DNA from: Myxococcales bacterium
GTDB lineage: Bacteria; Myxococcota; UBA727; VGSZ01
DNA: 42,811 nucleotides
Direction of reading: 5' to 3'
Assembly: GCA_023248635.1 (NCBI GenBank)
Contig: JAHFED010000052.1
Location: forward strand, 1-42,811
The notes under the pieces are model-generated. The model searched no databases. It saw nothing but the letters and a program-made list of their open reading frames with translations, and was not told where the DNA came from. The position numbers and the translations under genes were made by a program. This document shows positions 1 through 42,811 of the stretch, one piece after another; the stretch's first letter is position 1; each line of letters starts with the position of its first letter.

Positions 1-36
1 GTGCGCTCACCCGCCATCCGCTAAGCAGCCGGAGCC

Positions 37-1947
37 ATGACGACGATCCGCTATCGCATCACACCCAAGAACCCCCGGGCCCACCTCTTCGAGGTCGAGC
101 TCAGCATCGAGCGCCCGGCGCGTCAGCAGCAGCTGTGGCTCCCGGTGTGGATCCCCGGCAGCTACCTGGTGCGCGAGTTCGCCCGCCACATCGTCACACT
201 CACGGCCGTCGCCGACGGCGCGCCCATCGCTGCCGACAAGATCGACAAGCACACCTGGCAGCTCGAGACGGGCGAAGGCGTCAACATCGTCGTCGTCACC
301 ACCACGGTCTATGCCTGGGATCTCAGCGTTCGCGCCGCCCACCTCGATCAGACCCACGCCTTCTTCAACGGTCCGTCGGTCTTTCTGGCCGTGAAGGGAC
401 GCGAACAGCAGCCGTGTGAGCTCGTGATCGAGCCGCCCTCCGACGAGAGCTGCAAAGGCTGGCGCGTCGCCACTACCCTGCCCGCCGTCGACGTGCGACC
501 CACCGGACCCACCGGCGGCTTCGGTCGCTTCCGGGCCGCCGACTACGACGAGCTCTGCGATCACCCCGTCGAAATGGGCACCTTCGATCTGGTGGAATTC
601 AACGCCGGCGGTGTGCCCCACCAGATGGCCATCACCGGCCGCGTGCGCTTCGATCGCGAAAGGCTGCAACGTGACCTCGCGGCGATCTGCAACGAGCAGA
701 TCCGCATGTTCCACGGCGCGGGCAAGCCGCCCTTCGCGCGTTACCTCTTCCTCACCATGGCCGTGGGCGAGGGCTACGGCGGCCTCGAGCACCGCAGCTC
801 GACCGCACTCATCTGCAAACGCGACGACCTGCCCCGTCCATCGCCGGGAGTGAGCAACGGCAACGGCAGCGCGATGACGACGACGAGTGCGGCTGCCGGA
901 CCAGCGACGCCCAGCGATCCCAACGACAGCTATCGCTCCTTCCTCGGGCTGTGCAGCCACGAGTACTTCCACCTGTGGAACGTCAAGCGCATCAAGCCCG
1001 CCGCTTTTTCTCCCTACGATTTGTCGCGCGAAAACCCGACACGTTTGCTCTGGGCCTTCGAGGGAATCACCAGCTACTACGACGACCTTGCTCTCGTGCG
1101 TTCGGGTGTGATTTCGGTCGAGAGCTGGCTCGATCTCCTGGGCCGGACGACGACGAAGGTGCTGCGCGCTGGCGGACGCAAAAAACAGTCGCTGGCTGAG
1201 TCTTCTTATGACTCTTGGATCAAGTACTATCGCCAAGACGAAAACACACCAAATTCACAGGTCTCTTACTACACCAAAGGGTCCCTGGTCGCCTTGGCCC
1301 TCGACATCACCCTGCGCTCGGCCACCGACGACGCCCGCTCCCTCGACGACGTGATGCGCCTGCTCTTGGCGCGCTACGGCGACAACGCCAACGGCAGGGG
1401 CGCAGGCGTGCCCGAAGACGGCGTCGAAAGGGCCGCTGCCGAGGTCGCCGGCGTCGACCTCAAACCCTTCTTCGACGAATACGTGCGCGGCGTAAACGAC
1501 GTCCCCCTGGGCGGACTGCTCGAGCCTTTCGGCCTGCGGCTGCACCTGCGTCCCGTCGACAGCGACAGCGACCCCGGGGGCAAGCCCGGCAAGAAAGACG
1601 CCGAGAAGCGCGGCTCCCTCGGGATCACCGCTGGCGTCGGCGACGACGGTGCTCACCTCGCTCACGTGCACGACGGCGGCGCGGCCCAAAAAGCCGGGCT
1701 CTCCGCCGGCGACGTCGTGGTGGCGGTCGACGGCCTGCGTGCCTCGCGCGGCATGTTGGCGCGCCACGTCGGCGAGCGCCCGCCCGGAGAACGCCTGCAC
1801 CTGCACGTGTTTCGCCGCGACGAGCTCCACGAATTCGACGTCGTCTTGCAGGCACCCGAGCCCGAGGCGGCCTGGTTCTCCGTCGACGACGCCGCCCCCC
1901 CCGAGGCCCGGGCCCGCCGCACCGCGTGGCTCTTGCGGAAATCCTGA
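37..1947 (+). CDS. M61-family metallopeptidase (glycyl aminopeptidase type) with PDZ domain
   Basis: A 636-residue protein of the M61 family, zinc aminopeptidases of the gluzincin type. The sequence shows an N-terminal beta-rich half, the catalytic HEYFH at residues 308-312 followed by the family signature LWNVKRIKP, then WAFEGITSYY, which supplies the glutamate ligand, and the conserved ENTPNSQVSYY segment near residue 400. Residues about 530-615 look like a PDZ domain, normal for this family. No clear signal peptide is visible, so it is probably cytoplasmic. The ATG at 37 is preceded by GGAG only two bases away, so the start is plausible but the ribosome site is tight. A Ser/Gly/Thr-rich insert (about residues 270-290) precedes the catalytic motif. 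The next gene begins four bases after the stop, suggesting one transcript. Family assignment is firm; the natural substrate is unknown. Confidence 0.93.
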   Translation: MTTIRYRITPKNPRAHLFEVELSIERPARQQQLWLPVWIPGSYLVREFARHIVTLTAVADGAPIAADKIDKHTWQLETGEGVNIVVVTTTVYAWDLSVRAAHLDQTHAFFNGPSVFLAVKGREQQPCELVIEPPSDESCKGWRVATTLPAVDVRPTGPTGGFGRFRAADYDELCDHPVEMGTFDLVEFNAGGVPHQMAITGRVRFDRERLQRDLAAICNEQIRMFHGAGKPPFARYLFLTMAVGEGYGGLEHRSSTALICKRDDLPRPSPGVSNGNGSAMTTTSAAAGPATPSDPNDSYRSFLGLCSHEYFHLWNVKRIKPAAFSPYDLSRENPTRLLWAFEGITSYYDDLALVRSGVISVESWLDLLGRTTTKVLRAGGRKKQSLAESSYDSWIKYYRQDENTPNSQVSYYTKGSLVALALDITLRSATDDARSLDDVMRLLLARYGDNANGRGAGVPEDGVERAAAEVAGVDLKPFFDEYVRGVNDVPLGGLLEPFGLRLHLRPVDSDSDPGGKPGKKDAEKRGSLGITAGVGDDGAHLAHVHDGGAAQKAGLSAGDVVVAVDGLRASRGMLARHVGERPPGERLHLHVFRRDELHEFDVVLQAPEPEAAWFSVDDAAPPEARARRTAWLLRKS

Positions 1948-1950
1948 CGA

Positions 1951-2634
1951 GTGGGGGCCATCGCCTTCTTCGACGTCGACAAAACACTGCTCTCGGTGAA
2001 CAGCGCCTCGTTGTGGGTGCGCCGCGAGCTCGCCGCGGGCAACCTCTCGCGCCTCCAGGCCCTGCGGGCTGGCTTTTGGGTCACCCTCTACCACCTGGGC
2101 TTCGCGCGCATGGACGACGTGCTCAACGAGGCCGTCGCCACCTTGAAAGGGCGCGTCGAGCGCGAGGTCATCGAGCACACGCTGGCCTTCTATCGGGCCG
2201 ACGTGAAGCACACCATCCAACCCGCGGCCCGCGCGGCCATTCAGCGGCACAAGGAACGCGGCGACCTGGTGTTCTTGCTGACGTCGTCGTCGAACTACTT
2301 GTCGGCGCCCTTGGCCGACGAGCTGCAGATCGATGGATTCCTGGCCAACCGCTTCGTCGTCGACGGCGGCCGCTTCACCGGTCTCGCCGTGCAGCCCTTG
2401 TGCTTTGGCGCCGGCAAGGTGCAGCACGCCCAGGTCGTGGCTGAGAAGCTCAAGATCAAGCTCAAGGAGTGTTCGTTTTACACCGACAGCGCCAGTGACC
2501 TGCCCATGCTCGAAGCCGTCGGCGTCCCCGTCGCCGTCGATCCCGACCCGCGGCTGCGGCGCATCGCTCGCCGTCGAGGATGGGCCATCGAGGCCTGGCG
2601 TCAGCCGGTGAAAGCGTTGCCCTCGGAACGCTGA
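1951..2634 (+). CDS. HAD-superfamily IB hydrolase (SerB/CicA-like phosphatase)
   Basis: A 227-residue HAD subfamily IB protein. Motif I is FDVDKT (D8 nucleophile, D10 acid/base), motif II lies in LLTSSS near residue 112, and motif IV is TDSASDLPML near residue 179. The helical cap between motifs I and II fits subfamily IB, which includes phosphoserine phosphatase and CicA-like enzymes. DVDKT in place of DVDGT is common in this branch. The GTG start at 1951 follows the upstream stop by three bases, so the two genes are probably co-transcribed. The TGA stop (2632-2634) is at the same time the first three bases of a composite hairpin repeat, so the C-terminus sits exactly at the repeat junction. 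The substrate cannot be read from sequence. Confidence 0.88.
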   Translation: MGAIAFFDVDKTLLSVNSASLWVRRELAAGNLSRLQALRAGFWVTLYHLGFARMDDVLNEAVATLKGRVEREVIEHTLAFYRADVKHTIQPAARAAIQRHKERGDLVFLLTSSSNYLSAPLADELQIDGFLANRFVVDGGRFTGLAVQPLCFGAGKVQHAQVVAEKLKIKLKECSFYTDSASDLPMLEAVGVPVAVDPDPRLRRIARRRGWAIEAWRQPVKALPSER

Positions 2635-3062
2635 TCCCCGATCTCGCTGAACTTCGACCGCGGAGCGGTCTCGTTCAGCTCCGTCGTGGATGCCCTTCTG
2701 GGAGGTCTGATCCCCGATCTCGCTGAACTTCGACCGCGGAGCGGTCTCGTTCAGCTCCGTCGGGGATGCTCTTCTGGGAGGTCTGGTGCAGACCTCCCCC
2801 CGCGCCGGCGGAGCCGGACGCGGGGCCCCCCAACCAACTCCGCGTCCCGCGGGCGCGCTCCACGCGCATCATCCAGCGTCTTTCCCATCTCAGAACGTGG
2901 TCGAACATCAATCGGACGCGGGATGATGCAGACCTCCCCCCGCGCCGGCAGAGCCGGACGCGGGGCCCCCCACCAACTCCGCGTTCCGCGGGCGCGCTTC
3001 ACGCCCCATCCCGCGTCTTTCCAATTCAGAACGCGGTCGAACATCAAGCGGACGCGGGATGA
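2632..3062 (+). repeat. Composite multi-hairpin repeat, copy A, with duplicated modules
   Basis: The largest of six copies. Module I (2710-2767, 58 nt) is a long hairpin: ATCCCCGA/TCGGGGAT outside, GCTGAAC/GTTCAGC in the middle, GACCGC/GCGGTC at the tip around GGA. Module II (2776-2798) is GGGAGGTCTG-GTG-CAGACCTCCC. Module III (2798-2825) is CCCCGCG-CCGGC-GGA-GCCGG-A-CGCGGGG. Module IV (2867-2928) is closed by CATCATCC-GCGTC against GACGCGGGATGATG. Here module I occurs twice in tandem (2634-2691 and 2710-2767), and modules III-IV are repeated at about 2928-3062 after a GATGATGCAG junction. The element starts at the TGA stop of the HAD gene and lies between convergent genes. No coding role is apparent. 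Confidence 0.93.
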
Positions 3063-3142
3063 GGCGTCGTCACTCCCAAGACTCCGATCTTCCTCGGATT
3101 GCTCCAAGGGCGACCTCGCACGCCGCCGTCGGCCCCAGAGAA

Positions 3143-3172
3143 GAAGAAGGCGCCATCTCTGGCGCCTCCTTC
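3143..3172. terminator. Hairpin between repeat A and tkt (terminator-like)
   Basis: GGCGCC at 3149-3154 pairs with GGCGCC at 3161-3166 around ATCTCT. The stem is extended by GAAG on the left against CTTC on the right, with one bulge. It lies between the convergent HAD and tkt genes and could end transcription from either side, but it has no clear U-tract. It is separate from the composite repeat modules. Confidence 0.4.
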
Positions 3173-3204
3173 TGCACTTCACTCTGGCAAACCCGTCCCG
3201 AGGG

Positions 3205-3262
3205 GCATGGGCGACACCGAAGGTGTCTCCGCCGCCTCAGCGGCGGAGCTCTGCGCCCATGC
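3205..3262 (-). terminator. Three-way-junction structure just downstream of tkt
   Basis: Three nested stems with perfect arms: an outer 9-bp stem GCATGGGCG (3205-3213) / CGCCCATGC (3254-3262), an inner hairpin ACACC-GAA-GGTGT (3214-3226), and a second inner hairpin CTCCGCCGC-CTCA-GCGGCGGAG (3227-3248). CTCTG is left unpaired at 3249-3253. It begins six bases past the tkt stop on the minus strand. A 3'-end or terminator role for the tkt mRNA is the simplest reading. The junction layout is more elaborate than an ordinary terminator and no U-tract follows. Confidence 0.55.
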
Positions 3263-3267
3263 ACCGA

Positions 3268-5376
3268 TCAGGCCTTCTTGGCGATTTGTTCTTTGGCGCG
3301 CTCGATGACGTTCTCGGTGGTGAAACCGAACTTCTTCTGCAGCTCCTTGAGGGGAGCCGAGGCGCCGAAGCTCTTCATCGCGATGATGCAGCCGGTGTCG
3401 CCGGCGTAACGCTCCCAGCCAAAGCTGCCGGCCTGCTCGACGCAGACGCGGGCCTTGACGGCGGCGGGCAGCACGGACTCCTTGTAGGCCGCCGTCTGGT
3501 GCTCGAAGACCTCCCACGAGGGGATCGAGACCACGCGGGACTTGACGCCCTGCTTCGCGAGCTCTTCGTGCGCAGAGACGCACAGAGAGACCTCGGAGCC
3601 GGTGCCGATCAAGATCACATCGGGCTTGGCATCAGCAGCGTCGCCGACGACGTAGCCGCCCTTCTGCAGGCCCTCGGCCGAGTTGTACTTGGTGCGATCG
3701 AGGGTCGGCAGCGGTTGGCGGGTCAAGATCAGGGCGACCGGCTCGTGCCGGCTCTTCATGATGAAGCGCCAGGCTTCGACGACTTCGTTGGCGTCGCCCG
3801 GGCGCAGGGTCACGAGGCCCGGGATCGCGCGCAACGAACCGAGGTGCTCGATGGGTTGGTGGGTGGGTCCGTCTTCGCCGACGCCGATGGAGTCGTGGGT
3901 GAAGATGTGAACCGCGGGGATTTCCATGATGGCCGAGAGCCGGATCGCCGTGCGCGCGTAGTCACTGAAAATCAGGAACTGCGAGCCGTAGGGCTTGATC
4001 TTCGACAGGCTCAAGCCGTTGACGATGGCGTGCATCGCGTGCTCGCGGACGCCGAAGTGGAAGTTGCGGCCGCCGTAGTCGCCCAGGTGGCTCTCGGGGT
4101 TGATGAAGTCGCCGGCCCCCTCGAAGGTCAGGCGGGTCTTCGTCGACGGCGCCAAGTCTGCGGATCCTCCCATGAGCCAGGGGACGTTCTTGGCCAGCTG
4201 GTTCAGCACCTTGCCGCCAGCGTCGCGACCGGCCACGCCCTTGGCGTCAGCGGGGTACACAGGCAGGTCCTTGTCCCAGTTTTCGGGCAGGGCACGGCGC
4301 TGCATGCGCTCGAGGTGGTCGGCGAGCTCGGCGTGGGCCTTTTTGTACTCGGCGAACTTGTCGAACCAGTCGCGGCGCAGCTTGCCACCACGCTCACCGA
4401 TGCCGGCCTTGTAGTGGGCGAGGACGTCTTCGGGGACGAGGAACTTCTCGTCGGGCCAGCCGTAGTTCTTCTTGGTGAGGCGAATCTCCTCTTCGCCGAG
4501 GGGCTCGCCGTGGGCGGCGTGGGTGTCTTGCTTGTTGGGCGCGCCCCAGGCGATGTGGCTGTCGACGATGATCAGCGTCGGGCGGTCCTTCGTCTTTTTG
4601 AAGGTGTTGAGGGCGCGCCTCATCATGTTGAGGTCGTTGGCGTCGCCGACGCGGACCACGTTCCAGCCGTAGCCGACGAAGCGGGTGGCGACGTCTTCGG
4701 AGAAGGCCCACTCGGTGTGGCCTTCGATGGTGATCTTATTATTGTCGTAGATCCAGCAGAGGTTGTCGAGCTTCAAGTGCGCAGCAAGCGACGCGGCCTC
4801 GTGCGAAAGACCTTCCATCATGCAGCCGTCGCCGCAGATGGCATAGGTGTCATACGAGAACATCTCGAAGCCGGGGCGGTTGAAGTGCGCGGCCTGCCAC
4901 TTCGACGCGATGGCCATGCCCACCGACGTCGCCACGCCCTGGCCCAGGGGCCCGGTGGTGGTCTCGACGCCAGAGGTCCAGCGGTACTCGGGGTGACCCG
5001 GGCAGCGGGAATCGAGCTGGCGGAAGCGCTTGATGTCGTCGAGGGGCACAGAGAGCTCGCCCATGCGCTCGTACTTGCCGTTGACGGCCTTCACCTGCGT
5101 GAGGTGGAGGATCGAGTAGAGCAACATCGACGCGTGGCCGATGGAGAGGACGAAGCGATCGCGGTTCGGCCAGATCGGGTCGTCGGGATCGAAGGCCAGG
5201 GCCTCATTCCACAGGGTGTAGACGACGGGGGCCATCGCCATCGCGGTGCCGGGGTGACCTGAGTTCGCGGCCTGCACGGCGTCCATCGAGAGGGTGCGGA
5301 TGGTGTTGATGGCCTTGAACTCCATCGCTTCTTTGGCCTTCTCGGCCTGAATCTTGGCTTGTTCCTGCGCTGCCAT
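3268..5376 (-). CDS. tkt: Transketolase
   Basis: A 702-residue thiamine-diphosphate enzyme that moves two-carbon ketol units between sugar phosphates in the non-oxidative pentose phosphate pathway; cytosolic and normally dimeric. Visible landmarks are SGHPG (about 39-43), GHAS (80-83), the ThDP/Mg motif GDGCMMEG beginning near residue 182 with the Asn of YDNNK about 30 residues on, the central pyrimidine-binding domain with FHFGVREHAM carrying the catalytic glutamate, DSIGVGEDGPTHQP, and a C-terminal domain with GTGSEVSL. Length is slightly above the usual 660-670, mostly from an Ala/Lys/Glu-rich N-terminal extension of about 20 residues. The ATG at 5376 has a GGGAG ribosome site a few bases upstream. 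It is transcribed divergently from the carbonic anhydrase gene. Confidence 0.97.
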   Translation of the reverse strand: MAAQEQAKIQAEKAKEAMEFKAINTIRTLSMDAVQAANSGHPGTAMAMAPVVYTLWNEALAFDPDDPIWPNRDRFVLSIGHASMLLYSILHLTQVKAVNGKYERMGELSVPLDDIKRFRQLDSRCPGHPEYRWTSGVETTTGPLGQGVATSVGMAIASKWQAAHFNRPGFEMFSYDTYAICGDGCMMEGLSHEAASLAAHLKLDNLCWIYDNNKITIEGHTEWAFSEDVATRFVGYGWNVVRVGDANDLNMMRRALNTFKKTKDRPTLIIVDSHIAWGAPNKQDTHAAHGEPLGEEEIRLTKKNYGWPDEKFLVPEDVLAHYKAGIGERGGKLRRDWFDKFAEYKKAHAELADHLERMQRRALPENWDKDLPVYPADAKGVAGRDAGGKVLNQLAKNVPWLMGGSADLAPSTKTRLTFEGAGDFINPESHLGDYGGRNFHFGVREHAMHAIVNGLSLSKIKPYGSQFLIFSDYARTAIRLSAIMEIPAVHIFTHDSIGVGEDGPTHQPIEHLGSLRAIPGLVTLRPGDANEVVEAWRFIMKSRHEPVALILTRQPLPTLDRTKYNSAEGLQKGGYVVGDAADAKPDVILIGTGSEVSLCVSAHEELAKQGVKSRVVSIPSWEVFEHQTAAYKESVLPAAVKARVCVEQAGSFGWERYAGDTGCIIAMKSFGASAPLKELQKKFGFTTENVIERAKEQIAKKA

Positions 5377-5559
5377 GGTCGTCTCCCGGGACTCGTCAGC
5401 GATCTGCTCGGGGCGAGATCGCGAGGGTTGTTGTCTGTGCGGTCAGAGGCGGGCGAGGGTCCGGCAAGTCCACCTCCGAAGTCAAACCGAAAGCCGTTGC
5501 CGGCGCCGGCCCTGGAGCGGCCCATCCCCGGCCGGAGCTAAAAGAGATACTGAAACCCC

Positions 5560-6231
5560 ATGAAGAAGCTCCTCGACGGAATTCATCGTTTCCAATCCGG
5601 CGTCTTCGGCGCACAACAGGCGTTGTTTTCCCGCCTCTCAAAAGGTCAGGACCCCGAGGCCCTCTTCATTACCTGCTCAGATAGCCGCATCAATCCCAAC
5701 CTCGTGACACAAACAGATCCCGGTGATCTCTTCATTATCCGCAATGCTGGCAACATCATTCCCGCCTACGGCCCCCTGCATGGCGGCGAGGCTGCGACGA
5801 TCGAATATGCCATTGAAGTGCTCGGCGTAAAAGATGTCATCATTTGCGGACACACCCACTGCGGCGCAATGAAATCAATCCTCGATCCCACCGGTCTGGA
5901 GGAGCTGCCGGCGGTGAAGGGCTGGCTGACCCACGCCGACGCCACCCGCCGCATCATGAAGACGGTCTACAAAGAGCTTCCCGAAGAGGAATTGCTCGAA
6001 ACCTGCGTCGAGGAAAACGTGCTGGTGCAGATCGAGAACCTGCGCACCCATCCGGCCGTGTTGGCGGCCCTGACCCGCGGTGAAATGCAGCTGCATGCCT
6101 GGGTCTACGAGATCGAAACCGGCGTCGTCGACGCCTTCGACGCCGACACCGGGCAGTTCGTGCCGGTGCAACAGGCCGGTCGAGGGGTGGCCGAGCGGGC
6201 CGAACGCCTCGGGGGTCGCCGACAGATCTGA
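5560..6231 (+). CDS. Beta-class carbonic anhydrase
   Basis: A 223-residue beta-carbonic anhydrase that interconverts CO2 and bicarbonate with a cysteine/histidine-bound zinc. The ligands are visible as C39 in TCSDSR, and H98 and C101 in CGHTHCGAM; D41 and R43 form the usual Asp-Arg dyad. RNAGN and GEAATIEYA are also typical. There is no signal peptide, so it is cytoplasmic. The ribosome site is weak (an AAGAG-like stretch some 15 bases upstream), but the N-terminus aligns well with the family from the ATG. The first 300 bases are noticeably richer in A/T-ending codons than the last 300. It is divergent from tkt across 183 bases, which must hold both promoters. Confidence 0.95.
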   Translation: MKKLLDGIHRFQSGVFGAQQALFSRLSKGQDPEALFITCSDSRINPNLVTQTDPGDLFIIRNAGNIIPAYGPLHGGEAATIEYAIEVLGVKDVIICGHTHCGAMKSILDPTGLEELPAVKGWLTHADATRRIMKTVYKELPEEELLETCVEENVLVQIENLRTHPAVLAALTRGEMQLHAWVYEIETGVVDAFDADTGQFVPVQQAGRGVAERAERLGGRRQI

Positions 6232-6288
6232 TCGATGAGCCACGTCGACGTCGACGACGGCCTTGTCCAACCGGGCGCGAGCGAGGCT

Positions 6289-6819
6289 TCAGGTGAAGGG
6301 CGTGAGCTCTTCTTCGGCGGAGCCGATGACCCGTTCGATGGCGAAGGCCGCACCGCGCGAGATCGAGATGCGCTTGCCGTTGGGGGCAGTTTCGTCGTCG
6401 TCGTCGAGCTCGTCGCTGGCGTCGCCGAACACCGCGGCGGATTCCGCCAGCAGGGGAATGAGGATGGCCTCGATGGCCTCGTAGTCCTCGAGCCCCTGCT
6501 GCGGCGATTCGGCGTGCTCGAAGAGGAACCGGCGCAGCACCGGCAACCACGCCAACGCCGCGAGCAGGAAGTCGTCGACCTTGAAGCCCAGGGCCAGGCG
6601 CAGTTGGGCGGTGTGGCGCGTGTATTCACGCAGGTTGGCGTCGTCGCCGGTCTCGACGAAGCGAGCGAACATCGTCAACAGCCGCAGCAGACTCGCCTCG
6701 AGCGCGTTCTGATCGAGGCCCGCGTAGCGCAGCGACAGGGCCCGCGTCTGGCGCACCAACGCCCGCGCGATCCGCACCTTGTGACTGCCGAGGAGGTCGA
6801 GGACGCGCTCGTGGGACAT
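6289..6819 (-). CDS. Unknown helical protein with acidic tail
   Basis: A 176-residue predicted protein with no recognised catalytic motif. It looks all-helical, with a segment LREYTRHTAQLRLALGF followed by a hydrophobic, Leu-rich stretch (DDFLLAALAWLPVLRRF) that resembles the N-terminal helical domains of RsbR/RsbRD-type regulators; this resemblance is weak and by eye only. An acidic stretch (DELDDDDE) precedes the C-terminus. I chose the ATG at 6819 because GAGGGG stands just upstream. The longer open frame to 6930 adds a Gly/Pro-rich stretch that does not look coding. It faces the carbonic anhydrase gene convergently with a 57-base gap and is divergent from the propeller lipoprotein gene. 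Confidence 0.6.
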   Translation of the reverse strand: MSHERVLDLLGSHKVRIARALVRQTRALSLRYAGLDQNALEASLLRLLTMFARFVETGDDANLREYTRHTAQLRLALGFKVDDFLLAALAWLPVLRRFLFEHAESPQQGLEDYEAIEAILIPLLAESAAVFGDASDELDDDDETAPNGKRISISRGAAFAIERVIGSAEEELTPFT

Positions 6820-6955
6820 CCCCTCGACTACTCGGTCACCCGGCGGGGGAAAACCCGGTTCGCATCGCAGTGCCTGTGACGGCCGCCCAGCACCGACACG
6901 AGGCAGGTCAGCAGGCATCCCCCCACCCACGTGAGGCCCCCACTACGCTCAGCCC

Positions 6956-8302
6956 ATGAGATCGCCCCTGACGTCACTCTCACCCGCTCTCTTTGCCAGC
7001 TGCTTGCTCTGCTCCGGCGGCGTGTCGGTGTGCGGCATTCCGGTCGTCGAAGTGACCGAGGACGAGGAGCGCGCTGGCGACGACGGCGACAACGAAGACG
7101 ACGGCGACGACGGGAGCGGCGGTGAAGGAAGCGGGGACGAGGGAGAAGGTGAAGATGGGGGCGAAGAAGGCGACAACGGCGGCGAGGGAGAGGGGGGCGG
7201 CGAAGGCGAAGACGGCGGCGAAGGAGAAGGCGACGGAGGCGGTGAAGGGGGAGGAGAAGGCGAGGGCTGCAGGGACGGCGTCGAGGTGATCGACGGCGCA
7301 GCAACCGGCACCTTCAACTCCGTCGCTGTCGACGACGAGGGGCTGCTGCACGTGGCCTACTCGCAGGTGTCCGGCGGCGTGATCTACGCGCGCCAGCACG
7401 CCGGCGGGGCCTGGACCTTCGAGGTGGTGCAGGCCCTGCCCGTTGGCAGCCATCCCGCCATCGCCGTCGGCGCCGGCCCAGACCCCGAGGTGCACGTGGT
7501 GTATCCGGGCCCCAGCGGCAGCATCGACCATGCGGTGCGCGACCCCGAAACGCAGGAATGGTCGGTGCCCGACAGCGCGGTGGCAGGGGCCACGAGCGCG
7601 CGAGTGCGGAACCTGGAGATCGACGACGACGGCGGCCTGCACCTGCTCTACGAGGCGTCGCTGCCCTTCGTTGGCGTCGTCTCCCTGTATGTGCACAAAC
7701 CAGCCGGCGCGCAGTGGGGCAACGTCGAACAGGTGGCCGTCCTGGCGCAGCCCGGCGTCTTTTATTTCGGCGAAGAGTCGATGGCCCTCGACGACGACGG
7801 CGTCCCCCATGTCGCTTATCAGGACGACCTCGACGGCAACCGCGACGATCTGGGCTACGCCGTCCGCGCTGCCAGCGGCTGGGCGACTGAAATCGTGACC
7901 GACGTCGGCTTCGTCGGCGGCCACAACGCCATCGCGGTGGACGACGAGGGCACGGTGCACATCGCCTACACCGACCTTGCGGCCTTCGGCCTGCAGCACG
8001 CCCACCGCGCTGCCACTGCGGATGCCTGGACCCTCCAGACGCTGGACACCACCGACAACCCCGACGGGGTGGCGCTGGCGACGGGCGCTGATGGGGTGGT
8101 GCGCGCGGCCTACCGCACGCTGGATTTCTGCCGGCTGCGCGCGGCGGCGTTCAACGGCACGACCTGGGACGCCGAGCTGGTCGACGACGACCACTGCGCC
8201 CTGGACGAGCTCTCGCTCGCCGTCGACGGCGACAGCGTGGCCCACGTGGTCTTTCACGGCTCAGACGGCGACGACCTGCTTCAGGCGACGGTCTGCCCCT
8301 GA
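6956..8302 (+). CDS. Secreted lipoprotein-like protein: Gly/Glu/Asp-rich linker plus seven-repeat beta-propeller
   Basis: 448 residues. A short hydrophobic N-terminus ending in FASC looks like a lipobox, so the protein is probably anchored in the envelope. Residues about 32-105 are almost only Gly, Glu and Asp. The remainder contains seven spaced copies of a motif of the type (A/L)(I/V/L)AVDDxGxxHVAY: NSVAVDDEGLLHVAYS, AIAVGAGPDPEVHVVY, RNLEIDDDGGLHLLYE, SMALDDDGVPHVAYQ, AIAVDDEGTVHIAYT, VALATGADGVVRAAY and LSLAVDGDSVAHVVF. Seven such units suggest a seven-bladed propeller with calcium-binding-like Asp loops. The ligand is unknown. Its TGA stop is the first codon of composite repeat copy B. 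The start is the first ATG in frame; its ribosome site is weak. Confidence 0.82.
   Translation: MRSPLTSLSPALFASCLLCSGGVSVCGIPVVEVTEDEERAGDDGDNEDDGDDGSGGEGSGDEGEGEDGGEEGDNGGEGEGGGEGEDGGEGEGDGGGEGGGEGEGCRDGVEVIDGAATGTFNSVAVDDEGLLHVAYSQVSGGVIYARQHAGGAWTFEVVQALPVGSHPAIAVGAGPDPEVHVVYPGPSGSIDHAVRDPETQEWSVPDSAVAGATSARVRNLEIDDDGGLHLLYEASLPFVGVVSLYVHKPAGAQWGNVEQVAVLAQPGVFYFGEESMALDDDGVPHVAYQDDLDGNRDDLGYAVRAASGWATEIVTDVGFVGGHNAIAVDDEGTVHIAYTDLAAFGLQHAHRAATADAWTLQTLDTTDNPDGVALATGADGVVRAAYRTLDFCRLRAAAFNGTTWDAELVDDDHCALDELSLAVDGDSVAHVVFHGSDGDDLLQATVCP
7045..7265 (+). repeat. Low-complexity GGCGAAGGAGA-type tract coding a Gly/Glu/Asp linker
   Basis: About 220 bases of purine-rich, imperfect short repeats (GGCGAAGG, GAGGGCGG, GACGGCGG variants) that encode the acidic Gly/Glu/Asp linker of the propeller lipoprotein. 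No single period dominates. It is likely to vary in length between strains by slippage. Confidence 0.75.
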
Positions 8303-8480
8303 TCCCCGATCTCGCTGAACTTCGACCGCGGAGCGGTCTCGTTCAGCTCCGTCGGGGATGCTCTTCTGGGAGGTCTGATGCAGACCTCCCCCCGCGCCCG
8401 CGGGGCCCCCCACCAACTCCGCGTTCCGCGGGCGCGCTTCACGCGCATCATCCCGCGTCTTTCCCGGGATGCGGGATGAG
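8300..8480 (+). repeat. Composite multi-hairpin repeat, copy B (internally deleted)
   Basis: Begins with the TGA stop of the propeller gene. Modules I (8302-8359) and II are intact. Module III has lost its inner stem but keeps CCCCGCG against CGCGGGG, and module IV has lost most of its loop yet still closes with CATCCCGC against GCGGGATG. Deletions that spare the stems suggest that pairing matters. The element ends just before the arginase-family gene. Confidence 0.9.
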
Positions 8481-8549
8481 ATCGCGCTGGAGCCGGGGCG
8501 GATGGGGCTCGGGGGTGGACAGGCGGGGCCGCAAACGCGATCCCGCCCC

Positions 8550-9662
8550 ATGACTCGCCTCGCCCCCCTCGCTGAGCTGCAGCTCCTGCTCCGGCCCGCC
8601 GGCGGGGGGCTCTACCTGGTCTCCACGGGCGCTGCCGAACAAAAAGCCGTGCAGCGCCGCTACTACGGCAAAGACAACGACAGCGACGTAACCGACGCCT
8701 ACGTCACAAACCTTGCGCGGGCTGCGGATCCCAGCACCCGCGTCGTCGTCATGGGCATCCCGTCTGACACCGGGGCGGGCTTTCGCCGCGGCGCCAACCT
8801 CGGGCCCCAAGCCCTGCGCGCAACCCTGCTCGAAGCAAACGCTGACCTCCACGAGCAGCAAGGCCGAGACGGCGTCGTCGACGTCGGCGACGTCTTCGTG
8901 GTTCCCCAGCTCTTGAGCGACGAGATGCTGTCGGAGCACCAGCTCGCCCGCGCGCGCCTGGCCCTCTACCCCGACGTCGACGACGCGGTGCGCAGCAGCC
9001 TGCCGGTCTCGCCCTTGAGCATGGCCGAGCGGGCCTGGGCGCTCTTGCTGAAGCTCAATCCGGGGCTCATCCCCCTGACCCTCGGCGGCGACCATTCGAC
9101 GGCCTGGCCGGCGGTGAAGGCCCTGCACGACGCCGGCAAACGCTTTTGCATCCTGCAGTTTGATGCCCACACCGACCTGCTTTCGGAGCGGCTCGGGGTC
9201 AAGATGTGCTTCGCGACCTGGTCCTTTCACGCCAACAACTTGATCGGACGGCACCGGCTGTTGGTGCAGGTCGGCATTCGCGCGACGCGTTACGCGCGCA
9301 GCCATTGGGAGGGCAACCTCGACGTCGTGCAGCACTGGGCCGCCGATGTCATGCGCGATCCGGAGCGCGGGATCGACGACGTCGTCGCCTCGATCAAGGC
9401 CACGGGCTTGCCCTGCTTCTTGAGCAACGACATTGATGGCACCGACAGCAGCGCGGCCTCGGCCACGGGCACTCCCGAGCCCGCGGGCCTGTCCGTCGAC
9501 GTCGTCGACCGCATCATCGAGCGCGTCGGCAACGAGGTCGGCTTCGTCGGCGCCGACCTGATGGAGGTGGCCCCCCTGCTGGAGGAACAACCCGGGCCCC
9601 AGACGTTGGCGACGGCGTCCCGCTACCTGTCGACGACGTTCAAGGCGCTGCGAAGGCGGTAG
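8550..9662 (+). CDS. Arginase/agmatinase/formimidoylglutamase-family (ureohydrolase) enzyme
   Basis: A 370-residue member of the ureohydrolase fold, which uses two Mn(II) ions to hydrolyse guanidino or formimino groups. Metal ligands are visible: H182 in LGGDHS, D205, H207 and D209 in FDAHTDL, and D294 and D296 in SNDIDGTD. N-terminally, MGIPSDTGAGFRRGANLGP is the usual first strand and loop. It is longer than typical arginases (about 300) because of roughly 60 extra N-terminal residues and an inserted helical stretch near residues 120-170. I start it at the ATG at 8550; a longer frame begins at 8469 inside repeat copy B and would add 27 repeat-derived residues. Whether the substrate is arginine, agmatine or another guanidino compound cannot be decided by eye. 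Confidence 0.88.
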   Translation: MTRLAPLAELQLLLRPAGGGLYLVSTGAAEQKAVQRRYYGKDNDSDVTDAYVTNLARAADPSTRVVVMGIPSDTGAGFRRGANLGPQALRATLLEANADLHEQQGRDGVVDVGDVFVVPQLLSDEMLSEHQLARARLALYPDVDDAVRSSLPVSPLSMAERAWALLLKLNPGLIPLTLGGDHSTAWPAVKALHDAGKRFCILQFDAHTDLLSERLGVKMCFATWSFHANNLIGRHRLLVQVGIRATRYARSHWEGNLDVVQHWAADVMRDPERGIDDVVASIKATGLPCFLSNDIDGTDSSAASATGTPEPAGLSVDVVDRIIERVGNEVGFVGADLMEVAPLLEEQPGPQTLATASRYLSTTFKALRRR

Positions 9663-9695
9663 TCGCCCCCGCGCCCTGTGGGTAGAGTTGAACCC

Positions 9696-10421
9696 ATGCG
9701 GTCTCTTCGCCTGGGTTCCGTCGTCATCCCGCCGGTCACCGCCGCCCTGCTGGCGGTGTTGGTGGCCTGCTTCATCCTTTCCGGCGTTGCCGTCCGCGTT
9801 TCTGCGCTCGCGGGCGTGGTCGACTTGCTGCCGGTCACGACCAGGGATGTGCTCGCCGGGCAGGTGTGGCGCCTGGCGACGTACGCGTTGCTGCACGACC
9901 TCTCCAACCCCTTCCACCTGATCTTCAACGGGCTGATGATCTTCTTCTTCGGCCGGCAGCTCGAGGAACGGTGGAGCACCCGCCGCTACCTCCTCTTCCT
10001 GCTGCTCACCGTGGTGGTGGGCGGCATCTTCGTCGTCGCCGCAGGCTGGCTGGGCATCGGCGTCGGCGCTGCCGTCGGTGCCTCGGCCTTCGCCGAAGGT
10101 CTGATCGTCGCCTGGGGATTGACCTATCGCGACCGCGACGTGCGCTTGATGTTCGCCCTGCCGATGAAGGGCATCCACATGGTGTGGGTGGCCATCTTCT
10201 TCTGGGTGCTCGATGCCGTGTCGACGTCGGCGACGTCGGCGGCGGCCCACCTCGGTGGCATGGTGACAGCGGCCGTGCTGGTGCTGGGCATCTGGAACCC
10301 CAACCACATCAGGCTCGCCTGGGCCTCGATGCTCGAAAAGATGGGCGCCAAGAAAAAGACGCAGCTCTTCGTCGTTCCCCGTCCGCCGCCGGCACGACCC
10401 GAGAAGAAGTGGGTCAACTAG
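9696..10421 (+). CDS. Rhomboid-family intramembrane serine protease
   Basis: A 241-residue multi-spanning membrane protein with rhomboid signatures: WRLATYALLHD (59-69), HLIFN (74-78, the HxxxN of TM2), the catalytic serine S130 in GASA, and the partner histidine H185 in AAAHLGG. Rhomboids cut transmembrane substrates inside the membrane. The canonical GxSG is here GASA, so the serine and histidine are present but the following glycine is replaced; activity is likely but not assured. The N-terminal segment is a membrane helix and the C-terminus is basic and proline-rich, probably cytosolic. I use the ATG at 9696; GTG 9678 would add six residues. Its TAG stop overlaps the GTG of the M50 protease gene, so the two are translationally coupled. 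Confidence 0.87.
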   Translation: MRSLRLGSVVIPPVTAALLAVLVACFILSGVAVRVSALAGVVDLLPVTTRDVLAGQVWRLATYALLHDLSNPFHLIFNGLMIFFFGRQLEERWSTRRYLLFLLLTVVVGGIFVVAAGWLGIGVGAAVGASAFAEGLIVAWGLTYRDRDVRLMFALPMKGIHMVWVAIFFWVLDAVSTSATSAAAHLGGMVTAAVLVLGIWNPNHIRLAWASMLEKMGAKKKTQLFVVPRPPPARPEKKWVN

Positions 10422-11140
10422 TGGGTGAGACGCTGATTTTTAACGTCGTCACCACGGTCGGGCCCCTCATCCTCGCCATCGCGGTTCACGAGTGGGCGCA
10501 CATCGCGATGGCGCGCTTCCTGGGCGACTCCACGGGCACGAGCATGGGGCGCTACACGCTCAACCCCCTGGCGCACGTCGACCCCATCTGGACGCTGGCC
10601 CTGCCCGTCTACTTCGTCGTCTCCCAGACCCTCGTGGGCGCGGCGTTTCCAGTACCCTTTTTTGCGGCGGGAAAACCGGCTCCCTATTCGCCGGCGAAGC
10701 TGGATCGTCGCTTCAATGGCAAGCGCATCACGTTGGGATTTGCCGAGCTCTTGGTGGCCGCCGCCGGACCGGTGTCAAACCTGATCATGGCCACGGTGAC
10801 GACGTTGCTCATGGTGGTGCTGCTGAGGGCGGGTGAGACCCTCGACGTCGCCGCCGACCCACGCTCGCTCGCCATCTTGGCCTTCAAGTTCGTTGTTTTG
10901 AACATCGGCCTGTTCCTCTTTAATCTCATTCCGATCCCGCCGCTGGATGGCAGCAAAATTCTGTTCAATCTGTTGCCGAGATCCCTGGGGGAAAAATACC
11001 AGGCCGTGACCGACAAGCTCTCTTGGGTGTTGCTGATCCTGCTCTTCGCCGGCGGCGCTCGCTTCCTGCTCGCGCCTTTGCAGAGCTTCTTCATCAGCGC
11101 CGTCTGGGCCTTCGTGTCGGCGGCCGGGACTACGGGCTGA
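10421..11140 (+). CDS. Site-2 protease-type M50 zinc metallopeptidase
   Basis: A 239-residue membrane metalloprotease of the M50 family. HEWAH (residues 23-27) gives two zinc ligands and the catalytic glutamate, and FNLIPIPPLDGSKIL near the C-terminal third gives the third ligand, D, in the NxxPxPxLDG motif. Four to six hydrophobic segments are visible, which fits the short M50 class without PDZ or CBS domains. The GTG start at 10421 shares one base with the rhomboid stop (TAGTG). The middle (10640-11000) is richer in A/T-ending codons than its surroundings. Two different intramembrane proteases in one transcript suggest sequential cleavage of a common membrane substrate, which is inference. 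It ends 48 bases before repeat copy C. Confidence 0.9.
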   Translation: MGETLIFNVVTTVGPLILAIAVHEWAHIAMARFLGDSTGTSMGRYTLNPLAHVDPIWTLALPVYFVVSQTLVGAAFPVPFFAAGKPAPYSPAKLDRRFNGKRITLGFAELLVAAAGPVSNLIMATVTTLLMVVLLRAGETLDVAADPRSLAILAFKFVVLNIGLFLFNLIPIPPLDGSKILFNLLPRSLGEKYQAVTDKLSWVLLILLFAGGARFLLAPLQSFFISAVWAFVSAAGTTG

Positions 11141-11187
11141 GCCGCGGCGAGACCGGCGTCACCCCCGGGGGACGCCGTCAAACATAG

Positions 11188-11247
11188 TGATCCCCGATCT
11201 CGCTGAACTTCGACCGCGGAGCGGTCTCGTTCATCGCCGTCGGGGAT
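11188..11247 (+). repeat. Composite repeat, copy C (module I only)
   Basis: Only the first hairpin is present: TGA, then ATCCCCGA (11190-11197) to TCGGGGAT (11240-11247), with the GACCGC/GCGGTC tip and a TGAAC/GTTCA middle stem. The right arm reads GTTCATCGCC as in copy E. It lies between the convergent M50 and lipoprotein genes, seven bases from the stop of the latter. A bidirectional terminator role is possible here. Confidence 0.88.
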
Positions 11248-11253
11248 CATCGA

Positions 11254-12177
11254 TCAGCTCGGCGACATGGCGATCAGGCGCGCCGCCGCCGCCGCCAACG
11301 CGTCCGGCATCGCCGCCAACGAAGGCGCCTGGGCCACCTCCCGCGCGATGGGCACGGCGCGCTCCACGTCGAACAGCGTCACATTGATCAGGAAAATGTT
11401 CCCGAGCTTTGATGCTCGAGAATAAGCCACATATCTGGCACCGAAAGCGCTGCCGATTTCCGCAAGACACTGCTCCGTATCACAGTCCATCTTTTGACGC
11501 TCAGCGCTGAGATCCATCAGCCGTTTCAAGTCGCCACTACTAAGCACCAGAAATCGCTTTGACGCACTGAGATAGGTCACCAAGAGCTGCGTCATGGTCT
11601 CATGGGTCGTGAGGTCGAAGGCGGGGCCCCGCATGGCCATCACCAGCATGCGGGGCTTCTCGGTGGTGGGGCCGGTGGCCGGCAGCACTGGCGCGGCGTC
11701 GGGAGGTGCGGGCGGCGACGGCGACGACGACGCGATGGATTCGGCGCTGAAGTCGACCGACCCCTCGAGGACCAGTCGGCTCAGGTTTGCCTTGGCCTCG
11801 CTTTCACCAACCGCGTCCACCGCCAAGCCAGCCCATGCTGGACCGATGCGCACATAGCCCACCGCCCCGCCGTCGATTTGAATGGTCGTGGATGCTTGTT
11901 GGCCTCCGAGGCCCGACTCGATCATCACGTCGTGAGACCCTGGCTGCAGCGTCACCGACCAGGCACCGTTCAGCTTGACGACGCCAACCTGACGCCGATC
12001 GACGATGAGAGTGCTGGACATGGCCGCGCCGACGAAGTTGTAGGGCCGATAGGCGACCAGCACTGCCTGGTTCGCCGACGGAGCGTTTTCGACGTCAGCG
12101 CGCGTCGAGCCTGAAGCCAGAGCGCAGCCCACCAGCGCCAGCACAATCAGAGCCATGCAGAGTCGCAACGCAGCCAT
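11254..12177 (-). CDS. Two-domain lipoprotein (DUF2846-like plus FlgO/CsgG-like domain)
   Basis: 307 residues with an N-terminal signal ending in the lipobox LVGC, so probably outer-membrane anchored. The first half (RPYNFVGAAMSS, then LIVDRRQVGVVKLNGAWSV and LQPGSHDVMI) resembles DUF2846-like beta domains that display a short loop and a PGxH motif. A Ser/Pro/Ala-rich hinge follows. The second half (MLVMAMRGPAF, QLLVTYLSASKRFLVLSSGDL, CDTEQCLAEIGSAFGARYVAY, LGNIFLINVTLFD) looks like the CsgG/FlgO-type nucleotide-binding-like domain common in deltaproteobacterial lipoproteins, with a CxxEQC pair. I chose the ATG at 12177 because GGGGGAG precedes it; a TTG at 12219 would overlap the upstream stop. 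Both domain calls are by eye. Confidence 0.7.
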   Translation of the reverse strand: MAALRLCMALIVLALVGCALASGSTRADVENAPSANQAVLVAYRPYNFVGAAMSSTLIVDRRQVGVVKLNGAWSVTLQPGSHDVMIESGLGGQQASTTIQIDGGAVGYVRIGPAWAGLAVDAVGESEAKANLSRLVLEGSVDFSAESIASSSPSPPAPPDAAPVLPATGPTTEKPRMLVMAMRGPAFDLTTHETMTQLLVTYLSASKRFLVLSSGDLKRLMDLSAERQKMDCDTEQCLAEIGSAFGARYVAYSRASKLGNIFLINVTLFDVERAVPIAREVAQAPSLAAMPDALAAAAARLIAMSPS

Positions 12178-12215
12178 GCTCCCCCATAGCGGATGGAGGC
12201 GAGAGCGAAGAGAGG

Positions 12216-14123
12216 TCAATCGCTGGACGACGACGAGTCGTCTTCGGCGTCTTCGGCAGTCATGTCGCCGACGCCGGCCTGCACCAGGAAGCTGCGAGGC
12301 GGGTGGGTCTGGGGCGGCTTCTCGCCGGTGGCCGGGGGACGGGTGGGCTCGATGGGAGAAGCATCGGCCACGGTGTCTCGCGACCAGTCGTCGTGACCGC
12401 CGTCGTCGTCGACAGCCACCTGCAAGGAGCGGGGTGCGGCGCTGTGACCCTGCACCACCGTCGAGCGCGGAGCGATGGCGGACGGCCCCGAGGATTCCAC
12501 CGTCGCCGGCGCTGCGTCCGCCAACGCCGGTCGCTCCCGTGATCCCGATTGGGTCACCAACATCGCGGCCTTCACGCGCTCGGGCGGCGGCTCCGACGGC
12601 GAGGGGAGCAGAGCGTGGGGATCCATCAGGGTGTCACCGGCCCAGACGTCGCCGCTGGCTCCGCCTTCAGCGCTGGTCGGTGCCGACAGCACAGCGACGC
12701 GGGCCACGTTGGGACCGGTGATGCGGGGGCGACTGGGAGCGCGCGTCTCTGACAGCGGGGTCACCGGCACCGCGCGCGCGATGGCGGCGGGCGAGGTGCG
12801 CTCCTCGAGGGGCGGCAGCAGGGCCGCGAAGGGCACTCCCGTGCCTTCAGCCAAGACCTGAGCCAGCTCCGGCAGACGGGTCTGCAGGTCGAAGCGTTGG
12901 GCCTGCTTGAGACCGGCCCGCGCCAATGCACTGCGCGCGCCCTCATCAGCAAGCAGCGCAGCGATGGCGGCGGCGGCGGCGGCGGCGTTGTCGGGGCTGA
13001 GGATGCGGGCATGCACGCCCGGCGACAGGACGTCTTTGTACGCCGCCTCCTGACCGATGAGCACCAAGGGACGTCCACACCCCATCGCTTCGAGGGCTCG
13101 GTGGGGCAGCGCGCACACCTCAGGCGCAGCGACCCCTTCAGCAGCACCCGTGCCCGACGCGAGGGACCCTGCAGACGGGCCTGCACCGGATGCGGCGAAC
13201 ACAGCGCCGGTGCCAGCGGCGACGACGACCACGTGGGCCGCACAGAGCGCTTGGGCAAGATCCTGGGGGGACTCGACGTCGACGAGGACGACCTGCTCCA
13301 CCACACCCCGGCGGGTCAGGTCATCGCTGAGCTGCCGATCGGCGCGCGAGGCCGAGCCCAACACCAACACACGGGCATCGGGAACCCGCACCAGCAGCGC
13401 GTGGATGGTGGCGGCGACGACGGCGGAGCGGGACTTGCCTTCGCGGCCACCGAGGAAGGCCACGGTTTTGACGTCGTCGAGGGCCAGCTCGATGGTGGGC
13501 GGCTGAAAAATGCGCGTGTCGACCAGGCGAGGCACCACGCGCAGGCTGCGGGCATCGGTGCGGTCACTCAGCAGCCGGGCCACCTGCCGGGACGGCACCA
13601 GCACCAACGTCGACGCCGCCAGGGCCGCCCGCTCGGCGCTCTCCCACTCGCTCTTGCTGAGGGCGTCGTCGACGTCGACCGGCCAGCGCTTCTCGAAGCT
13701 GAGGGAGGGGACGTCGACGACTTCGACCACCAGCTTGCTGCGGCCGAGCAGGGGAGCCACCGCCCCTGCCGAGAAGAGATCGAGACAGAGGACCACCGCG
13801 TAGGCGTCGGCGTCGAGCTGTCGGGCCACGGCGCGCCGAAAGGCCCCCAGCCGTTCCGCAAAGGGGGCGCGCGCGAAGCTGACCTCCCCCGCCGGTGCGG
13901 TGGGAACAGGCACGCGCAGCATGCGCGCCGCTCCCACGCGCTGGATGTGGGTGAGATGGTCGGCCTTGAGCGTCAGGGCGTCGACGTCGAGGCCACCGGA
14001 GAAGCCCATGAGCAGCTGTTCGCCGCGCACCCCCGCTGCCGATGAACCAGGCACCGGGGCAAAGGCGCAGACGAGCAGGCGTGCCTTCTCGGAGCTCTCT
14101 GCCGGGGTGGGACGCTTGGCCAC
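12216..14123 (-). CDS. GT4-type glycosyltransferase with long disordered C-terminal tail
   Basis: 635 residues. Residues about 10-430 have a GT-B glycosyltransferase layout: a first Rossmann half, then VVPRLVDTRIF, VAFLGG, ARVLVLG and the sugar-nucleotide-binding ALEAMGCGRPLVLIG. The donor and acceptor are not evident, and the retaining EX7E motif is not obvious. From about residue 430 onward the chain is Pro/Ser/Ala-rich without predicted fold and ends in an acidic and poly-Ser run, an extension that ordinary GT4 enzymes lack. It starts with GTG. It lies 43 bases downstream of the O-antigen ligase-like gene on the same strand and the two probably act on a surface or storage polysaccharide. 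The low-complexity segment 13130-13210 encodes a Gly/Ser/Ala insertion inside the second Rossmann half. Confidence 0.75.
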   Translation of the reverse strand: MAKRPTPAESSEKARLLVCAFAPVPGSSAAGVRGEQLLMGFSGGLDVDALTLKADHLTHIQRVGAARMLRVPVPTAPAGEVSFARAPFAERLGAFRRAVARQLDADAYAVVLCLDLFSAGAVAPLLGRSKLVVEVVDVPSLSFEKRWPVDVDDALSKSEWESAERAALAASTLVLVPSRQVARLLSDRTDARSLRVVPRLVDTRIFQPPTIELALDDVKTVAFLGGREGKSRSAVVAATIHALLVRVPDARVLVLGSASRADRQLSDDLTRRGVVEQVVLVDVESPQDLAQALCAAHVVVVAAGTGAVFAASGAGPSAGSLASGTGAAEGVAAPEVCALPHRALEAMGCGRPLVLIGQEAAYKDVLSPGVHARILSPDNAAAAAAAIAALLADEGARSALARAGLKQAQRFDLQTRLPELAQVLAEGTGVPFAALLPPLEERTSPAAIARAVPVTPLSETRAPSRPRITGPNVARVAVLSAPTSAEGGASGDVWAGDTLMDPHALLPSPSEPPPERVKAAMLVTQSGSRERPALADAAPATVESSGPSAIAPRSTVVQGHSAAPRSLQVAVDDDGGHDDWSRDTVADASPIEPTRPPATGEKPPQTHPPRSFLVQAGVGDMTAEDAEDDSSSSSD

Positions 14124-14166
14124 GACCGAGCCTAACGTGAACCCCGCGACCCCGTTTCGATGTTGT

Positions 14167-16467
14167 TCACGGCGCGGGCACAGACGGAGCCGCCGCCGTC
14201 GCCGGGGCGTCGTCGATGTGGGCCACGGTGCCGTCGACGACGGCTTGCAAACGGGCGAGGGCCGGCTCTTTGCGCATCATGACTTTCAGCAGCTGGTTGC
14301 GCTCGGCGACCAGGCCGTGGCTCTCCAGATGGCGGGCGATGGCCACACCCCAGCGGGTCCCGCGCCGGTTGAAGCGCTCGGCCTCGAGAGCGAGCTTCTT
14401 GACCTCGTCCATCTGCCCGAGAAAGGCATGGGCTTCCGAAAGGTGGGCCAGCATCTGCGCGTTGGGTTCGTCGCGACAGGCACATTGGGAGGCATGAATG
14501 GTCAGCGCGGCGCCGCGGGCGCGGTCCTTGCGATATTTCCAGAAGAAGATCCCAGCGCGGCGAGCGATCTCCGACTGGTCGGGAGCGTCGCGCAGCAGGG
14601 CCTCATAGGGGCCTTCGGCCTCTGCAGAACGCCCCACCGCCGCGAGGTGGTCGGCGAGGTCCATCACGGTGTTTCCGCGGCGGGGGTTCAGGGCGACGTT
14701 TTTGCGCAGCTGCGTCTCGGCGGCCGCCAGCCGTGCGTCGTCGTGCAGCGCGAGGCCGACGTCGGAGAGCATGCGGCCGTACACAGGTCCCAAGCGGGCC
14801 GCCGCCGCCGGCCGTTTCACGATCTCTGCTCCCCGCTGTGCCGTCGTCTCCGCCAGCGCTCGGGCGTGCGGCACGCGTGCAAACCCTCCTTCGGTCGCGA
14901 GGAAGCGCACCTCCGTCGCCGACGCCAGCAGCCATTCCTCGTCGTAGGGCCAACTCGAGGCCGCCGCGGTTTCGAGCATCCTCACCGCGCGGGCGTCATC
15001 GATCTGCGCCCGGGCGATGGTCGCTCGGTCGCCAACGCCCGACTGCCAAGCCGGGCGCAGCGTGAACAGCACGGTGACGACGACGGCCAGAGCCTGCGCC
15101 ACCCCAAGAACGGCCTGCGCCCGTACAGAGAAGGAAGCCGGTGCAGGCCTAGAGCTCGACGCCGTCCCCGCGCCCTCGGCGGCGCTCGACGACACAAAGG
15201 CCAGCAGCGCCAGCACCAACAAGAAGGGCGACCACGACGTCGGCGTTTCGAAGGCGAACTGGCTTTGGACCAAATGTCCCGTCAGCAACGCGAGCAGCGA
15301 CGCCTTGAGACCGACGCTGCCCTTGCAGCGCACCACCGCAGCAAAGAGCGCGATCCAAACGAAGGCCCAGGCCGCGAACCCCACGATCCCCGTCGTCGTC
15401 AGCGTCTCGAGCACGATGTTGTGCGAGCGGTCCTCGTGAAAGGGCGTGCAGGGGTTCACTGGTGTGTAGCCGAGCACGTAGGCGAGGTTGAAGCTGTCGA
15501 GACCGACGCCGAGCAAGGGATGCAGCGGGATGGCAGCGAGGGCCACCGTCCAATAACCAACGCGGCCGTCGTCTCCCATGTGGAACAGGCGCTGCAAGGC
15601 CTGGCGCTGCTCGAAAAAGCCCAGGTGCAAATCACGAACGACCAGAAAAGCGATGAGGCCGACGACGACGACGACGACGGCGCCGGCCCCCAGCTTGCGT
15701 GCTCCCTTCCACAGCGCGAAAGCGACAGCGCCGACGAAGGCGCCGGCCACCAAGCCCAGCAGCGGGCCCCGTGATCCTGAGGCCACCATCGCCGTGACCG
15801 ACAAGAGCATCGCCAGCGCGCAGCCCGACCGGGCCCCCGGCGGCGCAGCGATCGACGACGGGGTCAGCTGCGGTCGTCCCCACAGACAGGCGGCGGCGAA
15901 GAAGACGAAGAGCTGGTGCTCGGCGAAGAAAATCGGATTGCCAGCGAGGCCGACGACGCGGGCACCGCAGTCTGCGCCGAAGGTCAGAAAGGTCGGTGAG
16001 GCGATCTGCACGAGGCCCACGCAGGCCAAGAACGCGCCCAGCACCACGTGCGCGCGCAGCAAGGACAGCCAGCCCGACCACGTCGTGGTCATCCCGAGCA
16101 CCATCAAGGCCCAGGCAAAGAGATGCAGCAGGGAAAAGAGGCCGGTCATGCGGTTGGCGGCGCCGAAAAAAGCGCGCGTGGGATCTTCGGCGACCACGGT
16201 GGTCAGCCCCAGCACGCCCACCCAGACCAGGGCGGCGACGACGACCAGGGATCGCCGCGGACGCAGCTCGGGTCGGCGCCACGCCAGCGCGGCATAGGCC
16301 GGAAAGCTCGCGGCGACGACGACGTGGAGAAACACCATCTTGGCGAAGGTGTATTGGTTGAACAGGCCCGGGATGATGACGACGGGCATCAAGAGCCCGG
16401 CGTAGACCCCCCCGCGCGCAATTCTCTCCAGCGCGCGATCCCAGGGCGGGTGGGTTGGGTCTGCCAT
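14167..16467 (-). CDS. O-antigen ligase/polymerase-like membrane protein with C-terminal TPR region
   Basis: 766 residues. The first about 440 contain ten or more hydrophobic helices and the Wzy_C-type signature GVGLDSFNLAY ... HEDRSHNIVLETLTTTGIVGF, typical of the O-antigen ligase superfamily (WaaL, Wzy, PglL-like), which transfers lipid-linked glycans in the periplasm. After the last helix (near residue 450) a soluble helical region with TPR-like pairs (for example AAETQLRKNVALNPRRGNTVMD and AEAEGPYEALLRDAPD) extends to the C-terminus; this fusion is common in this superfamily. The ATG at 16467 has a GGAG ribosome site. The longer reading frame upstream overlaps rlmH and is not coding. Transferred glycan and acceptor are unknown. 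Confidence 0.85.
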   Translation of the reverse strand: MADPTHPPWDRALERIARGGVYAGLLMPVVIIPGLFNQYTFAKMVFLHVVVAASFPAYAALAWRRPELRPRRSLVVVAALVWVGVLGLTTVVAEDPTRAFFGAANRMTGLFSLLHLFAWALMVLGMTTTWSGWLSLLRAHVVLGAFLACVGLVQIASPTFLTFGADCGARVVGLAGNPIFFAEHQLFVFFAAACLWGRPQLTPSSIAAPPGARSGCALAMLLSVTAMVASGSRGPLLGLVAGAFVGAVAFALWKGARKLGAGAVVVVVVGLIAFLVVRDLHLGFFEQRQALQRLFHMGDDGRVGYWTVALAAIPLHPLLGVGLDSFNLAYVLGYTPVNPCTPFHEDRSHNIVLETLTTTGIVGFAAWAFVWIALFAAVVRCKGSVGLKASLLALLTGHLVQSQFAFETPTSWSPFLLVLALLAFVSSSAAEGAGTASSSRPAPASFSVRAQAVLGVAQALAVVVTVLFTLRPAWQSGVGDRATIARAQIDDARAVRMLETAAASSWPYDEEWLLASATEVRFLATEGGFARVPHARALAETTAQRGAEIVKRPAAAARLGPVYGRMLSDVGLALHDDARLAAAETQLRKNVALNPRRGNTVMDLADHLAAVGRSAEAEGPYEALLRDAPDQSEIARRAGIFFWKYRKDRARGAALTIHASQCACRDEPNAQMLAHLSEAHAFLGQMDEVKKLALEAERFNRRGTRWGVAIARHLESHGLVAERNQLLKVMMRKEPALARLQAVVDGTVAHIDDAPATAAAPSVPAP

Positions 16468-16543
16468 CGGCTCCGACGTGTAGGACGTCGTGCCGCGCGC
16501 GTCACGCCGAGGGCGGCCTGCGAGCGCGCCACCGGCCCGAACA

Positions 16544-17032
16544 TCAACTCTTGTGGTAGGGGCCGCCACGCGCGATCTCGCTGGCGCGGTAGAGCTGCTC
16601 GGCCAAGACGCACACCGCCAAGCGATGGGCGAAGGTGACCTTCGAGAGCGACCACAGCGCGAAGACGTCGCCGCCGCTCCCGGCCCCTTGGAGCAGGGAT
16701 TCGTGCAGACCGGTGGCCCCGCCGATGAGGAAGGCGAGGGGTTTGCCCCGCGCAAGCAAGCTCTCGACGCTCGCCGCAAAAGCCTCCGACGACGACGGCT
16801 GCTGCCCGCTCTTGTCCAAGGCGATGCGGGTGCAGCCCTCGCTGGCCTTGAGCAGGGCTGCGGCTTCGGCGGCCCGTACGCTGGCGTCGTTGGCGTTTTT
16901 CCCGCGCCGGGTGGGCATCAGGGGCTGTAGGCCGGCGTCGAAGCGACGACCGCAGCGCGCGAGATAGTCGGCGGCGGCCTGTTGCAGGGGGTCGCGCGGA
17001 TCCTCGCCGAGAAAGACGATGCGCACCCGCAT
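16544..17032 (-). CDS. rlmH: 23S rRNA pseudouridine-1915 N3-methyltransferase
   Basis: A 162-residue SPOUT-class methyltransferase that methylates pseudouridine 1915 in helix 69 of 23S rRNA on assembled ribosomes, using S-adenosylmethionine. The family signature is clear: FLIGGATGLHES, LWSLSKVTFAHRLAVCVLAEQLYRA and the C-terminal GGPYHKS. Length is normal (about 155). The ATG at 17032 directly abuts the TAG stop of the upstream gene (17033-17035), so it is the second gene of that transcript. One of the best-supported calls in the window. Confidence 0.96.
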   Translation of the reverse strand: MRVRIVFLGEDPRDPLQQAAADYLARCGRRFDAGLQPLMPTRRGKNANDASVRAAEAAALLKASEGCTRIALDKSGQQPSSSEAFAASVESLLARGKPLAFLIGGATGLHESLLQGAGSGGDVFALWSLSKVTFAHRLAVCVLAEQLYRASEIARGGPYHKS

Positions 17033-17941
<909 letters not shown>

Positions 17942-18004
17942 GCCGGCAGCGTGCCACACGCGAAGCGGGTGTGCTTCGCCAAGAGCATCTCAGCCTGGAG
18001 GGTC

Positions 18005-18270
18005 TGATGCCCGATCTCGCTGAACTTCGACCGCGGAGCGGTCTCGTTCAGCTCCGTCGGGGATGCTCTTCTGGGAGGTCTGATGCAGACCTCCCCCCAC
18101 GCCGGCGGAGCCGGACGCGGGCCCCCCCACCAACTCCGCGTTCCGCGGGCGCGCTTCACGCGCATCATCCCGCGTCCTTCCCAGCTCGGAACGCGGTCGA
18201 ACATCAAGCGGACCCGGGATGATGCAGCGGATGCTGCCCTCCCCACGCCGGCGGAGCCAGACGTTGGGGC
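18005..18270 (+). repeat. Composite multi-hairpin repeat, copy D, with a degenerate extra module
   Basis: Full modules I-IV at 18005-18224 (module I 18007-18064, outer stem ATGCCCGA/TCGGGGAT with one mismatch). They are followed after a GATGATGCAG junction by a decayed second module III near 18239-18270 (CCCCACG against CGTTGGGG). A decayed left flank (GAGCATCTCAGCCTGGAGGGTCTGATG) resembles the module I/II border and may be the remnant of another unit. Unlike the other copies it lies between two minus-strand genes, 64 bases upstream of the MYXO-CTERM-like gene start. The 400-base gap 17960-18359 holds little else. Confidence 0.88.
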
Positions 18271-18359
18271 CCCCACCCGACTGCGCTTCGCGCCGCGCCC
18301 GGCGCCTGACCAGCGCCGTCGACGACGCCGCAGCCGCCATCGAGCACCGAGGGTGGAGA

Positions 18360-20477
18360 TCAGATCTTGAGCGTCGCCAGGGTCAGGGCGTCGATGACCT
18401 TCCTCTCCAAGAGCAGGTTGAGCAGCGTTTGGTGCATGGCCTTGTGCTCGCTCAACAAGCGCCGCGCCCGCGCCCGTTCTTCGTCGAGGATCTGATCGAT
18501 GGCGACGTCGATGCGGGCCCGCCTTGCCTCGGACAACTGTTCAGAGACCCGGTCGCCATCGTCGAGAATGACGCGCGGCCCCAGCGTGCCGATCATGCCG
18601 TGGCCTTCGACCATCGCGCGGGCGATGGACGTGCAGCTCTGCAGATCACCATAGGCCCCGATGGAGACGTCGTCGCAGAAGAGGCGCTCGGCCTCCATGC
18701 CGCCGAGGCCCACGCAAATCTCGGCGCGCAGCTCCGTCGCCGTCGTCGCATAGGGTCGGGCCCGCGCGGCGCGCAGCACGTAGCCCAACGCACCCTCGAT
18801 GTCCTGAGCGATGGCGATCTTCTCCGGCGGGCGCGCTCCCGGCACGACCATCGCCAGCAACGCGTGCCCCGCTTCGTGGATGGCGATGACCCGCTCTTCG
18901 CCCTCGGAGAGGGTGACCTGCCGCCGGGTCTTGCGCTGCAGCGCTTTGTCGACGTCGTCGGCGCTGAAGGTCCTTTGCCCCGTGCGCAGCTGCTGACGAC
19001 GCAAGGCGCGACCGACGGCGAACAAGTGATCGCCCGTGAATGGCAGACCTTTTTCCTTGTCGGCCCAACCTTCGGTGCGACGCACGAGGTGGTCGATCAG
19101 TTTCTCGTCGAGACCGAGGCCCAGCTTCTGGTTGTAGATGTCGATGATTGCTTTGCGATCCTCCGACGTCGGCGCCGGAATTTCGATGAGGAATTCGAAG
19201 CGCCCGGGACGCAACAGCGCCGCGTCGAGGGACTCGAGGAAATTGGTGGTCCCAATGATGAAGATCATTTCATTCTTGCGAAATCCATCCATCTCGGTCA
19301 ACAATTGGTTCACCATCGAATGCTCGACCCCTGACCCTCCATAGGTGCCTCGAGCATGGGCAAAGGCGTCGATTTCGTCGAACACGAGCACCGTCGGTGC
19401 ATTCTGTCGGGCACGTCGAAATACCCGACGAAGATTTTCCTCAGATTCACCAACCCATTTACTTTTTAGTTCCGGACCAGAGACAACAATAACAGTCGCA
19501 TTCAGCGCCGTTGCTACTGCTTTTGCAAAATATGTCTTTCCGGTGCCAGGAGGCCCGAAGAAGATCATGCCGCGCGGCAGCAGCTCTTCGACGGTCTTGA
19601 TGTCGGCCTCGGACTTCTGCTGGTCCTTGGTCGCCACCAGATCGATGAGTTCCTCGCGCAAGCGCTCCTTGACGATCTGATAGCCCCCGATGTCCTTGTC
19701 GATGTCGACATTGGGCAGATCGACGTCGTCAGTGGCGGTCTGCTTGCGCAGCTCGACGTAGACGGCCTTGGCGTTGGGTCGCGCCGGTGGAGCTTCGACG
19801 CGTTGGGCGAGGTCGGCAAAGAGGCGGCGGCAACGGACCGGATTCAAGCCGGAAACGAATTTGTACAAGCCAAAGGGATCGAATTCCGTCGACGACAGCG
19901 CCTTGGCCTCGCGCTGGGTGATGAGGCGGGGCAGGGCCTCGCGGGGAATGCCGGCGATCTCGCGCCGAGCAGCAAAGACCCCGAGCAGAACCTTGGGAAT
20001 CTCAAAGCTGGGATCGCGAAAGGCGAGCAGGCACACCTCGGGGTTTTCGTAGAGCAGGGGAATCGCTTCGCGGGCCTCCATGGTGAGACCGGTGTGGGTC
20101 GTCGTCAGCACGTCGAGGTGGGGCAGCACGATCACAGTCTTGTCGACGGAGCCGCGCACGAAGCCGCCCAGCTGATCGATCATGCGCCCGAGCTGTCCCG
20201 AGGGGCGATCCTCGGGACCACCGCGGCCGTCGACGACGACCAAACGTGGCGGCTTCCCCGTCGACGTCACCGCTTTGCGCAGACGGTTGCGCACGGCGAG
20301 CACCAGATAGAGCACCAGCTCTTTGTCACACTCCACCAGCACGCTCTGGCCCGCGAGCAGCTTCTCCTCGAGGAAGGCGAGATCTTTGGCACAGGCGGCG
20401 TCGACGGCGTCTTCGACGCGCAGCTCGATCGACAAGCTGCTGATGGCGAGAGCGGGATTTCCGGCGGGCAAGCTCAT
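18360..20477 (-). CDS. Soluble FtsH-like AAA ATPase-M41 zinc protease with divergent N-terminal domain
   Basis: 705 residues. Residues about 255-520 form a AAA module: GPPGTGKT (308-315), Walker B LVFDEID (364-370), and the second region of homology from GTTNF to LRPGRFE (409-427). The M41 peptidase follows with HEAGH (534-538) and the third zinc ligand D611 in GAYGDLQSC, where most FtsH proteins read GAxNDL. The two N-terminal membrane helices and periplasmic domain of FtsH are absent. Residues 1-230 instead resemble a decayed AAA domain: VIVLPHLDVL looks like a Walker B strand, and FEIPKVLLGVFAARREI recalls the sensor/arginine-finger area, without a P-loop. So this is probably a cytosolic AAA protease, in the same transcript as the kinase gene 37 bases upstream. 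ATG 20477 has an AGAGGT ribosome site. The Walker A area is locally AT-rich. Confidence 0.88.
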   Translation of the reverse strand: MSLPAGNPALAISSLSIELRVEDAVDAACAKDLAFLEEKLLAGQSVLVECDKELVLYLVLAVRNRLRKAVTSTGKPPRLVVVDGRGGPEDRPSGQLGRMIDQLGGFVRGSVDKTVIVLPHLDVLTTTHTGLTMEAREAIPLLYENPEVCLLAFRDPSFEIPKVLLGVFAARREIAGIPREALPRLITQREAKALSSTEFDPFGLYKFVSGLNPVRCRRLFADLAQRVEAPPARPNAKAVYVELRKQTATDDVDLPNVDIDKDIGGYQIVKERLREELIDLVATKDQQKSEADIKTVEELLPRGMIFFGPPGTGKTYFAKAVATALNATVIVVSGPELKSKWVGESEENLRRVFRRARQNAPTVLVFDEIDAFAHARGTYGGSGVEHSMVNQLLTEMDGFRKNEMIFIIGTTNFLESLDAALLRPGRFEFLIEIPAPTSEDRKAIIDIYNQKLGLGLDEKLIDHLVRRTEGWADKEKGLPFTGDHLFAVGRALRRQQLRTGQRTFSADDVDKALQRKTRRQVTLSEGEERVIAIHEAGHALLAMVVPGARPPEKIAIAQDIEGALGYVLRAARARPYATTATELRAEICVGLGGMEAERLFCDDVSIGAYGDLQSCTSIARAMVEGHGMIGTLGPRVILDDGDRVSEQLSEARRARIDVAIDQILDEERARARRLLSEHKAMHQTLLNLLLERKVIDALTLATLKI

Positions 20478-20514
20478 GCGACCTCTGACCGTGCGAGCAA
20501 TGGAACTCAGGTGC

Positions 20515-22869
20515 TCAGGGGGCGCCAAGCTCCACCTGCACGCTGGTGGTCTCACCCCGTTTGACGTCGACGAACACGGTCTTGGCCAGCACACCCTGCT
20601 CGAGATTCAAGCGGTGTTTGCCCGGAGGCAGCGACAGCGCCGGCAGCGGCGTGGTGCCGACGCTCAAGCCGTCGAGGCTGAGCTTGACGCCGGATCGCAC
20701 GCGCACCACCAAGAGGCCTTCGCCGCTGCCAGCGACCACCGACGCCGCCGGGGCTCGGGGATGGCTGCGCTTCCTCCTCTTGACGGGAGACGTGTCCTGG
20801 TCATCCTCGTCGATCGCAAACGTGCCCGCATCGCTGCCGCCGGCGCTGACCCCAGCATCGGTGACGGCGGGGACGGCGCCCACGGCCAGGGCCGACGCGA
20901 TTCCAGCATCAACATCGGCGATGCCGGCATCGGCGACGGCGGCGGCTCCGATCACCTCCGGGGCGGGGGGCGCAACGGGGACGACGACGGGGGCGGGCGA
21001 GCGCAGGGTCGGACGCAGCAAGGGGTTTGGCAATGCGCCGATGGCCATGGCGAGGAGTACGACGACGACGAGCGCTGCCCCGGCGCCGGCGATGACGGCG
21101 GCGATTCCGCCGGCGTATTTCGGTGAGCGGCGCCCGCTGGCCGTGCGGCCGGACATCGACGACCGCAACTCGGGAGACGCGGTGACAGCAACGGGCGGCG
21201 CCGGCGGCCCGGCGGCCTCTTGAGCCTCGTTGACGTCCAGCTCGACGGTGTCGCGCATCTCGATGGGGATCTGCTCCTTCCACGAGGCACGGCGCTGCTG
21301 GGTCGGGGCGTCGACGTCGACGACCGCGCTGGCGCCGGCTCCCTGGTCGACGGGGGCGGGGGCTTCGATCGAGCTCAGGCCCAGCGATCCGGGCGCCCGC
21401 GGATCGGTGGCCATTTCACCGCCCCCAGGCAACCGCGATGAACCTGTAGACAATTCACCGACACGCGAAGCGCCGTCGGTGAATTCATCGCCGCCAGGCG
21501 ATGAACCTGCAGACAATTCACCGACACGCGACGCGCGGTCGGTGAACTCCGACGGGGGCGGCTCGGTGGAGGGCAACAGGGTTTCGGCGTCGGCGTCGTT
21601 GTCGTCGCCCACCACCGTCTTGGCCATACCCGGGAGCGCGCCGACGTCGACGGGGCCGGGCCGGCCCTCGAGGGTCATCTGGATGGTGCGCGCTTGCGAC
21701 ACATCGGCGCCTTCGGGAAGGGGCGATGCGGCCCGCGAGGCGGTGATGAGCGAAGGCCCGGGGCCACTCCAGAAAAGCACGGGAACGGCGGCGACGTCGG
21801 GAACGAGCTCATAGGGCGCCAGAGGCAAAGCGAGGCCCGCGGCGACGACGTCGGAGGCGACCGGGGCAGCCCCCGGCAACCCCATCATCAACATCGAAAG
21901 GCTGTCGTGCACGGCCGCCGCCGACGAAATGCGCCGTGTGGGGTCCTTCTCCAGGCAGGCGAGCACCACCTCTTCGAGCCGTGCTGGCACCTGGGGATTG
22001 AGTTGGCGCAGGGGGCGGGGGGCTTCGTCGAGGATGGCCTTCATGGTGAAGACGTCGCTGGGCCCGTCGAAAGGCCGACGCCCCGTGAGCAGCCAATACA
22101 AAACGACCCCGACGGAAAACAAATCCGCTCGTGCATCGATGCGCTCGCCGCGGAGGTGCTCGGGCGCCATGTAGGGCACCTTCCCCTTGAGCTCGCCGGC
22201 CACGGTGAGCCCCGCCCAGTCCTCTCTTTTGGCGATGCCGAAATCGAGCAGCTTGGTGACGCCGGCGGTGGTGAGGAAGAGATTGTCCGGCGAGATGTCC
22301 CGGTGCACGAGGTGAGCGGGTTGGCCACGCTCGTCACGCAGCTGGTGGGCGTGGGAGAGACCGAGACAGCCGTCGGCCACCGCACGCACGACGAGCTCGA
22401 GGGGCAAAGCACGCTTGGCCTGCCAAACGCGAAGCGCAAGATCACGCAGCGTCAAGCCCTCCAGGTACTCCATGACGATGTAGTGCTCCGACACGCCCTC
22501 GGCGGTGGAGCCCTCTTCGATGCCGAGCTCGATGACCTGCACGATGTTGCGATGCTCGAGAGAGGCCAGCAGCCGCGCCTCGCGCACGAACATTTCCACC
22601 TGGGTGTTGACACCGTCCTGGCTGCGCCGCGCGGCCTTCACCAGGCTGGGGCGGATGCGCTTGACGACGACCTTCTTGCTAAAACGTGCGGGGCCCTCGA
22701 CGGTGGCGAGCCAAATCTCAGCCATGCCGCCGTGGGCGATGATGCGGTCGAGGGTGTAGCGGCCCAGCCTGCGCGGCGCCGACGAGAGCTTGCGCTTCGC
22801 TGCTTCGTCATAGGCGACGACCTCGGTGCGGTCACCCGGTCGGCGTTTGTCGTCGTCGCGACTGCTCAC
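20515..22869 (-). CDS. Serine/threonine protein kinase with transmembrane segment and C-terminal PEGA domain
   Basis: 784 residues. A PknB-type kinase domain spans about residues 37-330: glycine loop AHGGMAEIW, K70 in VVVKRI, HRDISPDN (189-196), DFG (209-211), and APEHL in the activation segment. These are all catalytic elements, so it should be active. A long low-complexity linker follows, then a transmembrane helix (IAAVIAGAGAALVVVVLL) near residue 590, a Pro/Ala-rich spacer, and a PEGA-type beta domain at the end (VKLSLDGLSVGTTPLPALSLPPGKH). PEGA domains are outside or surface-associated, so this is a membrane receptor kinase. The linker contains two tandem in-frame palindromic units at 21437-21552. 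GTG start; no strong ribosome site. The kinase gene precedes the FtsH-like gene. Confidence 0.92.
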   Translation of the reverse strand: MSSRDDDKRRPGDRTEVVAYDEAAKRKLSSAPRRLGRYTLDRIIAHGGMAEIWLATVEGPARFSKKVVVKRIRPSLVKAARRSQDGVNTQVEMFVREARLLASLEHRNIVQVIELGIEEGSTAEGVSEHYIVMEYLEGLTLRDLALRVWQAKRALPLELVVRAVADGCLGLSHAHQLRDERGQPAHLVHRDISPDNLFLTTAGVTKLLDFGIAKREDWAGLTVAGELKGKVPYMAPEHLRGERIDARADLFSVGVVLYWLLTGRRPFDGPSDVFTMKAILDEAPRPLRQLNPQVPARLEEVVLACLEKDPTRRISSAAAVHDSLSMLMMGLPGAAPVASDVVAAGLALPLAPYELVPDVAAVPVLFWSGPGPSLITASRAASPLPEGADVSQARTIQMTLEGRPGPVDVGALPGMAKTVVGDDNDADAETLLPSTEPPPSEFTDRASRVGELSAGSSPGGDEFTDGASRVGELSTGSSRLPGGGEMATDPRAPGSLGLSSIEAPAPVDQGAGASAVVDVDAPTQQRRASWKEQIPIEMRDTVELDVNEAQEAAGPPAPPVAVTASPELRSSMSGRTASGRRSPKYAGGIAAVIAGAGAALVVVVLLAMAIGALPNPLLRPTLRSPAPVVVPVAPPAPEVIGAAAVADAGIADVDAGIASALAVGAVPAVTDAGVSAGGSDAGTFAIDEDDQDTSPVKRRKRSHPRAPAASVVAGSGEGLLVVRVRSGVKLSLDGLSVGTTPLPALSLPPGKHRLNLEQGVLAKTVFVDVKRGETTSVQVELGAP
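21437..21552. repeat. Two tandem 63-bp units, each with a perfect palindrome, inside the kinase linker
   Basis: Units begin at 21437 and 21500 (GATGAACCTG(T/C)AG). Unit 1 contains AATTCACCGAC and GTCGGTGAATT, an 11-bp inverted repeat around 12 bases; unit 2 keeps nine pairs (TTCACCGAC/GTCGGTGAA). They are in frame and encode repeated FTDxASRVGELS on the minus strand. The AATT ends are unusual in this GC-rich gene. Confidence 0.85.
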
Positions 22870-22912
22870 CGGCGGAGACTGTCACCCACCCCGGCCCAGG
22901 TCCAACCCGTGC

Positions 22913-23848
<936 letters not shown>

Positions 23849-23892
23849 GGAGGAACCTCCGACTGCGGCCTAGCACAACGGGCCTGCGAGGC

Positions 23893-24093
23893 TCAGCGGG
23901 GCACGTCAGTCTTGGCGGCTTCTTCGCTGGCCCGCTCGGCGACGCGGTGCTCGATGGCCGCGTTGATCTCGTCGGTCGACATCTCGACCGTGTCTCGCAT
24001 GGGATCGCGTTCGGCGGCCACCTCCTCGGGAACCCCATCAGGCACGCCCTCGTCGGTGGCCTCATCGTCGTCAAAAGGCAAAGGCTCGGTCAT
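23893..24093 (-). CDS. Small acidic hypothetical protein
   Basis: A possible 66-residue acidic protein starting MTEPLPFDDDEATDE, with a helical C-terminal half (EINAAIEHRVAERASEEAAK). The ribosome site is weak. The open frame continues upstream over the start of the ATP synthase b' gene, but there it is antisense. Codon use of the short form fits a real gene (GC-ending third positions). It is divergent from atpF, 190 bases from its start, and precedes the OmpA lipoprotein gene on the same strand by 44 bases. Call is tentative. Confidence 0.45.
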   Translation of the reverse strand: MTEPLPFDDDEATDEGVPDGVPEEVAAERDPMRDTVEMSTDEINAAIEHRVAERASEEAAKTDVPR

Positions 24094-24283
24094 CTGCAGC
24101 TCAGGGATACCACGGGGCGCCTTGTCGACCACAATCCGAGCGGCGGCGGACAAGCGCTCGGCGGGCTCCACCTTCGGCGCGATGAACGCCGCTGCGACAA
24201 ATTCCCGCGGGATCGCGGATGTCGACGTCGAAGGCCTCCTGCTCGCCTTGACACCCCCCTGCCCCTCTCGTACCGCCGCCGAC

Positions 24284-24706
24284 ATGGAGCTCAACGCCAC
24301 CCTGCTGGTCCAAGCCGTCATCATCTTGGCGCTGATGGCCTGGCTGACCCCAATGCTCTTTGGGCCCTTGCTCAAGGTGTTCGACGAGCGCGAGCGACGC
24401 ATTCATGGCGCCGCCGAAGAGGCCCGCAAGCAGTTGGGCTCCGCCGGCGAAAAATCGGCTCTCGTCGAGCAAAAGACCAAGGAGGCACAGGCCGATGCCC
24501 GCGTCATCCTGACGACGCTGCGCGACCAGGCCAAGGCCAAGGAGCAACAGCTGCTCGACGACGCCCGCGACGCCGCCAACGTGCGCCTCGCCGAAGCCCG
24601 CACCGAGCTGAGCGGTGCCGCCGACGCCGCCCGCCGATCGCTGAAGGACGACGCCAAAGGCATCGCCGACGACATCGTCAAGAAGGTGCTCGGGAGGGCC
24701 GCATGA
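24284..24706 (+). CDS. atpF: F-type ATP synthase subunit b' (first b-type subunit)
   Basis: 140 residues: one N-terminal membrane helix (TLLVQAVIILALMAWLTPML) followed by a long charged, Ala-rich coiled coil. The start MELNATLLVQ is typical of b' subunits, which form the peripheral stalk of the F1Fo ATP synthase together with b and delta. No ribosome site is obvious at ATG 24284, although the N-terminus aligns well. The long open frame upstream of it is antisense to other genes. The stop overlaps the next start (ATGA at 24703-24706). Confidence 0.88.
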   Translation: MELNATLLVQAVIILALMAWLTPMLFGPLLKVFDERERRIHGAAEEARKQLGSAGEKSALVEQKTKEAQADARVILTTLRDQAKAKEQQLLDDARDAANVRLAEARTELSGAADAARRSLKDDAKGIADDIVKKVLGRAA

Positions 24707-25332
24707 GCCGCAGGCTGACCATCCTCGCCACGCTGTCGTCGTCGTTGGCGTCGACGTTGGCGTGGGCTGAGACCCACGCTCCCGCGCACCATGCCGCCGA
24801 TGCTGAGCATGTGCCCCACCTGTCCGACATCAACATGTGGGGCATGGGCGAGAAGTACGCCGACATGCCAGCACTCGGCTGGCTGACGATCACCTTCTTC
24901 ATCTTCGTCGCTGTCGTCGTCACGTTCGCCCGCAAGCCCCTGTCTACCTACCTCGAGACCCGCGCCGACACCGTCGAGAGGGCCATCGCCGAAGCCACCC
25001 GGGCCAAGAACGACGCCGAACGACGGGCGCGCGACGCCGAGGCCAAGCTGGCCGCCCTCGACACCGAGGTGCGCGCCATGAAGGCCGACTTCGAAGCCCA
25101 GGGAAAAGCCGATGCCGAACGCATCGAGAAGGCCGCCGCCGAGATGTCCCTGAAGATCGCCAAAGACGCCGAAGACACCATCGGCGCCGAAATCCAACGA
25201 GCACGCGAACAGCTGCGCGCCGAAGCCAGCAAGCTGGCCCTCGCTTTGGCCGAAGAGCGCATCAAGGGCCTGCTCAACGACGCCGACGACGCCCGCCTCA
25301 AGACCTCGCTGATCAACGACCTCGCCGCCTAG
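24703..25332 (+). CDS. atpF: F-type ATP synthase subunit b (second b-type subunit)
   Basis: 209 residues, longer than standard b (about 156) because of an N-terminal signal-like segment (LTILATLSSSLASTLAWAE) and a His-rich spacer before the membrane helix (GWLTITFFIFVAVVVTFA). The rest is an Ala/Glu/Lys/Arg coiled coil ending in AEERIKGLLNDADDARLKTSLINDL, as in b subunits that bind delta. Long b subunits with a cleavable leader are known in Deltaproteobacteria. GGGAGG precedes the ATG. Start and upstream stop overlap. Confidence 0.9.
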   Translation: MSRRLTILATLSSSLASTLAWAETHAPAHHAADAEHVPHLSDINMWGMGEKYADMPALGWLTITFFIFVAVVVTFARKPLSTYLETRADTVERAIAEATRAKNDAERRARDAEAKLAALDTEVRAMKADFEAQGKADAERIEKAAAEMSLKIAKDAEDTIGAEIQRAREQLRAEASKLALALAEERIKGLLNDADDARLKTSLINDLAA

Positions 25333-25340
25333 TGCCGATG

Positions 25341-25395
25341 TTCAAGCCGCTGGCGCGGCTTCTGTTTTGATGTTCAAGACGCTGGCGCGTCTTGA
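25341..25395 (+). repeat. Two tandem AAGxCGC-TGGC hairpins upstream of atpH (second repeat family)
   Basis: Hairpin 1 is AAGCCGC-TGGC-GCGGCTT (25344-25361). Hairpin 2 is TCAAGACGC-TGGC-GCGTCTTGA (25374-25395). Both follow GATGTT, and the atpH ribosome site (GGGAG) begins right after hairpin 2. Related hairpins occur at 34440-34490 and 38364-38414. It may tune translation or mRNA processing between b and delta; this is inference. Confidence 0.8.
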
Positions 25396-25407
25396 CGGGA
25401 GCGCTCG

Positions 25408-25971
25408 ATGCAAGAAGGAACCATCGGCCGCCGCTACGCCCGCGCTCTGGCGCTCGCGCTTTCGGAAGGCTCGACCAAAGAAGACCGCTTCACCCTCGTC
25501 GAGGAGCAGCTCTCGGCTGTGGGCGCCCTGCTCGACCGGCGCACGGGCCACGCGGGCTTTCGCCAGGCCATGTTGAACCCGGGTTTCTCCACCGAGCAGC
25601 GAAAGCTGGTGCTCAAAGAGATCGCCAAGGAACACAAGTTCGACGAGGCGACGACGTCATTTCTGAATCTGTTGGTGGACAAAGAGCGCTTGCCCCACCT
25701 GCCCTCCATCGCGCTGTCCTTTCGCAACGAAGTCGACGCCCGCATCGGCCGCGTGCGCGCCACCATCGTGACCGCCAAGCCCCTGGCGGCCACAGACCTC
25801 ACGGCCATCATCAGCGGGCTCGAGAAAAAGACCGGCAAGAAGGTGGTCCCCGACGTCGAAGTCGACCCCTCTTTGATTGCTGGGGTGCAGGCGCGCATCG
25901 GCGGCCTCGTCTACGACGCCACGGTGCGGGCCCAGCTCGAGCGCCTCAAGATCGACTTCAACATTCAATGA
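25408..25971 (+). CDS. atpH: F-type ATP synthase delta subunit
   Basis: 187 residues, normal length for delta, which caps the F1 head and joins it to the peripheral stalk. Typical features are the N-terminal RRYARALALAL helix, the middle LNLLVDKERLPHLPSI, and the C-terminal beta part ending VPDVEVDPSLIAGVQARIGGLVYDATV. ATG 25408 has a GGGAG site six bases upstream, immediately after the paired hairpins. atpA follows after 64 bases. Confidence 0.95.
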   Translation: MQEGTIGRRYARALALALSEGSTKEDRFTLVEEQLSAVGALLDRRTGHAGFRQAMLNPGFSTEQRKLVLKEIAKEHKFDEATTSFLNLLVDKERLPHLPSIALSFRNEVDARIGRVRATIVTAKPLAATDLTAIISGLEKKTGKKVVPDVEVDPSLIAGVQARIGGLVYDATVRAQLERLKIDFNIQ

Positions 25972-26035
25972 ATGCCGCTGACCAGCGACGACTGGCGGCT
26001 CCGAATTCCATGCTCTGATTTTTCCCGAGGAAACC

Positions 26036-27649
<1,614 letters not shown>

Positions 27650-27652
<3 letters not shown>

Positions 27653-27867
27653 TCCCCGATCTCGCTGAACTTCGACCGCGGAGCGGTCTCGTTCATCGCC
27701 GTCAGGGATGCTCTTCTGGGAGGTCTGGTGCAGACCTCCCCCCGCGCCGGCGGAGCCGGACGCGGGGCCCCCCACCAACTCCGCGTTCCGCGAGCGCGCT
27801 TCACGCGCATCATCCCGCGTCTTTCCCATCTCGGAACGCGGTCGAACATCAAGCGGACGCGGGATGA
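27650..27867 (+). repeat. Composite multi-hairpin repeat, copy E (full length)
   Basis: 218 bases, all four modules. Module I (27652-27709) has one mismatch in the outer stem (ATCCCCGA/TCAGGGAT) and the GTTCATCGCC right arm. Module II (27718-27740) is perfect. The atpA stop TGA is its first codon. It sits where atpG would be expected and is followed by a REP-like hairpin. Confidence 0.93.
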
Positions 27868-27910
27868 CACCAAATCGAGCTCGCGCTGCGCGGTCGTTCT
27901 GATTTTCTGA

Positions 27911-27956
27911 CCCTCTCCCGTCTTCGGGAGAGGGTGGCCGCTGCGGCCGGGTGAGG
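27911..27956 (+). repeat. REP-like hairpin with GGGTGAGGG motif
   Basis: CCCTCTCCCG-TCTT-CGGGAGAGGG (27911-27934) is a perfect 10-bp hairpin, followed by GGCCG-CTG-CGGCC (27936-27948) and GGGTGAGGG. This layout matches REP-type elements that I know to be widespread in Proteobacteria. The 365-base gap 27653-28017 between atpA and the next gene therefore contains copy E and this element, then about 60 bases where I see nothing. Confidence 0.75.
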
Positions 27957-28017
27957 GGACAGATCGAAGCCGCGAGACCAAGCTCGGTTCGATGGTTCGA
28001 GCGGTAGGGCTCAGCTC

Positions 28018-30321
28018 TCAGCGGCGTCGGCTCCGCACCCACAGCACCAAAAACAGCACGAATCCCAAGATCCCGCAGCCGACGGCAACGACGGCGTTGT
28101 CGACTTCGTAGCGGACGACCAGGTCCCCTTTGCTTGCATCCGCGACGACGACGGCGAGCAACACGCCACCCGCGCGCACCACCGGCAACTCGACGCCGCC
28201 CTGCCGAGCGTGAAAACCCGGCCACCAGGGACGTCGCAACACCACGACCGCACCGCCTTCACCGCTGAGCGACACCCGCGCCTCCCGCGTCGGCGACGAC
28301 ATCGACCACGCCACGCTGGCTACCACCGACGACGACGCGGGCAAGGGCTCGTGCAGCAGGTGCAAGGGATCGTCGATCAAGCGGGCGACGTCGTCGGGCA
28401 CGGCGGCTTCGTCGACAGCAGCCACGACGTCGTCGAGAGCCAAGAGCAGGGGATCGTGTGCGACGGTGACGGCCGCCAGGGATCGATCGAGGGCGTAGAT
28501 GGGGGCGTCGGCGCCGATGATGGGAGCAGCCGCCAGACGCAGATGGGAGTTTGGTTCGGCCCGCGTGATCAAGTGCGTGCAGCCCAGAGCCCAAGCCCGA
28601 CCCAGGTGCTCTTCGTCGACGCTGGCGGCCAGAATGAAGGTCGGTCCCTGACTCGAGGCCATGGCCGCGTGGGGCACAGCGCTGCCCTGGCATTGGTGCA
28701 AGTTCGGTTTCTGATCGAGCCAGTCGACGATGACGTCGCCTTCGATGCCGAGCACCTCGCCGGGGCGATCGACGTGGCGCGCGAGCACATTGCGGCTTTG
28801 ACAAAGCAAGGCCGAGGAGGCGGAGAGCTCCGGCGTCACCCGCGACGGCAGCGAGGTCAACGGACGTCCCAGCGGCAAAGCGCGCGCAAAGCACAGCACC
28901 AACGGCAGCGCCAACGCGAGGGGCAACCAGCGGGGGCGGGCGAGCGCGACCAGAGCGGCGACGACGACGAAGGCCGCGGCGAGGGCCCCCCGCTCCACCA
29001 AGAGAGCGCCGAGATTCGGCATGCCGGCAACCATTGGACGTGAAGCGAAGGCGGTGCCCAGCGCGTCGACGTGGGTGCGTGTCCCAAGAGCGATGGCGAC
29101 GAGGACGACGTCGACGGAGGCGGCGACGACGAGGGCCAACACCACCCTGCGCGCCCAGGGTCTGTGCCGACCAGCGAGGGCGGCGCTGTGAAAAGCGAGC
29201 AGAAGCAGCGCGAGCGAGGCGACGACGAAGTACTTGACGGGGTAGCGAAAGAAAGCGAGGGGCGGGAGCACCCTGAGGGCGAGCCCGTACACCGGGGTCT
29301 GCGCGCCGAGAGCGAAGAGAGACGCAACGACGGCGACGACGGCGGGTGCCCACCAGCGACGTGCCCCGGGCCGGCGAGCGCAAACGACGACGCGCACCGT
29401 CGCGAGCAGCGCCAAGGCCAACGCCGCCGCACCAAGGAAGGGCGTGAGGTTCCACGGCGGTCGCACCAAGGCATCGTTGGCCCACACCGTGAGCAAGCTG
29501 CTGCCGTCGGCGGCCCTTTCGTCGACGGCACCGGGCCACAGCACCCCGAGCAGCTGCGGTGGCGACAGCGACCAGCCAAAGGGGTCTGGCACGCGCGACG
29601 AGCGCGACGTCGCCCGCGCCAGCCCCAGCGCCAGGCTGAGCTGCACGCCACCCACCAGGGCGCCCGAGGCGAACACCAGGCCCGTGCGCAGGAGATGACG
29701 ACGACGAATGGCGCTTTCGAGCACGACGACGCCGAGCACGATGCCAAAGCCCTGCAGCTCACCGGCCAAGAGCAAAAGCGCGGGACCACCGGCGAGCAGG
29801 CACAGACCGCCGACGTCGTTGCCCCGACGCAACAGGCGACACGCCCCCGCCCAGGTGAGGGGCAGCCCAACGGCGCCGACGAGATAGGGCCCGTGCAAAA
29901 TCAGATCGAGCACACTGCCGCAGCAGGCAAAGGCGAGGCCGAAGCAGAAACACGCGGAGCCGCTGAGGCCCTTGGCTCGAGCAAGGGCGGCGGCGGCGGC
30001 GGCGACGGCGGCGAGGTGGAGCACGACGAACAACGATGCAGCCAACTCGACGTCGAAGGGCCGCAGGATCCACGACAGGGGATAGAGCACGAGGCCTTGG
30101 GGCTCTTGGAGCAAGGGTCCGCCACCGCCCAGGGCCGCGGAGAGCACAACGTCCTCGCCGCGCCCGCCGCACAGCATGCTCAAGAGCACGCGCGAGTGAT
30201 CGAGGCCGAGGTAGCGCAGACCCCAGAGCAGAGGGACCACTGCGACGACGATGACGACGACGGCGCTCCACAATGCTGGGCGCTGTGCGGGGTGCCAAGG
30301 TCGGACGCCACCAGTCGTCAC
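28018..30321 (-). CDS. YfhO-like polytopic membrane protein
   Basis: 767 residues. About twelve hydrophobic segments occupy the first 500 residues; a soluble beta-rich domain follows (about 510-730), then a last helix and a basic end (WVRSRRR). The layout and the FFRYPVKYFVVASLALLLL segment resemble the YfhO-like/GT-C-type glycosyltransferase-like proteins that glycosylate teichoic acids in Gram-positives and occur widely in Deltaproteobacteria. Catalytic acidic loop residues are not certain by eye. The GTG start overlaps the stop of the GT2 gene (GTGA), so the two are translationally coupled, which fits use of a lipid-linked sugar made by the GT2 enzyme. The stop is followed by the 27653-28017 repeat region. 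Confidence 0.7.
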   Translation of the reverse strand: MTTGGVRPWHPAQRPALWSAVVVIVVAVVPLLWGLRYLGLDHSRVLLSMLCGGRGEDVVLSAALGGGGPLLQEPQGLVLYPLSWILRPFDVELAASLFVVLHLAAVAAAAAALARAKGLSGSACFCFGLAFACCGSVLDLILHGPYLVGAVGLPLTWAGACRLLRRGNDVGGLCLLAGGPALLLLAGELQGFGIVLGVVVLESAIRRRHLLRTGLVFASGALVGGVQLSLALGLARATSRSSRVPDPFGWSLSPPQLLGVLWPGAVDERAADGSSLLTVWANDALVRPPWNLTPFLGAAALALALLATVRVVVCARRPGARRWWAPAVVAVVASLFALGAQTPVYGLALRVLPPLAFFRYPVKYFVVASLALLLLAFHSAALAGRHRPWARRVVLALVVAASVDVVLVAIALGTRTHVDALGTAFASRPMVAGMPNLGALLVERGALAAAFVVVAALVALARPRWLPLALALPLVLCFARALPLGRPLTSLPSRVTPELSASSALLCQSRNVLARHVDRPGEVLGIEGDVIVDWLDQKPNLHQCQGSAVPHAAMASSQGPTFILAASVDEEHLGRAWALGCTHLITRAEPNSHLRLAAAPIIGADAPIYALDRSLAAVTVAHDPLLLALDDVVAAVDEAAVPDDVARLIDDPLHLLHEPLPASSSVVASVAWSMSSPTREARVSLSGEGGAVVVLRRPWWPGFHARQGGVELPVVRAGGVLLAVVVADASKGDLVVRYEVDNAVVAVGCGILGFVLFLVLWVRSRRR

Positions 30322-31055
30322 AGGCGCCAGCGCAAGAGCTCGTAGATGGCGCGCACACCATCGCGGGCACGGATCTTCTTGCCGTCGGCCACACCTCGAG
30401 GTGCATAGCGAATGGGCACCTCGAGGATGGTCTCGCCGCGCTTCAAGAGCTTGGCGGTGAGCTCCGGACAGAGCTCGAAGCCCTTGGCCTCCAGAGACAA
30501 TGAACGCAACAAAGCTCCATCAACCATCTTATAACAGGTCGGCTCATCGGTCAGATCAGACCCATATAGGATATTCGTACACGCCGTCACGAGCCGCCCA
30601 CCGAGATAAAAAACGGCAGCACCGCGACGACTGGGCCCCAGGATGCGGCTGCCGTACACCGCCCTGCTTTTGCCTGCGAGCAAGGGGGCAAGAACGACGT
30701 CGAGGTCTGCGGGGTCGTATTCGAGATCGGCATCCTGCACGACGACGAGGTCGCCTGCGCTGGCTTCGATCCCCGTACGCACGGCACAGCCCTTGCCGCC
30801 GTTGGCCTGCCGGATCATGCGCGCTGCCACTTGGCCCTGCAGGCGGACCAGGCAGCGGTCGACCACGGCAGCGGTGTCGTCGGTGGAGCCGTCATCAACG
30901 ACGACGACTTCGTGGGGGATGGCGAGCTTCAGCGCACCGAGGCGCCCGAGCAGCTGCCCAATGGTGCGCCCCTCGTCGAAGGCGGGGACCACGATGGAGA
31001 GCAACGAGTAGCGAGGCCAAGGTGGAGGTGCAGCGCTCGTCGTGGGTGCCGCCAT
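30318..31055 (-). CDS. GT2-family glycosyltransferase (polyprenyl-phosphate sugar transferase type)
   Basis: 245 residues, GT-A fold. Landmarks are LSIVVPAFDEGRTIGQLL, VVVVDDGSTDDT (DDGST), the DxD-type VVQDADLEYDPADL, and AVYGSRILG. This pattern is that of dolichol/undecaprenyl-phosphate mannose or glucose synthases (DPM1/ArnC-like), which load a polyprenyl carrier on the cytosolic face. No C-terminal membrane helices are present, so it is the soluble DPM1-type. The segment around 30501-30580, coding NILYGSDLTDEPTCYKMV, is clearly richer in A and T (36 G/C of 80 by hand). Start ATG 31055; ribosome site weak. It precedes the YfhO-like gene with overlap. Confidence 0.86.
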   Translation of the reverse strand: MAAPTTSAAPPPWPRYSLLSIVVPAFDEGRTIGQLLGRLGALKLAIPHEVVVVDDGSTDDTAAVVDRCLVRLQGQVAARMIRQANGGKGCAVRTGIEASAGDLVVVQDADLEYDPADLDVVLAPLLAGKSRAVYGSRILGPSRRGAAVFYLGGRLVTACTNILYGSDLTDEPTCYKMVDGALLRSLSLEAKGFELCPELTAKLLKRGETILEVPIRYAPRGVADGKKIRARDGVRAIYELLRWRL

Positions 31056-31172
31056 GGCGGCTCAGCCTATCCCAGATTGCCCGCGTGGCCGGCCGGCGTG
31101 TGCCAAAGGGGCAGCGACGTCATCCGTGCGCACCGGCGGATGACCTCGCTGCGAGGCCGATTGGCCTTCGAA

Positions 31173-31706
31173 TCAGATCAAATGCATCAGGTGCTCGAGC
31201 TGGTGATCGAAATGATCAACGTCGTCGACGATCTTGGTTCGCGTGGCCATCCACGTCTCGGCATTGGCGCCCTCGACGGTCGCCTTGAGGTGCGAGCGGT
31301 AGGCCTGCAGGTCATCCCGAATCTTCATCACATCGGCATGCACCATGTCCCGGTCAGGATCCGTCGACGTCTGGCTGGCCTCCATGATCTTCAGCGCTTT
31401 GTTGTCGAGCATGTCGAGGCGGTCTTCGGCGAGCATCGTGAATTTCGCCTGCTCCACGGCCATCTCGAGCTTCTGATCGACGAGGGCTTTGGTCTCACGC
31501 GCGAACTGGCCCATCTCTTTGGAGTCCTTCCACTCCTTCGTCGCGCCCATGTCCTTCTTGTCCTTCATGTCTTTCTTCGCGTCGGGGTGCTTGCCCTCTT
31601 TCACCTCGGCCCGGCGCTCGACCTCTGTGCGACGGGAGATGTGCCCGTTTTCGCAACCCACGACGGACAGAGCGACAGCGGCGGCGATGACGACGATTCT
31701 CTGCAT
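31173..31706 (-). CDS. Small helical lipoprotein
   Basis: 177 residues with an N-terminal signal ending in the lipobox VVGC. The mature part is highly charged: a Lys/Asp-rich stretch (KKDMKDKKDMGATKEWKD) and long amphipathic helices to the end, with no recognised domain. GGAGG precedes ATG 31706. It lies between the GT2 and MATE genes on the same strand, with a 117-base gap downstream and a 194-base gap upstream, so it may be monocistronic. Function unknown; a periplasmic helical-bundle role is all that can be suggested. Confidence 0.75.
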   Translation of the reverse strand: MQRIVVIAAAVALSVVGCENGHISRRTEVERRAEVKEGKHPDAKKDMKDKKDMGATKEWKDSKEMGQFARETKALVDQKLEMAVEQAKFTMLAEDRLDMLDNKALKIMEASQTSTDPDRDMVHADVMKIRDDLQAYRSHLKATVEGANAETWMATRTKIVDDVDHFDHQLEHLMHLI

Positions 31707-31900
31707 AGAGCCTCCACGGCGCTGGGTTGCACCGGCGGAACCGCTCGCTGCCATGCCCATGCCACGCGAGCACCCGCTGCGGGGGCATCCGAGCCCCAGC
31801 GCAGGCACCTGATGAATCGCCAAAGCGCCACAGCGAGCGTCACAGCACAGCAGAAGCTGGCGGCGCCGTCGTGTCCTGCCGGGCTGTTCGGGAGACCAGA

Positions 31901-33358
31901 TCAGAGGATCGTGCGTTTCCAGCGGCCGGACCAAAAGCGCCAGCCCGTCGCGCTCAGCAACAACATTCCATAGAGTGCCGTCGCATACCAACACCCAATG
32001 AGACCCAGGCCCATGACCACGGAAAACACAAAGGCCAATGGCACCAGGCAGAAGAAATGAAGCGTGAACTCCGCAACGGCGACGAAGCGGGATTCGCCGG
32101 CTCCATAGAGCGCCTGGGTCAGCACCAAAGCGCCGGCGGCGATGGGCGCGATGAAGCCACAAAAGCGCAACGAGGGAACGGCGATGGCGACGACGGCGTC
32201 CTTCAAGTGCTCGATCTTGCGCTGATCTTTGGGCAGAAACAGCCGAATGAGCTCCTCGGGGAAGGCAACGACGACGACGCCCAACACACTCATGACGGCG
32301 ACGATGAGGAGCACGCTCTGCCAACCGTAGCGGGCCGCGAGCTCGGGCTTGCGGGCGCCGAGGGACTGGCTCACCAGGGTCGCTGTCGACGTGCCGAAGG
32401 CGATGCAGGTCATGAACACCACCATCATGATGGTGATGATCTCGGAGGCGGCGGCGGCGTTGGCTCCCCCTCCACCGTTTTCGAGGGTGTCGATGTAGGC
32501 GGGGATGCGCATGAACAGGCCAAAACCGCTCATGACGACGACGGTCGCAAAGCCCGAAAAGATCGAGAGGGTCGCGATGCTGCTGGTGACCCTGAGGTCG
32601 AGGTTCTTGAACCGGAAGGCAGCGAAGAGCTTCCGGTCTGTCGGGCGCAGCGCGTAGACCACCATCATCGAAGCACCGATGGTGCTCGCCATGACCGCAG
32701 CCCAGGCCGCGCCGTTCACCCCCAGAGCGGGGGCGCCAGCATTGCCGAACACCAGCAGCCAGCAGAGCAGCAGATTCGCGACGTTCATCGTGATGGCCAC
32801 GGCCATGTGCACGTGAGTGCGGCCGATGCCGTCGTAAAACGACTTCACCGACGCCGTCAGCACCATCGGCAAGATGCCGAGAAAGCGGATCTGGCAAAAA
32901 GAAATCCCAATGCGCTGCACGTTTGGATCGTCGTGAATCAACGGGAAGAGCACCGGCACCAAGAGTACGGCGGCGATGGTGATCAGCGTCGACGTGACCA
33001 CCGCCAGCGCCGTGGAGTTGACGAGCACCTTGCCCGCGCCGAGAGCGTCGCCTTCACCGAAACGTCGGGCAGTGAGAGCCTGCGTTCCCACCGAGATGGC
33101 CGAGAGAAAGCCGCCGAAGGCCCAGAGCAGGATGAGCGACGGCGTCATGGCCGCGTGTCCGGGCACTGCCTGATCTTCGGGCAGACGACCGATGAACATC
33201 GCGTCGGTTTGGTTGATCAGGGTTTGGGTCAGCATGCCGATGATGACGGGCAATCCCAACCAAACGATGCGCTTCAGCAGCACGGGCTCGACGAAGCCGG
33301 CCCTACCGGGATCGTCGACGTAGACGCTTGCAGTGCTTGCGGGGGGCGCCACGTCCAT
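31901..33358 (-). CDS. MATE-family multidrug/metabolite exporter
   Basis: 485 residues with about 12 hydrophobic helices in two repeats of six, as in the MATE family, which exports cationic drugs or metabolites by Na+ or H+ antiport. Landmarks are the N-terminal LGLPVIIGMLTQTLINQTDAMFIGRL (the MATE start, with the conserved D), VGTQALTARRFGEGD, and the second repeat GTSTATLVSQSLGAR. ATG 33358 was chosen; AGGA lies about 11 bases upstream. The longer frame to 33502 adds residues rich in Cys and Arg that do not resemble the family. Transport substrate unknown. Confidence 0.9.
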   Translation of the reverse strand: MDVAPPASTASVYVDDPGRAGFVEPVLLKRIVWLGLPVIIGMLTQTLINQTDAMFIGRLPEDQAVPGHAAMTPSLILLWAFGGFLSAISVGTQALTARRFGEGDALGAGKVLVNSTALAVVTSTLITIAAVLLVPVLFPLIHDDPNVQRIGISFCQIRFLGILPMVLTASVKSFYDGIGRTHVHMAVAITMNVANLLLCWLLVFGNAGAPALGVNGAAWAAVMASTIGASMMVVYALRPTDRKLFAAFRFKNLDLRVTSSIATLSIFSGFATVVVMSGFGLFMRIPAYIDTLENGGGGANAAAASEIITIMMVVFMTCIAFGTSTATLVSQSLGARKPELAARYGWQSVLLIVAVMSVLGVVVVAFPEELIRLFLPKDQRKIEHLKDAVVAIAVPSLRFCGFIAPIAAGALVLTQALYGAGESRFVAVAEFTLHFFCLVPLAFVFSVVMGLGLIGCWYATALYGMLLLSATGWRFWSGRWKRTIL

Positions 33359-33669
33359 GTCCGGGCGTCCTATCGGACGAGCGCTGCTGCGGCAAGCCAT
33401 CGAGTCGCAGGTACTTCCTGCTTCGCACCCGTCGGCGCTCAACGGATCTCCCGTTTTGTCTCCGGCTTTGCTTCCTGCGTTGCACCCCGCGCACGGCGTC
33501 AAACTCGGGGTCGAAATCGTTTGATTCAGCAGTGTGTTGAGGTTTCGTTGCGATTCTTTCGTCTTGCGCCTGCCGGCGCCTGCTTCTACGGTTCGCGCGC
33601 TTTCGCCTGCCCTTTGTTCTCGCTCAGCTTTCGTGACACGAAGCGCTGCCAGCTGCTGCCGGAGACTCG
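33359..33669. promoter_or_regulatory. Divergent intergenic region between the MATE and pal genes
   Basis: 311 bases containing the 5' ends of both genes, so the promoters of the MATE exporter and the pal-cpoB genes must lie here. The right 150 bases are pyrimidine-rich (TTTCG, CTTGCG, CTTTCG) and T-richer than the rest of the window. I see no confident -35/-10 pair and no open frame with a believable start. CGCCTGCCGGCG can form a small hairpin. Confidence 0.4.
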
Positions 33670-34431
33670 ATGAACCCCTTGCGCGTCCTGCTTGTCGTCG
33701 TCGCCACCCTCGGCGGGCTGGTGCTGTCGGGCTGCCCCGGGCCGGAATACCCCAAGTGCGAGAGCGACGATCACTGCAAAAAGAAGGATGGCAAGGCCAT
33801 CAATGAGTATTGTCTCTTTGGCCAGTGCCAGCAGTGTGCAAAAGATGCACAATGCGGCGCCGATCAACGCTGCAACAAAGGCCGCTGCGAGAAGACCTGC
33901 ACCACCGACGATCAATGCGGCACCGGCAACATCTGCACGGCGGGGGCCTGCACCAAGGCCCAGTGCAAATCCGACGACGCCTGCGGCAAGGGCGCCACCT
34001 GCGATGCGGGCCGCTGCAAGCGTACGGCGATGACCATTGGCCCCGACGGCACCCCCATTCCCGTCGGTCCCGACCCCGTCCCCAGCGACCTCAAGTGCGA
34101 TCTCCGGGGTCGCGTTCCTTTCGACTTCAACGTTTCCGATCTGCGGCCCGACAGCCGCGCGCTCCTCGACAACTTCGCCAAGTGTATGAAGAAGAACACC
34201 GGCTGGAAGCTCAAGGTCGAGGGCCACGCCGACGAACGTGGGACTCCCGAGTTTAACCTTTCGCTGGGAGAGAGCCGCGCCAAGGCCGTTCGCAAGTATC
34301 TGGTGAACCTCGGCGTCGAAGAGAACCGCGTCGGCTTCGTCTCTTATGGCGAAGAGAAGCCAATCGACCCGGGATCGTCTGAGGAAGCCTGGTCGGCAAA
34401 CCGCCGGGCGGAGCTGGTCGTTACTCCGTGA
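33670..34431 (+). CDS. pal: Peptidoglycan-associated lipoprotein Pal with Cys-rich insert
   Basis: 253 residues. The signal ends in the lipobox LSGC, giving an outer-membrane lipoprotein. Residues about 30-125 carry some 18 cysteines in short CxxDxxCxxGxxCxxGxC units (for example CTTDDQCGTGNICTAGAC), a Dickkopf/EGF-like insert that enteric Pal lacks but that I know from some Deltaproteobacteria. The C-terminal OmpA domain is clear: DFNVSDLRPDSRALLD, LKVEGHADERGTPEFN, LGESRAKAVRKYLVNLGV, and SANRRAELVV. Pal tethers the outer membrane to peptidoglycan as part of the Tol-Pal complex. cpoB follows 69 bases downstream, the normal Tol-Pal order. TolB, A, R and Q are not in the window. Confidence 0.93.
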   Translation: MNPLRVLLVVVATLGGLVLSGCPGPEYPKCESDDHCKKKDGKAINEYCLFGQCQQCAKDAQCGADQRCNKGRCEKTCTTDDQCGTGNICTAGACTKAQCKSDDACGKGATCDAGRCKRTAMTIGPDGTPIPVGPDPVPSDLKCDLRGRVPFDFNVSDLRPDSRALLDNFAKCMKKNTGWKLKVEGHADERGTPEFNLSLGESRAKAVRKYLVNLGVEENRVGFVSYGEEKPIDPGSSEEAWSANRRAELVVTP

Positions 34432-34439
34432 AATTTGAG

Positions 34440-34490
34440 GTCAAGACGCGCCGACGTCTTGACAACTTCAAGACGCGCGCGCGTCCTGAA
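34440..34490 (+). repeat. Two tandem AAGACG hairpins upstream of cpoB (second repeat family)
   Basis: Hairpin 1 is GTCAAGACG-CGCCGA-CGTCTTGAC (34440-34463). Hairpin 2 is TTCAAGACGCGC against GCGCGTCCTGAA (34467-34490, one mismatch). Hairpin 2 ends two bases before the ribosome site AGG of cpoB, exactly as in the atpH copy. Confidence 0.8.
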
Positions 34491-34500
34491 AGGTGCAGCA

Positions 34501-35376
34501 ATGGACCGATCTTTGGTGCTCCTGCTGGGTCTGGGACTGGCTACCTCTTCCTGCGTGACCACGCGCGCCGAGGGCGAGCAGCTGCGCACCGACGTCGACG
34601 CCCTCAAGACCGAGACGGCGCAATTGCAGGCCCTCGTTTCGGACCTCAAAGCCCGCGAGTCCGGCCGCGTGACCAAGCTCGACACGCGCGTGCAGGAGCT
34701 CGAGAGCACGCTCGGCACCTTGCGCCAGGCCGACGCCGACTCCGGCGTGCAGCTCGAGAAGATCGTCGCCGAAGTGCAGCTGCTGCGCGGCGAGGTTGAC
34801 GAGGCCAAGCACGAGATCGGCGAACAGAAGGCCTCGGTGGAGTCCATTCTCGCGCGCCCCCCAGTGGCCGTGTCGTCGGCGGCAACCGCCCCGAAGATCG
34901 AAGACGATCCCAAGCGCGTCGCCCAGATCGACGGGCAAGAAGTGCCGAGCGCAGCCAAGGAGCACTACGACTTCGCCAAGAAGTTGTTCGACGACAAGAA
35001 GTTCGGCGCTGCCGCCGACGCCTTCGAGCTCTTTTTGGTGCGTCACGCCAAGGAAGAGGATTTGGTTGATAACGCGGCCTTTTGGAAGGCCGAAAGTTAT
35101 TATCAATTGGCAGGTGCCGGCTCGGACAAGGCGGCGAAGGAGAAGGCCTACAAGCAGGCCATCCTTTCCTACCAGCGCGTGTTGGAGACGCCCAAGAGCG
35201 AGAAGTCCGACGGCGCTCTCTTCAAGATCGGCCTGTCCTTCGAGCAGCTCGGCTTTCAAGACGAGGCCCGCGTCTTCTACGAAGAGCTGATCTCGAAGCA
35301 TGAAAAATCGCCCTTGATACCCGATGCCAAAAAGAGACTGAAGTCGCTGAACGCGGCGAAGAAAAAGCCGAAGTAG
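34501..35376 (+). CDS. cpoB: Tol-Pal system protein CpoB (YbgF) with N-terminal coiled coil and TPR domain
   Basis: 291 residues. The N-terminus has a signal ending in SSC (lipobox TSSC). Residues about 25-125 are a coiled coil (LKTETAQLQALVSDLKARES and so on), as in CpoB, which trimerises. The C-terminal half has TPR helices (HYDFAKKLFDDKKFGAAADAFELFL, AILSYQRVLETPKSEKSDGALFKIGLSFEQLG, EARVFYEELISKHEKSPLIPDAKKRL), normal for the YbgF/CpoB domain that binds TolA and coordinates peptidoglycan synthesis with outer-membrane constriction. The DNA at 35040-35110 is locally AT-rich. ATG 34501 has an AAAGG site. The enteric protein is shorter and periplasmic rather than lipid-anchored. Confidence 0.86.
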   Translation: MDRSLVLLLGLGLATSSCVTTRAEGEQLRTDVDALKTETAQLQALVSDLKARESGRVTKLDTRVQELESTLGTLRQADADSGVQLEKIVAEVQLLRGEVDEAKHEIGEQKASVESILARPPVAVSSAATAPKIEDDPKRVAQIDGQEVPSAAKEHYDFAKKLFDDKKFGAAADAFELFLVRHAKEEDLVDNAAFWKAESYYQLAGAGSDKAAKEKAYKQAILSYQRVLETPKSEKSDGALFKIGLSFEQLGFQDEARVFYEELISKHEKSPLIPDAKKRLKSLNAAKKKPK

Positions 35377-35461
35377 CCGCCTGCCGGCCGTTTTCGCTGA
35401 TGAGCCGGCACAGCCTGGGCGTCAAGATGTGGCGCCTTCTCTCCCATGCGATGATGCTCCG

Positions 35462-36322
35462 ATGCACCTTCGAAAGAATGGGTTTGAGGCCCCAAGCTCG
35501 GCGACGCCGCCGCGTCTCGAAACCAACCCGCCACTGGTCAATGCCCCAGTTCTGCCGGGCCCTGCGTTGCCGGCCTCCGTCGTCGTCGAAAGGCCGACGG
35601 ACGTACTTGTTGCCATGCAGACCCCGATCAGTCCCGATCTTGACAGCCGCAGGCAGGCCCAAGTGGGGGCGCGTCCGCAGGACTCGGGAACGAGAAGTCT
35701 CCCGCCCAACGCTGCAGAGACGGCGTCGTGGAAACCGGGGCCCATCGCCGACGCCAAAGAGATCGTGGCCGCGTTGATCAGAGGGCACGGCACCGCGCTG
35801 AACGAGGCCCAGCTCGATCTCTACCTCCGCCAGTACCAAGCTGGTGGCCGCGTGAACGTCGAAGCCCGCAGCTCCATGAACATCGCTGGCGTCTTCAATG
35901 CCGCCACTGGCAAAGCGGCGTGGGAGCAGCGCTCCTCGATGAAGGTCGCCGGCGTGTTCAATCCCGTCAGCGGCAACGTCGAGTGGCAGCAGCGCTCGTC
36001 GATGAACATCGCTGGCGCCTTCAATCCCATCACCGGCAAGGTGGAGTGGGAGCAGCGCTCGACCCTGAATCTGGCTGGCGTCTTCAACCCCATCAGCGGC
36101 AAGGTCGAGTGGCAGCAGCGGTCGTCGTCGAACATCGCTGGCGCGTTCAACCCCAACACCAAAAGGGTCGAGTGGAAGGAGTTCTCGACGATGAAGGTGG
36201 CCGGCGCCTTCGATCCGACGTTGGGCTCCGTTCGCTGGGAGACGCGCTCGTCGATGAATCTCGCGATGGTCTACGTGCCCCCGGCGACCACGGCCGGGAT
36301 TGACGGCGCGGAAGGCTACTGA
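35462..36322 (+). CDS. Protein of seven 21-residue beta-repeats, unknown family
   Basis: 286 residues from ATG 35462 (GTG 35429 would add 11). The N-terminal 130 residues are Pro/Ala/Val-rich and have one helical segment (AKEIVAALIRGHGTALNEAQLDLYLRQYQAGG). Then come seven units of 21 residues (63 bp, starts at 35867, 35930, 35993, 36056, 36119, 36182, 36245), pattern (R/F)S(S/T)(M/L/S)(N/K)(I/V/L)AG(V/A)FNPxTGKVEW(E/Q)(Q/E). Each unit has two short strands joined by a turn (NPxTGK), suggesting a regular beta-meander, solenoid or amyloid-like fold. No signal peptide, membrane helix or catalytic motif was seen. Trp is conserved at position 19 in six units. Its TGA stop is the first codon of repeat copy F. 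I know no family with this repeat. Confidence 0.8.
   Translation: MHLRKNGFEAPSSATPPRLETNPPLVNAPVLPGPALPASVVVERPTDVLVAMQTPISPDLDSRRQAQVGARPQDSGTRSLPPNAAETASWKPGPIADAKEIVAALIRGHGTALNEAQLDLYLRQYQAGGRVNVEARSSMNIAGVFNAATGKAAWEQRSSMKVAGVFNPVSGNVEWQQRSSMNIAGAFNPITGKVEWEQRSTLNLAGVFNPISGKVEWQQRSSSNIAGAFNPNTKRVEWKEFSTMKVAGAFDPTLGSVRWETRSSMNLAMVYVPPATTAGIDGAEGY
35867..36307 (+). repeat. Seven tandem 63-bp coding repeats
   Basis: In-frame 63-bp repeats with high similarity at DNA level (for example GAGTGG(G/C)AGCAGCGCTC(G/C)TCGATGAA), so recent amplification by slippage or recombination is likely. The last unit is partial and divergent. The repeat number probably differs between strains. Confidence 0.9.
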
Positions 36323-36534
36323 TCCCCGATCTCGTTGAACTTCGACCGCGGAGCGGTCTCGTTCATCTCGGTCGGGGATGCCCTTCTGGGAGGTCTGGTG
36401 CAGACCCCCCCGCGCCGGCGGAGCCGGACGCGGGGCCCCCCACCAACTCCGCGTTCCGCGGGCGCGCTTCACGCGCATCATCCTGCGTCTTCCCATCTCG
36501 GAACGCGGTCGAACATCAAGCGGACGCGGGATGA
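36320..36534 (+). repeat. Composite multi-hairpin repeat, copy F (full length)
   Basis: 215 bases with modules I-IV. Module I (36322-36379) has TTGAAC/GTTCAT variants; module II has one mismatch (CAGACCCCCC arm). It starts with the TGA of the 21-residue-repeat gene, and its right end (36516-36534) encodes the last residues and the stop of the convergent hypothetical gene on the minus strand. Confidence 0.93.
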
Positions 36535-37088
36535 CCTGCGCGGGCGAGGGCTTGGCTCACGAGGTTCGCCACATTGGCCGAGGGGTGAAAGCCGCCCAGC
36601 ACGACGTCGACGCGGGCCAGGATCTTGTCTGCCAGGGCAGAAACCGCGGGGTCGGTGGCGCCGCGGGACAGGGCGATGACGTCGTCGAGCAAGGAGTCTG
36701 CACCGTGCAGCTCGATCCCCGCGCGACCGCGCGCGGGGAAGCAGTGGGCGTCTTCGATGGCGCCGGGCACCGCCAGCAAGGCTTCGCGCTCGAGGCGGGC
36801 ATCACCGCTCTTGAGATCGATGTGGATGTCGCCCTGAAACTCGGAGGCGGCCTTGGCCCACTCCCGGCTCGAACGGTTGGCCTGCTCGACGGAGCCGTGC
36901 ACCTTGAAGCCCTGCTTTGCAGAAGCAGCGACGCCGTCGTCGCGGTAGCGGTGGTAGGCTTGGGTGGTCTGGGCCGCGAACAAAGGGTCGCGCGCCGCCG
37001 CCAGCAATGCAGGTGTGCGTGGATCCTTGGTGCTCGCGGTGGGCACACGAGCAGGGAGGGTGCCGGAGGCAGAGCGCACGCTGGTCAT
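36516..37088 (-). CDS. Hypothetical protein whose C-terminus is encoded by repeat F
   Basis: 190 residues from the ATG at 37088. No recognised domain. The protein has a disordered basic N-terminus (about 35 residues), then helical segments such as RDPLFAAQTTQAYHRYRDDGVAAS and KILARVDVVLGG. The central strand-like part is FQGDIHIDLKSGDARLE. The end ALARAGHPASA and the stop fall inside module IV of repeat copy F, so the repeat contributes six residues and the termination codon. The longer open frame upstream is antisense to the next gene. Coding status is supported by codon use and a good hydrophobic pattern, but no function can be proposed. Confidence 0.6.
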   Translation of the reverse strand: MTSVRSASGTLPARVPTASTKDPRTPALLAAARDPLFAAQTTQAYHRYRDDGVAASAKQGFKVHGSVEQANRSSREWAKAASEFQGDIHIDLKSGDARLEREALLAVPGAIEDAHCFPARGRAGIELHGADSLLDDVIALSRGATDPAVSALADKILARVDVVLGGFHPSANVANLVSQALARAGHPASA

Positions 37089-37144
37089 GGCCCAGCGTAC
37101 CTCAGGCGACGGCCCGCCCGGATCCCGCCCCGCAGATCGGGGCC

Positions 37145-38326
37145 TCAGGTCGCGGGCAGAGGCTCTGCCGGAGCCAAGGCCGTCGTCGTCGTCGTCGTCG
37201 TTGACCTGCTGGTGGTGCGCAGCGTGGGCAGGAGTGTGAGCGCGAGGGCCCCCAGACCAAAGAGCACGACGGCCAGCGTGATCAGCGCGCCGATCACGGG
37301 GATTCGGATCATGAGCACCAAAACCACCAGGGCGAGGAGCATGGGTCCGACCTCGCTGCGCGGGGAGCGCCCCAAGCGTTTGAGGGTCGCGGTCCCGACG
37401 AAGGCGGCCACCAAGGGGAAGGTCAGCAGGAGCGCGAGGGCGAAGAGCGACAGGCCAAAGAGGCCGAGCCACCAGCCGCCGACGACGGCGCCGACGACGA
37501 CGACCAGCCCCAAGACCACCGGCGCAACCACGAGGCCCAGGGCGCCGATGCCAGCGCTGCGTCCGGGGTGCACGCGCAGGTTCTCGAGGGTGCGCCCCGC
37601 AAAGCCGCGAAAGAGCAGCAGCCAGAGCAGGCCCAGGGCAAAGAGCCCCACGATCATCTGCAGTGTGACAACAACGCCGACAGCGGCGCGCGAAGGGTGG
37701 GAGATGGCAGCCGGGAGGAGGGCGCCGGCGACGCGGGAGCCGGGGTCGCGCCTCAAGGTGCCGTCGCCGGGGTAGCGAACATCGCCGCCGACGTTGGCGC
37801 CCCGTCCGAGTGCGAGCGCACCACCCGTCATCACGATCCCGCCTCCCACCGGTCCGTCGACGCGGAGATTGCCGGTGGCCGCAGCCACCCCACCGGCAAC
37901 GCTCCCGCTGAGGAGGGCTTCGCCGCCGGCCAGCAGCGCGTCGCCAGCGACGTCGCTGAGGATCATCACCGTGCCGCCCGCCACCGTCGCATCCCCGCCG
38001 ACGGGCCCGCGCAACCACAGGCGCCCACCGGCAGCGCGCACGTCGCCCCCGACGGGTCCAGCGACGTTGATCTCGCCACCTGCCGCCAGCACGTCGCCGC
38101 CCACTCGTCCATCGATGGTGATGGAGCCGCCAGCGGCCACGACATCGCCGACGACGATGCCGTGCACCAGAATGGTGGACCCGCTGACGTACAAGTTGCC
38201 GTGGATGGTTTCGGCGGCTTCGACGACGACCACCTCCCCGCTGCGCCACTCAGCGCGCGCGGCAGAGGCGGTGGTGACCGCCGCCAGCACAACCAGGACA
38301 GGCAAGGACACAGAGCGTGGAGACAT
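37145..38326 (-). CDS. Bactofilin-like membrane protein (polymer-forming repeat plus C-terminal helices)
   Basis: 393 residues. A signal peptide ends near AEW. Residues about 30-195 form a right-handed beta-helix pattern with repeats such as VGGDVLAAGGEINVAG, VGGDVRAAGGRLWLRG, VGGDATVAGGTVMILS and VAGDALLAGGEALLSG, which is the bactofilin-type layout. About five hydrophobic helices follow, and the end is a poly-Thr run from a (GTC)6 tract. Bactofilins are normally cytosolic; a secreted repeat fused to membrane helices is a known variant in Gram-negatives but its role is not established. GAGG precedes ATG 38326. A hairpin of the second repeat family lies 38 bases upstream. Confidence 0.82.
   Translation of the reverse strand: MSPRSVSLPVLVVLAAVTTASAARAEWRSGEVVVVEAAETIHGNLYVSGSTILVHGIVVGDVVAAGGSITIDGRVGGDVLAAGGEINVAGPVGGDVRAAGGRLWLRGPVGGDATVAGGTVMILSDVAGDALLAGGEALLSGSVAGGVAAATGNLRVDGPVGGGIVMTGGALALGRGANVGGDVRYPGDGTLRRDPGSRVAGALLPAAISHPSRAAVGVVVTLQMIVGLFALGLLWLLLFRGFAGRTLENLRVHPGRSAGIGALGLVVAPVVLGLVVVVGAVVGGWWLGLFGLSLFALALLLTFPLVAAFVGTATLKRLGRSPRSEVGPMLLALVVLVLMIRIPVIGALITLAVVLFGLGALALTLLPTLRTTSRSTTTTTTTALAPAEPLPAT
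37182..37199. repeat. (GTC)6 trinucleotide tract in the bactofilin-like gene
   Basis: Six GTC triplets in a row encode part of the terminal poly-Thr run on the minus strand. It is a candidate for length variation. Confidence 0.85.
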
Positions 38327-38363
38327 GGTGCACCTCGGCTCCCTCTCATCCCCTGCTCTATCA

Positions 38364-38414
38364 AAGACGCGCCGGCTGCTTGACCGTCGATCGTTCAAGC
38401 TGCCGCCGCGTCTT
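38364..38414 (-). repeat. AAGACGCG/CGCGTCTT hairpin upstream of the bactofilin-like gene (second repeat family)
   Basis: AAGACGCG (38364-38371) pairs perfectly with CGCGTCTT (38407-38414). Inside, GCTTGA and TCAAGC form a second stem. The element is upstream of the bactofilin-like start, as the other two copies are upstream of atpH and cpoB. The remaining bases of the 169-base gap 38327-38495 show nothing else. Confidence 0.7.
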
Positions 38415-38495
38415 GCACGTCGGTGCGTGGAGCGTGCGCCAAGAATCAAACGTCGACACTGCCAAGGGCCGGCAGCCCGCCGCGTTGGTGCACGC

Positions 38496-41400
38496 TCAGT
38501 TGTCGAGGTCGGGCGTAAAGCCGCGCCTCATGGTGTTCTCGGTGACCACGCGCGGATCGACGAAGAGCAAGAGGTAACCCGGACCGCCGGCCTTGGTGCC
38601 GATGCCGCTCATGCCGAAGCCGCCGAAGGGCTGCCGCTCGACGAGGGCGCCGGTGCTGCCGCGGTTCAAATAGAGGTTGCCCACGCGGAAGCGCTGGCGG
38701 GCCAGCTCCAGATGAGCGGGCGATCGCGAAAAGACCGCGCCGGTCAAGGCAAACTCGGTGCCGTTGGCGACGTCCAGTGCGGCTTCGAAGCTCTTCACGC
38801 GGTGCACCGCCAGCACCGGTCCAAAGAGCTCCTGCTGCATGAGCGCATGGCGCGCGTCTTTGACCGCAAAGAGCGCGGGGGGGACGAAGGTGCCGCCGGC
38901 GATGGCGGGACCGACGTACAATTTTTCGGCGCCGGGAGCGGGGTTTTCAATCACTGCCATCAGGCGAGCACGAGCTTCTTCGTCGACGACAGGAGGCAAG
39001 AAGGTACCGCAGTCGACGCCGGATCCCGTTGTCATTGATTTGGCCGCATCGACCAGACGGCGCGTGAAGGCATCAGCAACGGATTCGACGACCAACACGC
39101 GGGAGCAGGCCGAACATTTCTGGCCCGCGAAGCCGAAGGCCGACCGCAAGACACCGTGTACCGCTTCGTCGAGGTCGGCGTCGTCGTCGACGATGATGGC
39201 GTTCTTGCCCCCCATCTCGCACACGACGCGCTTGACCTGCGCTTGGCCCGGGAGGGTCTTTGCCGCCTGTTCGACGATGGCGAGCCCCACCGCCTTGCTG
39301 CCGGTGAAGGCAATTTGCGCGACACCAATGTGCGCGACCAGAGCTCGACCCACTTCTTCACCCAGACCCGGGAGGAAGTGGAAGACATCCTTTGGAAAGC
39401 CCACAGCCTTCATTTTTTCATAGAGACCAAAGGCCACCGCCGACGACTGCTCCGCAGGCTTCATGACGACGGTATTGCCGGCGACCAGCGCCGCCGTCGT
39501 CATGCCGCACAAGATTGCGAGAGGGAAATTCCAGGGTGCGATGATCGCCGCCACACCGCGTCCTTCATATGACAGTGTATTGTCCTCTCCAAAAATATTT
39601 CCCTGCTTCTTCGCCGCGAGCTCGCTCAGGGCATGGCGCGCGTAGTAGCGGCAGAAGTCCACCGCTTCGGCGACGTCGGCGTCGGCCTCCTTCCAGGTCT
39701 TGCCGACCTCGTGACACTGCAGGGCCGACATCTGATCGCGGTCGGCCTCGATGGCGTCGGCGAGCTTCTCGAGCAAGGCGCAGCGCTCGGGCAGCGGGGT
39801 ATCGCGCCAGGCGGGCCACGCAGCCTGGGCACGGACTACGGCGGCGTCGACGTCGGCGACGGTGGCGAGGGCTACGTCGGCGACCTTCAGCGTGGTCTGG
39901 TTGGGTGAGGGGCGGGCCTGGGTCGGGCGGCCGCTTTGCGTTTCGCCGCCGACGATGACGGGCACCGCGATGGGGAGCTTCTTGGTCAGAGTGACGATGG
40001 CGGCCTGGAACGAAGCGCGCTGGGCGGGCACGGTGAAGTCAGCGAGGGCGCAATTGACGAAGCGGGAACGCAGATCGCCCTTCGCCGGCAAGGGCATGCG
40101 CTCCATTTTCTCGGTCTGCTCGTTGGGAGCCAGGGGAGCGGAGGGGCGCACCAACAGCTTGCTGACGTCGACGTTGTCGTGGTGTGAGAGCTTCAGGAAT
40201 CCAGAATTGCTCGTGTTTTCCAGCAGGCGTCGCACCAGGTAGGCCATGCCGGGCAAGAGCTCACCGACGGGCGCATAGACGCGCACACGGTGACCGAGCC
40301 CGCGAAACACGGTGCGCTCGGGCTCGGCCATGCCGTAGAGCATCTGGGCTTCGACGGCGCGCTCGGGGAGGCGGAGCTCCTTGGCCAGCACCATGGCGTG
40401 GGTGAGGGAGCGCAGGTTGTGGCTGCCAAAGGCGGGTCCGAGGTGCTCGTGGTTCTCGAGCAAGAAGCGCGAGAGGCGCTCGTAGTTGGCGTCGGTGTCT
40501 GACTTGACCGCAAAGACGGGCGTCTCCCAACCCTGCTGCTTGGCGAGAACCGTTTCATAATCCCAGTACGCGCCTTTGACGAGCCGGATGGTAATGGGTG
40601 CGCCCCGGCTCTTGGCAATGGACAACAGTCGATCGGCATCCTTCGTCGACGACTTCAGATAGCCCTGAATAACGATGCCGACGTGGGGCCACGAGCGCAG
40701 CTCCGGCGACGTGACGATTTCTTCGAAGAGATCGTAGGTAATGTCGTGGTAGGCCCACTGCTCGAGATCGACGTTCAAGAAGACGTTTTTCTCCTTGGCG
40801 CGGAGAAACAACGGCATCACACGGGCCTTGAGCGCCGCGACGCTCCCGCGGGTGTCGACGGGGTCGATCTGGCTGAACATGGCCGAGATCTTGAGGCTGA
40901 CATTGGTGCGCGGGATCGGTCCCAAATGGTTGCGATCGATGACGTCGTCGGCGGGAAACTTCGCGACCTCGCTGGTCAGGTTCTCGACCAGATCGAAATA
41001 GCGGCGGGCGTAGACGTCGGCTTCGTCTTCGCTGACCGTCCCTTCGCCGAGGAGGTCGACGGTGAAGGCAATGCCGTCTTTGTGCAGCTTCTTCAGCTCG
41101 GGCAAGGCTTGCTTGGCGTCTTTGCCGATGATGAAGCGGTTGGCCATGCCTTCGATTTGGCCCTTCATGGTCGACTGCGCGATGCCGGCCGTGAGCCCCG
41201 TCGTCGCCGCCTTCAACGCCGTCGCGATGAGCCCGGGGAGCTCGCGCCCCTCTTTGAGCAGGTACTCCTTGATGTGCTGGGTGACCTGGTCCTTGGTCTT
41301 CAGCGTCGGAAAGACGTCGACGAAGCGGAACATGTCTACTTTGAAGCCGGGATCTTTCATGGCCCACTCGAGGATCGCACCCTCCCAGTACGCCTTGTTG

Positions 41401-41510
41401 AACACGCCGGGGGTCTCGCCCTTCATCTTCTCAAAGAGGGCAGCGCCTGCTTTCTGGATCTCTTGATCGAGGAGCTCGGCTCCTTTGCGATCAGTGTTCG
41501 ACGACGACAT
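38496..41510 (-). CDS. putA: Bifunctional proline dehydrogenase / delta-1-pyrroline-5-carboxylate dehydrogenase PutA
   Basis: 1004 residues, the short PutA type without an N-terminal DNA-binding domain. Residues about 60-470 are the FAD-dependent proline dehydrogenase barrel (SLKISAMFSQIDPVD, VDLEQWAYHDIT, RLVKGAYWDYE, FGSHNLRSL). The rest is the NAD-dependent aldehyde dehydrogenase: GRGVAAIIAPWNFPLAI, EMGGKNAIIVDDDAD, the catalytic C799 in FAGQKCSAC, and ELFGPVLAVHRV. Together they oxidise proline to glutamate with channelled P5C. ATG 41510 has a GAGGTG site. A short patch at 39571-39600 has only 10 G/C of 30 bases. It is divergent from the PEGA lipoprotein gene. Confidence 0.96.
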   Translation of the reverse strand: MSSSNTDRKGAELLDQEIQKAGAALFEKMKGETPGVFNKAYWEGAILEWAMKDPGFKVDMFRFVDVFPTLKTKDQVTQHIKEYLLKEGRELPGLIATALKAATTGLTAGIAQSTMKGQIEGMANRFIIGKDAKQALPELKKLHKDGIAFTVDLLGEGTVSEDEADVYARRYFDLVENLTSEVAKFPADDVIDRNHLGPIPRTNVSLKISAMFSQIDPVDTRGSVAALKARVMPLFLRAKEKNVFLNVDLEQWAYHDITYDLFEEIVTSPELRSWPHVGIVIQGYLKSSTKDADRLLSIAKSRGAPITIRLVKGAYWDYETVLAKQQGWETPVFAVKSDTDANYERLSRFLLENHEHLGPAFGSHNLRSLTHAMVLAKELRLPERAVEAQMLYGMAEPERTVFRGLGHRVRVYAPVGELLPGMAYLVRRLLENTSNSGFLKLSHHDNVDVSKLLVRPSAPLAPNEQTEKMERMPLPAKGDLRSRFVNCALADFTVPAQRASFQAAIVTLTKKLPIAVPVIVGGETQSGRPTQARPSPNQTTLKVADVALATVADVDAAVVRAQAAWPAWRDTPLPERCALLEKLADAIEADRDQMSALQCHEVGKTWKEADADVAEAVDFCRYYARHALSELAAKKQGNIFGEDNTLSYEGRGVAAIIAPWNFPLAILCGMTTAALVAGNTVVMKPAEQSSAVAFGLYEKMKAVGFPKDVFHFLPGLGEEVGRALVAHIGVAQIAFTGSKAVGLAIVEQAAKTLPGQAQVKRVVCEMGGKNAIIVDDDADLDEAVHGVLRSAFGFAGQKCSACSRVLVVESVADAFTRRLVDAAKSMTTGSGVDCGTFLPPVVDEEARARLMAVIENPAPGAEKLYVGPAIAGGTFVPPALFAVKDARHALMQQELFGPVLAVHRVKSFEAALDVANGTEFALTGAVFSRSPAHLELARQRFRVGNLYLNRGSTGALVERQPFGGFGMSGIGTKAGGPGYLLLFVDPRVVTENTMRRGFTPDLDN

Positions 41511-41667
41511 GGACACCTCGGAGCCCACGCGAGCATCGCGCCCCTCGTCCTGCAAGGGCTTGTCGGCTGTCCGAGGGCGATGCGCTGTCCTGCCAGCCGG
41601 CCGCCCTGGGGATTGATCACCGAGTCCGGGCGTAGCCGGGTCGCCGGCCCCATGACACGATCCCGCC

Positions 41668-41967
41668 ATGCGCGCAGCCGTCGTCGTCGTAGCCTTCTTT
41701 CTCGCTTGCGAGGCCCCTCCGCCGGCTGCGCTGCCCCCCGCGGGACGCGGCGCCGCCGACATCACCATCTTGACCCAACCCCCCGGCGCCGCCGTCGTCG
41801 TCGACGGCCAACCCCAGGGTCAAGCGCCGGTCACGCTGAAGCTCAACCCCGGACCCCATCGTCTGCGGGCTTCGCTCAACGGCTACTACCCAGCACCCGA
41901 GACCAAGATCGTCGTCGAGCGCGGCACCCCAGCGACCCACACCCTGCCGCTGGTCGCGTCCCACTGA
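41668..41967 (+). CDS. PEGA-domain lipoprotein
   Basis: 99 residues. A signal ending in the lipobox FLAC is followed by a short Pro/Ala spacer and one PEGA domain: ITILTQPPGAAVVVDGQPQG, then APVTLKLNPGPHRLRASLNGYYP and ETKIVVERG. PEGA domains are surface-associated beta folds often fused to kinases, as in the kinase gene of this window, but here the domain stands alone. Partner unknown. It is followed by priA after 14 bases. Confidence 0.85.
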   Translation: MRAAVVVVAFFLACEAPPPAALPPAGRGAADITILTQPPGAAVVVDGQPQGQAPVTLKLNPGPHRLRASLNGYYPAPETKIVVERGTPATHTLPLVASH

Positions 41968-41981
41968 ACGACGCAGCACCC

Positions 41982-42811
41982 ATGCTCATCGAGGTTGCTG
42001 TTCTGCGCGCCGCCGTCGACGGCCCCCTGGTTTGGGCGGTGCCCGAGGCCTTGCGGGGCCGAGCCCTGATCGGTGTGCGGGTGGTCGTCCCGCTCGCCGG
42101 CAAGCCGACCACAGGCGTGATCGTCGGTTTCGCCCCTGCCCTCGAAGCAGGCATCACCCCCAAGCTGGTCAGCGAAATTCTCGACGTCGAACCCGTCATC
42201 GACCTCGCTCAGCTGGCCCTCGCGCGCTTCGTGGGCCGCTACTACGAGTGCGCGTTGTCAGACGCCCTGCGGCTGGTGCTCCCACCCGACACCGAAAACG
42301 CCCCTCGTCGACGTTTTCGGCTGAGCGAGCGCGGTGAACGGGCGCGGGTGTTTTTTCACAGCGAGGGACTCAACCCCGCCGACGTCGCCCTCCTGCAGAT
42401 CTTTGCCGACAACACCGTGCTCGAGGAGAGTCGCCTCAAGCGCTCCGCCGGCACCCCCGCGCGCTTGCGAAAGCTCGTCGACAAAGGGCTCCTCGATGAG
42501 GTCAAGGCCAGCCGACCCATTTCTCGGATCCAGACCACCGAGACCCTGACGCCCCTGGCCGGTGGTCGCGACATTCCCAAAGCCGCGCGCGCGCTGCGAG
42601 CCCTCGAGGCCTGGCTGCAGGCCTTCGTCGTCGAGCACGCGCGATCACCCACCCTCGCTGAAGCCAACGCCGCCGTCGGCGACGCCCGCGCCAAAGCCAC
42701 CAAGCTGCAAGAGCTCGGACGCATCAGCCTGCAGAGCCAAACGCGGGATCCCCTGCGACCCGCCCTCCAACTCGACGGCAAGGGCCCCGCAGCGTCGTTG
42801 ACACAAGCCCA
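41982..42811 (+). CDS. priA: Primosomal replication protein N' (PriA), N-terminal part
   Basis: The first 276 residues of PriA, the helicase that reloads the replisome at stalled forks. The 3'-DNA-binding domain is recognisable (LIEVAVLRAAVDGPLVWAVP, GVRVVVPLAGKPTTGVIVG, then ALARFVGRYYECALSDALRLVLP). A winged-helix-like part follows, and the window ends at SLTQA, where the helicase domain should begin. The helicase motifs and zinc cluster are beyond the edge. It may share a transcript with the PEGA gene 14 bases upstream. Confidence 0.85.
   Translation, partial: MLIEVAVLRAAVDGPLVWAVPEALRGRALIGVRVVVPLAGKPTTGVIVGFAPALEAGITPKLVSEILDVEPVIDLAQLALARFVGRYYECALSDALRLVLPPDTENAPRRRFRLSERGERARVFFHSEGLNPADVALLQIFADNTVLEESRLKRSAGTPARLRKLVDKGLLDEVKASRPISRIQTTETLTPLAGGRDIPKAARALRALEAWLQAFVVEHARSPTLAEANAAVGDARAKATKLQELGRISLQSQTRDPLRPALQLDGKGPAASLTQA

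Follow-up and report, generated by a model that had tools for sequence, protein, structure and literature searches.

The window, by which we mean the whole stretch of DNA analyzed here (42,811 nucleotides, contig JAHFED010000052.1 of a Myxococcales bacterium, assembly GCA_023248635.1), carries a gene for a two-part AAA–M41 protein that lies directly behind a gene for a receptor-type Ser/Thr kinase (Table 1). It also holds several intergenic copies of a G+C-rich interspersed repeat of about 110 to 250 bp, which occurs on further contigs as well; the copy nearest the 3' end of the protease gene begins about 140 bp beyond it. A separate observation is a set of five direct repeat copies, spaced at 63 bp, between positions 35873 and 36250.

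Table 1. Coordinates of the protease, its domains and the flanking kinase in the window, with the contigs that hold the partner blocks
Feature	Location	Strand	Basis or remark
AAA–M41 protease gene (very likely the FtsH-ternary-system component)	18360..20477	-	ATG at 20477; 705 aa
Predicted degenerate AAA fold without P-loop, residues 1–261	19695..20477	-	AF2 + Foldseek; model confident to about residue 245
Active AAA domain, residues 304–434	19176..19568	-	Pfam AAA, E 4e-41
Walker A GPPGTGKT, residues 308–315	19533..19556	-	
M41 zinc peptidase domain, residues 523–699	18381..18911	-	Pfam Peptidase_M41, E 6e-34
HEAGH zinc/catalytic motif, residues 534–538	18864..18878	-	H, E, H invariant in 94 relatives
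Third zinc ligand D611 in GAYGDL	18645..18647	-	Asp invariant in 94 relatives
Transmembrane Ser/Thr kinase with PEGA domain	20515..22869	-	Pfam Pkinase + PEGA; hydropathy peak 2.81 at residue 592
Repeat copies in window	2631–3062, 8299–8465, 11187–11295, 17974–18222, 27619–27867, 36319–36534		Also L149, L165
Protease block	contig C89 (= window)		
X3analog + X7 block	contig C82		
MoxR + ivWA block	contig C73		
Radical SAM + fvmX6 + fvmX5 block	contig C54		

An intact proteolytic core and the absence of a membrane segment

An earlier, sequence-only reading of this DNA had described a complete AAA–M41 core with no transmembrane region, and both parts of that description held up. Pfam recovers the two domains, and in the 94 full-length relatives (mostly from two phyla, and including some near-duplicates and the window's own copy) the Walker B DE, the two SRH arginines, the HEXXH motif and the third Asp ligand are invariant. 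The Walker A GPPG is nearly so, as a Gln replaces a proline in one of these relatives while the glycines are kept. The protein thus has the HEXXH motif and the third Asp ligand by which peptidase family M41 is recognized. The same reading had taken GAYGDL as a change at the third zinc ligand, which must be withdrawn: the ligand is the Asp, unchanged throughout the relatives, and the Asn that precedes it in GAxND is no zinc ligand and merely varies across the family.

FtsH is the textbook membrane-bound AAA protease. Two M41 genes were found in this genome, the window protease and a canonical FtsH on contig C120, and the latter has a clear membrane segment (19-residue hydropathy of 2.82), whereas the same measure finds none in the window protease, with a best value of 1.28 in the first 290 residues. 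An anchor lost through a misassigned start had been raised as a concern; hydrophobicity is absent from the 39 codons that precede the ATG in frame, and therefore no anchor is concealed there. In another genome of the genus (G002, contig C6, L025 7473–9433), the canonical FtsH gene is split between AAA and M41 into two ORFs in different frames, which may be real or an assembly error.

A predicted degenerate AAA domain and a motor that scores higher with CDC48 than with FtsH profiles

Residues 1–250 are predicted to form a degenerate AAA domain without a P-loop, as the sequence-only reading had proposed for the first 230 or so residues. The AF2 model of residues 1–261, built on a 73-sequence alignment, has a mean pLDDT of 85.5 and a pTM of 0.82, with strands at 46–49, 78–81, 114–118, 148–154 and 170–173, helices between them and a helical end resembling an AAA lid. 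In a Foldseek search against the PDB, the top 50 matches listed are all AAA+ proteins or AAA+ complexes, with E values from 6.5e-6 (the best, probability 1.00) to 1.2e-4 and TMq of 0.33–0.57; they include 26S Rpt subunits, p97 D1, Msp1, Vps4, TRIP13, Ycf2-FtsHi and ORC. The structure prediction thus points to an AAA-like fold rather than an unrelated one, and the modest TM-scores make it a divergent AAA. After the first strand there is no GxxxxGK[ST]; the region reads 46-VLVECDKEL, with no glycine loop. K52, invariant in the 73-row alignment, could be what is left of the Walker A lysine.

It is worth considering that sequence comparison by itself does not reach this fold. Pfam finds no domain in the first 240 residues, and profile comparisons of the N-domain (hhalign in local mode among them) with AAA profiles, those of FtsH and CDC48 included, and with PDB sequences revealed no link at the sequence level, so the assignment draws on structure prediction and on the published description of the family. 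A full-length single-sequence AF2 model (pLDDT 39.6) was too poor for use. A two-ring layout, with the degenerate domain (D1) above the active one (D2), is plausible for the window protease.

A single-protein scan of genome contigs returned nothing; a search with the N-domain alignment retrieved 80 loci from GTDB genomes. Of 195 Myxococcota genomes, 52 showed the domain, and these belong to 12 of 90 genera. With the canonical FtsH profile TIGR01241, the window protease scores 268.9 bits, below the curated equivalog cut-off of 600 bits, and its isolated active AAA domain scores 207.5 bits with the CDC48 profile versus 152.1 with the FtsH profile. Controls behaved as expected, the AAA domain of the genome's own FtsH scoring 525.1 with the FtsH profile and a myxobacterial CDC48 D2 scoring 362.4 with the CDC48 profile. 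Furthermore, an M41 phylogeny groups the family as its own clade (100/100), and the AAA tree does the same (100/100). The AAA tree is compatible with either kinship of the motor: a grouping of the family with CDC48 has support of 84/84, and the AU test gives p 0.55 for a grouping with FtsH. The protein may descend from an FtsH whose anchor was lost or from a CDC48-like motor to which M41 was added. Since the CDC48 profile outscores the FtsH profiles, the name "FtsH" is uncertain for the motor on sequence grounds. PADLOC returned generic AAA matches only, for example IetA and TRIP13.

In six loci (L028, L029, L030, L034, L061 and L093) from Myxococcota and Planctomycetota, the FtsH-ternary gene is interrupted at the motor pore loop by some 440–460 aa of inserted sequence, placed between KWVGE and SEENLR, itself starting with S and ending with HN. 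The inserts of L028 and L061 match Pfam Intein_splicing and LAGLIDADG_3 and have Ser at position 1, and the copy in L093 is cut by the contig end.

Probable membership in a known ternary system with dispersed partner genes

MoxR–vWA–FtsH systems were described as "FtsH ternary systems" by Kaur, Burroughs, Iyer and Aravind in 2020 (PMC7159879). As presented there, the FtsH protein is the third component and has two FtsH-type AAA domains, the first inactive, with P-loop and Walker B lost, and the second active; it is called an AAA+ ATPase chaperone, and the main text does not mention M41. The authors' hypothesis is that the systems act in conflict or in the stress response of socially living bacteria (PMC7159879). 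Our PMC searches found no other paper on FtsH ternary systems; a wider search on MoxR–vWA–FtsH conflict systems found FtsH named once in one further paper, and no experimental study of the protease family was found.

The window protease has the same arrangement of a first AAA domain without P-loop (the fold by prediction, the missing loop by sequence) and an active second one, and it is orthologous to proteins encoded beside MoxR, vWA and fvmX genes. One orthologue, in genome G057, shares 51% identity over residues 13–697 and sits between fvmX5, fvmX6 and radical SAM on one side and fvmX3-analog, fvmX7, MoxR and ivWA on the other. These neighbors are matched by the Pfam models made for the ternary system: bpMoxR, ivWA with its helical N-region, fvmX3-analog, fvmX5, fvmX6 and fvmX7. 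Across the loci fetched, the order rSAM–X6–X5–FtsH–X3analog–X7–MoxR–ivWA recurs in Myxococcota and Planctomycetota, its vWA gene being divergent; this survey used locally built profiles, and since many of the contigs are short, its counts are minimum values. The window protease is therefore a member of a known family (Kaur et al. 2020, PMC7159879) and not a one-off, and we hold with good confidence that its gene encodes a zinc protease that is soluble and driven by ATP and that acts as the "FtsH" part of a MoxR–vWA–FtsH ternary system.

What is new here is that the window genome has all the ternary components, split into four separate blocks, with the protease gene behind a PEGA kinase. MoxR, vWA and fvmX genes are all present (C73, C82 and C54), although not in one neighborhood with the protease. 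A single match was found for fvmX5 and likewise for fvmX6, whereas a weaker, additional fvmX7 match lies on contig C96, where other components are absent from the stretch examined. The large fvmX7 protein of this genome reaches the Pfam cut-off when the genome is searched in six frames, but not when scanned as a single protein at E 0.001. In the same genus, genome G002 keeps kinase–protease–X3analog–X7 together and genome G001 has protease–X3analog–X7 together, on a contig that is short. The X5 and MoxR–ivWA blocks are found on different contigs from these in both genomes, although the two assemblies consist of short contigs. We considered an assembly error at the repeat 3' of the protease as the cause of the split. 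That repeat was not found in the C82 stretch with X3analog–X7, and the blocks of the two congeneric genomes are also on separate contigs; the dispersal therefore looks real, the break between FtsH and X3analog itself being seen in the window genome only. With its components dispersed, this genus is a suitable place to ask which of them need linkage.

Kinase adjacency, alternative readings and comparison with known systems

The kinase gene does stand directly before the protease gene, as had been noted, its stop at 20515 leaving 37 bp before the ATG on the same strand. One can then read the kinase as the real partner, one that would phosphorylate either the protease itself or a substrate of it, with the ternary partners mattering less in this genus. 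The order is kept in G002, and the kinase's closest paralogue in the genome (64% identity, the next 52%) lies directly upstream of rSAM–X6–X5 on C54. It is suggestive that the two closest kinase paralogues each precede a block of this system, and regulated proteolysis is possible, given that the paralogue adjoins a further block of it. Alternatively, a single ancestral locus of kinase and operon could have been duplicated and then split. However, adjacency by itself says little, because the 6.5-Mb genome has about 100 kinases and kinase neighbors are common. The kinase–protease pair was seen only in the window genus (the window and G002), most related loci are without a related kinase, and neither G001 nor G002 has one at the X5 block in the stretch examined. 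Moreover, no partner gene has been lost, and the original system therefore probably still works. We therefore consider control by the kinase in place of the ternary partners rather unlikely. Likewise, the idea that in this genus a self-contained conflict operon was rewired into a dispersed network, with paralogous Ser/Thr kinases controlling separate blocks as a kinase-gated cytosolic AAA-protease pathway, is speculative and rather improbable.

A reading as a chaperone, in which the AAA pair remodels complexes and M41 goes unused, agrees with the term chosen by Kaur et al. and with the absence of M41 from their main text (PMC7159879). It is highly improbable, since an unused site would hardly keep HEXXH and the third Asp invariant in the 94 relatives, drawn mostly from two phyla. 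Because the M41 site is invariant across the family, the ternary component is probably a protease and not only a chaperone, and proteolysis is probably central to ternary systems. An ordinary membrane FtsH, with its anchor missed through a wrong start or a sequencing error, would explain the likeness of AAA plus M41 to FtsH, yet it is refuted by the finding that neither the ORF nor the sequence before it encodes a hydrophobic segment, by the conservation of the N-domain in two phyla, the separate canonical FtsH and the family's own clade in both trees. Overall, the degenerate AAA, active AAA, M41 domain and missing anchor of the sequence-only reading stand; the family turns out to be already described, the zinc site is unaltered, and the kinase adjacency was seen in one genus only, whereas the partners conserved more widely are MoxR, vWA, the fvmX proteins and a radical SAM enzyme.

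As the "FtsH" component of a ternary system, the window protease would be a cytosolic hexamer, whose dead D1 layer may give the small fvmX proteins a platform for docking and gating, and whose D2 would pull substrate across the W-V-G pore loop into the M41 chamber. The conserved operon suggests that the MoxR–vWA chaperone pair might remodel or release a target, or the system's radical-SAM-modified peptide or protein, which the protease would then unfold and cleave. If it combines a dead upper AAA and a CDC48-like motor with M41, this widespread soluble FtsH relative would represent, in bacteria, the equivalent of a two-tier unfoldase–protease.

Among known systems, the published FtsH ternary component is the closest match: it shares the inactive N-terminal AAA, the active AAA and the occurrence in Myxococcota and Planctomycetota (PMC7159879), and its bpMoxR, ivWA, fvmX3-analog, fvmX5, fvmX6, fvmX7 and radical SAM partners are found at orthologous loci. 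The window genome differs in having the operon in four blocks and the gene behind a Ser/Thr kinase. With FtsH and the m-AAA and i-AAA proteases, the window protein shares the AAA–M41 order, HEXXH, the third Asp ligand and the SRH arginines, but it is without membrane segments, has the extra, predicted degenerate AAA, forms its own clade and has W-V-G (KWVGESE) in the pore loop where those proteases have F-V-G (FVGVGAS). The tandem D1–D2 unfoldase CDC48/p97 resembles it in the AAA pair and in the best profile match of the active AAA; unlike CDC48/p97, the window protease has a first AAA without a P-loop and an M41 protease of its own.
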